A DNA stretch of 42,970 nt from Ignavibacteriota bacterium. GTDB lineage: Bacteria; Bacteroidota; Ignavibacteria; UBA10030. Shown here in pieces: positions 1 to 42,970 of the stretch. Location: positions 31,249 to 74,218 of the forward strand of contig PMZI01000056.1 in assembly GCA_003170475.1 (NCBI GenBank). The letters run 5' to 3'. The number at the start of each line of letters is the position of its first letter. The stretch's first letter is position 1. A program made the position numbers and the translations under genes. The notes under the pieces are model-generated. The model had not been told where the DNA came from. It was given only the letters and a program-made list of their open reading frames with translations, and did no database searches.

Positions 1-550
1 CGGTATACACTGTGAATCCAAAAACAAACGGATATCCCTCCGCCAGGCACTGCCTCATCTCGTTGAACGTAGAAATACGATGATAGGAGGTTACCTGATG
101 ATCAGTCGCTTCTTTGTAGCATGCTGCCGTGGGTTTGGTGTACAGCTTTGATTTCACGTAGGGCCATTTCAATTCTGTACAGACACCTTGTTTGACAGTC
201 GTCTTGATTCCATCGCGGATGAATGCTCCGTTGTCGCTGTTTACGGTATGTTCCATCACGCGCTCGTTGTAGTAGACGAAGAGCCGGCTGAGGTCCGCAA
301 GGGGGAGTTTGTCCTTGTTCTCAAGATACTCGAGAGCTCCAACAATCGCATTCGCCGTGCAGCTTCCGATCGTCCCCTGATCCTCGACGGGCGAGAAGGT
401 TTTTCGCAGGTCCACCGACGGCGGCAACACAGCCGGAGGCTTGGCGATTGCCGCATAGAGTTTGTCGCGTTGATCGGGAAGGTCTGGCAACCAGCCGAAT
501 CCTTTTGGGTGGGCTAGACTTGGCCTACGGGCGGGAATCTTCTTTGCCAT
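1..550 (-). CDS. C1 (papain) family cysteine peptidase, 3' end cut by window edge
   Basis: Translating the minus strand from the ATG at 550 gives at least 183 residues open to the window edge. The N-terminal part reads as a bacterial papain-like peptidase: a short lead, then a 'PPSVDLRK' segment (about residues 43-50) like the start of mature papain domains, then 'DQGTIGSCTANA' holding the oxyanion-hole Gln58 and nucleophile Cys64. The catalytic His and Asn would lie outside the window. No signal peptide is visible, so it may be cytoplasmic or exported by an unrecognised route. The start is supported by an AAGGAGA ribosome binding site 7 nt upstream. Family assignment is good; the substrate is unknown. 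Confidence 0.85.
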   Translation of the reverse strand, partial: MAKKIPARRPSLAHPKGFGWLPDLPDQRDKLYAAIAKPPAVLPPSVDLRKTFSPVEDQGTIGSCTANAIVGALEYLENKDKLPLADLSRLFVYYNERVMEHTVNSDNGAFIRDGIKTTVKQGVCTELKWPYVKSKLYTKPTAACYKEATDHQVTSYHRISTFNEMRQCLAEGYPFVFGFTVYT

Positions 551-557
551 GGCTATT

Positions 558-564
558 TCTCCTT
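558..564 (-). promoter_or_regulatory. Ribosome binding site of the C1 peptidase gene
   Basis: On the minus strand this reads AAGGAGA, 7 nt before the ATG at 550. It fixes the start of the truncated peptidase gene. Confidence 0.7.
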
Positions 565-1030
565 ATGATGTGGAGATGATCAGCAGGCCTTTCGGCCGTG
601 CTCGACGAATTCGATGCTGAAATTACTTGTGCTCGGTTGCGGAAAGATAATTTCTGATCGAGATCCCACGAAACCCTCCCAGAATTCGAATAGCAGCAGA
701 TGGTTTGATCGGAAGAGCTTAGTTCTGTCGGACGGATGATTGTAAATCAGAAGCGAGCTGGCAAGTCCCCGAGGGACGTCGCGTCAATGAGCTGAGGGTT
801 GGGGATTTCGGCTTGACATGGCTCGCAGAGATTTGCGACTCACAAATATTGATTTTCCGGTGGCCAATGTCAAGCTGTAGGTCGGCATAGCAAAAACGTC
901 AATATTGTCAAGCGGCCATGGACGGTAGGATAACACGGGGGGAGCTTTGAACGAGAAACTCAGAACTCAGCAAAGATGGCCCCTTCTCGAACACTCTATC
1001 AGCCTCTCGTTATTGCGGTGACCTCCAGAC
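565..1030. other. Non-coding spacer with TTGACAT/AATGTCAA repeats
   Basis: No convincing gene was seen here on either strand. The notable content is an imperfect inverted repeat, CTTGACATGGC at 812-822 and GCCAATGTCAAG at 863-874, and a third related site, TTGTCAAGCGGCCATG, at 905-920. On the minus strand TTGACA at 868-873 could act as a -35 element for the peptidase gene, with an AT-rich stretch (AATATTTG) about 17 nt further on, but no clear -10 was found. The half-sites resemble those of the palindrome at the MerR gene (7864-7883). Confidence 0.4.
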
Positions 1031-1414
1031 CTACTGGAAATCTCCAGTATATGTCCATCCGCCAAGTCTGCCAAAACTGTCAATCGTCACCTTCACGCTG
1101 TTGGACGCGTTCTGCGCGGAGACCGCAGTGAAGCTAATCGAATTCTGACTCGGTGATGTTGAATATGTTCCGTTCTCGTTCGTTTTCATTTTCGTTGGGA
1201 TGGCGAATGTGGTGTAATCTCCCTGCCCTCCTCCCATCGACACAGGACGAATGCGAAATTGATATGCCTGGGCAGCAAGGTTGTTCAAGTCATTGATGAT
1301 AGCGTCACGGTTTGATTGGATGCTCTGCGCGGTGAACAAGCTCAAACCCACTGCAATGGCGATTCCAACAATGATGACGCCAAGGATGATCAGGAGAAGC
1401 TGTTGTTGACCCAT
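1031..1414 (-). CDS. Small membrane-anchored pilin-like protein of unknown function
   Basis: A 127-residue protein with a single hydrophobic N-terminal helix (about residues 6-29) directly after 'MGQQQ', followed by a soluble, Ser/Thr/Asn-rich domain that should lie outside the membrane. The layout resembles type IV pilins and pseudopilins: a very short lead, a hydrophobic stalk, a helix continuing into 'QSIQSNRDAIINDLNNLAAQA', then a beta-rich head. The Gly-Phe processing site and Glu5 of classical pilins are absent, so pilin identity is an inference. The start is well supported by GGAAGGAGGT at 1421-1430. It appears to be a single-gene unit; function unknown. Confidence 0.7.
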   Translation of the reverse strand: MGQQQLLLIILGVIIVGIAIAVGLSLFTAQSIQSNRDAIINDLNNLAAQAYQFRIRPVSMGGGQGDYTTFAIPTKMKTNENGTYSTSPSQNSISFTAVSAQNASNSVKVTIDSFGRLGGWTYTGDFQ

Positions 1415-1912
1415 GGCGTGACCTCCTTCCCAAATTCAATCTCACACACGTGCTTGAGATACAATAGACAAAGGCTGTGCCAATATGCGACTTGTCGCAA
1501 AATGGGCCGATTGTCAATCATGACGATCGCCCGCATGTATCGAAGTGATTATCACGCACTGGATTGAGATAGTGTTACAGATTGAGACGAACTGAGATAG
1601 TGGTCACTGCACAGTGTTATTCTTACGAGGACGGATCTGCTGCTGGAAAGATGTCAGTTTAGGTTCGGGCTGGGTCAGAAGCGTGGGAATGAGGACATTG
1701 TGCGAAGCAACTTCGAACACGTTTCAGAAGAGATTCTTCCACCGAGAAACGCTCCGCTCAATGACTCTCCCATAGGTCAGGATTTCGTCAGCGGGATCTC
1801 ATTTCGCGGTATGCGCCGAGGCAGCGTTTCAGCATCATGTGAAGAACGGTGATATTCTTTCTCCGGCCCTCCAATTCAACTTCTAATAGGAGATCTTGTA
1901 TTCGGAAAGGCA
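1415..1912. other. Spacer without a recognisable gene
   Basis: About 500 bases between two minus-strand genes. Apart from the ribosome binding site at 1421-1430 and the short direct repeats at 1565-1602, no supported coding sequence, RNA gene or terminator was recognised. The short reading frames here overlap each other in several frames and look like noise. Confidence 0.4.
1565..1602. repeat. Short direct repeats TGAGATAGTG, possible mobile-element end
   Basis: TGAGATAGTG occurs at 1565-1574 and again at 1593-1602, with a related ATTGAGACGA at 1581-1590 between them. Serial copies of 'TTGAGAC/TGAGATAG'-type words remind one of the multiple terminal repeats of IS21-like elements, but no transposase (IstA/IstB) reading frame or second end is visible. 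This is at most a solo or decayed end. Confidence 0.25.
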
Positions 1913-2566
1913 CTAGCAACCCTCCTTTTTCTTCTTTCCGGGGGCGGCCTTGGATTGAGCTCCTGCTGGAGCTTCGAGTTTTGGCATAGAAAGTTTTGGA
2001 GTCGCTGATTCCACTGCTCCACCCGACTGCGGAGTGCCGCCGAAAAACTTGCTGACTTCTTTGGTCCTCGCGAACTCAACGACTTGTGCCGGCGTGGGGC
2101 TCTCAGGAATACGCGGGAACAGAATCTGGTCTTTCCACTCTTCTAGTCCGCCTCGCAGAATGTACACTCCCCTAAATCCCTTCGCCTTGAGAAGCATCCA
2201 CGCCTGGGCAGAATGAATCCCGCCATCGGAGTAAAGGATAATCTTCTCATTCCGTTGGAGATTGGATTGATCAAGGCCGCTCAGCGCAATGTTGTCCGAT
2301 GAAGGGATATGATACTCCGCGAAATCTTTCTCATTGCGGAGATCGATCAAACGAAAGTCCGATTTCCCCCGGATGATCCAATCCGCTAGCATCTGGACGC
2401 TGACATGATCCACTTCTTTCTCAACGATCAGTGCCAACTCCTTTGCGTTCACCGTAGCTTCCGAACCATGATATGGACTTCCCGCAAACAGTGCGAAGAA
2501 GCCGAGAACAAACGCGAGGAGACCGAGCTTCCTGTTCAACGATAGATTCTTAAGAAAGTCTCTCAT
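1913..2566 (-). CDS. Membrane-anchored rhodanese-like protein lacking the catalytic Cys
   Basis: The 217-residue product has a membrane anchor or uncleaved signal (about residues 13-29), a rhodanese domain (about 52-148) and a Pro/Ala/Lys-rich tail ending in KKKKEGC. Rhodanese landmarks are 'FRLIDLRNEKDFAEYHIP' and 'YILRGGLEEWK'. The loop that normally reads Cys-x-x-Gly-x-Arg-Ser is 'YSDGGIHS' here, so the sulfur-accepting Cys is replaced by Ser113. Thiosulfate:cyanide sulfurtransferase activity by the usual mechanism is therefore unlikely; binding or scaffold roles are possible. The ATG overlaps the stop of the preceding transporter gene by 4 bp, and the gene is last in the psr operon. A longer upstream frame exists but lies inside that transporter gene. 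Confidence 0.85.
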   Translation of the reverse strand: MRDFLKNLSLNRKLGLLAFVLGFFALFAGSPYHGSEATVNAKELALIVEKEVDHVSVQMLADWIIRGKSDFRLIDLRNEKDFAEYHIPSSDNIALSGLDQSNLQRNEKIILYSDGGIHSAQAWMLLKAKGFRGVYILRGGLEEWKDQILFPRIPESPTPAQVVEFARTKEVSKFFGGTPQSGGAVESATPKLSMPKLEAPAGAQSKAAPGKKKKEGC

Positions 2567-3174
2567 AGTGAGGCTCCTGCTTTCTTTGAAGCCATCTTTT
2601 TTTCGACCCATTCGGCACCGACAAATCCACCAAGCGCCATCAGAACGACAAGAAATACCAGAAGACCATAGGGCAATCCCGTGAGTTGTGGCAGCGTGAT
2701 TTGTCCCATAGGAGTGGATAGATAGAAATTGCTGACGAGCGGGAATACTTCCCCGAACACTAGGATGCCGAACATGATGCCGCCAAGATACACCATCGCG
2801 TCGATGCGGCCTGTCGCAACTGCCACGCAGGATGTTCCCGGACAATAGCCTCCGATCACGAATCCAAATCCGAGAAGCAATCCTCCGACCACCTGCGGCA
2901 GGAGAAACGTCGGAGTAAGATAGACAAGGGAGAGATCGACAAAACCGATCACCGATAGATAATATAGACCGACCATGGCCGTGATGATCGCGGTAAACAT
3001 CACTTTGAACACTGTGAGATCGGTAAAATAGAACTGGGCAGCCAGTTTCTTTGCGCTGTTGAATCCCCCGCGCTCGAGGAAGAACCCAAAGCCGATGCCG
3101 GTGATGAAAGCAACCACGAGGCTCACATCGTCTCCGAAGAGACCATATTTGAAGAAGGGTGCGATCATTGCCAT
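2563..3174 (-). CDS. YeeE/YedE-family sulfur transporter, second half-size protein
   Basis: A 203-residue, strongly hydrophobic protein with about five or six membrane helices. It carries 'ERGGFNSAKKL' near the N-terminus (about residues 34-44) and 'GYCPGTSCVAVATGRIDA' in the middle, a Cys-containing signature of the YeeE/YedE (DUF395, sulphur transport) family. Family members of the TsuA type move thiosulfate through paired Cys-containing half-repeats. Here the two halves are separate genes. It overlaps the first half-size gene by 10 bp and the rhodanese gene by 4 bp, so translation is probably coupled. Substrate (thiosulfate or a related sulfur species) is inferred from family and operon. 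Confidence 0.88.
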   Translation of the reverse strand: MAMIAPFFKYGLFGDDVSLVVAFITGIGFGFFLERGGFNSAKKLAAQFYFTDLTVFKVMFTAIITAMVGLYYLSVIGFVDLSLVYLTPTFLLPQVVGGLLLGFGFVIGGYCPGTSCVAVATGRIDAMVYLGGIMFGILVFGEVFPLVSNFYLSTPMGQITLPQLTGLPYGLLVFLVVLMALGGFVGAEWVEKKMASKKAGASL

Positions 3175-3698
3175 TGTCTCCTTACAAAGTACGCCATTGC
3201 ATATGCCCCGCCGAACACCATCATCATGAAAGCCCAGCTGCCGACATTAAAGAGCGCTCCACCGGTGAGTGCCTGACCGCTGGTACAACCTCTGGCCAGT
3301 TTCGCGCCAATCCCCATCAAGCCACCTCCTGCAAATGCGAAGAGAAGCCGGCCGCGCGTGGAAATGTTGGGTCCCTTCTCTACGACTTTGGTTACACGAT
3401 GAGCGAGCGAGCCGGAGATAAATCCACCGACGAAGACCCCGAGGACCTCGAAGACAAGCCAGTCTTTCAGCGGACTCTTCGTCCCATCGCCGATATACTC
3501 TGAATAAAACTCATTGTGCGCCACATGGATTGGTGCCACCGCCTGCACGCCCACCGTTACGAGCGATGAGAATGCTCCGGATGCGCCCAACCCGCGCCCC
3601 ATGACGACAAACGACGCAAGCAGGACCAGGCCCAGGCCTATGCCGGCAACATAAGGGTTCCAGTACGGCTGAGGGTGTTTTTCAACTTGTAGTGACAT
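3165..3698 (-). CDS. YeeE/YedE-family sulfur transporter, first half-size protein
   Basis: A 177-residue membrane protein carrying the other YeeE signature, 'ARGCTSGQALTGGALF' (about residues 136-151), and about four or five hydrophobic segments. With the following gene it reconstitutes the two Cys-containing halves found in a full-length YeeE/TsuA protein. The start chosen is the ATG at 3698 (M-S-L-Q), because AAGGAG at 3706-3711 is 7 nt upstream; an ATG at 3704 would leave only 1 nt. The ribosome binding site touches the stop codon of the upstream NrfD/PsrC gene, so the genes are tightly packed. It probably supplies sulfur substrate or returns product for the reductase encoded upstream. Confidence 0.88.
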   Translation of the reverse strand: MSLQVEKHPQPYWNPYVAGIGLGLVLLASFVVMGRGLGASGAFSSLVTVGVQAVAPIHVAHNEFYSEYIGDGTKSPLKDWLVFEVLGVFVGGFISGSLAHRVTKVVEKGPNISTRGRLLFAFAGGGLMGIGAKLARGCTSGQALTGGALFNVGSWAFMMMVFGGAYAMAYFVRRQWQ

Positions 3699-3705
3699 GC
3701 ACATT

Positions 3706-3711
3706 CTCCTT
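3706..3711 (-). promoter_or_regulatory. Ribosome binding site deciding the start of the first YeeE gene
   Basis: On the minus strand this reads AAGGAG. It is 7 nt before the ATG at 3698 and only 1 nt before the alternative ATG at 3704, which favours the shorter protein. Confidence 0.65.
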
Positions 3712-4661
3712 TATCGAATCCATCCTGATGTCCAATGACTTTCCTGTCCTGCGAAGACGATCACAAATCGAAGGATGAGACCCCCGGCGATGACGAGCAT
3801 CGGAGCCACCGGGGAATGCTTTATTTTATGATTCACCGCGAGAAGTTGGATCGAGAGGGGAACAACCACCCCCAATCCGATGACAAATACCCAGAAGTAT
3901 GCTGCATACGATCCATCAAGGAGCAGTCGAATGGCCTGAATGTGGACACGCGTCGATGTCAGCAATCCGCTGATGAACCCTCCGAAAGCAAAAAGCTCGA
4001 GAGTCAGGAAAGCGTTGTCAGCTTTGGCAAGCAACTCCCGTTCATATGCGTCATCTGTGATCAGATGGACGAATGCAGCGGCAGAGGAAAGTCCGGAAAC
4101 GAGAAACAGCATCCAGAGCATTGCGCTGTTCCAAAGCGGCCGCGCTCCCAGCGAACTCAGGAGCACTCCCGTGTACATTCCCAGAAGCGTCCCCACGAAC
4201 ATGTTGAGGATTCCGATATTCTTGATCAACACAGGGTGCTTGTTGATGAACGCAGAGAGTCGGTCGAAAAGGGGAATCACGTTTTGAAAACGTTCCGGTA
4301 TCCGGATCAATGTATTCAGAAAGAGGACTGGATAGATGATAACGAGAATCCATGCACCCCATGACATGGGTGAGGTGATCTTGAACGTCGTATACAATCG
4401 CCAAACAGAGAGCTTGTGCTCGAGATCAAGGAACAGCGCAAGCATACCCGCACTCAGCAGAATCAGGCTGATCTGCGGCAAGTAGAAACACGAGAAGACG
4501 TTCTTCTTGTACTGACCCTTCAGAACGAGGTAACCCGAGATGATCATAATGCCGGCGACCAATCCGCCGATGAAGAGGTAGATGGGAATCTGCCAGCCCC
4601 AGATTTGCAACGTGGGATCGATGAGTTCGTTGTGGCGCGTTGTCGTCAGTTCCTGGATCAT
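3711..4661 (-). CDS. psrC: NrfD/PsrC-type membrane subunit of a polysulfide/thiosulfate reductase-like complex
   Basis: A 316-residue integral membrane protein with about eight hydrophobic helices. It starts with a short soluble lead, then 'WGWQIPIYLFIGGLVAGIMIISG', typical of the NrfD/PsrC family. Such subunits anchor a molybdopterin/iron-sulfur pair and exchange electrons with menaquinol. The conserved 'SWGAW' (about residues 99-103) and 'LLSSLGARPLWNSAMLW' region support the call. It follows the iron-sulfur subunit gene after only a few bases and precedes the YeeE pair. It could equally be named PhsC or simply NrfD; the exact electron acceptor cannot be read from this subunit. Confidence 0.9.
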   Translation of the reverse strand: MIQELTTTRHNELIDPTLQIWGWQIPIYLFIGGLVAGIMIISGYLVLKGQYKKNVFSCFYLPQISLILLSAGMLALFLDLEHKLSVWRLYTTFKITSPMSWGAWILVIIYPVLFLNTLIRIPERFQNVIPLFDRLSAFINKHPVLIKNIGILNMFVGTLLGMYTGVLLSSLGARPLWNSAMLWMLFLVSGLSSAAAFVHLITDDAYERELLAKADNAFLTLELFAFGGFISGLLTSTRVHIQAIRLLLDGSYAAYFWVFVIGLGVVVPLSIQLLAVNHKIKHSPVAPMLVIAGGLILRFVIVFAGQESHWTSGWIR

Positions 4662-4665
4662 GGGA

Positions 4666-5205
4666 TCACACGAGATAGAAGATACATGGTTTCGTTCCGG
4701 CCTCGGGAATCAGGGCATGGTGGTTGCGGGACTCCAGCAACCGCGTAACGTCGCTATTTGGATCCTCAAGATCGCCGAACGACATGCAGTGTGTCGGACA
4801 GACGGAGACACACGCAGGATCAAGTCCCTTCTCGACACGGTGGATGCAGAACGTGCATTTGTCAGCGTAGCCATCGGGATGGATGAACCGCGCGTCGTAG
4901 GGACACGAGGCAATACAAGCCTTGCAGCCAATGCACACGTTGTGCTCGACGAGTACGACTCCACCAAGGTCATGGACGTGACTCGCACCGGTGGGGCAAC
5001 AATAGACGCAGGGTGGATTGCTGCAATGATTACACCGCTCCGATCGGATCTCCATGTGAAGCGATGGATATTTTCCCTGCACCTCATATTCGATCCAATC
5101 CCGATTCAACCCTTCCGGAACACTGTTCTCGGTCTTGCACGCCACAACGCAATCCATACAGCCAACGCACTTCGCAGTATCGATGACCATTCCGAATCTA
5201 GCCAT
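4666..5205 (-). CDS. psrB: Four-cluster ferredoxin-like electron transfer subunit (PsrB/PhsB/DmsB family)
   Basis: A 179-residue protein with four Cys groups for [4Fe-4S] clusters: 'CVGCMDCVVAC' (residues 13-23), 'CNHCSNPPCVYCCP', 'CIGCKACIASCP' and 'CTFC...ACVSVCP'. This is the arrangement of the electron-transfer subunit of DMSO-reductase-family complexes, passing electrons between the membrane subunit and the molybdenum subunit. It has no signal peptide and would be carried across the membrane with the Tat-exported PsrA subunit, as known for this family. Its start overlaps the end of psrA by 8 bp, indicating coupled translation. Confidence 0.95.
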   Translation of the reverse strand: MARFGMVIDTAKCVGCMDCVVACKTENSVPEGLNRDWIEYEVQGKYPSLHMEIRSERCNHCSNPPCVYCCPTGASHVHDLGGVVLVEHNVCIGCKACIASCPYDARFIHPDGYADKCTFCIHRVEKGLDPACVSVCPTHCMSFGDLEDPNSDVTRLLESRNHHALIPEAGTKPCIFYLV

Positions 5206-7405
5206 GGCTGGCCTCCGATTCGATAGTCACGAAGTTGACGTTCATGCCGGTCCCTCCCATCAGTGGATCGGTAACATAGCGGGTCAGAAGTTGGGCGTCG
5301 CTTGCTCCCTTCTGAAATGCGTATTTGAGACCGCGAGAATTGTGACCAAATCCGTGCACCATGTACACACAGTCCGGCCGGATCCGCTCGGTCGCCTTCA
5401 CCTTCACCTTGTTGCTGACGATGTTGTCCTGATTCTTCAGACGGACGTAGTCTCCGGTTTTCAGTTCCATACGACGTGCGACATCGGCATTGATCCAAAT
5501 CTCATTTTCAGCCACCATATCCATGAGGATATGATTCGACTGGGTTCTGCTGAAGGAATGAACGGGCGAACGGCCATACAGGAGCCGGAAGGAACCCAGC
5601 GGACCCGGCAGCGGGCGTCTGTATTTTGGCACCGGATCAAATCCGGCTTTGGCAAGTTGAAGTGAATAGAATTCAATTTTCCCTGATGGCGTCGGAAACT
5701 GTGCCGAGACCCCCTCATCAAAGTAGATTGGCTGCTTGCTCCCTCTGAGAATTCCCTTCTTCTTCAGCTCGTCAAAACTCAGGCCGGCTGTAGTGAGGCG
5801 ATGGATGATGTACTCCTCGATGTCTTTCCACGGATAGAAGGCTCCAAGATCAAGTTTCTCGGCGAGTTTCTTCGCCATCCACCAGTTCGGTTTCTGATCA
5901 TGGGGAGACTCGACAACCGGCTGTCGCAAGGCAACAAAAGGCTCCCGGAACCACTCTACGTTGATGTCGTCGTAGCGTTCAAGATAGACGGACTCAGGAA
6001 GAACGACATCCGCCCATCCGGCAATCTCGCTGGGTATGACATCGACCACGACAAGAAGGTCGAGGTTCTGGATTGCCTTGATTGTCTCTGCTTCATTCGG
6101 CAGCGCGTGGATCAGGTTGGTTGCATACACGAACCAGCTTTTGATTGGATATGGCTTGCCGCTGATCGTCGCCTCACGAATACCTGTGGTGATGGTCTCA
6201 TGCGCAAACGGATATTTGTTATCCGGATTGTCCACTTTTGCTTTTTCTGGCTTGGGATACGCCGGATAGGGGTAGCCCGCGACATCCATACTCACGGGAT
6301 AGAAGAATCCGCCTTTGCGACCCCAACTTCCGAGCAAGGCATTCAGAAGTGCGATGGCACGGCTCCGTTGCGCATCATCTCCGTACCACGTCACATGTCG
6401 TCCCGGATGGACGAGTGTCGCCGGCCGATAGCGAGCCATTTCACGCGCAGTTGTTCGAATCAACTCCGGTTCGATGCCAGTCTCCGGATATGCCCACTCC
6501 GGCGTGTACGGCGTAAGTTCCGCCGCGAATTGCTCAAATCCGAACCCGTATTTCTGCACATAGTCTTTGTCGTACAGACCTTCTTTGACGATCACATTCA
6601 TCCATGCGAGGAGAAGTGCCAGGTCGGTGCCGGGCTTGATCGGGAGATAGAACTTCGCCTTGCTGGCAGCAACGGAAAATCTCGGGTCGACCACGATGAT
6701 GGAAGCCCCATTCCCCACCGCTTCAGCGAACTCCTGAACTTGCGAATTGTGCATGTTCTCGCCGAGGTGACTTCCGATGAGAACGAGACATTGAGAGTTC
6801 TTGATGTCTGTTCGTTCCGGCGAGCTGACGTCTTCGCCGAAGGTGAGACGAAAGCCGACGTCCCGTGGTCCGCGGCACTGAGCGAATGACGGGGCAGTGA
6901 TGTTGGGTGTTCCGAACGCTTTCAGCGTGTGTTTGAAGAAATTTCCACCGATGCCATGAGCGAAGAGAGCGACAGCCTCAGGGCCGTACTGGGCTTTGAT
7001 CTTTTGCAGTTTGTCGGCGATATGCGTGAAAGCTTCGTCCCATGTAACCTCAACCCACTCTTCGCGTCCGCGTTCGCTTCTACGTATCAGAGGTGACTTG
7101 AGACGGTCTGGATCGTAATGTGCGCCAACGCCTCCGGTGCCACGTGGGCAGAGCCTGCCTCGGCTCAATGGATCTTCGAGGTTTCCTTCGAGCTTCCACA
7201 ACTTTCCATCGTTGACATAGGCGATAGCACCGCACTTCCAAAAGCAGATGTCACAATATGTGGGAATCTTTTGAACGCCCTTCACTTCTTTGCCCGACTT
7301 GTTGCCGAGTGCTTCAGCCCCCTTCACGATCGCACTGCCTGCTGCCGCAACACTTATCGTAGCGGCTGAGATCTTGAGGAATTTCCGGCGGGACACTGGA
7401 TTCAT
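5198..7405 (-). CDS. psrA: Molybdopterin oxidoreductase catalytic subunit, polysulfide/thiosulfate reductase-like
   Basis: A 735-residue DMSO-reductase-superfamily enzyme with a twin-arginine signal (SRRKFLK, residues 5-11), so it should be exported folded. Cys51, Cys54, Cys58 and Cys86 ('CDICFWKC...LCPRG') match the N-terminal [4Fe-4S] site. Cys177 in 'SFAQCRGPRD' sits where PsrA/PhsA-type enzymes use Cys as molybdenum ligand. The C-terminal molybdopterin-binding domain ('LLYGRSPVHSFSRTQSN', 'ELKTGDYVRLKNQ') is present. Length fits PsrA/PhsA (about 730-760). Companion YeeE transporters and rhodanese favour a sulfur substrate, but tetrathionate, arsenate or selenate cannot be excluded from sequence alone. 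Its ATG overlaps the regulator's stop by 4 bp. Confidence 0.92.
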   Translation of the reverse strand: MNPVSRRKFLKISAATISVAAAGSAIVKGAEALGNKSGKEVKGVQKIPTYCDICFWKCGAIAYVNDGKLWKLEGNLEDPLSRGRLCPRGTGGVGAHYDPDRLKSPLIRRSERGREEWVEVTWDEAFTHIADKLQKIKAQYGPEAVALFAHGIGGNFFKHTLKAFGTPNITAPSFAQCRGPRDVGFRLTFGEDVSSPERTDIKNSQCLVLIGSHLGENMHNSQVQEFAEAVGNGASIIVVDPRFSVAASKAKFYLPIKPGTDLALLLAWMNVIVKEGLYDKDYVQKYGFGFEQFAAELTPYTPEWAYPETGIEPELIRTTAREMARYRPATLVHPGRHVTWYGDDAQRSRAIALLNALLGSWGRKGGFFYPVSMDVAGYPYPAYPKPEKAKVDNPDNKYPFAHETITTGIREATISGKPYPIKSWFVYATNLIHALPNEAETIKAIQNLDLLVVVDVIPSEIAGWADVVLPESVYLERYDDINVEWFREPFVALRQPVVESPHDQKPNWWMAKKLAEKLDLGAFYPWKDIEEYIIHRLTTAGLSFDELKKKGILRGSKQPIYFDEGVSAQFPTPSGKIEFYSLQLAKAGFDPVPKYRRPLPGPLGSFRLLYGRSPVHSFSRTQSNHILMDMVAENEIWINADVARRMELKTGDYVRLKNQDNIVSNKVKVKATERIRPDCVYMVHGFGHNSRGLKYAFQKGASDAQLLTRYVTDPLMGGTGMNVNFVTIESEASHG

Positions 7406-7869
7406 TTCACCCTCGTGAGGTTCGTAATACTCGCCTTAATCTTGTCGCAGTCGCTGGAGAGGTGATAGACTTCGCATGACCGGCAGTCCAGTTTCGTGCA
7501 TGCGTTGTGCTCGTGGTCGTATGTCCAGCACGGCTGCGCGTGGCCAGAGAAGGCGGGACATTTTTTCCGATTGGAATCGGAGCATTGCACAATATCCCAG
7601 CACGGAATCATTGAATAAATCTTTCGGATTCCAGCGATGCTGAGCTTCTCTTCGTTAATCCCGTGGCGAATGCACTTGAGCCGTTCGATATCCGATTGAG
7701 AATACAGCCTGTGAGTGGAGGCGGCTTTGTGCGAAATGATCAGCCCCTCGCGTTCATACATACGCAAGGTGAAAACCGATACGCCAAGCATGCGGGCGAC
7801 TGTTCCAATCGAATACATCGGAACATCGGTTGTGGGCGGTGTACGGAGTTCGTCTCTCATATTTGACAT
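7402..7869 (-). CDS. MerR-family regulator with a cysteine-rich C-terminal domain
   Basis: A 155-residue protein. The N-terminal part is a MerR-type winged helix-turn-helix: 'MYSIGTVARMLGVSVFTLRMYEREGLI' and 'HRLYSQSDIERLKCIRHGINEEKLSIAGIRKI'. The rest holds eight Cys in the pattern CWx4C, x7 C, x9 CW, x9 C, x4 C, x2 C, x8 C, resembling domains with two Cys-Trp pairs found after some MerR-like HTH domains; it could bind a metal or Fe-S cluster. It is the first gene of the psr operon, so it probably controls that operon and itself. Start is uncertain: ATG 7869 lies inside a palindrome, and ATG 7860 (M-R-D-E) is an equally plausible start. Neither has a good ribosome binding site. Confidence 0.88.
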   Translation of the reverse strand: MSNMRDELRTPPTTDVPMYSIGTVARMLGVSVFTLRMYEREGLIISHKAASTHRLYSQSDIERLKCIRHGINEEKLSIAGIRKIYSMIPCWDIVQCSDSNRKKCPAFSGHAQPCWTYDHEHNACTKLDCRSCEVYHLSSDCDKIKASITNLTRVK

Positions 7870-7883
7870 TTATAAATGTCAAC
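7864..7883. promoter_or_regulatory. Perfect 20-bp palindrome, probable operator of the psr operon
   Basis: TTGACATTTATAAATGTCAA is perfectly self-complementary and overlaps or lies just before the regulator's start codon. A dimeric MerR-type regulator would be expected to bind such a site. The divergent ECF sigma gene starts about 230 bp away on the other side. TTGACA occurs on both strands inside it, so it may also contain a -35 element; no clear -10 was identified. Confidence 0.6.
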
Positions 7884-8115
7884 TAATATGCCATCCACGA
7901 CTATAGGATTTATTAAGAAATTGAGAGGTCTGCGCGGGGCAATTCTCGCACATTGGAATCAGAAATCGGAAAAATTGAAACACTGGGAATTGTCATTTTG
8001 GGCACATTCGATGCGAAAATGTGGACGAAATTACCGAAGAGTGACTATCTTGCATCTGCACCGCAAGTCCTGATCCGAATCGTTGTCATAACAAGAGTAG
8101 ACCAGTCATTCCCGA

Positions 8116-8691
8116 ATGGATGAGCTCGAAATAATCCAAAAACTCAAACGTGGAGACGATGAGACTTTCCGACTGGTCGTGGAAAAGTATCAACGACTTG
8201 TGTTGAACTGCTCGTACAAGTTTTTGAGGGAAAGAGAATCGGCCGAGGACTTGACGCAGGAAGTATTCATGGAGGTCTTTGAGTCCATTTATTCCTTCCG
8301 GGGCAACGCTCAGCTATCGACATGGATCTACCGGATTGCAGTTACAAAATCTCTCAATCACCTGAAACACCTCAAGAGAAAGAAGCGCTTCGCACTGCTT
8401 GTCAGTCTGTTCGACAAAGACGAGACGGAAGAACGGTTTTCAATCCCCGAAGAGAAGAGCCCGCATCATGAACTGGAGAATCAGGAGAGAGCCGAGATCC
8501 TGCAGCGCGCGCTTGGAGCACTTCCCGACAATCAGAGAATTGCATTTACTCTCAGCAAGTTCGAAGAAATGAGCTATGAAGACATCGCTGGTGTGATGAA
8601 CACAAGCATTCCATCGGTAGAATCGCTGATCCACAGAGCGAAGACAAACCTGAAGAAGCGACTCTTGAACTATTATGAAACACATTCATAG
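8116..8691 (+). CDS. RNA polymerase sigma factor, ECF (sigma-70 group 4) type
   Basis: A 191-residue ECF sigma factor. Region 2 spans about residues 12-85, with 'ESAEDLTQEVFMEVFESIYSFRGNAQLSTWIYRIAVTKSLNHLK' characteristic of sigma-70 region 2. Region 4 spans about 125-180, with 'ALGALPDNQRIAFTLSKFEEMSYEDIAGVMNTSIPSVESLIHRAKTNLKKRL'. It is followed by a small membrane protein and a Spy/CpxP-like protein, suggesting control by an envelope signal. No cognate promoter motif could be recognised with confidence. No clear ribosome binding site precedes the ATG. Confidence 0.95.
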   Translation: MDELEIIQKLKRGDDETFRLVVEKYQRLVLNCSYKFLRERESAEDLTQEVFMEVFESIYSFRGNAQLSTWIYRIAVTKSLNHLKHLKRKKRFALLVSLFDKDETEERFSIPEEKSPHHELENQERAEILQRALGALPDNQRIAFTLSKFEEMSYEDIAGVMNTSIPSVESLIHRAKTNLKKRLLNYYETHS

Positions 8692-8709
8692 AGTGCACGA
8701 GGACCTGGC

Positions 8710-9024
8710 ATGAAGGATAGAAAGCGGTTGCTCGAAGAAGTTGAAAAAACATTACAGGCGTTCGATCATGATATTCCGCTCGAGGGGAATCCTTTCCTCG
8801 CGACCAGAATACAGGCCGAACGAGACCGCCGGCGTCAATTGCGCCCGACGGGATTCCGACTCCATATCAGCCTCAACCAGGCCATCATTCTCTGCGTCCT
8901 GCTTATCAATATCGTTACGGTGATTCATTACCTTGACTGGAACAGGAATCAGACTCTGCATGACAAACTGGTATTGGCGTTGAAAGAAGATGTTCAGATC
9001 GTTCAGTCGCAAGACCCCTTCTAA
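8710..9024 (+). CDS. Small single-pass membrane protein, candidate anti-sigma factor
   Basis: A 104-residue protein with a charged N-terminal cytoplasmic part (about 1-55), one hydrophobic helix (about 56-76, 'QAIILCVLLINIVTVIHYL') and a short exterior tail. It lies 18 nt after the sigma gene and 8 nt before the Spy-like gene, with GAGGA 7 nt upstream of the ATG. Position and topology fit an anti-sigma factor, but there is no HxxxCxxC zinc motif and no recognised anti-sigma domain. The role is inferred only from context. Confidence 0.75.
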   Translation: MKDRKRLLEEVEKTLQAFDHDIPLEGNPFLATRIQAERDRRRQLRPTGFRLHISLNQAIILCVLLINIVTVIHYLDWNRNQTLHDKLVLALKEDVQIVQSQDPF

Positions 9025-9032
9025 GCGAGGAT

Positions 9033-9887
9033 ATGATGGACCTGATAAATCAAAACAGATTCAGGAACTGGTTGATTGTGATCTTGTTGATCATCAATCT
9101 CCTGACAGTTTCCATTCTCTGGATGCAGACGGCGAGGACCAACGAACCACAACCTCAGCGACAGGACACCCGCGCATCCGAGTCTGTCGCTCTGCTGCGA
9201 AAAACCATTGATTTGAACGACGGACAGGCAAAACAATTCGATTCGATGCGGGCTGGTCAAATCGAGAAGTCGAAATCCTTTAACGATCAATTGGCTGCGT
9301 TGAAGAAGCAGCTGTCCGAAGAACTGTTCAAGGAACACCCCGATAGTTCGCAGGTGCGTTCGCTGACAGAGAACATCGGAAGCATCCAGTCGAAGGTGGA
9401 ACTGATTCGCTTCGAGTACTTCAAGGACCTGCTGGCGATCTGTACGCCGACTCAACGGGAAAAACTGAGACCAATCGTCACCGAGATTTTCGGCCGAAAG
9501 CCTCCGAAAGACGAACCGCAGGTCAAAGCTCCACGAAACGAGCGAAAAGAAAATCCTGAGCCACGCGACAAGGAGGCAAAGGAAAACGGCAACAATCCCC
9601 AAGTTCTTCGGGAGGAAAAGCCCAAGCCACCTTCAGCGGATGAAAAACTTGCGAAAATGTCCGAAAAACTGAGCCTGACAGCTGACCAGGAGCAAAAGAT
9701 TCGGGCGATTTTGACGACCACAATGAAAGAGGATCAGGAACTGAAAAAGAGAGTGAACCCTGATCGGAATGAGATTGAAACCGAAAAGGGGCGATTACGG
9801 AAAAAAGAAGATGACGCAATCATGAAGCTCCTCGATGAGAATCAAAAGAGGGAATTCTCAAGAATGATATTGAACAGAAGAAAATAG
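9033..9887 (+). CDS. Spy/CpxP-like periplasmic protein with membrane anchor
   Basis: A 284-residue protein with an N-terminal membrane anchor (about residues 13-31) and a highly charged, helical remainder. Two Spy/CpxP/ZraP-like units are visible: 'LLRKTIDLNDGQAKQFDSMR' with its following long helices (about 54-155), and 'LAKMSEKLSLTADQEQKIRAILT' (about 205-284). They are separated by a Lys/Glu/Pro/Asn-rich linker (about 160-200). Relatives sense metals or envelope stress, or act as periplasmic chaperones. ATG 9036 is an alternative start better spaced from GAGG at 9027-9030. As last gene of the sigma operon it may be either the stress sensor or an effector. Confidence 0.8.
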   Translation: MMDLINQNRFRNWLIVILLIINLLTVSILWMQTARTNEPQPQRQDTRASESVALLRKTIDLNDGQAKQFDSMRAGQIEKSKSFNDQLAALKKQLSEELFKEHPDSSQVRSLTENIGSIQSKVELIRFEYFKDLLAICTPTQREKLRPIVTEIFGRKPPKDEPQVKAPRNERKENPEPRDKEAKENGNNPQVLREEKPKPPSADEKLAKMSEKLSLTADQEQKIRAILTTTMKEDQELKKRVNPDRNEIETEKGRLRKKEDDAIMKLLDENQKREFSRMILNRRK

Positions 9888-9910
9888 ATCTACTGCGGGA
9901 GCACGTCACG

Positions 9911-9945
9911 ATGCCTCTCTCTCGGAGTGACCGAAAGAGAGGCAT
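9911..9945 (+). terminator. Rho-independent terminator of the ECF sigma operon
   Basis: A 15-bp stem with one mismatch (ATGCCTCTCTCTCGG against CCGAAAGAGAGGCAT) and a 5-nt loop, followed by TCTTATAT. It lies 23 nt after the Spy-like gene's stop. Confidence 0.8.
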
Positions 9946-10055
9946 TCTTATATCAATCCCACTTTTTTTCACGATCGCAGGTCACAGGTTGACAGTCGAA
10001 GTGTTGTCAAACGTTTCAGGGAGCTGACCATGTTGGTGTTCCCGACGGAGAAGCG

Positions 10056-11732
10056 ATGATGAATGTCAGAATAGTTGTGTTGATGGTTCTTTCCGCAATG
10101 GTGCTCCCTGGAGCCCTGTTCGCTCAGACGATCAATGAGATCCTGGGGAGGCCGACGAACCATTCCGTCACAATGAGTATTCTGTGCGACCGGCAATCGG
10201 ACGTGTACTGGGAATACGGGACTCGTTCAGGCTCCTATTCCCTCTCGACGACCACATATACCGCGGCTCTCGACACACCTCTCGTCGTGAGCTTTCTCAA
10301 TTTGTCGCCCAACACAAGATACTACTACCGGACACGATACCGGACGAAAGGCAGCACAGTTTCCTTCTCGGCCGGATCTGAACATGCGTTCCACACACAA
10401 CGCGCGCCTGGATCCGTATTTCGTTTCACCATCGAGGCAGATCCTCACCCGTACGACAAAAAAGGAAGCCACTCGTTGTGGCCCATTGCACTGAAAAACC
10501 AACTCGCAGACACTGTGGACTTTCTGCTCGATCTCGGCGATACGTTCGGCGACGATCACAACCCGACAACGATTACCAGTGCCGACGTGCGACAACTGCA
10601 TCTCGACGACCGCGCGTTCTTTGGCCTCGTCTCTCATTCATCGCCGCTGTTGTTCTGTCTCGGCAACCATGAGGGGGAAAGTGGATACTATCTGCTTCAG
10701 ACGCCGCCGAATAATCTTGCGGTCTATGGAACACTTTGGAGGAAATTCTACTACCCAAATCCGGAGCCGGACGGATTCTATTCGGGAAACACAACATCGG
10801 AGGCCTTTGGTATGAGACTCCCCGAGAACTACTTCGCATGGGAGTGGGGAGATGCCTTGTTCGTGGTTCTTGATTCGTGGCGCGGGTACACCGTCAGCGC
10901 GAAACCCCGCGATTGGGAATGGACGCTTGGAAAGGATCAGTACGACTGGCTCAAGCGCACACTGGAAACCAGCAAGGCGAAATTCAAGTTTGTTTTCTCT
11001 CACCACGTCATGGGAGAAACCCGCGGCGGTATCGTCCCTGCACAATTAGGTGAATGGGGTGGCTACGAAGCGGACGGCCGAACCTGGGGGTTCACAGCGA
11101 ACAGACCTGGCTGGGCAATGCCGATTCACCAGCTCATGGTTCAAAACGGTGTCAACATTTTCTTTCAGGGACACGATCACCTGTTTGCCAGGGAGCAGCT
11201 CGGCGGAGTCATCTACCAGGAAGTCCCCATGCCGAGCGATTCGACCTACACCATTGGCATGCTCGCCAACGCCGACGCGTATACGAGCAATCAGATGGAT
11301 GGTGCCGGACATATCAGAGTCACAGTCTCGCGCGACAGCGTCATTGTAGAATACGTGTCAGCCTATCTGCCACAGGATGAAGATGCAACGCACAAGAATG
11401 GGAAGACCCGGTTCTCCTATTCGGTGAAGACGAACATCACGCCCGTCGCGTCGAACCGGCCGATACCGGATGAATTTGCGCTCGAACAGAATTATCCGAA
11501 TCCTTTCAATCCATCGACCTTGATCCGCTATCAATTGAAAGGCAGCGGGCCTGTGTCGCTCAGGGTATTCGATGTGCTGGGGAAAGAGGTCGAAACACTC
11601 GTGAATGAATGGCAGGCACCAGGATGGTATGAGGCGAAGTTTGCTGCATCGGATTTACCAAGCGGGATCTATTTCTACCAGCTGCGAACCGCCGGCACGG
11701 TGCTTACAAAGAAGGCACTGTTGGTAAAATGA
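10056..11732 (+). CDS. Secreted metallophosphoesterase with T9SS sorting domain (copy 1)
   Basis: A 558-residue secreted protein: signal peptide (about 1-23, ending LFAQ), a beta-rich fibronectin/purple-acid-phosphatase-like N-terminal domain (about 30-118), a calcineurin-like metallophosphoesterase domain (about 122-440) and a T9SS C-terminal domain (from about 469, 'FALEQNYPNPFNPST', ending KKALLVK). Metal-site motifs are all present: D-P-H (about 128-130), GD in 'DLGDTFGD' (about 158), GNHE (about 202), His in 'SHHVMG' (about 314) and GHDH (about 371). It probably hydrolyses phosphate esters at the cell surface; the substrate is unknown. It overlaps the next gene's longer frame by 4 bp. 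Confidence 0.92.
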   Translation: MMNVRIVVLMVLSAMVLPGALFAQTINEILGRPTNHSVTMSILCDRQSDVYWEYGTRSGSYSLSTTTYTAALDTPLVVSFLNLSPNTRYYYRTRYRTKGSTVSFSAGSEHAFHTQRAPGSVFRFTIEADPHPYDKKGSHSLWPIALKNQLADTVDFLLDLGDTFGDDHNPTTITSADVRQLHLDDRAFFGLVSHSSPLLFCLGNHEGESGYYLLQTPPNNLAVYGTLWRKFYYPNPEPDGFYSGNTTSEAFGMRLPENYFAWEWGDALFVVLDSWRGYTVSAKPRDWEWTLGKDQYDWLKRTLETSKAKFKFVFSHHVMGETRGGIVPAQLGEWGGYEADGRTWGFTANRPGWAMPIHQLMVQNGVNIFFQGHDHLFAREQLGGVIYQEVPMPSDSTYTIGMLANADAYTSNQMDGAGHIRVTVSRDSVIVEYVSAYLPQDEDATHKNGKTRFSYSVKTNITPVASNRPIPDEFALEQNYPNPFNPSTLIRYQLKGSGPVSLRVFDVLGKEVETLVNEWQAPGWYEAKFAASDLPSGIYFYQLRTAGTVLTKKALLVK

Positions 11733-11752
11733 TACCACAAAGGGATGGATTC

Positions 11753-13444
11753 ATGAAGGTTGCCTTCACCGCAATAATGATAGTGTTGATATCATCAGGC
11801 GCAAGCGCACGCGGGCCCGCCGTTGTTGATTCGGTGCAGTTCATCTGCAATGAACTTCTCGGACGGCCCACCACCAGCTCGATCACAGTCAACCTGTGCG
11901 CAAGTAATGATCTCGACGCGTATGTTGAATATGGGACTCAACACACCGTGTATACCAGTCAGACGCCGACAACGACCTACGCCAGCAGTGTCCCGTTCAA
12001 CATCGTTCTCGACCACCTGGCGGCAAATACTACATACTATTATCGGGTCCGTTACAGAATTGCGAAAACCACGACCTTCGCCGCGAGAGATGAGCACTGG
12101 TTCACAACGGCCAAACTGAAGGGGACAACGTTCACGTTCGCCATCCAGGCCGATCCTCATCTTGATACAAACTCCAATCCTGCTGTCTACGCTCTGACAT
12201 TGCAGAACATTCTTCTTCAACATCCTGATTTTCTCATCGACTTGGGTGACACCTTCATGTCGGAGAAACTTCAGCAGCCGACACAGGACAGCATCACTGC
12301 CCGGCATTTGCTGCTTCGCTCCTATTATGATCTCATTTGCCACAGCATTCCCCTCTATCTCGTCGTCGGCAACCACGAGGGGGAACTCGGCTGGCTTCTG
12401 AACGGCACAGCGAACAATCTGGCTGTGATAGCTTCCAATACGCGGACGAAATACTATCCGAACCCTGTTCCCGATGGATTCTATTCCGGCAATTCCACAA
12501 GCGAACCGTTTGTCGGTCTTCGCCAGAACTATTACGCGTGGGAGTGGGGAAGCGCATTGTTCGTCGTCATCGACCCGTATTGGTACACAAAGACGAAGCC
12601 GGATTGGGGATGGACGCTGGGCACGGAGCAATTCAATTGGTTTAAGAATGTCCTCACGACGAGTCACGCCAGGTTCAAATTTGTTTTCTGTCATCAATTG
12701 GTCGGTGGGAGCGGCACTGACGGCCGCGGAGGCGCGGAATTCGTCGACTTTTTCGAAATGGGGGGACACAACGCGGATTCTTCATGGGGGTTTGACAAAT
12801 TCCGTTCTAGTTGGGGAAAACCGATCCACAGTCTGTTGATGGAAAACAACGGAACCATCTTCTTTCACGGGCATGACCATTTCTACGGAAAGCAAGACAA
12901 GGATGGAATCGTCTATCAGGAGGTCCCCCAGCCTTCTCTCAAGACTTACACAAGCAATCCAGCTGCACAATATGGATATGTCAGCGGCGTCATTCTTCCG
13001 AGCCGGGGCTACCTCCTGGTGACCGTATCCGACACGACGACAAAGGTCGAATACATCCGAACGTATCTCCCGAGCGAAGAGAACGCCCAACGACACAACA
13101 AAGATGTCGCCCATTCCTACGTCATCACAAAAACAGGAACGACCACAAACGTCGCCAGCATGAGTCCTGTTCCAAGCACATTCAGCCTGAGTCAAAATTA
13201 TCCGAATCCGTTCAACCCGACAACAAACGTCGAATATCGGATAGCGAAATTCGGATTTGTGACGCTCAGGGTGTTCGATCTGCTTGGCAGAGACGTCGCC
13301 ATACTTGTCAACCAATATCAGGAGCCTGGTACCTATACCGTTCCCTTTGATTCGCAAAGGCTCTCGCTCTCCAGCGGAGTCTATCTGTATCGGCTCACGG
13401 TTGACGGCGTTTCAGAAACCAGGAAATTGATACTCGCAAAATAG
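11753..13444 (+). CDS. Secreted metallophosphoesterase with T9SS sorting domain (copy 2)
   Basis: A 563-residue paralog of the gene just upstream, with the same order: signal peptide (about 1-17), N-terminal beta domain, phosphoesterase domain with D-P-H (about 132), 'DLGDTFMS' (about 163), GNHE (about 205), 'CHQLVGG' (about 312) and GHDH (about 372), then a T9SS domain (from about 472, 'FSLSQNYPNPFNPTT'). The ATG at 11753 is preferred over ATG 11729 because it begins directly with the signal peptide and has AAGGGATGG upstream. Conserved blocks such as 'YPNPxPDGFYSGNxTSE' in both copies point to tandem duplication. An acid phosphatase or nucleotidase role is possible, not shown. Confidence 0.92.
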   Translation: MKVAFTAIMIVLISSGASARGPAVVDSVQFICNELLGRPTTSSITVNLCASNDLDAYVEYGTQHTVYTSQTPTTTYASSVPFNIVLDHLAANTTYYYRVRYRIAKTTTFAARDEHWFTTAKLKGTTFTFAIQADPHLDTNSNPAVYALTLQNILLQHPDFLIDLGDTFMSEKLQQPTQDSITARHLLLRSYYDLICHSIPLYLVVGNHEGELGWLLNGTANNLAVIASNTRTKYYPNPVPDGFYSGNSTSEPFVGLRQNYYAWEWGSALFVVIDPYWYTKTKPDWGWTLGTEQFNWFKNVLTTSHARFKFVFCHQLVGGSGTDGRGGAEFVDFFEMGGHNADSSWGFDKFRSSWGKPIHSLLMENNGTIFFHGHDHFYGKQDKDGIVYQEVPQPSLKTYTSNPAAQYGYVSGVILPSRGYLLVTVSDTTTKVEYIRTYLPSEENAQRHNKDVAHSYVITKTGTTTNVASMSPVPSTFSLSQNYPNPFNPTTNVEYRIAKFGFVTLRVFDLLGRDVAILVNQYQEPGTYTVPFDSQRLSLSSGVYLYRLTVDGVSETRKLILAK

Positions 13445-13463
13445 ATCCACAATGAGGTGAGCA

Positions 13464-15734
13464 ATGCCCTTACCATCAAAGAAAGTATTCCTTGCGGCGG
13501 CGATCGCGATTCTGTACGCTTGCCAACTCGAGGCTCAGAAACTTCCGCTCAGGCTGCCAGATACCGGTCAAACAAGCAGCGCTACTTCGACGCCGGGCGA
13601 AGACTCTGACTTCATCATCAACCCTCCCTCCTTTACCGACAACGGAGACGGCACGATCACCGATAACATCACAGGGTTGATGTGGCAGAAGGTCGACGGC
13701 GGTGAAATGGTCTACGGAAACGCAGCCGCGTACTGTAAGGGCCTGACGCTCGGAGGATACAAGGACTGGCGGCTTCCGCGCAGCCACGAGCTGTTCAGCA
13801 TCCATAACTTTGACAACATCAATCCTGCCCTGAACACGGTCTCCTTTACCAAAACGCTCGCCGACTACTGGTGGACCAGTGATCCGCGGGCAGACGACAC
13901 GACGAAGATCTGGGTGTCCAATGCCGGCGGCGGGATAGGAGCGCACCCGATATCAGAGACCATTAGCGCGGGGGGATCAAAACGGTTTCATGTGCGTGCC
14001 GTGCGAAATCCCTATACGACGGTTTTCATTCTCTCCCATTTCAATGACAACGGCAATGGCACCATCACCGACAATTACTCCGGCCTGATATGGCAAAAGA
14101 TCCCATCCTCAAACACATTGACATGGGAAGAGGCGCTTACATACGCAAGGAGCCTGACGCTCGCCGGGAAGACCGATTGGCGGGTCCCCAATGTAAAAGA
14201 GCTCCAATCACTGAATGATGAGCAACTCATCAAACCGTCATTCAACAAAACCTATTTCCCCAATTCGCTTTCAGGCAACTATTGGTCTTCGACCACGATG
14301 TACAACACGGCATCCCTGGCGTGGGACATCAACATTGATTATGGGATCGTCAGCTACAGCGATAAGACCATCAAAGAGAATGTGCTGCTCGTGCGGGGAG
14401 GAATGGACAATACTTCCCTCGGCATCAACGAAGTGCAGATCCCGGGGGGCGAGTATCAGATGGGTGATCATTTTGGATTTGTCGATCCGAGTCATCCTAG
14501 TGACGAAACGCCCATTCACCTGGTCAAAGTCAATTCAATATACATGTCCACGACAGTCACAACCAATCAGCAGTTCCTCACTTTTCTCAATGCGTCGTTG
14601 TTGAAGGGGCTGGTCGAGGTGCGAAGCAATGTTGTGTATGCGACCGGCAGTAGCACCATCTACTGCTACACAAATCAGTATGCCTCCTACTACAGTATCG
14701 GGTATGACGGAAAAGTTTTTTCCATGACCGACTTCAGGTCAAACCATCCGATGGTCGGAGTCATGTGGTATGGTGCCGCCGCGTACTGCAATTGGTTGAG
14801 CCAGCAGAACGGACTACAGGAGTGCTACAACTTGAAGACGTGGGATTATGATTTCACCAGGAATGGCTATCGCCTTCCGACCGAAGCAGAATGGGAATAC
14901 GCCGGACGCGGCGGACATACGAATCCGTACTATAATTATCCGTGGGGCAACGACGCGGACAAGACCAAAGCCAATTGGCCAGGCTCGGGGAATCCATATC
15001 AAGGGACGAACACCGCCACGTATCCATTTACAACGCCGGTTGGATTCTTTGATGGCACACTCCGCTTGAAGTCGGATTACAACTGGCCCGGGAGTGCGAT
15101 TAGCTACCAGACGTCGAACGGCGCTAATTCCTACGGACTCTACGACATGGCCGGGAATGTCTGGCAGTTTGTGAACGATTGGTATGGACAGAATTACTAC
15201 AGTCTCAGTCCGTACGACAATCCCAAGGGCCCCGACTCAACGTTTAAAATGCCCGACGGAAAACCGTACCGGGGTATGCGCGGAGGGAACTGGTACAATG
15301 GCGATCTGGTTTCCGGCATCGACGATGGGCATTCAAGAGTCTCGAACCGAAATCCTGCATATTACCGTGGTCCTCAGGATCCCAATCATCCCTGGTATCA
15401 TGTGGGTTTTCGCGTCGCGCGAAACTATTCGACGTCGACGGGAGTGAATGAATCACAGAATTCATTGCCGAAAGGGTTTCAGCTCTTTCAAAACTATCCG
15501 AATCCTTTCAATCCAACAACCAATTTCGAGTTTCGAGTTTCGAGTTTCGGATTTGTGAGTTTGAAGGTGTTCGACGTTCTGGGGAGAGAGGTTGCGACCC
15601 TTGTGAATGAAATGCGATCTCCCGGCACTTACACGGCTCGATGGGATGCATCGTCGTTTCCGAGCGGCGTGTATTTCTGCCGTCTGAGCGCACACGATTA
15701 CGTTGAAACAAAGAAAATGGCATTGCTTAAATAG
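13464..15734 (+). CDS. Secreted double DUF1566 (Lcl_C) plus FGE-fold protein with T9SS sorting domain
   Basis: A 756-residue secreted protein: signal peptide (about 1-24), two DUF1566/Lcl_C-type repeats (about 53-185 and 190-315) opening with 'FTDNGDGTITDNITGLMWQK' and 'FNDNGNGTITDNYSGLIWQK', a formylglycine-generating-enzyme/SUMF1 fold (about 326-655: 'PGGEYQMGD', 'GYRLPTEAEWEYAGRGG', 'GMRGGNW', 'GFRVAR') and a T9SS domain (from about 668). The C-terminal catalytic Cys pair of true formylglycine-generating enzymes is absent, so Cys oxidation is unlikely; such domains also occur as binding modules. A 7-bp repeat runs through the sorting-domain codons at 15524-15551. It may bind a surface polymer or act with its phosphoesterase and sulfotransferase neighbours. 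Confidence 0.9.
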   Translation: MPLPSKKVFLAAAIAILYACQLEAQKLPLRLPDTGQTSSATSTPGEDSDFIINPPSFTDNGDGTITDNITGLMWQKVDGGEMVYGNAAAYCKGLTLGGYKDWRLPRSHELFSIHNFDNINPALNTVSFTKTLADYWWTSDPRADDTTKIWVSNAGGGIGAHPISETISAGGSKRFHVRAVRNPYTTVFILSHFNDNGNGTITDNYSGLIWQKIPSSNTLTWEEALTYARSLTLAGKTDWRVPNVKELQSLNDEQLIKPSFNKTYFPNSLSGNYWSSTTMYNTASLAWDINIDYGIVSYSDKTIKENVLLVRGGMDNTSLGINEVQIPGGEYQMGDHFGFVDPSHPSDETPIHLVKVNSIYMSTTVTTNQQFLTFLNASLLKGLVEVRSNVVYATGSSTIYCYTNQYASYYSIGYDGKVFSMTDFRSNHPMVGVMWYGAAAYCNWLSQQNGLQECYNLKTWDYDFTRNGYRLPTEAEWEYAGRGGHTNPYYNYPWGNDADKTKANWPGSGNPYQGTNTATYPFTTPVGFFDGTLRLKSDYNWPGSAISYQTSNGANSYGLYDMAGNVWQFVNDWYGQNYYSLSPYDNPKGPDSTFKMPDGKPYRGMRGGNWYNGDLVSGIDDGHSRVSNRNPAYYRGPQDPNHPWYHVGFRVARNYSTSTGVNESQNSLPKGFQLFQNYPNPFNPTTNFEFRVSSFGFVSLKVFDVLGREVATLVNEMRSPGTYTARWDASSFPSGVYFCRLSAHDYVETKKMALLK
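15524..15551 (+). repeat. Heptanucleotide tandem repeat TTTCGAG inside the T9SS domain codons
   Basis: Three exact copies of TTTCGAG (15524-15544) are followed by a partial fourth (TTTCGGA). The unit is not a multiple of three, so gain or loss of one copy would shift the frame and remove the rest of the sorting domain. Confidence 0.75.
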
Positions 15735-15758
15735 TGACATTCTCAAAAGGGGGCTGTT

Positions 15759-17468
15759 ATGAAATTCAAGATGCTGATTCTCGCGGCGATTGCCTTCCTC
15801 TCGTCCGTAGGTTTAGCACAAACAAGAACGGTGGGTTTGTTTCTGAACGACACAACAAAGGCGTTTAAAGGGTACACCCTGTTCGCACCGAAACAGAATA
15901 CCATGACATATCTGATCAATAACGATGGCCGAATCGTGCATCAATGGACTGCCAGCAAGTATCCCCCCGGACAGTCGGTGTACTTGCTTGAGAGCGGACA
16001 CCTGTTGCGGACGTGCATGACACCGGGTAACCTCGGAACAGGCGGCGGTGAAGGAGGTCGAATTGAGGAATACGACTGGAACGATAGTCTCGTGTGGCAG
16101 CTCGACTATTCGACGACAACGTATATGCAGCACCATGACATCAAGCGTCTGCCGAATGGCAACATCATCATGCTGGTCGTAGAGAAGAAGACGCTTGCCG
16201 AAATCCAGATCGCTGGTTTTGACACAAGTATGATGCAGGAACCGGACTTCCGACAAAAACAAATCCTGTTGCCCGATGCAATTGTAGAAATACAACCGAC
16301 GCTCCCCTCAGGAGGGACCGTTGTGTGGCAGTGGCATGTCTGGGATCATCTGATACAGAATCATGACGCCACCAAATCGAACTACGGCGTGCCGAGCGCA
16401 CATCCCGAACTCATCGACGCCGCCGGCGACCATCGGAGTCTTCCGATCTTCTGGAACCATATGAATTCCATCGACTACAATGCAACGTTCGACCAAATTG
16501 CACTCAGCGTGCGGGGGAACAGCGAAGTGTGGATCATTGATCATAGCACCACCACCGCTCAGGCAGCCGGACACACCGGCGGGACGAGCGGCAAAGGGGG
16601 CGATCTCTTGTACCGCTGGGGAAACCCGATCACGTTCGGAGCAGGAACCTCCAGTGATGATAAACTCTTTCAGCAGCACGATGCAGAATGGATCAAAGCG
16701 GGCTGCCCTGGGGCCGGCGATATCATGTGCTTCAACAATGGGGTAGGCCGCAACTACTCCACCATTGATCAGATAACGCTTCCTGTCGATTCGAAGGGCA
16801 ACTACACGCTTGCCGCCGGCAAAGCGTTTGGTCCCACGAGTCTTACATGGACCTATCAGGCAACTCCCCCCACCTCGTTGTATGGGGCGGACATATCCGG
16901 TGCACAGCGTTTGCCGAACGGAAATACCCTGATCAACAACGGTCCGCTGGGGACTTTCATAGAAGTAACTGCGACCGGACAGGTCGTTTGGCAGTACATT
17001 TGCCCGGTTGTACTCACAGGCGTGTTAACCTGGTCCTCATCGATTCCGGACGACATAGGGCGTCCCGGCGAAAAGATGAACTCAGTCTTCAGAACATATC
17101 GATATGCCCCCGACTATGCGGCATTTTCTGGAAAGACGCTGACTCCCGGCGACTTCGTGGAAAAATACACCACAGCTGTCGAGCAACCGAGCGGCCAAAC
17201 ACCATCAACATTCCAGCTCTGTCAGAACTACCCTAATCCATTCAATCCAACGACACAAGTCAGATTTCAGCTTTCAACATCAAGCAATGTCAGACTCACT
17301 TTTCAGAACATTCTTGGCCAGGAAATCACGACACTAGTCAATGACACGCGTCCTGCAGGAGAATACACTGTGACGTGGGATGCTTCGCGTGAATCTGCCG
17401 GGGTCTATTTCATCCGGCTCACAGCGGGGGGTTCCACGCAGATTCGACGGGCTGTTCTTCTGAAATAG
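15759..17468 (+). CDS. Secreted arylsulfotransferase-like protein with T9SS sorting domain (copy 1)
   Basis: A 569-residue secreted protein: signal peptide (about 1-20), an ASST-like beta-propeller (about 35-460) and a T9SS domain (from about 485, 'FQLCQNYPNPFNPTT'). The propeller carries the repeated family landmarks: 'HHDIKRLPNGN' (about 124), 'NHMNSIDYN' (about 232), 'QQHDAEWI' (about 304) and 'GAQRLPNGNTLINN' (about 384). In characterised bacterial ASSTs a His takes the sulfate group from a phenolic sulfate and passes it to another phenol, without PAPS. Several candidate His are visible here but the exact catalytic one cannot be assigned. A strong AGGGGG ribosome binding site precedes the ATG. 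Confidence 0.85.
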   Translation: MKFKMLILAAIAFLSSVGLAQTRTVGLFLNDTTKAFKGYTLFAPKQNTMTYLINNDGRIVHQWTASKYPPGQSVYLLESGHLLRTCMTPGNLGTGGGEGGRIEEYDWNDSLVWQLDYSTTTYMQHHDIKRLPNGNIIMLVVEKKTLAEIQIAGFDTSMMQEPDFRQKQILLPDAIVEIQPTLPSGGTVVWQWHVWDHLIQNHDATKSNYGVPSAHPELIDAAGDHRSLPIFWNHMNSIDYNATFDQIALSVRGNSEVWIIDHSTTTAQAAGHTGGTSGKGGDLLYRWGNPITFGAGTSSDDKLFQQHDAEWIKAGCPGAGDIMCFNNGVGRNYSTIDQITLPVDSKGNYTLAAGKAFGPTSLTWTYQATPPTSLYGADISGAQRLPNGNTLINNGPLGTFIEVTATGQVVWQYICPVVLTGVLTWSSSIPDDIGRPGEKMNSVFRTYRYAPDYAAFSGKTLTPGDFVEKYTTAVEQPSGQTPSTFQLCQNYPNPFNPTTQVRFQLSTSSNVRLTFQNILGQEITTLVNDTRPAGEYTVTWDASRESAGVYFIRLTAGGSTQIRRAVLLK

Positions 17469-17577
17469 CATAACCCCGGCAAGCGTTGAGACAATGAAGG
17501 ACTCCTCTCAACAGGTGATTGCAGGATATTCAAAACCCGAAGGATGATCGTTCCGTCCACCAAATTGGAGTGCTGAC

Positions 17578-19395
17578 ATGAAATCCGTTCCCTCTTTCAC
17601 AATACTCATGATGTTGTTCGCCACGATGTCCCTTGTTGCTCAAACAGGCAAGTCATCGCTGCAGAAAAGCACGGACGAAGGGATGTTTACAATCACAGAA
17701 ACGCGATACTGGGATGCTGCAAGAACGCAAACCGGATACACATTGTTCGCCGGATCGGGAAGATCCTATTTGATCGACATGGAAGGATACATTGTCAAGC
17801 AATGGAACATCGGAACGAATCCGAGATTGCTGAGCAATGGAAACATCCTCGACGCGACAAAGTCTGATCCAAGCGGTTTTGGCGGGTTCCAGGAACTTGA
17901 TTGGGATGGAAATGTGGTATGGACCTATATAGAAAAGCGATCGAACTATTTTCCCCATCACGACTGGACAAGGATCTATAACAAGAAACTCAAAGCGTAC
18001 ACAACCATCTATATTGCGAACAAGAACGTTCCAAAAGATTCCGTGCTCGCGGCTGGCGCAAACCCGGCCAACGGCACGTATACCGACGTTCAAATGGATG
18101 CACTCGTGGAAGTGGATTCCCTGGGCAACATCGTCTGGGAATGGTGGTTCTTCAATCATATCATTCAGGATTTCGATGCGACAAAACCAAACTACGTCGG
18201 GACCGGCAAAACGGTGGCGAACTTCCCCAACAAGATCAACATCAACATGCCCGGGAATCCGTTGAAAAGCGATTGGCTGCATTGCAACTCGATCGACTAC
18301 AACGACAGTCTTGGCCAGCTCGTCACGAACAGTGTGCAGGGGGAATTCTACATTATCGATCACGACAATACGTTCATCGCTGGCAATCCGGCGGGGAACA
18401 TTGCTCTCGCTGCAAGCAGCGCCGGGGATTTCCTCTATCGCTTTGGAGATCCGTATCGCTACAACCAAGGGACCGCCGCGGCGATCAACTCCACCGGCAA
18501 TAAACAAATTGGTGGCAGTCATGACGTGCACTGGATAAAACCCGGATTGCCGGGGGCTGGAAACATTCAGATCTTCAACAATGGAGAGTACCTTGGAGAA
18601 CGCGTATCTCAATCGTACATCTTCGAGGTCAATCCGTACTACAATTCATCAAGAGTGAACACAGGCGCTTACGTCAATCCTCCGGCCGCAGGGTACTACA
18701 CTTGGACCTATCCAAACAAAGACGCTATGAAAGCGAACAAATCGATTTCCAACCAGGTTGTATGGATCTACGCTTCAAAGGATGACCAGAATTTCTACAG
18801 CACGATCGGTGGTAGCGAACAGAGACTTCCCAATGGGAATACGCTGATCTGTTCCGATACGCACGGCCATTTCTTTGAAGTGACAGCTGGCGACACCACG
18901 ATTGTGTGGGAGTACATTAATCCGGTCACTACGGACGGGATCAAGACTGTGATATCCGACCAGTATCCCATGTACAATTCCGTCTTCAGAGCGTACCGAT
19001 ATTTAAGTGATAACCCTGCTTTCAAGGGCAGGACATTGACCAGAACAAAAACCATCACAGGCAAAACGCCGGCATACTTCAAGCCCTCCGATTTGGTGAC
19101 CGGCGTCAGCTCGTCCGGCATAAGCGTGCCGCAAGAATTCATGCTTCATCAGAACTATCCCAATCCGTTCAATCCGACAACAGTGGTCAGCTATCAACTG
19201 CCCGCTGCATCACACGTCGATTTGCGCGTCTATGACGTTCTTGGTCGCGGGGTGGCGGTATTGGTGAATCAGGACCAACCGGCGGGAGTGCACAGAGTAT
19301 CGTGGAACGCGACATCAATGCCCAGCGGCGCATACGTCTACAAGCTGACAACCGGCATTTTTACGCAGACGCGGCAGATGTTACTGACGAAGTGA
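17578..19395 (+). CDS. Secreted arylsulfotransferase-like protein with T9SS sorting domain (copy 2)
   Basis: A 605-residue paralog of the preceding gene. Signal peptide about 1-21; propeller landmarks 'HHDWTRIY' (about 126), 'LHCNSIDYN' (about 234), 'GSHDVHWI' (about 312) and 'EQRLPNGNTLI' (about 415); T9SS domain from about 517 ('FMLHQNYPNPFNPTT'), ending QMLLTK. It has a longer spacer between the third and fourth landmarks than copy 1, with a Tyr/Lys-rich stretch. The paralogs sit side by side, like the phosphoesterase pair upstream, suggesting tandem duplication. Sulfate-group transfer at the cell surface is the family-based expectation, unproven for this branch. Last gene of the five-gene block, followed by a hairpin. 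Confidence 0.85.
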   Translation: MKSVPSFTILMMLFATMSLVAQTGKSSLQKSTDEGMFTITETRYWDAARTQTGYTLFAGSGRSYLIDMEGYIVKQWNIGTNPRLLSNGNILDATKSDPSGFGGFQELDWDGNVVWTYIEKRSNYFPHHDWTRIYNKKLKAYTTIYIANKNVPKDSVLAAGANPANGTYTDVQMDALVEVDSLGNIVWEWWFFNHIIQDFDATKPNYVGTGKTVANFPNKININMPGNPLKSDWLHCNSIDYNDSLGQLVTNSVQGEFYIIDHDNTFIAGNPAGNIALAASSAGDFLYRFGDPYRYNQGTAAAINSTGNKQIGGSHDVHWIKPGLPGAGNIQIFNNGEYLGERVSQSYIFEVNPYYNSSRVNTGAYVNPPAAGYYTWTYPNKDAMKANKSISNQVVWIYASKDDQNFYSTIGGSEQRLPNGNTLICSDTHGHFFEVTAGDTTIVWEYINPVTTDGIKTVISDQYPMYNSVFRAYRYLSDNPAFKGRTLTRTKTITGKTPAYFKPSDLVTGVSSSGISVPQEFMLHQNYPNPFNPTTVVSYQLPAASHVDLRVYDVLGRGVAVLVNQDQPAGVHRVSWNATSMPSGAYVYKLTTGIFTQTRQMLLTK

Positions 19396-19411
19396 GAGCG
19401 TTAACGAAACC

Positions 19412-19441
19412 AAACCACCCAACCATTTCGTCGGGCGGTTT
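19412..19441 (+). terminator. Probable terminator between convergent genes
   Basis: AAACCACCC and GGGCGGTTT form a 9-bp stem with one mismatch and a 12-nt loop, followed by CATTTTC. It lies between the last T9SS cargo gene and the convergent outer-membrane protein gene, and may serve mainly the plus strand. Confidence 0.5.
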
Positions 19442-19490
19442 CATTTTCTGTGGAGCAACAGACATTCAGGAAGAAGTGCTTTCGGCGATT

Positions 19491-22364
19491 TCAGAAGTTG
19501 TTCAGCCGGTAGGTGAACGTGAACAGGAAATACTGATGAAGGTTGTTCGTCTGCTGCACTTCAATATACGAGTCGGTGACGGTCTGATTGATGTTCTTGT
19601 TTTGATTCAGCACGTCGAATGCCTGCACGGAGAGCTCGCCCGCATTGTCCTTCAGGAATTTCTCCGCCAGCGTGATATTCCAGAGCGTGTAGCTTTGGTT
19701 GTAGCCAACGTCCGTTCTCGTGTACAGCTGATTGCGCGCGTCGGTCCGCAACGTCAATCCCCCCCAGAACGTCCAGTTGAATCGGATGCTCGCCGTGTGG
19801 GAAAAGTACTTGTTGTCCAAGCTTGCCTGGATGCTGTTCTTCAGTGAGTTGAAGTTCGCGCTGTAAGAGATCGTGAAATCAAGGTCCTGACTGATGTTGC
19901 TTGCAATGCCAAAGCCCTCGGAGAACGTTGTGGTGTTTGCCGTGTTCGTAGTCCCGTTGACGAGCGATGGCGTCTGATTGAATGTGTATCCTGAATTGAA
20001 GTTCACATTGGAGGAAATGAACGTGAAGGGGAAACTGTAGGTTGCCATAGCCCGCAGAGTATTCTGGTTGCCGAGATTCAGCGGCCGCGTCAGCTGCGAT
20101 CCTTGTTTCAGAATGACTCCCCCTTCGAGCAGGGTGTCCTTTTGAGCCAGGAAAAGCGAATTGCCGATGTAATCCTGCGTGATTCCTCCCGACACCATCA
20201 TAAAAAAACTTTCCATGCTCTGAAGATTTGTCGTCGTGTAACGGGCTGTCAACGAATGGGTGTAGTTCTGTTTCAAATCGGGATTGCCGGCGCTGAGAAG
20301 AAGAGGATTCGTGTTGTCGATCGTGTTTTCCAACTGGCTGATCGGAGGAGGACTCGTCGCGGTCCGATAAAGGAGCTGAATGTTGTTCGTCCTCGTGACT
20401 CCAATGTGAAAAGTTGCCGTCGGCAGGACATTCGCAAATGTTTTGTCCGTTGTGATGCTGGTCGGAAACGTTCGATCGGCCGAGAGGGATGCGGTTTGAT
20501 ATCCGACGCCGAAGTTCATGTCATAGCCGTCACCGCGATACTGATAGCCCAGACCACCGCGTTGAGTCAGATATCCACTCTCAACTTCGTTGGTCGCCGT
20601 CAAATCCGGCGTGTCATACAAACCCGTGAGAATATTGTAATTCAGGGATCGCTTGTTCGTTGAGTTATCGGTTTTCGAGATCGTGTAGTTGATCTGCATT
20701 AGTCCGGAAACTGTAATCGGTTCGGTGTACGCCACTGTCGCGGAAAGCGAATAACCCTTGGTCGAGGTATTCGCTAACTGATTGAGGGAATCTGCCTGTG
20801 TCGTCTGACCGAGGAAATACAGATTCTGCGACTGCAGGTAACGATCGCTTTTCCGGTCGTTCATGTTTGCGTTCGCCTGAATGGAGATGCTGCGGCCGGG
20901 GATGTCAAACTTGTGCCGATAGGTGAGTGCGTTCGATGACGTATAGCCGTCGACGTTCGTACTGTTCATCGTGCCGGATTGACTCAGGGAAACATTCTGC
21001 AGCCACCAGGTAGACCCGGTGGAATTGCTGCTGGTCGCATTCGACTGGAGGCTCAACCGGGGCATGAAGATAAGTTCGTTTGTCGAATCTATGGTATAGT
21101 CGAACCTCATGTTGAGCCTGTGATTGTAGTTCTTCCCGTCGGTGGCGCTGTTCTGACGATAGTACTCGCTTGTGTCGGGAGAGAGAAAATACTGTCTATT
21201 GGTCAGGTCATTGCGCTGATTATCGGCGAGGTTGAAGAAGTAATTCGCTTCGACATTCAGACCGGTCCACCAGGAATCAGTCAACTGCACTCCGAGTGCG
21301 TGCGTTGTACTGATGCCGTTCTGTTGGCCGATGGAGAAATTGCTCATCTGCTGAGCCGCTTGCGAAGGCAGCGCCCCTCCAAATCCTCTTCCCCCGCTAC
21401 CTCCGGGACCTCCCCCACTCCGCGCTCCGCCACCACCTCCCCCGCCTCTCATGCCACCCATCATTCCTCCGGCAAAGCCTCCACCACCGCCTCCGCCCCC
21501 CATCGCGCCGAGAAAATCCTGCATCGAGAAATTCTGCTGATTGATGTCGTTGCTCTGCCCCAGGACCGTGATGCGCCGCCCTCCCTGAAAAATATTGACG
21601 TTGGCGACTGCCTGATATTTGCCTTCATCACCGTAGCCGGCAACGATTCTTCCAAATTGACCGCGTCTCCGATCCTGTCTCGTAATGATGTTGATGGTCT
21701 TCGTGGTCTGACCGTCATTGAACCCGGTCAACTCTGATTGGTCACTCAGCTTGTCGTAGACTTGAATCTTGTCAATGACTTCCGCGGGAAGATTGCGAAG
21801 TGCGATCATGGGGTCGTCGCCGAAAAATCTCTTTCCGTCGACAAACACCTGCGTGATTTCCTCGCCCTGTGCTTTTACGGTGTTATTCTCGACCGTCACC
21901 CCGGGCAACCTGGAAACCAGGTCCTCTGCAGAGGCATCGACATTCAGCTTGAAAGCCTTCGAATTGAATTGAAGGGTATCCCCCACTTGAACGACCGGCG
22001 GGACCAGTCCGTTGACGACAAACTCTCCCATGAGGATTGCCCGTTGAGAAAGAGCGAGTATCCCCAGATTCAGACTTGTCCCGGTCAGCGTGATGCTGCG
22101 CTGCATCTCGAGATACCCCACAAACGACGCTTTCAGAGAATATTGTCCGGCGCTCAGGTTGCTGAGTGTGAATTTGCCATCCTTGCCCGTGGCCCCAAAG
22201 TGTTTTTGGGCCGTGTCTCTCGAATTCACCAGAGTGATGTTGGCACCTTCGAGAGGTGTGCGCGTCGACCTATCCATAACCGTCCCTGTCAATTGTGCCT
22301 GCTGACCAAGGACCGGCACCATCACAACAATGCTGGCACACATTAGAAACAGAAGTCTTTTCAT
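19491..22364 (-). CDS. TonB-dependent-receptor-like outer membrane beta-barrel protein
   Basis: A 957-residue outer membrane protein: signal peptide (about 1-20), a carboxypeptidase-regulatory-like beta-sandwich (about 22-105, 'LTGTVMDRSTRTPLEGANITLV'), a plug-like domain (about 115-230, 'DLVSRLPGVTVENNTV', 'VFVDGKRFFGDDPMIALRNLPAEVIDKIQV'), a Gly-rich low-complexity insert (about 288-334) and a large beta-barrel rich in aromatic and Asn/Thr residues, ending in Phe as barrel proteins do. This domain order is that of the Bacteroidota 'outer membrane beta-barrel family' (PF14905-like) rather than a classical siderophore receptor. No TonB box is obvious and no SusD partner is adjacent. Ligand unknown. 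Confidence 0.88.
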   Translation of the reverse strand: MKRLLFLMCASIVVMVPVLGQQAQLTGTVMDRSTRTPLEGANITLVNSRDTAQKHFGATGKDGKFTLSNLSAGQYSLKASFVGYLEMQRSITLTGTSLNLGILALSQRAILMGEFVVNGLVPPVVQVGDTLQFNSKAFKLNVDASAEDLVSRLPGVTVENNTVKAQGEEITQVFVDGKRFFGDDPMIALRNLPAEVIDKIQVYDKLSDQSELTGFNDGQTTKTINIITRQDRRRGQFGRIVAGYGDEGKYQAVANVNIFQGGRRITVLGQSNDINQQNFSMQDFLGAMGGGGGGGGFAGGMMGGMRGGGGGGGARSGGGPGGSGGRGFGGALPSQAAQQMSNFSIGQQNGISTTHALGVQLTDSWWTGLNVEANYFFNLADNQRNDLTNRQYFLSPDTSEYYRQNSATDGKNYNHRLNMRFDYTIDSTNELIFMPRLSLQSNATSSNSTGSTWWLQNVSLSQSGTMNSTNVDGYTSSNALTYRHKFDIPGRSISIQANANMNDRKSDRYLQSQNLYFLGQTTQADSLNQLANTSTKGYSLSATVAYTEPITVSGLMQINYTISKTDNSTNKRSLNYNILTGLYDTPDLTATNEVESGYLTQRGGLGYQYRGDGYDMNFGVGYQTASLSADRTFPTSITTDKTFANVLPTATFHIGVTRTNNIQLLYRTATSPPPISQLENTIDNTNPLLLSAGNPDLKQNYTHSLTARYTTTNLQSMESFFMMVSGGITQDYIGNSLFLAQKDTLLEGGVILKQGSQLTRPLNLGNQNTLRAMATYSFPFTFISSNVNFNSGYTFNQTPSLVNGTTNTANTTTFSEGFGIASNISQDLDFTISYSANFNSLKNSIQASLDNKYFSHTASIRFNWTFWGGLTLRTDARNQLYTRTDVGYNQSYTLWNITLAEKFLKDNAGELSVQAFDVLNQNKNINQTVTDSYIEVQQTNNLHQYFLFTFTYRLNNF
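21362..21500 (-). repeat. Gly-rich low-complexity tract within the outer membrane protein gene
   Basis: On the coding strand this tract is dominated by GGN codons and encodes runs of Gly interspersed with Met, Arg, Ser and Phe (about residues 288-334). It remains in frame and sits between the plug-like region and the barrel. Confidence 0.8.
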
Positions 22365-22496
22365 TGAATTGAAAGTGCTTTCGGTTTAAACGAGTCGGAA
22401 TCCAAGAGAAAGAACGTTACCGCGCCATGAAAGTTTCTCGCTTTTGACGTATATTGCATTCGAGCATTCATCCACATTCCCCGGACATTTCCTTAG

Positions 22497-23273
22497 ATGA
22501 TTCCACTTCTGATTTCTTGCATACTCATCGCTCTGAACCCTGCGAACGGACAGAACATGACCACGAAGAAAGCCGAATATGTAGCTGGCGGTATTATCCG
22601 AACAGACCGGTCCGAAAAGGTCATCCATCTTGTATTCACAGGGCACGAATTCGCCGATGGGGGTGAAGTCATTAGAAATGTCCTGAAGAAACACTCAATC
22701 AAGGCCTCGTTTTTCCTCACGGGCGACTTCTACAGGAATCCGCAGTTCGCCGACCTGCTCACTGCTCTGAAGAAGGACGGTCACTACCTCGGAGCTCACT
22801 CCGATAATCACCTTTTGTATTGCAGCTGGGAGAAGCGCGACTCGTCACTCGTAACACAAGACGTGTTCAATCGCGACGTGCTCGACAATTACAAGGCAAT
22901 GGAGCGGTTTGGGATCACGCGCTCCGATGCAAGGTTCTTCCTTCCGGCGTTCGAATGGTACAACGACTCGACAACAGCATGGGCAAAGAAGCTGGGATTC
23001 GTGCTCGTCAACTTCACTCCGGGAACATACTCCAATGCCGACTGGACACACCCGGAGCTCGGAAATCAGTATCTGAGCAGTGATACGATCTACGCAAGGA
23101 TCCTTCGCTTCGAGCGATCGAAGCCAGATGGTCTCAACGGCTTCATCCTTCTCACACACATCGGCACTGACCCCCGCCGGAAAGACAAGTTCTATTCCCG
23201 GCTTGATGAACTCGTTACAACCTTGCAGAACAAAGGATACCAGTTCAAACTTCTCTATGACTCCATCGACTAA
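22497..23273 (+). CDS. Polysaccharide deacetylase-like (NodB-fold) secreted protein
   Basis: A 258-residue protein with a short N-terminal signal (about 1-18) and a carbohydrate-esterase-4-like fold. 'VFTGHEFADGGEVI' (about 46-59) stands in place of the usual TFDDG, keeping an Asp; 'KASFFLTGDFY' and 'LGAHSDNHLLY' (HxxxH metal motif, about 100) follow. This variant first motif is one I associate with a Bacteroidota subfamily. Late motifs 'FFLPAFEWYN' and 'ILLTHIGTD' also fit. A stop codon directly before the ATG shows the frame cannot start earlier. It probably removes acyl groups from a cell-surface polymer; the substrate is unknown. It is divergent from the outer membrane protein gene, 132 bp apart. 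Confidence 0.85.
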   Translation: MIPLLISCILIALNPANGQNMTTKKAEYVAGGIIRTDRSEKVIHLVFTGHEFADGGEVIRNVLKKHSIKASFFLTGDFYRNPQFADLLTALKKDGHYLGAHSDNHLLYCSWEKRDSSLVTQDVFNRDVLDNYKAMERFGITRSDARFFLPAFEWYNDSTTAWAKKLGFVLVNFTPGTYSNADWTHPELGNQYLSSDTIYARILRFERSKPDGLNGFILLTHIGTDPRRKDKFYSRLDELVTTLQNKGYQFKLLYDSID

Positions 23274-23287
23274 TCTCTGATCCGACT

Positions 23288-24307
23288 ATGGCGACGCCGC
23301 GCAAGATTCGTTATGGCATCATAGGATACGGGCTCTTCGCCGAACGCGCACTTGCGCCGGCGATTCAGGCATCCTCAAACTCTGTCCTCGTTGCAGTACA
23401 GAAGCGATCGCTGGAGATGGCGCGCGAAAAAGCTTCTGCCCTTTCTATCCCGTTCGCTTTCGACACCGTAGAAACGCTCGTCTCATGCCCCGAGGTCGAT
23501 GCGGTCTTCATTGCTTCCGCTAACTCGGCTCACCATGACGAGGTGATTGCAGCAGCCAGAGCTGGAAAGCACATCCTCGTCGAAAAACCCATGGCGATGA
23601 ATACAGCCGAAGCAGAACGCATGGTGGCGGAGTGCGAGCGAAATCACGTCAAGCTCATGGTTGGGCAGGTGATTCGATTTTCCCCGCTTGTGAACCACAT
23701 CCGCGAGCTTGTGAAGTCAGGAGCCCTCGGAAAGATTGTCTCCGCAAGAGCAGATTACTTTTACGATGCAAGACTATCGCGGCGAGCCTGGCTGCTCAAT
23801 CGTTCAATAGCAGGAGGCGGGCCGATCTTCGATATCGGAGTTCATTGTCTGGACACACTACGCTTTGTTCTCGACGACAGCGTTCGGTCCGTGCAGTCAA
23901 TCCTCACTCCGCCCCCCACCGAATCAGCGACGGAGCGGTCGGCCGTCATCAACCTTCAGTTCTCGAAAGGGACGCTTGGTTCGATCGCATGTTCATTTGA
24001 GGGACCCGGGAGGCACACGCTGCTCGAGCTGGTTGGCACAGAGGGATTTGCTTCGGCTTCTGATTTCACGGTCGGCGGGCAATCAACCACGCTCCAAATC
24101 GGAAAGCGCGTTGCGGCTGCGCTCCCAGAAATCAAGTCGCTGAGCATCAGTATTCCCGATCTCTATAGAGAAGAGATCTCCGCGTTCTCACACTGTCTCC
24201 TAGAAAACGTGCCATCGCCGATTCCCGGAATCGAAGGTATCGACAACCAAAAAGTCCTCGATTTGGCAATGATCGGTGGGGGACGAGTTTCCCAAGCCTG
24301 GCAATAG
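23288..24307 (+). CDS. Gfo/Idh/MocA-family NAD(P)-dependent oxidoreductase
   Basis: A 339-residue protein. N-terminal Rossmann domain (about 7-125) with 'YGIIGYGLFAERALAPAI' as nucleotide-binding loop and 'GKHILVEKPMAMNTAEAERMV' with the family EKP motif. C-terminal alpha/beta domain (about 130-330) includes 'GGGPIFDIGVHCLDTLRFVL', the usual G-G-x-x-x-D-x-G-x-H catalytic segment. Members oxidise or reduce sugars and related polyols. It begins 12 nt after the deacetylase-like gene's stop, so the two may act on the same glycan, but the substrate cannot be read from sequence. No ribosome binding site is evident. Confidence 0.92.
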   Translation: MATPRKIRYGIIGYGLFAERALAPAIQASSNSVLVAVQKRSLEMAREKASALSIPFAFDTVETLVSCPEVDAVFIASANSAHHDEVIAAARAGKHILVEKPMAMNTAEAERMVAECERNHVKLMVGQVIRFSPLVNHIRELVKSGALGKIVSARADYFYDARLSRRAWLLNRSIAGGGPIFDIGVHCLDTLRFVLDDSVRSVQSILTPPPTESATERSAVINLQFSKGTLGSIACSFEGPGRHTLLELVGTEGFASASDFTVGGQSTTLQIGKRVAAALPEIKSLSISIPDLYREEISAFSHCLLENVPSPIPGIEGIDNQKVLDLAMIGGGRVSQAWQ

Positions 24308-24370
24308 ATGAGTCCCTGCAACATTTGACCGTAACGCGTCGTAGTTCTGCAGAGGAAGGAGACTCGCACC

Positions 24371-24811
24371 ATGAAACGACTCTATCGATCCAATACACAT
24401 AAGGTGATCGGCGGTGTTGCCGGAGGCCTCGGCGACTATCTCGATATTGACCCGGTACTCATTCGCATCGCGTTTGTTGTCGCTCTTATGTTCGGAGGCG
24501 TAGGTTTCCTCGCCTACATTATCGCCTGGATCATCATTCCTGCACAACCAAGGGAAAGCACTATGTCAACTCCAATCGACCCGCAGCAATCGACCGTTCC
24601 TCCGCAGCCACAGCCCCCACAACCACCGATGCACGATCACCGGCACGGCCATGGGAGCATCGTTGGCGGGCTCGTGCTCCTCGTGATCGGTTTCCTCTTT
24701 CTGGCAGAGAACTTCCTGCCCGATTTTCACTTCGGAGACTGGTGGCCACTCATTCTCGTCGCGATCGGCGTCGGATTGTTGTACAGAGCCGTCCGATCGA
24801 ATCAATCATAA
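24371..24811 (+). CDS. PspC-domain membrane protein
   Basis: A 146-residue membrane protein. Residues about 1-60 form a PspC domain ('KRLYRSNTHKVIGGVAGGLGDYLDIDPVLIRIAFV', then a hydrophobic helix to 'WIIIPAQP'). A Pro/Gln/His-rich linker follows (about 61-95), then two more hydrophobic segments like the LiaI/LiaF transmembrane domain ('GLVLLVIGFLFLAENFLPD', 'WWPLILVAIGVGLLYRA'). PspC proteins belong to envelope-stress responses. AAGGAG lies upstream of the ATG, and the LiaF-like gene follows 12 nt downstream, so the pair probably works together. Confidence 0.9.
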   Translation: MKRLYRSNTHKVIGGVAGGLGDYLDIDPVLIRIAFVVALMFGGVGFLAYIIAWIIIPAQPRESTMSTPIDPQQSTVPPQPQPPQPPMHDHRHGHGSIVGGLVLLVIGFLFLAENFLPDFHFGDWWPLILVAIGVGLLYRAVRSNQS

Positions 24812-24823
24812 CCGGAGGATGCC

Positions 24824-25735
24824 ATGAAGAATATGAGCGCCCTTTTCTGGGGCATTTTTTTCCTCATTATCGGAGGACTGTTCCTTCTGAGCAACCTCAG
24901 CATCTTCGATGTCAACTGGGACACGATATGGCGACTCTGGCCGCTGATTCTGATTTTCTGGGGACTCACGATCGTAGTCGGAAAACAGCGCCCGCCGGCG
25001 TGGGCTGTTGTGCTCATGATCCTGCTGATCATGTTTATGGTGATGGCGGCGTTTACATCGTCGTGGTTCAACCGTGATTTCGATTTCTCGTGGAATAATG
25101 CAAGAGAACTCAACAAGCAGACATTCGAAGAGCCTTTTGCGCCTACGACGGAACACGCGACATTCCGCCTGCAGTCGGGTGCCGGCAAGTTTTACATTCG
25201 AGATACGACGAACCAGTTGATAAGGGCAACAACCGAAGTCAGCTTCGGAAAGTACGCTCTCAACCGGGAACAGACTGATAATACTACTTACGTCACGCTT
25301 GATTTCGAAGGACGATCGCGCCACATCAATTTCGGGGGAATGCGAAACCGTGCAGAAGTTCAATTGAATGTGAAACCGATATGGGATATCACGGTGGAAG
25401 TCGGTGCAGCTACAGCCAATTTTGACTTGAGCCCCTACAAAGTCGAGCAATTGAGGGTCAGCGCAGGAGCGTCATCGATGAAGTTCCGCCTTGGAGACCG
25501 GATGGAGGAGTCACGCGTGAAGATCGAAACAGGGGCGTCCTCGACCACGGTCGAAGTACCTCAATCCGTTGGATGTGAGCTGAGGCTCGCGACCACGCTC
25601 TCGGGAAAGAAAGTGAAGGGATTCGAAAAGATCAGCAGTAATCGGTACCAAACGTCAGATTTCGAATCTGCCAAAAAGAAGATCTACATCGATGTGGAGG
25701 CTGGGGTTTCTCAGATCCGCGTCGACCGCTATTGA
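24824..25735 (+). CDS. LiaF-like membrane protein with C-terminal beta 'toastrack' domain
   Basis: A 303-residue protein. N-terminal region about 1-85 has three or four hydrophobic segments ('ALFWGIFFLIIGGLFLLSNL', 'LWPLILIFWGLTIVVG', 'AVVLMILLIMFMVMAAF'). The rest (about 115-303) is a repetitive beta-rich domain with 'LQSGAGKFYIRDTTNQLI', 'VEVGAATANFDLSPYKVEQLRVSAGASSMKFRLGD' and 'IETGASSTTVEVP', typical of LiaF/DUF4097-type beta-solenoid domains. Such proteins modulate or sense cell-envelope stress. GGAGG precedes the ATG with good spacing. A bidirectional hairpin follows the stop. Confidence 0.88.
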   Translation: MKNMSALFWGIFFLIIGGLFLLSNLSIFDVNWDTIWRLWPLILIFWGLTIVVGKQRPPAWAVVLMILLIMFMVMAAFTSSWFNRDFDFSWNNARELNKQTFEEPFAPTTEHATFRLQSGAGKFYIRDTTNQLIRATTEVSFGKYALNREQTDNTTYVTLDFEGRSRHINFGGMRNRAEVQLNVKPIWDITVEVGAATANFDLSPYKVEQLRVSAGASSMKFRLGDRMEESRVKIETGASSTTVEVPQSVGCELRLATTLSGKKVKGFEKISSNRYQTSDFESAKKKIYIDVEAGVSQIRVDRY

Positions 25736-25748
25736 CATCTGCAAAGCT

Positions 25749-25774
25749 GGGGCTGGCTCGTGTGAGTCAGCCCC
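25749..25774. terminator. Bidirectional hairpin terminator between convergent genes
   Basis: GGGGCTGGCTC and GAGTCAGCCCC form an 11-bp stem with one G-U pair and a 4-nt loop, between the LiaF-like gene (plus) and the small lipoprotein gene (minus). Only a weak T-rich stretch follows. Confidence 0.55.
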
Positions 25775-25785
25775 TCTTCCTGCCA

Positions 25786-26004
25786 CTATTGACCGCAGCA
25801 ACTGCTTGGAACTATCTGGTTGTTCGCATCATCTCTGCATCGTTGGACCTTCGAATCCCAAGTGTTGTGGCCACTCCCGCATTCTGGACCCTTGACGGGG
25901 TTGTCGCTGCTGCAGTTGAGGTTGATTGCAACGGTGAAGGCAAAAAAGACCAGGAAAAGAGCAATCCGGATTGCCTCTTTTGACTTCGACGCTTCGTAGT
26001 TCAT
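25786..26004 (-). CDS. Small Cys-rich lipoprotein of unknown function
   Basis: A 72-residue protein. Basic N-terminus, hydrophobic helix ('AIRIALFLVFFAFTVAINL') and a lipobox-like 'INLNC', giving a mature lipoprotein of about 40 residues. The tail carries 'PECGSGHNTWDSKVQRCRD' and 'IVPSSCCG', with Cys spacing suggesting one or two disulfides. The ATG at 26004 is preferred over ATG 26025 because GGGAG at 26011-26015 is 6 nt upstream. It lies about 100 bp downstream of the glycosyltransferase gene on the same strand. No named family recognised; the coherent signal and Cys pattern argue for a real gene. Confidence 0.7.
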   Translation of the reverse strand: MNYEASKSKEAIRIALFLVFFAFTVAINLNCSSDNPVKGPECGSGHNTWDSKVQRCRDDANNQIVPSSCCGQ

Positions 26005-26107
26005 ACGGATCTCCCGTGTTTGCATTTCTAGGATCGCTCCAAAACTATATTGGCGTAGACTTTCGGTAGGTAAGACTTAATTCCGAGAATTTCAACTTGG
26101 GGACATT

Positions 26108-27151
26108 CTACACGAGCAAAGCCTTTGCTCGAGAGTACACTTCATCTGGCTGGATTTCGAGCATGCACTTGAAGTGCTTCTCGGGGCATTCGCTTCTTCC
26201 AATGTGAGAACAAGGACGGCACTCCAACCCCGCATGCTCCAGAACAATTGCTTCGGCGTCGTGCGGGTAGAATCCAAACTCCCTGACCGTCGAACCAAAA
26301 ATCGCAATGATCTTCCGGTGCATCGCTGTGGCAATGTGCATCAACCCCGTGTCATTGGTGATGACGATATCACAATACTCCATCGCGGCGGCGGTCTCCA
26401 GCAGTCCCAGTTGTCCGCAAAACGATGAAGCTCTCTCTGCCCCTGCCTGATTGTTGATGTCCCAGCAGATCTGATTGCAGATCGTCTCGTCCTCCGGCCC
26501 ACCGAACAAAACGATCTTGGCGTCTCCCTTTTGAGCGAAAGCCGCCCCGACGCGGGCAAACCGCTCCGACGGCCATCGCTTCGTGAAATGACGCGCCCCC
26601 GGACAGAGGCCAATCACTTTTTCGAATTGATTGAGTTTTAGCGTTGCCACCTTGCCAGACACGCCGAAGAGCGTTTCATCAGGAATGTGGAGTTCCAGTC
26701 CTTTTCTGTCGTTGGTGATCCCTAGATCCTTGACTGCCTCAATATACCGATCGGCGACCGGAACGATTTCCCTATAGACGTTTTTCTTCAGATTTACCAG
26801 CACGGAGCGCTGCAAGACCCGCTTGTTGAGGACCGTGACTTTGGGGCCGTGAAGACTTCTCAAATACTTGCTCCGCAAACTGTCATGAATATCGACGATC
26901 AGATCGTATCGTTCCTCTTTTATTTTCTTCTTGAGCGCCCTCAGTCCGTCAAACCCCTTGCTGGCATCAAATTCATATGTGTGATTGAGGTTCTGATTCG
27001 ATTTGACCAGTTCCGCATACTCCGCGCGAGTGACATAATCGATTTGTCCGTTTGGAAAGCGGGCCCGAAGGACGCGGAGCAACGGCGTCGAGAGAACAAT
27101 ATCGCCGATGGAACTAAATCGAATGACGAGTGTTTTAGAAGGAGTATCCAT
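26108..27151 (-). CDS. Glycosyltransferase family 9 (heptosyltransferase-like)
   Basis: A 347-residue GT-B enzyme of the GT9 family. N-terminal 'KTLVIRFSSIGDIVLSTPLLRVLRARFP' is the family signature, and the C-terminal nucleotide-binding half contains 'GLCPGARHFTKRWP', 'VLFGGPEDE', 'CDIVITNDTGLMHIATAMHRKIIAIFGST' and a Cys-rich end ('LECRPCSHIGRSECPEKHFKCM') common in this family. It transfers a heptose or similar sugar during lipopolysaccharide core assembly at the inner membrane. ATG 27151 (M-D-T-P) is chosen because the family begins near this point; ATG 27187 would add 12 atypical residues. Acceptor not predictable. Confidence 0.92.
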   Translation of the reverse strand: MDTPSKTLVIRFSSIGDIVLSTPLLRVLRARFPNGQIDYVTRAEYAELVKSNQNLNHTYEFDASKGFDGLRALKKKIKEERYDLIVDIHDSLRSKYLRSLHGPKVTVLNKRVLQRSVLVNLKKNVYREIVPVADRYIEAVKDLGITNDRKGLELHIPDETLFGVSGKVATLKLNQFEKVIGLCPGARHFTKRWPSERFARVGAAFAQKGDAKIVLFGGPEDETICNQICWDINNQAGAERASSFCGQLGLLETAAAMEYCDIVITNDTGLMHIATAMHRKIIAIFGSTVREFGFYPHDAEAIVLEHAGLECRPCSHIGRSECPEKHFKCMLEIQPDEVYSRAKALLV

Positions 27152-27217
27152 CGCTGTCAAAATAGCACAAATTCGATGGAGAAACAACGCACGCTTTGTG
27201 ACGGAGAAGAAGGACGA

Positions 27218-28723
27218 ATGGGATTTCCAGCAACACTTGGCGAATTACGCAAAAGCGGTTACAAGGTCCAGGCGGTGAAAGATGAAATCCGCAACAACCT
27301 GATACGAAAACTCGAAAAACGCGAGCCTCTGTTTCCGGGTATCATCGGTTATGAGCAAACGGTCGTTCCATCCATCGTGAACGCAATTCTCGCGCGGCAT
27401 GACATTCTTCTCCTGGGGCTCCGCGGTCAGGCAAAATCGCGAATCGTTCGACAGCTTCCCTCCCTTCTGGACGAATATGTGCCGTTCGTGAAGGGCTGCG
27501 AGATCAATGATGATCCGTTCAAACCCGTCTGCAAACGATGTAACGATCTCTTGAAAGAACGGGGAGAGAATCTTGAGATTGAGTGGCTGCACCGGGACAG
27601 GCGTTTTGGGGAAAAACTCGCGACACCGGACGTGACGATTGCCGATCTCATCGGTGACATCGATCCGATCAAAGCTGCGGCACAGCGTCTGCACTATTCG
27701 CACGAGGGCGCCATTCACTATGGCATTATCCCAAGGACCAACAGGGGGATTTTCGCTATCAATGAGCTTCCCGATCTCCAACCCCGCATTCAGGTGGGAC
27801 TGTTCAACATCATGGAAGAAAAGGACATTCAGATTCGCGGATTCAATATTCGGATCCCGCTCGATCTCATGATCGTGTTTACAGCAAATCCCGAAGACTA
27901 CACAAACCGGGGCAACCTGATTACACCGCTCAAGGACCGAATCGATTCTCAGATCCTGACGCACTATCCGCGAAACATCGAAGACGCGATTAAGATTACG
28001 GAGCAAGAGGCCTGGATCCAACGCGACGGCCGAGAAGCACAGATCCCGTATTATTTTCGCGAGATCATCGAACAGTCCGCCTTTGAAGCGAGAAAAAGTG
28101 AATTTGTCGATCAAAAATCGGGCGTCAGTGCACGATTTACAATCTCCGCTATGGAGAATATGGTCAGCAATGCCGAGCGAAGAGCGATACTCGTCGGCGA
28201 TCGAACCATTGTACCGAGAATTTGCGACCTCGCACACGCGCTGCCAGGGATGACGGGCAAAGTGGAGTTGGTTTTTGAGGGGGAACAGGAAGGCCCGGCA
28301 AAAGTGAGCAAGGCACTTGTGGGGAAGGCAGTGCGCGAGGTTTTTAAGAAATATTTCCCCGATCCGCTCCAGAAAAGGGCGAAGCATCAGGGGGAATCAC
28401 GCCAGCAAGAGGAATCTGAATACGCCAAGATCGTCGGCTGGTTTGAGTCCGGAAACAAGATCGAGATTGCCGACGATATGACCCTCGAGCAGTACCTCAG
28501 CGAGCTGGACAAGGTAAAAGGGCTGCGCGACATTACGAAGAAACACCTGAAACTCTCCGAAACGAACAAGTACGAACTTGCCTCTGCGATGGAGTTTGTC
28601 CTCGACGGATTGCATCAATCGTCTCGCATTGCGAAGGATGAAGTCGATCGCATTACGGCCTACAAAGATCTCGTGGGAAGCATTTTCACGAACACGGGCA
28701 GAAACCTCGAAGAAGATCTCTAA
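27218..28723 (+). CDS. AAA+ ATPase of the MoxR/magnesium-chelatase-I-like class
   Basis: A 501-residue AAA+ protein. The ATP site has a variant Walker A 'GLRGQAKSR' (about residues 70-78) and Walker B 'GIFAINELPDL' (about 181-191), with sensor-like 'VFTANPEDYTNRG'. A CX-rich insert ('GCEINDDPFKPVCKRC', about 95-110) could bind metal. The C-terminal half includes the lid and a charged extension. Such ATPases work with a von Willebrand factor A partner, here encoded 30 nt downstream. Start chosen at ATG 27218 (AAGGA just upstream); ATG 27176 would add 14 residues. Frames further upstream lie inside the divergent glycosyltransferase gene. Target complex unknown. Confidence 0.88.
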   Translation: MGFPATLGELRKSGYKVQAVKDEIRNNLIRKLEKREPLFPGIIGYEQTVVPSIVNAILARHDILLLGLRGQAKSRIVRQLPSLLDEYVPFVKGCEINDDPFKPVCKRCNDLLKERGENLEIEWLHRDRRFGEKLATPDVTIADLIGDIDPIKAAAQRLHYSHEGAIHYGIIPRTNRGIFAINELPDLQPRIQVGLFNIMEEKDIQIRGFNIRIPLDLMIVFTANPEDYTNRGNLITPLKDRIDSQILTHYPRNIEDAIKITEQEAWIQRDGREAQIPYYFREIIEQSAFEARKSEFVDQKSGVSARFTISAMENMVSNAERRAILVGDRTIVPRICDLAHALPGMTGKVELVFEGEQEGPAKVSKALVGKAVREVFKKYFPDPLQKRAKHQGESRQQEESEYAKIVGWFESGNKIEIADDMTLEQYLSELDKVKGLRDITKKHLKLSETNKYELASAMEFVLDGLHQSSRIAKDEVDRITAYKDLVGSIFTNTGRNLEEDL

Positions 28724-28738
28724 TCGGAATTCCGGATT

Positions 28739-28743
28739 GAGGA
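28739..28743 (+). promoter_or_regulatory. Ribosome binding site deciding the VWA protein start
   Basis: GAGGA lies 10 nt before the ATG at 28754 but only 1 nt before an in-frame TTG at 28745, so the ATG is the more likely start. Confidence 0.5.
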
Positions 28744-28753
28744 ATTGACCCCC

Positions 28754-29857
28754 ATGCGGTACCGCTACAGCAAGTGGACACCAGGATCCATGACGGACGA
28801 GCAGCGACTTCAGTCGCTCATGTCGCTCTTCAGCTACATGATGATCCAGACGAGCGGCGATGTTGATGAGGCACTCGAGTGGCTGCGTCAACTGGGGGAC
28901 AAATACGGCTTCTTCGACCGGTCGCTCTCCATGGACGACTTGATCGAAAAGCTCAAGGAGCAAGGGCTCATCGAGGATGCAAAGGACGCCTATGTGTTGA
29001 CGAACAAAGGCGTCCAACGAATCCGGCAGGATGCCCTGCGCCACGTGTTCAGCTCCCTGAAGAAGGCTCCCGAAGGATCACATGAAACCCCATACAGCGG
29101 CAAGGGCATCGATAGGCTGAGCGAAACAAAGAAATGGTCGTTCGGCGACCAGCCGACGAACATCGATATGACCTCGACGGTGACGAATGCCATGAAGCGG
29201 GAGGGCATCGAGGACTTCACGCTGAAGGAAGAGGACCTCGAAGTCTACGAAACCGAGCACACCACCAACTGCGCCACAGTGTTGATGCTCGATATCAGCC
29301 ACAGCATGATCCTCTACGGCGAGGACCGCATCACACCGGCGAAAGAGGTGGCACTCGCCCTTTCCGAATTGATCCGTTCGCGCTTCCCAAAGGACTATTT
29401 GTCGTTGATCGTCTTCGGAGATGAAGCGAAAATCGTAAGCCTGAGTGAGCTCCCCTTTCTCTCCGTCGGACCATTTCACACAAATACGCGTGCAGGATTG
29501 CAGCTTGCCCGGAGCTTGCTGCGCAGGTGTGGCAATTCCAACAAACAGATTTTCATGATCACCGACGGAAAACCCTCTGCGATCTTCGACGAAGCCGGAA
29601 GACTTTACAAGAACTCTTTCGGCCTCGACCCGCGCATCGTCAACAAGACCCTCGACGAGGCCGTCCAGTGCCGCCGGGAGAAGATTGTCGTCAGCACGTT
29701 CATGGTCGCCCGTGACCCTTATCTCATCAATTTTGTTGACGAATTCACCAAGACAAATCAGGGGCGGGCATACTATTCTGATCTCAACAACCTCGGAGAG
29801 TTCATTTTCGTCGACTATCTCCGTAATCGTCGCAGAAAATTCGCTGCCCAGCGATAG
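28754..29857 (+). CDS. VWA-domain protein, partner of the AAA+ ATPase
   Basis: A 367-residue protein with a helical, charged N-terminal half (about 1-165) and a von Willebrand factor A domain (about 170-360). The metal-ion-dependent adhesion site is intact: 'MLDISHSM' (D-x-S-x-S-like, about 180-187), Thr in 'HTNTRAGLQLAR' and Asp in 'FMITDGKPS'. MoxR/ChlI-like AAA+ ATPases and VWA proteins form chaperone or metal-insertion pairs (for example RavA-ViaA, BchI-BchD). The substrate here cannot be predicted; no chelatase target or tetrapyrrole gene is nearby. Confidence 0.88.
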   Translation: MRYRYSKWTPGSMTDEQRLQSLMSLFSYMMIQTSGDVDEALEWLRQLGDKYGFFDRSLSMDDLIEKLKEQGLIEDAKDAYVLTNKGVQRIRQDALRHVFSSLKKAPEGSHETPYSGKGIDRLSETKKWSFGDQPTNIDMTSTVTNAMKREGIEDFTLKEEDLEVYETEHTTNCATVLMLDISHSMILYGEDRITPAKEVALALSELIRSRFPKDYLSLIVFGDEAKIVSLSELPFLSVGPFHTNTRAGLQLARSLLRRCGNSNKQIFMITDGKPSAIFDEAGRLYKNSFGLDPRIVNKTLDEAVQCRREKIVVSTFMVARDPYLINFVDEFTKTNQGRAYYSDLNNLGEFIFVDYLRNRRRKFAAQR

Positions 29858-30083
29858 GCCCGATCCAACGTCAAGAAGAGTTCACGTTTGCCCTTCGACG
29901 ACTCCTCTCCTATTTTCTCTCATCTCCCGTACAGTCGACGCCAGCAACAAGTCCTTCTCTTGACTTTTTGGCAACCGTTTGCGTGCTTTGTGTAGGCACC
30001 GGCAATCACCCGCAGACAGATATGCCGGCCACAATAATCCGTCTCTTTCCTCAATCATCCAGCCATATCAAGAGAAACGTTTT

Positions 30084-30578
30084 ATGAATCGCCTATTCCC
30101 GTTGTTGCTGTTCTTTCTTCTCGTGTCGGTCGAAACAAGTCTCTCTCAGGACAATTCCTGGATCATCACCATTGCTACCGGAGACACGCTGTCAGGATGT
30201 TCCCTGATTTCGCTGGATGGCGATTCATTGCGGGTCGGTTGGTCTGGATTTCCCATTTCATTGCCCGTGGAATCGGTTCGGGAACTGCAGTACCACCGGA
30301 AGTCGGAATTCTGGCGCGGTGCGTTCTTTGGTTCCGCCGCCGGAGCGATCGCCGGCACTTTCGGAAGTGCCGCCGGGACGGGTTCGGAATCTTCTGCGAT
30401 AACGGCAAGCGCATTAGGAGTTGTCGGTGGTTTTGTGGTGGGTGGATTCGCTGCAGATTATCTTTCACGAGACGATCGATACGATCTCTTCAGATACGAC
30501 GTGCCGGAGAAGAAGAAACTCATCAGAACGTTGCTGCTACAAACAGGGCTGCATTTTGGAGATGACATACCCAAATGA
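30084..30578 (+). CDS. Secreted or membrane protein with glycine-zipper-like segments, unknown function
   Basis: A 164-residue protein: signal peptide (about 1-21, ending SLSQ), a small beta-rich domain ('WIITIATGDTLSGCSLISLDGDSLRVGWSGFPISLPVESVRELQYH', about 26-70) and two Gly/Ala-rich hydrophobic segments ('GAFFGSAAGAIAGTFGSAAG', 'ALGVVGGFVVGGFAADYL') resembling glycine-zipper membrane segments, then a charged tail. The start at 30084 begins the signal peptide; upstream in-frame codons look unrelated. The stop overlaps the ATG of the following broken gene by 4 bp. Family not recognised. Confidence 0.7.
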   Translation: MNRLFPLLLFFLLVSVETSLSQDNSWIITIATGDTLSGCSLISLDGDSLRVGWSGFPISLPVESVRELQYHRKSEFWRGAFFGSAAGAIAGTFGSAAGTGSESSAITASALGVVGGFVVGGFAADYLSRDDRYDLFRYDVPEKKKLIRTLLLQTGLHFGDDIPK

Positions 30579-31244
30579 GACTGCATCTTGTCGAAAAGCA
30601 CAGTTGCAGGTATGTCGAAGGAATGGAAACCGATCAGTTCCTCAAACAAGAAAAAGAAGCGGTTGCACTCGCGGGTTTGTGCGGCGAATATGACACGGAA
30701 CGGCTGCTTCTCTTCTGACTGGAGAATCTCATCATTGGGGCACTCAACGACCTTCGCAGGCTGCTCGCTGATCCTGGCAACAAGCCCGTCTGGTCCCTGA
30801 AGCTCTTTCTTATCCCCTTCTTCTGCACTCACTTCGGACTCTTCACATTCGTCCACGGGGTCTTCGTGATGGGTTTCTTCGGCGGTATATTTCGAGCCGG
30901 GCTCCGCTTCCCGAGGGGATACTATCCTCGGATACATCAGCGACGATCGACTTGGTTGGGCCCTCTTCGGACTAGCAACAAGCCACGTCATCTCATTCCT
31001 GGTCAATTATATCGGACAAGGCGAATATCTCAAAGCCAACCCCATCAATCTCATGCAACAGCCCTACGCCAGGGTCATTGTGCTTCACATCACGATCATG
31101 ACGAGCGGGTTCCTCGTGACAGTTCTGGATTCGCCGATCGTCGGATTGTTGCTTCTTGTCGGGCTGAAAATCGGCCTCGATCTCCGTTCACATGTGCGGG
31201 AACACGGGGGAGCGGTTCTTCCCATTCCACGCCAAAGTGACTGA
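30575..31244 (+). pseudogene. Broken DUF6498-like membrane protein gene (nonsense codon plus frameshift)
   Basis: The frame starting at ATG 30575 reads 47 codons to a TGA at 30716-30718 that stands where the family has Trp (LLLF-stop-LENLIIGALNDLRRLL). The same frame continues with 'WSLKLFLIPFFCTHFGLFTFVHGVFVMGFFGG', typical of DUF6498 membrane proteins. Near 30880-30895 the similarity moves to another frame: 'GDTILGYISDDRLGWALFGLATSHVISFLVNYIGQGEY' and 'MTSGFLVTVLDSPIVGLLLLVGLKIGLDLRSH', ending at 31244. So one nonsense change and one frameshift interrupt an otherwise intact gene. It could be a real pseudogene or reflect assembly errors. Confidence 0.65.
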
Positions 31245-31308
31245 AAGCACATTAACTCAATTCACAATCACGCATTTTGAAGACGCTTCAAGCAAGGATT
31301 CCGTCCCT

Positions 31309-31896
31309 ATGAACCTTACAAAGCTGGAACCAAACCGCGTTATCGACGACCTGTATGGCAACACCGTGCTCGATTTCTGGTCGTGGGCTTTTTCTGATCT
31401 GCTCAGCGGCAGCAACCGCGGAGTTTTTGCCGAGTTCCTCGTTGGAGCTGTGCTCGGAACGACGGAGAATGCGCGCATCGAGTGGGATGTCGCTGACCAC
31501 ATCTACCGGGGTCGCAAGATCAAGGTCAAGTCGGCCGCATATATTGAGCACTGGCTCCAGTCAAAACCGTCCCGAATTTCGTTTCCCTTGGATACCATCC
31601 AGAAGAAGGAAATAAAGACCTCCATTCCAGGTCTCACGCTCTATCCGAAGCCGGAGGTGTACGTTTTTTGTGTCTTCGATGTGAAGGAGCGAATTGAGGC
31701 CGACATGCTGGACATGGGGAAATGGCATTTCTATCCTGTTGCGGCGCGTATCATTGAATCGAAATATCGTCGGAAGAAATCCGTCACTTTGAGGGAAGTA
31801 CAGCGTGTCGCATCCTCGGTGCAAATCTTACAGCTTCGAAGGTCCATTGACGGTATCATCGAAGAAATGAGCACCCGGCAACCCGGTAAAGCGTAG
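31309..31896 (+). CDS. PD-(D/E)xK nuclease-like protein with altered active site, unknown function
   Basis: A 195-residue protein. 'NARIEWDVADHIYRGRKIKVKSAAYIEHWLQ' (about residues 60-90) matches the layout of a widespread hypothetical family with a PD-(D/E)xK-like core, in which 'EWD...I-E-V-K-S-A-A-Y-L-Q-x-W' is usual. Here the Glu of E-x-K is Lys (KVK). Later blocks 'VYVFCVFDV', 'LDMGKWHFYPVAARII' and 'SVTLREVQRVASSV' also fit the family. The start at 31309 (M-N-L-T-K) is inferred; the frame is open further upstream, overlapping the broken gene. The nuclease assignment rests on remembered family patterns and activity is doubtful. Confidence 0.7.
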   Translation: MNLTKLEPNRVIDDLYGNTVLDFWSWAFSDLLSGSNRGVFAEFLVGAVLGTTENARIEWDVADHIYRGRKIKVKSAAYIEHWLQSKPSRISFPLDTIQKKEIKTSIPGLTLYPKPEVYVFCVFDVKERIEADMLDMGKWHFYPVAARIIESKYRRKKSVTLREVQRVASSVQILQLRRSIDGIIEEMSTRQPGKA

Positions 31897-31993
31897 AAGC
31901 ATGATGGAGTACTTTTCAGGAACTCGTTGTTCATTCTTTTGTTGTTGAAGTGTAAGCGTAGTCTCCTGTCCACAACAGCACTACTTCTTCTCG

Positions 31994-32401
31994 ATGACAA
32001 CTTTCAATCCCAAAAAAATCCTCATCGTCGACGACGACGTGCTGAGCATTGCGACAATGGCTCAGACACTTCTTCGCAATGGATATCAGGTTGTACACGC
32101 GACAGATGAAGATAAGGCATTCAAAGCAACGAAGAAGGACAAACCAGATCTGATCATCTGCAACTACGAGAGCAAGAAGCTGGACGTGCGACAATTGCTG
32201 AAGTCAATCCAGAACGTGCGACCATCGCAGGGAATCCCCCTCCTCCTGATCACGGATTCGCAGGAGTCACTCAACGAAGAACCGGGCATCCTTGGTCCGA
32301 AACAGCACTTGAACAGACCCTTCACGCGTGAGCAACTGACAATCGCAGTCCAGGAAAACCTCAAGCGTCTCCCACCGAAGAAGAGATCGAGAGACACATA
32401 G
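31994..32401 (+). CDS. Stand-alone receiver-domain protein lacking the phospho-acceptor Asp
   Basis: A 135-residue protein formed by a single response-regulator receiver domain: 'KKILIVDDDVLSIATMAQTLLRNGYQVVHA' provides the acidic pocket (Asp13-15). The phospho-acceptor position in 'PDLIICNYES' is Asn57 instead of Asp, and the conserved Lys before Pro-Phe is Arg108 ('LNRPF'). Thr87 is kept. No output domain or nearby histidine kinase gene. Aspartyl phosphorylation is therefore unlikely; such pseudo-receivers can act by protein binding alone. Confidence 0.85.
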   Translation: MTTFNPKKILIVDDDVLSIATMAQTLLRNGYQVVHATDEDKAFKATKKDKPDLIICNYESKKLDVRQLLKSIQNVRPSQGIPLLLITDSQESLNEEPGILGPKQHLNRPFTREQLTIAVQENLKRLPPKKRSRDT

Positions 32402-32582
32402 CGAATGGCCTCTTGACAGGTCTTCTTTTCGCCATTTTCTTGAATCTCACTCAAAATTTCTCCATTTTTGATAAAATAGTCAGACCAAGGCTGCTTCTCC
32501 AGGGACTCGTCCTGCATTCACAAGCGTCCGGATTTTAGGCGAAGAAGCCTCAGCTTGCGCAACTTATTGGGATAGCGACCAC

Positions 32583-33347
32583 ATGCTCCTCATTTTCCCG
32601 TCAATAGAGATTCGGCGCGGGTTATGCGTTCAACTCGTCAGCGGTGATCCAGGCTCCGAGAACCTGTATTCCATTGACCCTGTGCAGATGGCGATTCTCT
32701 GGCGGGGCGAGAACGCTAAGACGCTTCATGTTGTTGACGTAGATGGGCTCAAGACGGGGACTGTCCATAACTGGGATATTATTGAGAATCTCGTTAAAGC
32801 AGTTGATATCCCGATTCAGGTTGGAGGCGGGTTGCGAACTTATGAGGATATCAAGTCCCTCATCGAGAAGGGAGTCTACCGCATTGTCATCGGGACGATC
32901 GCGGTGCATGACAAGGCTCTTGTGGAGAAACTCATTCAGGATTTCGGCGCACGAAAGATCGCCATCTCGATCGAGGCTCACGAAGGCAGGATTCGAACCG
33001 ATGGCGGAAACAAAGTGCACGACATTTCACCGCTGGCATTCGTGCTCCAGATGAAAAAGCTTGGGGTCTCACGTGTCATGTACTCAGAATTCGGTCCCGA
33101 TGGAGTGACAAAGATCAGCAATCCCGAATCTCTCGGAGATCTTGCTACACGATCCGGCGTACGCATCACGGCTCAGGGCGGTATCAACGGGTACAGGGAT
33201 TTGATCCGTCTGCAAGAGATAGAGAAATTCGGCGTCGATTCGGTAATTGTCGGGAAGGCGCTCTACGAGAACAAATTCCCGTGTCAGGCATTGTGGCGCC
33301 TCAACGAAAAAGAACTTACGGATTTAGGCCCGACTCGGCGAATCTGA
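32583..33347 (+). CDS. HisA/HisF-like TIM-barrel protein with altered catalytic residues
   Basis: A 254-residue (beta/alpha)8 protein of the HisA/HisF family: 'LHVVDVDGLKTG', 'IPIQVGGGLRTYEDI', 'VIGTIAV', 'ITAQGGI' and 'VDSVIVGKALYENKF' form the phosphate-binding loops. HisA uses Asp in 'PAID' and 'SLD/GLD' and Thr in 'HTE/YTD'; here these are Glu ('PSIEI'), Glu ('ISIEAHEG') and Ser ('MYSEFGPDG'), while the Asp of 'xDG' remains. The phosphate-binding sites look intact. No other his gene is nearby. It precedes a PfkB kinase by 16 nt. It could be a HisA variant or a relative with another phosphorylated substrate. Confidence 0.85.
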   Translation: MLLIFPSIEIRRGLCVQLVSGDPGSENLYSIDPVQMAILWRGENAKTLHVVDVDGLKTGTVHNWDIIENLVKAVDIPIQVGGGLRTYEDIKSLIEKGVYRIVIGTIAVHDKALVEKLIQDFGARKIAISIEAHEGRIRTDGGNKVHDISPLAFVLQMKKLGVSRVMYSEFGPDGVTKISNPESLGDLATRSGVRITAQGGINGYRDLIRLQEIEKFGVDSVIVGKALYENKFPCQALWRLNEKELTDLGPTRRI

Positions 33348-33363
33348 ACATGAAGGCAAACCC

Positions 33364-34323
33364 GTGGCAAAAGACACAAAGGTTACCGTTGTAGGACATT
33401 TGGCGCGCGACATCTATCACCTCATGAATAGCGGCAAAGAAGAGGTGGTGGAGACACTCGGCGGCATCTTCTATTCCATTGCGGCGCTGTCGGTCTTCCT
33501 CTCACCGGAAGACAAGATCTTTCCGGTCTTTGGGATCCACGAGGACGAATACGACAAGATCGTCGAGCAACTACAACGATTTGGCAATGTCGATCCGAAG
33601 GCACTCTTCAAGACCAAAGAGAAAACGAACGAGGTCCATTTCTTCAGCGATCCTTCCGGGGGACGGACGGAGTGCTCAAAGCACATTGCTTCTCCTATTC
33701 CCTTTTCGAAGATCAAACCGTTTCTCGATGTGAACGGCATCCTCATCAACATGGCATCGGGGTTCGACATTCTTCTGGAGACTCTGGACTACATTCGGAT
33801 GAATATCCGCGACGACGGAATCCCCATCCACTTTGATTTTCATTCGCTGACGCTTGGCGTTGACGATGAGCAGGCCCGATTCCGACGTCCTCTCAGTGAC
33901 TGGCGGCGCTGGTGCTTCATGCTGCACTCCATCCAATTGAGTGAACCAGAGGCGGCGGGCCTCACAACCGAACGATACGACGAGACAACGCTGATCAATC
34001 AATTGATGCCGTTGATGGTCAGCGGACTCGTGATCACCCGCGGCGAAGGCGGGGCGACGCTGATTCGCCAGGAGCACAAGAAGTTGTTCCGAGATGACAT
34101 TCCAGGCATCCCGGTCTCGGCTCTCGTCGACACTGTGGGGTGCGGAGACGTTTTCGGAGCCGCGTTCTTCGCGGAATACCTCAAGTCAAAAGATCTTGTC
34201 AAGGCAGCGGAGGTCGGCAACAGAGCCGCTTCCTCCAAATCAACATTCCGGGGTCCCGACGGGCTTGAGTCTCTGAGACAACAACCGTCAACAACACCTC
34301 CCGCAACAAAGGCAGAAGGCTAG
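33364..34323 (+). CDS. PfkB-family carbohydrate/nucleoside kinase
   Basis: A 319-residue ribokinase-like protein starting at GTG 33364, with GAAGG upstream. Landmarks: N-terminal 'VTVVGHLARDIYHL' and 'ETLGGIFYSIAAL' (Gly-Gly motif), and the C-terminal ATP/catalytic signature 'LVDTVGCGDVFGAAFFAEYL' with catalytic Asp kept (usual DTxGAGD, here GCGD). 'LSEPEAAGL' and 'GLVITRGEGGATL' are also typical. It phosphorylates a small hydroxyl compound with ATP; the substrate is not predictable. Placed between the HisA-like gene and lysC. The C-terminal tail (about 300-319) is Pro/Thr-rich and outside the fold. Confidence 0.9.
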   Translation: MAKDTKVTVVGHLARDIYHLMNSGKEEVVETLGGIFYSIAALSVFLSPEDKIFPVFGIHEDEYDKIVEQLQRFGNVDPKALFKTKEKTNEVHFFSDPSGGRTECSKHIASPIPFSKIKPFLDVNGILINMASGFDILLETLDYIRMNIRDDGIPIHFDFHSLTLGVDDEQARFRRPLSDWRRWCFMLHSIQLSEPEAAGLTTERYDETTLINQLMPLMVSGLVITRGEGGATLIRQEHKKLFRDDIPGIPVSALVDTVGCGDVFGAAFFAEYLKSKDLVKAAEVGNRAASSKSTFRGPDGLESLRQQPSTTPPATKAEG

Positions 34324-34331
34324 ATCATTTT

Positions 34332-35723
34332 ATGATCATAATGAAGTTCGGTGGCACATCGGTAGAAGATGCACGTGCCATGAAAAACGTGATGGAGATT
34401 GTTTCGGGAGAACAGCAACGCAAGCCTGTGGTGGTTCTTTCTGCCATCGCCGGTGCGACGAATGCACTGCTCCTCTCAGCGCAGAAAGCGCTCGACGGCG
34501 ACCTCGACAAAGCACACATCGAACTCAATGCGCTTCTGGAGCGGCATGTCCTGCTGCTGGAAAACCTCATCGACGACCGCTCAGATATTCAGCAGCTGAT
34601 CCTCACCATACGAAAGCGCTTCGATGAATTGAAGACTCTCTGCCAGGGTATCGCTATCCTCGGAGAATTGACGAATCGGTCCCTCGATGCTGTGGCATCC
34701 GTCGGCGAGCAGCTGTCGACAATGATTTTTGCGCGAGCCCTGGCGGAACAGGGGCTCTCCGTAGAGCTCATCGATGCCCGCACGTTTATGATGACGGATG
34801 AGCAGTACGCGTCCGCAACGCCGATCTTCGATCGGATCGCGGCGGAAGCCGCCGTCCGAATCCTTCCCTTTTTGCAGGCCGGCAAGATCGTCGTAACGCA
34901 GGGCTTTGTCGGATCGACAATCAAAGGCGTCACAACAACCCTGGGCCGGGGCGGTTCAGACTATTCTGCAGCGATCCTTGGCGCCGCGCTGAATGCCGAG
35001 GAAATTCAGATCTGGACTGACGTCGACGGTGTTCTCACGGCAGATCCAAGAATCGCACCCGCCGCCAAGAAGCTGAGAGTGATCTCGTTCCGCGAGGCAT
35101 CAGAGCTCGCCTATTTCGGGGCGAAAGTTTTGCATCCGAGCACTATCCTGCCCGCAGTGGAAAAGAACATCCCTGTCATCGTCCTGAACTCGAAACGACC
35201 GCTCTCAAGCGGGACGCGAATCGTCGCTGATCCTCCAAAGTCGAAAGTCGCCGTCAAATCGATTGCCTCGAAGAAAGGGATCACGGTTATCAACATTCAG
35301 TCATCCCGGATGCTGATGGCCTATGGATTTCTTTCGTCCATCTTTTCGGTGTTCCAGAGACACCAAACGTCGGTTGACCTCGTGAGCACATCCGAAGTTG
35401 CTGTTTCATTGACCATCGATAATTCAAGTCGCCTCGAGCAGATTGTGTCGGAGCTTCGCGCATTTGCGGAAGTCAACGTGTATGAGAGGAAGGCTATCAT
35501 CTGTGTCGTCGGCGAGCAGATGCGTTCCACCGCCGGTGTCGCCGATCGTGTCTTTCACGCTCTGAACGACATCCCGGTGACGATGATTTCTCAGGGGGCG
35601 TCGGAAATCAATATGAGCCTGGTCATCGACGAGGACGCAATGGTTCAATCCGTTCAGCAGCTGCATAAGGAGTTTTTCGAGCCCGTGCCCGAACTCGATC
35701 TCTTCGAACAGGTGGATGCATGA
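34332..35723 (+). CDS. lysC: Aspartate kinase, monofunctional with C-terminal ACT domains
   Basis: A 463-residue aspartokinase. N-terminal 'MKFGGTSVEDARAMKNV', then 'ASVGEQLSTMIFARAL', 'GFVGSTIKGVTTTLGRGGSDYSAAI' and 'IWTDVDGVLTADPRI' form the amino-acid-kinase domain (about 1-290). Two ACT-type segments follow (about 310-380 and 385-450), as in lysine-sensitive AK III. It makes aspartyl phosphate, first step of lysine, threonine and methionine synthesis. ATG 34341 is an alternative start that would remove M-I-I. It overlaps dapB by 4 bp; no aspartate-semialdehyde dehydrogenase gene is in the window. Feedback control by lysine is likely from the ACT domains. Confidence 0.95.
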   Translation: MIIMKFGGTSVEDARAMKNVMEIVSGEQQRKPVVVLSAIAGATNALLLSAQKALDGDLDKAHIELNALLERHVLLLENLIDDRSDIQQLILTIRKRFDELKTLCQGIAILGELTNRSLDAVASVGEQLSTMIFARALAEQGLSVELIDARTFMMTDEQYASATPIFDRIAAEAAVRILPFLQAGKIVVTQGFVGSTIKGVTTTLGRGGSDYSAAILGAALNAEEIQIWTDVDGVLTADPRIAPAAKKLRVISFREASELAYFGAKVLHPSTILPAVEKNIPVIVLNSKRPLSSGTRIVADPPKSKVAVKSIASKKGITVINIQSSRMLMAYGFLSSIFSVFQRHQTSVDLVSTSEVAVSLTIDNSSRLEQIVSELRAFAEVNVYERKAIICVVGEQMRSTAGVADRVFHALNDIPVTMISQGASEINMSLVIDEDAMVQSVQQLHKEFFEPVPELDLFEQVDA

Positions 35724-36481
35724 CCCAACCAACTCAGGTGCTTCGACTGGCGCTCATCGGCTACGGAAAGATGGGGAAAGAGGTCGAGCGCGTTGCCCTG
35801 GACCGCGGAATGGAGATTACCGCGCGCGTGGATATCGACACCCCCTCACTTTCCATCGACGGCGTGCGGAAATCCGATGTTGCCGTGCATTTCGCCCTCC
35901 CCTCCACTGTCGTCAACCACATAGAAGAGTTGGCGAACCTTCGAAAGTCGATCGTCGTCGGCACCACCGGTTGGCAGGGCAACCACGACAGAGTTCAGTC
36001 ACTGGTTCGATCAGCGGGCATCGGATTGGTGCATGCATCGAACTTCTCCCTCGGGGTGAATGTGTTCTACCGAATCCTGAAGGAAGCAGGGAGATTGTTT
36101 GACCGTTTCGAGGAGTACGATGTTTCGGTCCATGAAATCCACCACAAAGACAAGGTCGATTCACCGAGCGGAACAGCTGTCTCGATCGCCAACCTCCTCC
36201 TCTCCGCCCTTCAGCGAAAGAAAGAGATCCTCTCTGGTTCACCGAACGGCAAAATCCGGCCGGAACAACTTCAGATTACTTCCGGGCGAGTTGGATCAGT
36301 CGTGGGGACACATAGTGTAAGATTTGACTCGACTGCCGACAGTATCGAGATCGTGCACACTGCAAAAAACAGAACCGGATTCGCGCTCGGAGCGCTGATT
36401 GCCGCCGAGTGGATCCGAGGCAAGCAAGGGATGTATACGTTCGACGAGGTTCTCGAAGACGTGTTCAATCAGAAACGATAG
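35720..36481 (+). CDS. dapB: 4-hydroxy-tetrahydrodipicolinate reductase
   Basis: A 253-residue DapB. The nucleotide-binding motif is 'LIGYGKMGKEVERVA' (about 11-25), 'VVGTTGWQGN' and 'HASNFSLGVNVFYRI' follow, and the catalytic/substrate segment 'VHEIHHKDKVDSPSGTA' has His-His-x-x-K and the 'SGTA' substrate loop. It reduces the DapA product with NAD(P)H. Translationally coupled to lysC (ATGA overlap) and 9 nt before dapA, so one pathway operon. Length is as expected (about 240-270). Confidence 0.96.
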   Translation: MTQPTQVLRLALIGYGKMGKEVERVALDRGMEITARVDIDTPSLSIDGVRKSDVAVHFALPSTVVNHIEELANLRKSIVVGTTGWQGNHDRVQSLVRSAGIGLVHASNFSLGVNVFYRILKEAGRLFDRFEEYDVSVHEIHHKDKVDSPSGTAVSIANLLLSALQRKKEILSGSPNGKIRPEQLQITSGRVGSVVGTHSVRFDSTADSIEIVHTAKNRTGFALGALIAAEWIRGKQGMYTFDEVLEDVFNQKR

Positions 36482-36490
36482 GAAGAGGGC

Positions 36491-37384
36491 ATGGGAAAAC
36501 GGAAACAGTTTCGGGGAACCGGCACAGCGCTCGTCACTCCTTTTCGGAAGGACGGGTCGTTGGATGAAAAGGCGCTTCGACGCCTTGTGGATTTCCAGAT
36601 CAAGGGAGGCGTGGAAGCGCTCATTCCGGTGGGCACAACCGGAGAAAGTCCGACGCTCACTTATAAGGAGCACTATCGCGTATTCGACATTGTCATCGAA
36701 CAAGCAAACGGGCGTGTGAAGATTTTCGCCGGCACCGGGAGCAATAACACAGCTGAAGCGATTGAGCAGTCTGAGAAGGCAAAGCAAGCGGGGGCAGATG
36801 CTGCACTCGTTGTCGGTCCATACTACAACAAACCGACGCAGGAAGGCTATTTTCGGCATTATCGGGCCATCGCCGATGCTGTGGACATTCCCATTATCGT
36901 CTACAATGTGCCCGGCCGAACGGGTGGAAACATCGAAGCAGCGACAACTCTGAGAATGGCGGCCGAGATTCCGAATATCATGGCGGTGAAGGAAGCTTCC
37001 GGGAACATTGCGCAAATCATGGAGATCGCGCGGAACAAGCCGGATGGTTTTTCTCTTCTCTCGGGAGATGATGCAATCACACTGCCGTTGATGGCTATCG
37101 GAGGGGATGGCTGCATTTCAGTTGTCGCAAACGAGATCCCAAAAGAATTTTCTGATCTCGTTCGTCATTGCCTCAAGGGTCGATGGGAAAAGGCTCTCTC
37201 GCTCCACAATAAATTGCTCCCCCTGATGAACGCCAATTTCATCGAAGCCAATCCCATTCCTGTCAAAGCAGCTCTCGCAATGATGGGGATGATAGAGGAA
37301 AACTACAGGCTGCCTCTCGTTCCGATCGGCGAAAAGAATCGGGACAAACTGAAGGCGGCCCTGCAGGAACTGGGACTCCTTTGA
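36491..37384 (+). CDS. dapA: 4-hydroxy-tetrahydrodipicolinate synthase
   Basis: A 297-residue TIM-barrel aldolase of the DapA family. Motifs: '[17 protein letters not shown]', '[15 protein letters not shown]' (Thr-Thr proton relay), '[15 protein letters not shown]', '[15 protein letters not shown]' (catalytic Tyr) and '[10 protein letters not shown]' with the Schiff-base Lys. It condenses pyruvate with aspartate semialdehyde, the branch-point step to diaminopimelate and lysine. GAGGG precedes the ATG. Relatives such as N-acetylneuraminate lyase share the fold, but the dap neighbours settle the role. Confidence 0.96.
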
Positions 37385-37400
37385 AAAGGACCGGGTACTC

Positions 37401-38249
37401 ATGTCTCTGAAAGAACAAATCGAATCGTACTTCAGTCAGGATGTCGCTGCTCTCGACCGCGATGCCGCTCTTCGCGCGTTCCATGATCTCAAGTTCTTCC
37501 TCAATGACGGTGAAGTGCGGGCAGCAAATCCGTCGACAGACAAAGGGAACGTTGAGGGATGGATCGTCAACCCTTGGGTCAAGAAGGGGATTCTCCTCGG
37601 CTTTCGGCTGGGAAAAATCCAGGACTACTCGCCAAACCCACAGTTCCGTTTTTTTGACAAGTCGACGTTTCCTTTGAAGAGTATCACGCAAGAGGATGGT
37701 GTTAGAATCGTTCCCGGCGGCTCGTCGGTCCGTGATGGATCGTACATTGCCCCCAACGTCGTCATCATGCCTCCCGCCTACATCAATGTCGGCGCCTATG
37801 TCGATGAGGGAACAATGGTCGACTCGCACGCCCTGGTGGGATCATGTGCACAAGTGGGTAAGCGCGTGCACGTGAGCGCTGCGACGCAGATCGGTGGAGT
37901 GCTTGAGCCCATCGGAGCAATGCCGGTTATCATCGAGGATGATGTGATGTTAGGAGGAAATTGCGGCATTTATGAAGGCACGATCGTGAAACGGCGGGCG
38001 GTCATCGGTTCAGGGGTGATCCTGACGGGTTCGACACCTGTGTACGACTTTGTGAAGGAAGCGGTGTACAGGAGAACTGCGGAGAGGCCCCTTGTCATTC
38101 CCGAGGGAGCGGTCGTCGTTCAGGGGAGCCGAAAGATCGACGGGCAGTTTGCCCAACAGCACGGCATTGCAGTCTACACTCCGGTCATTGTGAAGTATCG
38201 TGACGAGAAAACGGATGCGGCGACTGCATTGGAAGAGAGCCTGCGATGA
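37401..38249 (+). CDS. dapD: Tetrahydrodipicolinate N-succinyltransferase
   Basis: A 282-residue protein with an N-terminal helical domain (about 1-90) and a left-handed beta-helix of hexapeptide repeats (about 95-235: '[48 protein letters not shown]', '[42 protein letters not shown]'). These match DapD, which succinylates tetrahydrodipicolinate with succinyl-CoA, so this organism uses the succinylase route. dapC and dapE are not in the window. Overlaps the next gene by 4 bp. Confidence 0.95.
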
Positions 38250-39157
38250 AACGAATTCTGATTTGCGGATCGAACGGTTTGCTTGGCCAGAGGCTTGCGT
38301 TGATGCTCAGCACGCAGACCGATTACGAAGTGCTGAATACTTCACATCAGCGATCCTTCGTATTCGATGACCGCCTCTTCGACTACACGCAGCTTGACAT
38401 TACGAAAAAGGGGGACGTCAAGAGCCTGATTTCGAGTTTTCATCCGACGGCAATTCTCAATGCTGCGGCCGCGTCGAATGTAGATTGGTGTGAGACCCAT
38501 CGCGAGGAGGCGTGGAAGATCAATGTTGTCGGCGTTGAGAACCTCGTGGAAGCAGCGCGAAAAGTCGGGGCCCGCCTTGTCCATATTTCCACCGATTACG
38601 TCTTCGACGGAAACCATGGACCCTACAGCGAAGACGACAAGCCAAACCCCATCAGCTACTATGGCAAGTCCAAGCTGGCAAGTGAAAATGCCGTTCGAAT
38701 CGGCGGGATTCCCTACACCATCCTGCGCACTATTGTCCTCTACGGTGCTCGGATCGGCGTTAACACGACTTTTCCCGCTTGGGTCGCGACGAACCTGAAG
38801 GCCGGCAATCACATCTGTTGCGTCGACGATCAGATCAGCAATCCGACCCACGTCACCGATTTGGCGTTTGCGGCGGTGAAGGCATTCGAGCTAAATCGCG
38901 ACGGGATCTATCATGTTTGCGGCAAAGACCGTGCGAGTCGGTACGAGTTTGCTCTCCGAATTGCTGATGTTTTTGGACTTGACGCCGGATTGATCAAGCG
39001 CGTCAAGACCGCCGATCTCAAACAAGTGGCACCACGACCCCTCATGACAGGTTTTGTGACACTCAAGGCACAGACGGAACTCGGTTTGAACCCCATGGAC
39101 ATCGCCCAAGGCCTGATGGTCCTCAAGCGCGAGATTCAGACCGCTGGGTGTAACTAG
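38246..39157 (+). CDS. RmlD-like sugar-nucleotide reductase (extended SDR)
   Basis: A 303-residue extended short-chain dehydrogenase/reductase. Nucleotide motif '[18 protein letters not shown]' (GxxGxxG, about 7-13), catalytic '[10 protein letters not shown]' (Ser/Thr) and '[10 protein letters not shown]' (Y-x-x-x-K), and the RmlD-type '[21 protein letters not shown]'. The family reduces dTDP-4-dehydrorhamnose to dTDP-rhamnose, but related enzymes use other nucleotide sugars or act as SAM-synthetase beta subunits. No other rhamnose gene is nearby, so the substrate remains open. Coupled to dapD by a 4-bp overlap. Confidence 0.88.
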
Positions 39158-40030
39158 GTGATCCCCGAAGCAACACGCACATCGTTTCGCACACGCCGGA
39201 TCCCGGCGCTTCTCTCTTTGGTGCTCCTCGTTGCACTCGCCTTCTCCGGATGCGGATTTGGCCACAGGGTCGCGACTCGACAGACCATACGTGTGATGAC
39301 GTGGAATATCCATCACGGTGAAGGGACAGACAAGAAAATTGACGTCGACCGGATAGCACAACTCATCATTGAAGAGAAGGCGGATATCGTCGCCATTCAG
39401 GAAGTCGATAGGGGTGTTGAACGGTCAAAAAGGATCGACATCATCACGAAGCTTGCCGACATTACCGGCATGACATATGCGTTCGGGAAGACCATCGATT
39501 ATCAGGGTGGAGAGTACGGAAACGCTCTTCTCACCCGATTCCCAATCTTTGAGGAACATAACGTGCTCTTCAAGAGTTTTCCGGGGACAGAACAACGGGG
39601 AGTTCTTCTCTTAGTGCTCGGAGTCATCGGAGAAGAGGTCGTCGTCGCCAACACGCATTTCGACAGTCAGGGAAACGACTCGTTGCGAGTCGGTGCTGTC
39701 GACGAGCTCAAGAAGATCCTGAAAGGCTATTCGTCCCGAGCCACAATCCTTTGTGGCGATTTCAACGATATTCCGTCCAGCCGCGTGGTGACTCAACTAA
39801 AAGAAGAGTATCTTGATACTTGGGAGCTGGCGGGAACCTGGGAAGGGTTCACCTTTCCTGCTGATGTACCGAAGAAACGGATTGACTTTGCATTCACGAA
39901 CAACTCCCGAGGACCAGATAGCACAACCGCAGCAGTGCATCTCCGACCGTTATCTTCGCATGTCGTACAGTCGCTCGCGTCGGACCATTTGCCGCTCGTT
40001 GTTGAATTCGAACTCTCAACCGAACAATAG
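39158..40030 (+). CDS. Lipoprotein of the endonuclease/exonuclease/phosphatase family
   Basis: A 290-residue protein starting at GTG 39158, directly after the preceding stop. Signal and lipobox 'LVALAFSGC' (about residues 23-31), then an EEP domain (about 42-287) with intact motifs: 'MTWNIHHGEG' (Asn), 'DIVAIQEVD' (Glu), 'ANTHFDSQ', 'ILCGDFNDIPSS' (D-x-N) and 'LASDHLPLV' (D-H). It should cleave a phosphodiester or phosphomonoester outside the cytoplasm, anchored to a membrane. DNase, sphingomyelinase-like and inositol-phosphate phosphatase activities all occur in the family; the substrate is unknown. Confidence 0.9.
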   Translation: MIPEATRTSFRTRRIPALLSLVLLVALAFSGCGFGHRVATRQTIRVMTWNIHHGEGTDKKIDVDRIAQLIIEEKADIVAIQEVDRGVERSKRIDIITKLADITGMTYAFGKTIDYQGGEYGNALLTRFPIFEEHNVLFKSFPGTEQRGVLLLVLGVIGEEVVVANTHFDSQGNDSLRVGAVDELKKILKGYSSRATILCGDFNDIPSSRVVTQLKEEYLDTWELAGTWEGFTFPADVPKKRIDFAFTNNSRGPDSTTAAVHLRPLSSHVVQSLASDHLPLVVEFELSTEQ

Positions 40031-40051
40031 AAAGGGGCTGGTGTTTTTTCC

Positions 40052-41317
40052 ATGCTCGATCTCAAATTCATCCGCGAAAACCTCGAATTGGTCCAAAAAG
40101 GGGCCGAAGCCAAAGGAATCAGTGTCGATCTGCAGGAGATCATCACGCTTGATGAACACCGCCGCAAGTTGATCCAGGAGGGCGAATCACTCAAGGCCAA
40201 ACGCAACGACGTCTCTGCTCAGATTGGGAAGCTCAAGAGAGAAGGCGGCGATGCCTCCATAGCGATCTCTGAAATGGAGTCCGTCAAAAACCGTATCCAG
40301 GCAATTGATGGCGAGCTCAGGGATATCGAGACGAAGCTCAACGGTTTGCTTCTGACTGTTCCCAACATCCCGCACCCTTCCGTCCCGTTCGGTAAGACAC
40401 CTGAAGACAACAAGCCGGTGTTCGCATGGGGAGAACCGCCAACGGTGGATTTTCCGCTCAAGCCTCACTGGGAGATAACCGATCGGCTGGGAATCATCGA
40501 CTTTTCCCGCGGCTCAAAAGTCACGGGCGCAGGCTTCCCATTCTACGTCGGCAAGGGGGCAACCCTCGAACGAGCCCTCATCAATTTCTTCCTTGATCAG
40601 GCTTTGCAACGAGGATACAAGGAAATCGCTCCACCGATCGTGGTGAACGAGGACAGCGCGCGCGGCACAGGACAAATACCCGACAAAGAAGATTTGATGT
40701 ATGTCGTTGAACGTGACCAGCTCTACATGGTCCCCACGGCAGAAGTCCCCGTGACAAATTTCCATCGGGACGAACTTCTGACAGAAAAAGACTTGCCGAT
40801 TCGCTATGCAGCGTATACACCGTGCTTCCGCCGTGAAGCCGGCTCGTACGGTAAAGATGTCCGAGGATTGAACCGCCTCCACCAATTTGATAAGGTGGAG
40901 CTCGTCAAGTTTGTTCATCCATCCAGTTCATATGATGAACTGGAATCTCTACGAAACGATGCCGAGCACCTGCTTCAACTCCTTGGCCTTTCCTATCGCA
41001 CCCTTCTCATGTGCACCGGAGATATGGGCTTCACGCAGACCAAGAAATTCGACCTGGAAGTATGGGCCCCAGGACAGAACAAGTGGTTGGAGGTCTCATC
41101 CTGCAGCAATTTCGAGGCTTTTCAAGCTCGGAGAATGAATTTGCGCTTCCGTCCGGCGAACGGATCGAAGCCCGAATTTGTTCATACTCTGAACGGTTCA
41201 GGCCTCGCCTTGCCTCGTGTCGTTGCCGCATTGATCGAGCACTACCAAACACCCGAAGGAAAAATAATTATTCCCAAGGTGCTGCATCATTACACCAAGT
41301 TTGAAACCATTGGCTAG
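40052..41317 (+). CDS. serS: Serine-tRNA ligase
   Basis: A 421-residue class II aminoacyl-tRNA synthetase. N-terminal tRNA-binding coiled-coil arm (about 1-105, 'MLDLKFIRENLELVQKGAEAKG' and Lys/Glu-rich helices), then the catalytic domain with 'GTGQIPDKEDLMY', 'VPTAEVPVTN', motif 2 'TPCFRREAGSYGKDVRGLNRLHQF' and motif 3 'NGSGLALPRVVAALIEHYQ'. It charges tRNA-Ser with serine. It follows the EEP gene by 21 nt and is likely the last gene of the long operon. No ribosome binding site stands out at the usual distance. Confidence 0.97.
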   Translation: MLDLKFIRENLELVQKGAEAKGISVDLQEIITLDEHRRKLIQEGESLKAKRNDVSAQIGKLKREGGDASIAISEMESVKNRIQAIDGELRDIETKLNGLLLTVPNIPHPSVPFGKTPEDNKPVFAWGEPPTVDFPLKPHWEITDRLGIIDFSRGSKVTGAGFPFYVGKGATLERALINFFLDQALQRGYKEIAPPIVVNEDSARGTGQIPDKEDLMYVVERDQLYMVPTAEVPVTNFHRDELLTEKDLPIRYAAYTPCFRREAGSYGKDVRGLNRLHQFDKVELVKFVHPSSSYDELESLRNDAEHLLQLLGLSYRTLLMCTGDMGFTQTKKFDLEVWAPGQNKWLEVSSCSNFEAFQARRMNLRFRPANGSKPEFVHTLNGSGLALPRVVAALIEHYQTPEGKIIIPKVLHHYTKFETIG

Positions 41318-41378
41318 CGCGACGCCTGAATAAGGTTCTTTTCACTTTGATGTTTCATTTTTGATTTTTCCATTATCG

Positions 41379-42970
41379 ATGAAGCCGCTCCTACGCCTCA
41401 AGCCATACCTTCTCCGCTATAAACGTACGCTCCTCTGGGGTGTGATAACAGTGATTGTGAGCAATCTCTTCACTGTTGTACAACCCATGTTCCTTGGCCG
41501 CGCGATCGACTCCCTGAAATCCGGGATCGATAACCACGCCTATGTTGCAGGCGATCTCTTCCGATGGGCGTTGATCATCGTTGGATTCTCCATCGTGGCT
41601 GGAGTGTTCACATTCCTGACGCGGCAGACGATCATCGTCATCTCGCGTCATATCGAGTTCGATCTGCGTAACGATTTGCTGGCTCACTTGCAGAAACTCT
41701 CGTATTCGTATTTTCAAAATACCCCCACCGGCGATCTCATGGCACATGCAACGAATGATATCGGTTCGGTGAGGAACGTGCTCGGCCCCGGCATCATGTA
41801 TCCGACCGACACGTTGTTGACGTTTTCCATGGTTCTCATACTCATGCTCGTTCGTGACTGGCAGCTGACGCTCCTGGCTCTCATCCCTCTGCCGTTTGCA
41901 TCCATCGCGGTGTACACACTCGGGAAGACCGTTCACAAGAAATCCCTCGAACGCCAGGCTCAGTTTTCACTCCTCACGACGCGTGCTCAGGAAAATCTTT
42001 CCGGAATCCGGGTCATCAAATCGTACGTCCGCGAGGAATTCGAGATAGCGCAATTCAGCAAGATTAGCTGGGACTACCTCAAAAAGAACCTCGTTCTCGC
42101 CCGCATTCAGTCGCTCATGTGGCCGTTGATGTTCGTGATCATTGGCTGTTCCATCATCATTACACTCTATTCGGGCGGGTTGCGGGTCATGGACGGCCGA
42201 TTGACCATCGGTGAGCTCTCGGCGTTTCTTGCATACCTTGTCATGTTGATCTGGCCGGTGATCGCGTTTGGATGGGTCATCAATCTTCTGCAACAAGGGG
42301 CTGCATCCATGGAGCGGCTGTCGAAAATCCTCGACACAAACCCCGAAATCAAGGACTCAGAGACAACAAACACACAGATCACAGAAATCGAAGGAACTAT
42401 CGAATTTCGGAATATGACATTCACTCATAAGAGCGGCATCAGGCCGACTCTTGAGGACATCAACCTTTCGATTGAGAAGGGTATGACGGTTGCCGTTGTC
42501 GGTTACACGGGTTCAGGAAAAACCACTTTGGTGAATCTCATCCCCCGGCTCTACGATATCACAGAGGGCCAGCTTCTGATCGACGGTAACGACATCCGCA
42601 CGATTCCACTGGAAGTCCTTCGAACCAACATTGGATACGTTCCACAGGAAACCTTTTTATTTTCAGACACGCTGACGGAAAACATTCGATACGGAACCGA
42701 TGACGGGACCCCAGAACATGTGAAGGAAGCGGCGGAGATCTCGCAGATTGCGAAGGATATTCTGGAGTTTCCGAATCAATTCGATACGATGATCGGCGAG
42801 CGCGGAATAACTCTTTCCGGCGGACAGAAGCAACGAACCAGCATTGCGCGGGCGCTCATCCGACAGCCCAAAATCCTCATCCTGGATGATTGCCTTTCTG
42901 CCGTCGACACCTTCACCGAAGAAGAAATACTGCGTAGACTGCGGGCGTTCATGAAAGGGCGCACGAGCAT
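41379..42970 (+). CDS. ABC exporter half with non-canonical Walker B, 3' end cut by window edge
   Basis: Translation from ATG 41379 stays open to the window end (530 residues). N-terminal transmembrane domain of the type I exporter fold (about 1-320, six hydrophobic helices; 'QNTPTGDLMAHATNDIGSVRNV' is typical), then an ATPase domain with Walker A 'GYTGSGKTT', Q-loop 'YVPQETFLF', signature 'LSGGQKQR' and Walker B 'ILILDDCLSAVD'. The catalytic Glu after Walker B is Asp, as in the degenerate-site subunit of heterodimeric exporters (MdlA, YheI/BmrC, TM287 type). A partner gene is expected just beyond the window. Substrate (lipid, drug or peptide) unknown. Confidence 0.9.
   Translation, partial: MKPLLRLKPYLLRYKRTLLWGVITVIVSNLFTVVQPMFLGRAIDSLKSGIDNHAYVAGDLFRWALIIVGFSIVAGVFTFLTRQTIIVISRHIEFDLRNDLLAHLQKLSYSYFQNTPTGDLMAHATNDIGSVRNVLGPGIMYPTDTLLTFSMVLILMLVRDWQLTLLALIPLPFASIAVYTLGKTVHKKSLERQAQFSLLTTRAQENLSGIRVIKSYVREEFEIAQFSKISWDYLKKNLVLARIQSLMWPLMFVIIGCSIIITLYSGGLRVMDGRLTIGELSAFLAYLVMLIWPVIAFGWVINLLQQGAASMERLSKILDTNPEIKDSETTNTQITEIEGTIEFRNMTFTHKSGIRPTLEDINLSIEKGMTVAVVGYTGSGKTTLVNLIPRLYDITEGQLLIDGNDIRTIPLEVLRTNIGYVPQETFLFSDTLTENIRYGTDDGTPEHVKEAAEISQIAKDILEFPNQFDTMIGERGITLSGGQKQRTSIARALIRQPKILILDDCLSAVDTFTEEEILRRLRAFMKGRTS

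Follow-up and report, generated by a model that had tools for sequence, protein, structure and literature searches.

What does a rhodanese-like protein do at the end of an operon for a respiratory molybdoenzyme and a split YeeE-type transporter, if it lacks the catalytic cysteine of rhodaneses? The question is raised by a locus of an Ignavibacteriota bacterium, of which a stretch of 42,970 nucleotides (the window) was analysed. It bears on how sulfane sulfur passes the inner membrane and on a direct handover from a carrier to a YeeE-type channel, and in several lineages the carrier and one channel half form a single natural polypeptide.

The operon and its conservation

Seven genes on the minus strand (1913-7869) follow each other in the order merR-psrA-psrB-psrC-yeeB-yeeA-"rhodanese", with a palindrome at the start of merR:

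7863-7882, no strand: perfect palindrome of 20 bp, TTGACATTTATAAATGTCAA, overlapping the first ATG of merR
7402-7869, minus strand: MerR-type regulator, 155 aa (Pfam MerR_1, 62.5 bits)
5198-7405, minus strand: PsrA/PhsA-type molybdopterin catalytic subunit, 735 aa (Pfam Molybdopterin, Molydop_binding and Fe4S4)
4666-5205, minus strand: PsrB-type four-cluster ferredoxin subunit (Pfam Fer4_11)
3711-4661, minus strand: PsrC/NrfD-type membrane subunit (Pfam NrfD)
3165-3704, minus strand: YeeB, C-terminal half of a YeeE/TsuA transporter, PmpA-like (Pfam Sulf_transp positions 176-309)
2563-3174, minus strand: YeeA, N-terminal half of a YeeE/TsuA transporter, PmpB-like (Pfam Sulf_transp positions 1-161)
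1913-2566, minus strand: last gene, probable cysteine-tailed carrier, 217 aa (Pfam Rhodanese, 64 bits)

The coordinates were verified: neighbouring genes overlap by 4, 8, 10 and 4 bases or are separated by 4 and 6 bases, and as no gap exceeds 6 bases the close junctions given in a preliminary description of this DNA stand, as do its protein assignments (MerR, PsrA/B/C-like, two half-size YeeE proteins, rhodanese fold), each of which was matched by Pfam. A 310-aa ORF from 2845 was rejected as the last gene; it reads back through yeeA. In a scan of positions 1500-8120, promoter-like sites were about as frequent as in shuffled sequence (4, with 4.2 expected), and 11 terminator-like sites were found where 6.2 (sd 2.4) were expected.

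When gene order was compared across genomes of the same class (PsrA at E <= 1e-100, own genome included), psrABC-yeeB-yeeA-last gene was kept in 18 of 18, and the arrangement is therefore no product of chance; the YeeE halves and the rhodanese-fold gene, far from being absent from related loci, are present in all of these. The merR gene precedes psrABC in 17 of the 18; yeeA and the last gene are fused in one genome (L043), and in another (L049) a frame change lies within the last gene. The preliminary description had regarded the seven-gene set with its MerR as undescribed, which does not hold: a passage of Thiel et al. 2019 (PMC6338057) goes through the set one gene at a time. Their cluster of Ca. 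Thermonerobacter thiotrophicus, MerR-psrABC-DUF395(x2)-rhodanese, has the same seven genes in the same order under the consecutive numbers 004-010, and relatives of psrABC are named there in Melioribacter roseus and Ignavibacterium album.

The reductase

PsrA has a twin-arginine N-terminus (SRRKFLK), and an Fe-S subunit and an NrfD-type membrane subunit are encoded in the same operon. In the PDB, PsrA matches 2vpw, which we take to be the polysulfide reductase of Thermus, with 714 bits, the next entry with 230 and ArrA with 148 bits. The title of entry 2vpw reads thiosulfate reductase. Among profiles, the PhsA model scores 515 bits (its curated cut-off of 694 is not reached), the next one 264, ArrA 165, YnfE/F 150-156 and TtrA 53 bits. 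By such comparisons, PsrA is closest to the polysulfide/thiosulfate reductases (Psr/Phs) among the molybdopterin enzymes, and PsrABC is most likely a reductase of sulfane sulfur, polysulfide or thiosulfate. An arsenate, selenate or tetrathionate reductase, which the preliminary description had named as the outcome that would speak against it, is rejected by profile and PDB scores alike. Its picture of transport combined with reduction, both controlled by a single regulator, is reasonable.

Distant PsrA proteins (37-38% identity) have neither YeeBA nor the carrier alongside in 8 of 8 loci examined, so that PsrABC can evidently do without both. In a small-genome family that appears to be Chlorobium-like (f24; PsrA identity 42-44%), psrABC stands alone in the nine loci examined out of 11 genomes with PsrA, three of these loci having less than 1 kb downstream. 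The PsrA tree has 81 rows, solely of PsrA from the loci examined; a later survey took 20 loci of 34 PsrA genomes, of which L200, L201 and L219 repeat L136, L144 and L090, judging by the length and content of their contigs.

The split transporter

YeeB and YeeA represent two complementary halves of Sulf_transp. Cys140 of YeeB aligns with Cys293 of TsuA from Spirochaeta thermophila, and Cys111 of YeeA, in the motif GGYCPGTS, is presumably the counterpart of Cys91, following the half assignment of PMC11582611, in the available part of which PmpB is the N half with Cys91 and PmpA the C half with Cys293. The codon of this YeeA cysteine is TGC or TGT at 92 motif sites and TGA at 2; the yeeA genes that contain TGA are those of L111 and L147. 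A PDB search with the YeeA half alone gave no match at E <= 0.01, unlike the search with the YeeB profile, which gave matches. By analogy with the family, YeeB and YeeA may form a putative channel for thiosulfate or sulfane sulfur. As YeeBA is found without a visible carrier in L111, L116 and L140, and the carrier without yeeBA, behind PsrA-PsrB-cytochrome b561, in L206, the transporter and the carrier are not obligate partners. The scan of YeeB-like loci took the best 80 of at least 522 relatives and is thus a biased sample.

The last gene: a rhodanese fold with a cysteine tail

The carrier of the window consists of a membrane anchor, a rhodanese fold and a Lys-rich tail of about 40 residues that ends in KKKKEGC. 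Its sole cysteine is the terminal Cys217, and in the active-site loop Ser113 occupies the position of the catalytic cysteine. The structure model (pLDDT 89.4) has the anchor helix, the rhodanese fold and no regular structure past residue 181; the 50 PDB matches listed for it are, by title, all rhodanese-type proteins or domains, and at E <= 0.001 Pfam finds Rhodanese only, with no match to SoxY.

Both features recur among the relatives. The 113 loci with module matches comprise 91 with an assigned carrier, of which 89 are closed by a stop (all except L084 and L119), and 84 of these 89, or 81 of the 86 different ones (L067 repeats the window, L126 repeats L042, and L105 repeats L047), have a cysteine within the final three positions. 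In four of the five exceptions a terminal cysteine follows past a single in-frame stop or frame change; the fifth is masked by N. The 22 unassigned loci are the nine f24 loci, L055 and L121 (no yeeA match), L069, L100, L112, L114 and L136 (truncated at the end of a contig or locus), L111, L116 and L140 (no carrier seen), L138 and L139, in which the frame downstream closes with KKREGC and has no rhodanese match, and L147, where yeeA is split by TGA and the carrier ends in KGC.

An alignment of 54 carriers, chosen from those ending in C, has S in 39, G in 9, A in 3 and C, D and F in one each at the catalytic column, and in 41 of them the terminal cysteine is the only one. Cysteine is retained at the catalytic column in one Melioribacter group (L047, L048, L105). 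As a control, none of 510 other module ORFs has a cysteine in the last three residues. A further 21 stop-closed ORFs with a rhodanese match lie in the loci, and the three that end in Cys are themselves carriers (L147 and the second of L056) or part of one (L091); of the other 18, none ends in Cys. Among the best 30 loci of a carrier-profile search in 148 genomes, the GC end is present in 25 of 25 matches beside yeeBA, 14 of which come from genomes already sampled, and in 0 of 5 away from yeeBA.

Judged by its sequence, the last gene thus most likely encodes a pseudo-rhodanese and not a working one, better read as a cysteine-tailed carrier: with the catalytic cysteine lost and a lone cysteine terminating a flexible tail, its probable role is to carry sulfur from one to the other of reductase and membrane transporter. 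For annotation, "rhodanese" genes of this type that neighbour psrABC and YeeE halves are without the rhodanese cysteine. The unit can be recognised by a simple marker, namely a Lys-rich tail with GC at the C-terminus in a gene next to Sulf_transp halves.

The preliminary description had called the product both "sulfur-carrier-like" and a rhodanese fold; both labels are apt, the former having been given without a basis, and the lost catalytic cysteine, the conserved terminal cysteine and the movable yeeB-yeeA-carrier unit had escaped it.

Fusions and exchange of partners

In 18 loci from several lineages, YeeA and the carrier are fused, and the terminal GC is invariant in the 16 that were aligned (L091, interrupted, and L110, with N, were left out). 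In fused carriers such as L128, L131, L133, L137, L141 and L144 the catalytic loop is eroded and the tail cysteine kept. Three changes of the fusion state were counted on the tree; as such changes can be losses, there may have been fewer than three gains. The structure model of a fusion was poor (pLDDT 69.8, pTM 0.50).

YeeB, YeeA and the carrier form a movable unit with varying partners, which are PsrABC, an octaheme cytochrome together with cytochrome b561, or rhodaneses of one to three domains. The octaheme partner matches TIGR04315 with 596 bits and, with 432 bits, PDB 1sp3, which we take to be the octaheme tetrathionate reductase of Shewanella. The label "tetrathionate reductase family" is the name of TIGR04315 and stands for a predicted activity only. 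Among cultured organisms, Gaoshiqia sediminis has the octaheme version, and Melioribacter roseus has a counterpart of the window's carrier. PsrA itself bears a tail ending in EEEEGGC in 4 of 4 genomes of one PsrA lineage, and the adjoining rhodanese keeps its catalytic cysteine in 3 of 3 readable cases.

A possible sulfur relay

It is rather probable, in our view, that the last gene product is a membrane-anchored periplasmic sulfane-sulfur carrier that serves PsrABC and a split YeeE (PmpAB-like) channel. PsrABC would pass electrons from the quinone pool to sulfane sulfur (polysulfide or thiosulfate) on the outside of the inner membrane. In the carrier, the rhodanese fold would be a docking body, and the tip cysteine on its Lys-rich arm would bind sulfur covalently, as persulfide or thiosulfonate, like the arm of SoxY. 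The arm would then move the presumed cargo between a periplasmic sulfur enzyme, which would be PsrA here and an octaheme cytochrome or a catalytic rhodanese elsewhere, and the outer cysteine of the channel built from YeeB and YeeA, Cys140 of YeeB (Cys293 of TsuA). The periplasmic side of the carrier is part of this proposal; Lys and Arg are alike on either side of the anchor helix (1.76 before and 1.72 after, in 54 carriers), being more frequent before it in 18 of 54 and equal in 18 of 54.

A wider reading, offered tentatively, is that of a portable relay across the envelope, in which the arm-tip cysteine hands sulfur to a cysteine ladder of the split channel, whichever enzyme supplies it. If true, this would be a transfer of the SoxYZ-to-SoxT type as one polypeptide, separately evolved on a pseudo-rhodanese. 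A path from cysteine to cysteine is regarded as conceivable by the SoxT authors, who also raise doubts about it (PMC11582611). By analogy with TsuA and SoxT, import is the more likely direction of flow. The operon might instead run oxidatively, PsrABC turning sulfide into sulfane sulfur that is loaded on the carrier and imported; the nearest parallel in function would be the import through SoxYZ-SoxT of sulfur oxidisers. This is improbable, given that PsrA is closely akin to reductases and that the unit also occurs with an octaheme cytochrome assigned to the tetrathionate reductase family.

Regulation and the alternatives to a carrier

The palindrome is the single site in the 4.08-Mb genome at <= 3 mismatches, with none for the reversed control. 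Upstream of merR, TTGAYATTTATAAATRTCAA is matched without mismatch in 8 of 36 merR rows (window included), with 1-2 mismatches in a further 8 and with 3 or more in 20. It is likely, judging from these sites, that the palindrome at 7863-7882 is the predicted operator of merR itself. In an alignment of 18 rows, nine columns are all-Cys, one of them within the DNA-binding part, and the C-terminal domain has eight conserved cysteines, two as Cys-Trp. An assignment of this domain to NCBIfam two_CW_domain was rejected (E=0.69, 10.3 bits against a cut-off of 35), the likeness being one by eye only. MerR may sense the sulfur or redox state through the Cys-rich domain and would regulate its own gene through the palindrome.

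Such a regulator makes it conceivable that the YeeBA-carrier unit mainly relays a small sulfur signal inward to MerR, outside the respiratory flux. The eight cysteines would suit this, the second unit of the own genome (L065) likewise stands behind a MerR paralogue, and the YeeE-type SoxT1B is a signal transducer for SoxR in Hyphomicrobium, according to the available part of PMC11582611. MerR precedes psrA in 18 named carrier loci, but is absent from 21 others with more than 1 kb upstream (29 more are undecidable), and it was not found in the carrier loci from other classes of the phylum (L052, L053, L054, L056), where the unit persists; signalling as the main role is thus unlikely.

Similarly doubtful is that the terminal cysteine has a structural role, holding the complex together by a disulfide bond with PsrA or YeeB, by binding a metal or by being lipidated. 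A tether, too, would fit a single conserved cysteine on such a long flexible tail, and conservation without catalysis would be accounted for, but the fused carriers are already tied to YeeA and yet keep the cysteine, a similar tail has relocated to PsrA, which is awkward for a lipid anchor, and what the octaheme cytochrome, the rhodaneses and PsrA have in common is sulfur chemistry, not an obvious binding partner.

Little is to be said for an ordinary periplasmic rhodanese sulfurtransferase that supplies sulfane sulfur to PsrA, in line with the annotation in PMC6338057 (as far as available), the Pfam score, the fold of the model and the Psr operon of Desulfurivibrio dismutans with its three-domain secreted rhodanese (available part of PMC12142623): as the main function it was rejected because the catalytic cysteine is missing in 53 of 54 aligned carriers, and in the fusions with an eroded loop the tail cysteine stays, which makes it quite improbable.

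Comparison with known systems

The nature of the last gene appears to be new, the operon itself being already published. The available part of PMC6338057 calls the gene a rhodanese-related sulfurtransferase and is silent on the lost catalytic cysteine, the terminal cysteine, the fusions and the other partners. Neither a terminal-Cys pseudo-rhodanese nor a YeeE-carrier fusion was found in the open-access literature, subscription papers and supplements being outside the scope.

The carrier is most likely analogous and not homologous to SoxY. SoxY has the C-terminal motif GGCGG, which is resembled by the carrier ends GGCS (L133), GGCG (L142) and GGCSG (L131). Like SoxY, the window carrier has a cysteine at or near the C-terminus on a flexible arm, an analogy only; in SoxY, as stated in the available part of PMC5336275, sulfur intermediates are borne by a cysteine in a swinging arm. 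In contrast to SoxY, the carrier has a rhodanese fold and is membrane-anchored or fused to a YeeE half, and the seven genes include neither SoxZ nor SoxXAB.

With SoxT1A/SoxT1B and TsuA (YeeE), YeeB and YeeA have the Sulf_transp family in common, whereas the transporter here is split and paired with a cysteine-tailed carrier and respiratory reductases, and a TusA-like YeeD gene is not among the seven. The window genes agree with PsrABC/PhsABC in subunit set, order and family scores, but here psrABC is followed by the transporter halves and the carrier. A member of the octaheme tetrathionate reductase (OTR) family precedes the second YeeB-YeeA::carrier unit of the own genome, which differs from the window operon in this reductase and has no PsrABC beside it.

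The operon and its distribution

The seven tightly joined minus-strand genes of the preliminary description were confirmed, with short overlaps and gaps and with members of the expected families, in a genome of 4.08 Mb and 85 contigs in which the window is G000:C66:31249-74218.

7869 to 1913, minus strand: seven-gene operon; four junctions overlap by 4, 8, 10 and 4 bases, and the other two leave gaps of 4 and 6 bases
Families in operon order: MerR_1; molybdopterin oxidoreductase (PsrA); four-cluster ferredoxin (PsrB); NrfD (PsrC); Sulf_transp C half (YeeB); Sulf_transp N half (YeeA); Rhodanese (the carrier)

The carrier gene starts at 2566, where an ATGA overlaps yeeA, and not at 2845. Divergent from the operon, at 8116-9887 on the plus strand, lie genes for an ECF-type sigma factor and for a protein of the Metal_resist/LTXXQ family.

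This set with its own MerR regulator had been considered undescribed, a claim that falls because the available part of Thiel et al. 2019 (PMC6338057) reports for Ca. Thermonerobacter a MerR gene ahead of psrABC and, behind psrABC, a two-gene DUF395 sulfur transporter and a rhodanese-related sulfurtransferase, with the psrABC being closest to the versions of M. roseus and I. album. The operon is already published, and as far as searches show, the carrier reading is new within the open-access literature searched.

With PDB 2vpw, which is entered as a thiosulfate reductase and is the Thermus polysulfide reductase, PsrA scores 714 bits, versus 148 with ArrA, and among the profile models it reaches 515 bits with PhsA, below the PhsA cut-off of 694, 165 with ArrA, 150-156 with YnfE/F, and 53 with TtrA. 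By these profile and PDB scores, PsrA is, as first proposed, a Psr/Phs-type enzyme and not an arsenate or tetrathionate reductase. Its closest relative in the tree is that of L068, an Ignavibacteriales MAG (95% identity).

At E <= 1e-100, PsrA was found in 34 of 296 sampled genomes of its own phylum. The same gene order had been suggested as a search target, and all 18 same-class genomes with PsrA (own included) retain psrABC-yeeB-yeeA-carrier and thus both YeeE halves and the rhodanese-fold gene, the last two genes being fused in L043 and the carrier gene having a frame change in L049; merR heads the set in 17 of them (exception L037). In other classes, the other six genes are retained at L052, L053, L054 and L056, where no merR was found, and L055 ends at a contig border. 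Eleven genomes of f24, a family of small genomes that is presumably Chlorobium-like, have a PsrA of about 43-45% identity, and yeeBA or the carrier was seen at none of nine fetched loci, only six of which include at least 3 kb beyond psrC.

Of 199 genomes in the phylum to which the Bryobacterales MAG L090 belongs, 34 carry a PsrA, and 20 of these were fetched. Beside PsrA of 53-73% identity (L200-L205, L210, L219), yeeBA is present in 8/8, and the carriers have a cysteine within the last three residues on all seven contigs that reach far enough. At 46-50% (n=4), L206 has a carrier (end GVGCS) behind PsrA, PsrB and cytochrome b561 with yeeBA absent, neither was seen at L207 and L208, and L209 has a tailed PsrA; at 37-38% (L211-L218), yeeBA or carrier was seen in 0/8. 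The unit therefore accompanies one subset of the PsrA family.

A rhodanese fold with a terminal cysteine

Rhodaneses have a cysteine at the position of the serine in LYSDGG, which is the active-site loop of the window's carrier, and over 54 aligned carriers this catalytic column contains S 39, G 9, A 3, C 1, D 1 and F 1 times. As judged from these residues, the last gene's product is no normal rhodanese. Its C-terminus is KKKKEGC. Among the collected loci, which derive in part from the best 80 of at least 522 YeeB-like relatives, 91 carriers adjoin or are fused to yeeA, and 84 of the 89 stop-closed ones (81 of 86 without repeats) have a cysteine in the last three residues. For four exceptions, L049 (frame change), L081 (TGA), L091 and L096 (TAG), the continuation reaches the terminal conserved cysteine, and in the fifth, L110, the carrier end is masked by a run of N. 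This count is free of the choice made for the 54-row alignment, in which the cysteine is invariant because the rows were picked for a C end; it is the sole cysteine in 41 of the 54.

As controls, a cysteine in the last three residues occurs in 0/510 other module ORFs, and among 21 further stop-closed rhodanese-match ORFs the three Cys-ended ones are carriers or a fragment (L147, the second of L056, L091), after removal of which 0/18 remain. A carrier-profile search in 148 phylum genomes (best 30 loci read) gave a GC end in 25/25 matches adjoining yeeBA, with a profile built from Cys-ended rows and 14 of the 25 in genomes already seen, and in 0/5 matches away from yeeBA. Holders with readable ends include, by MAG or strain label, members of Ignavibacteriota, Bacteroidota, Acidobacteriota, Gemmatimonadota, Calditrichota, Verrucomicrobiota, Myxococcota, Bdellovibrionota and Armatimonadota.

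In the structure model (pLDDT 89.4), residues 11-29 form an anchor helix, the alpha/beta domain has rhodaneses as its Foldseek matches, and nothing is regular past residue 181, all numbers being one above the true ones since the model, like alignment A2, begins one codon early. At L056:3628-4239, a second tandem Cys-tailed carrier (end PEGGC) lies right behind the first and is followed by two rhodanese-match genes, and at L138 and L139 frames 3' of yeeA end in KKREGC and have no recognisable rhodanese domain.

Fusions, partners and a tailed PsrA

YeeA::carrier fusions occur at 18 loci, and in the 16 fused carriers aligned the terminal GC is invariant and the rhodanese domain eroded in several. 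On the PsrA tree, made by a quick method with SH-aLRT as the only support, the fused label requires three changes, three being forced by well-supported branches, and losses may be among them. One fusion is part of a second unit in the own genome.

L065:5668-10121 (G000:C37): MerR paralogue, octaheme cytochrome, cytochrome b561, yeeB, yeeA::carrier

Here the MerR paralogue has 55% identity, the octaheme cytochrome scores 596 bits with TIGR04315 (cut-off 375) and 432 bits with PDB 1sp3, and the fusion ends in QGGC. An octaheme gene with cytochrome b, yeeB and yeeA::carrier is found also at L142 and L146, and the last three at L169, L170, L173, L174, L175 (yeeA frame broken) and L176, on stretches too short to show the gene ahead of cytochrome b. 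In Balneolaceae (L095, L102) and Ekhidna (L093), the gene directly ahead of yeeB encodes a rhodanese with between one and three domains, and the same order occurs in the Ignavibacteria/Bacteroidetes MAGs L096, L106, L108 and L118.

At L209 (PsrA at L209:6139-8457), L221, L222 and L223, PsrA itself has an extra Lys/Glu-rich tail with the end EEEEGGC (4/4), the latter three having identities of 97, 95 and 83%. The neighbouring rhodanese, readable in 3/4 (L209, L229, L230), has the catalytic-loop cysteine (IIFCKSGGRG, IVFCYKGGRG) and no terminal one, and these operons have a fusion of YeeB with cytochrome b561 (Pfam: L209, L230). The remaining four PsrA from the same search are untailed, and their adjoining carriers (L204, L231, L232, L233) end in GC. 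An arm on a pseudo-rhodanese or on PsrA looks like two solutions to one need, and the two placements, the second known from a small set of four close genomes, tentatively favour a working arm and count against a relic of the fold.

Split transporter and regulator

YeeB Cys140 aligns with TsuA Cys293. According to the available parts of the respective papers, PmpA is the C half with Cys293 and PmpB the N half with Cys91, both cysteines are indispensable in S. thermophila TsuA (PMC11582611), and Cys293, Cys91 and Cys22 of TsuA line up across the membrane (PMC11073785). The motif cysteine codon is TGC/TGT at 85/85 sites in yeeB and at 92 in yeeA, with TGA at two further yeeA sites. These lie in GGY*PGT, at L147:10839-10841 (deltaproteobacterial MAG) and in the L111:1119-1121 region (Nitrospirae MAG), and possibly encode selenocysteine. 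Short hairpins with GGUC in the loop follow 3' of both TGA and fold no better than shuffles (z -0.77 for L147 and 0.31 for L111); SelA is present in the genome of L111 and was not found in that of L147.

At 7863-7882, a perfect palindrome of 20 bp overlaps the first ATG of merR. Allowing up to 3 mismatches, it is single in the genome, and the MerR paralogue on C37 therefore has no copy. TTGAYATTTATAAATRTCAA is exact in 8 of 36 merR rows (window included), 8 more have 1-2 mismatches to it, and the remaining 20 at least 3. In the C-terminal region of MerR, eight cysteines are retained in 18/18 rows.

Proposed function and comparison with SoxYZ

Sulfane-sulfur compounds are the established substrates of PsrA relatives, of octaheme cytochromes of the TIGR04315 family and of catalytic rhodaneses. 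The simplest account is that of a sulfur carrier, the arm-tip cysteine of which would hold sulfur and link a periplasmic sulfur enzyme to the split YeeE channel, with a direction and a cargo that we infer. In the available parts of the literature on Sox proteins, SoxYZ holds intermediates on a swinging-arm cysteine (PMC5336275), and a SoxY-to-SoxT transfer is regarded as conceivable, though the distances raise doubts (PMC11582611).
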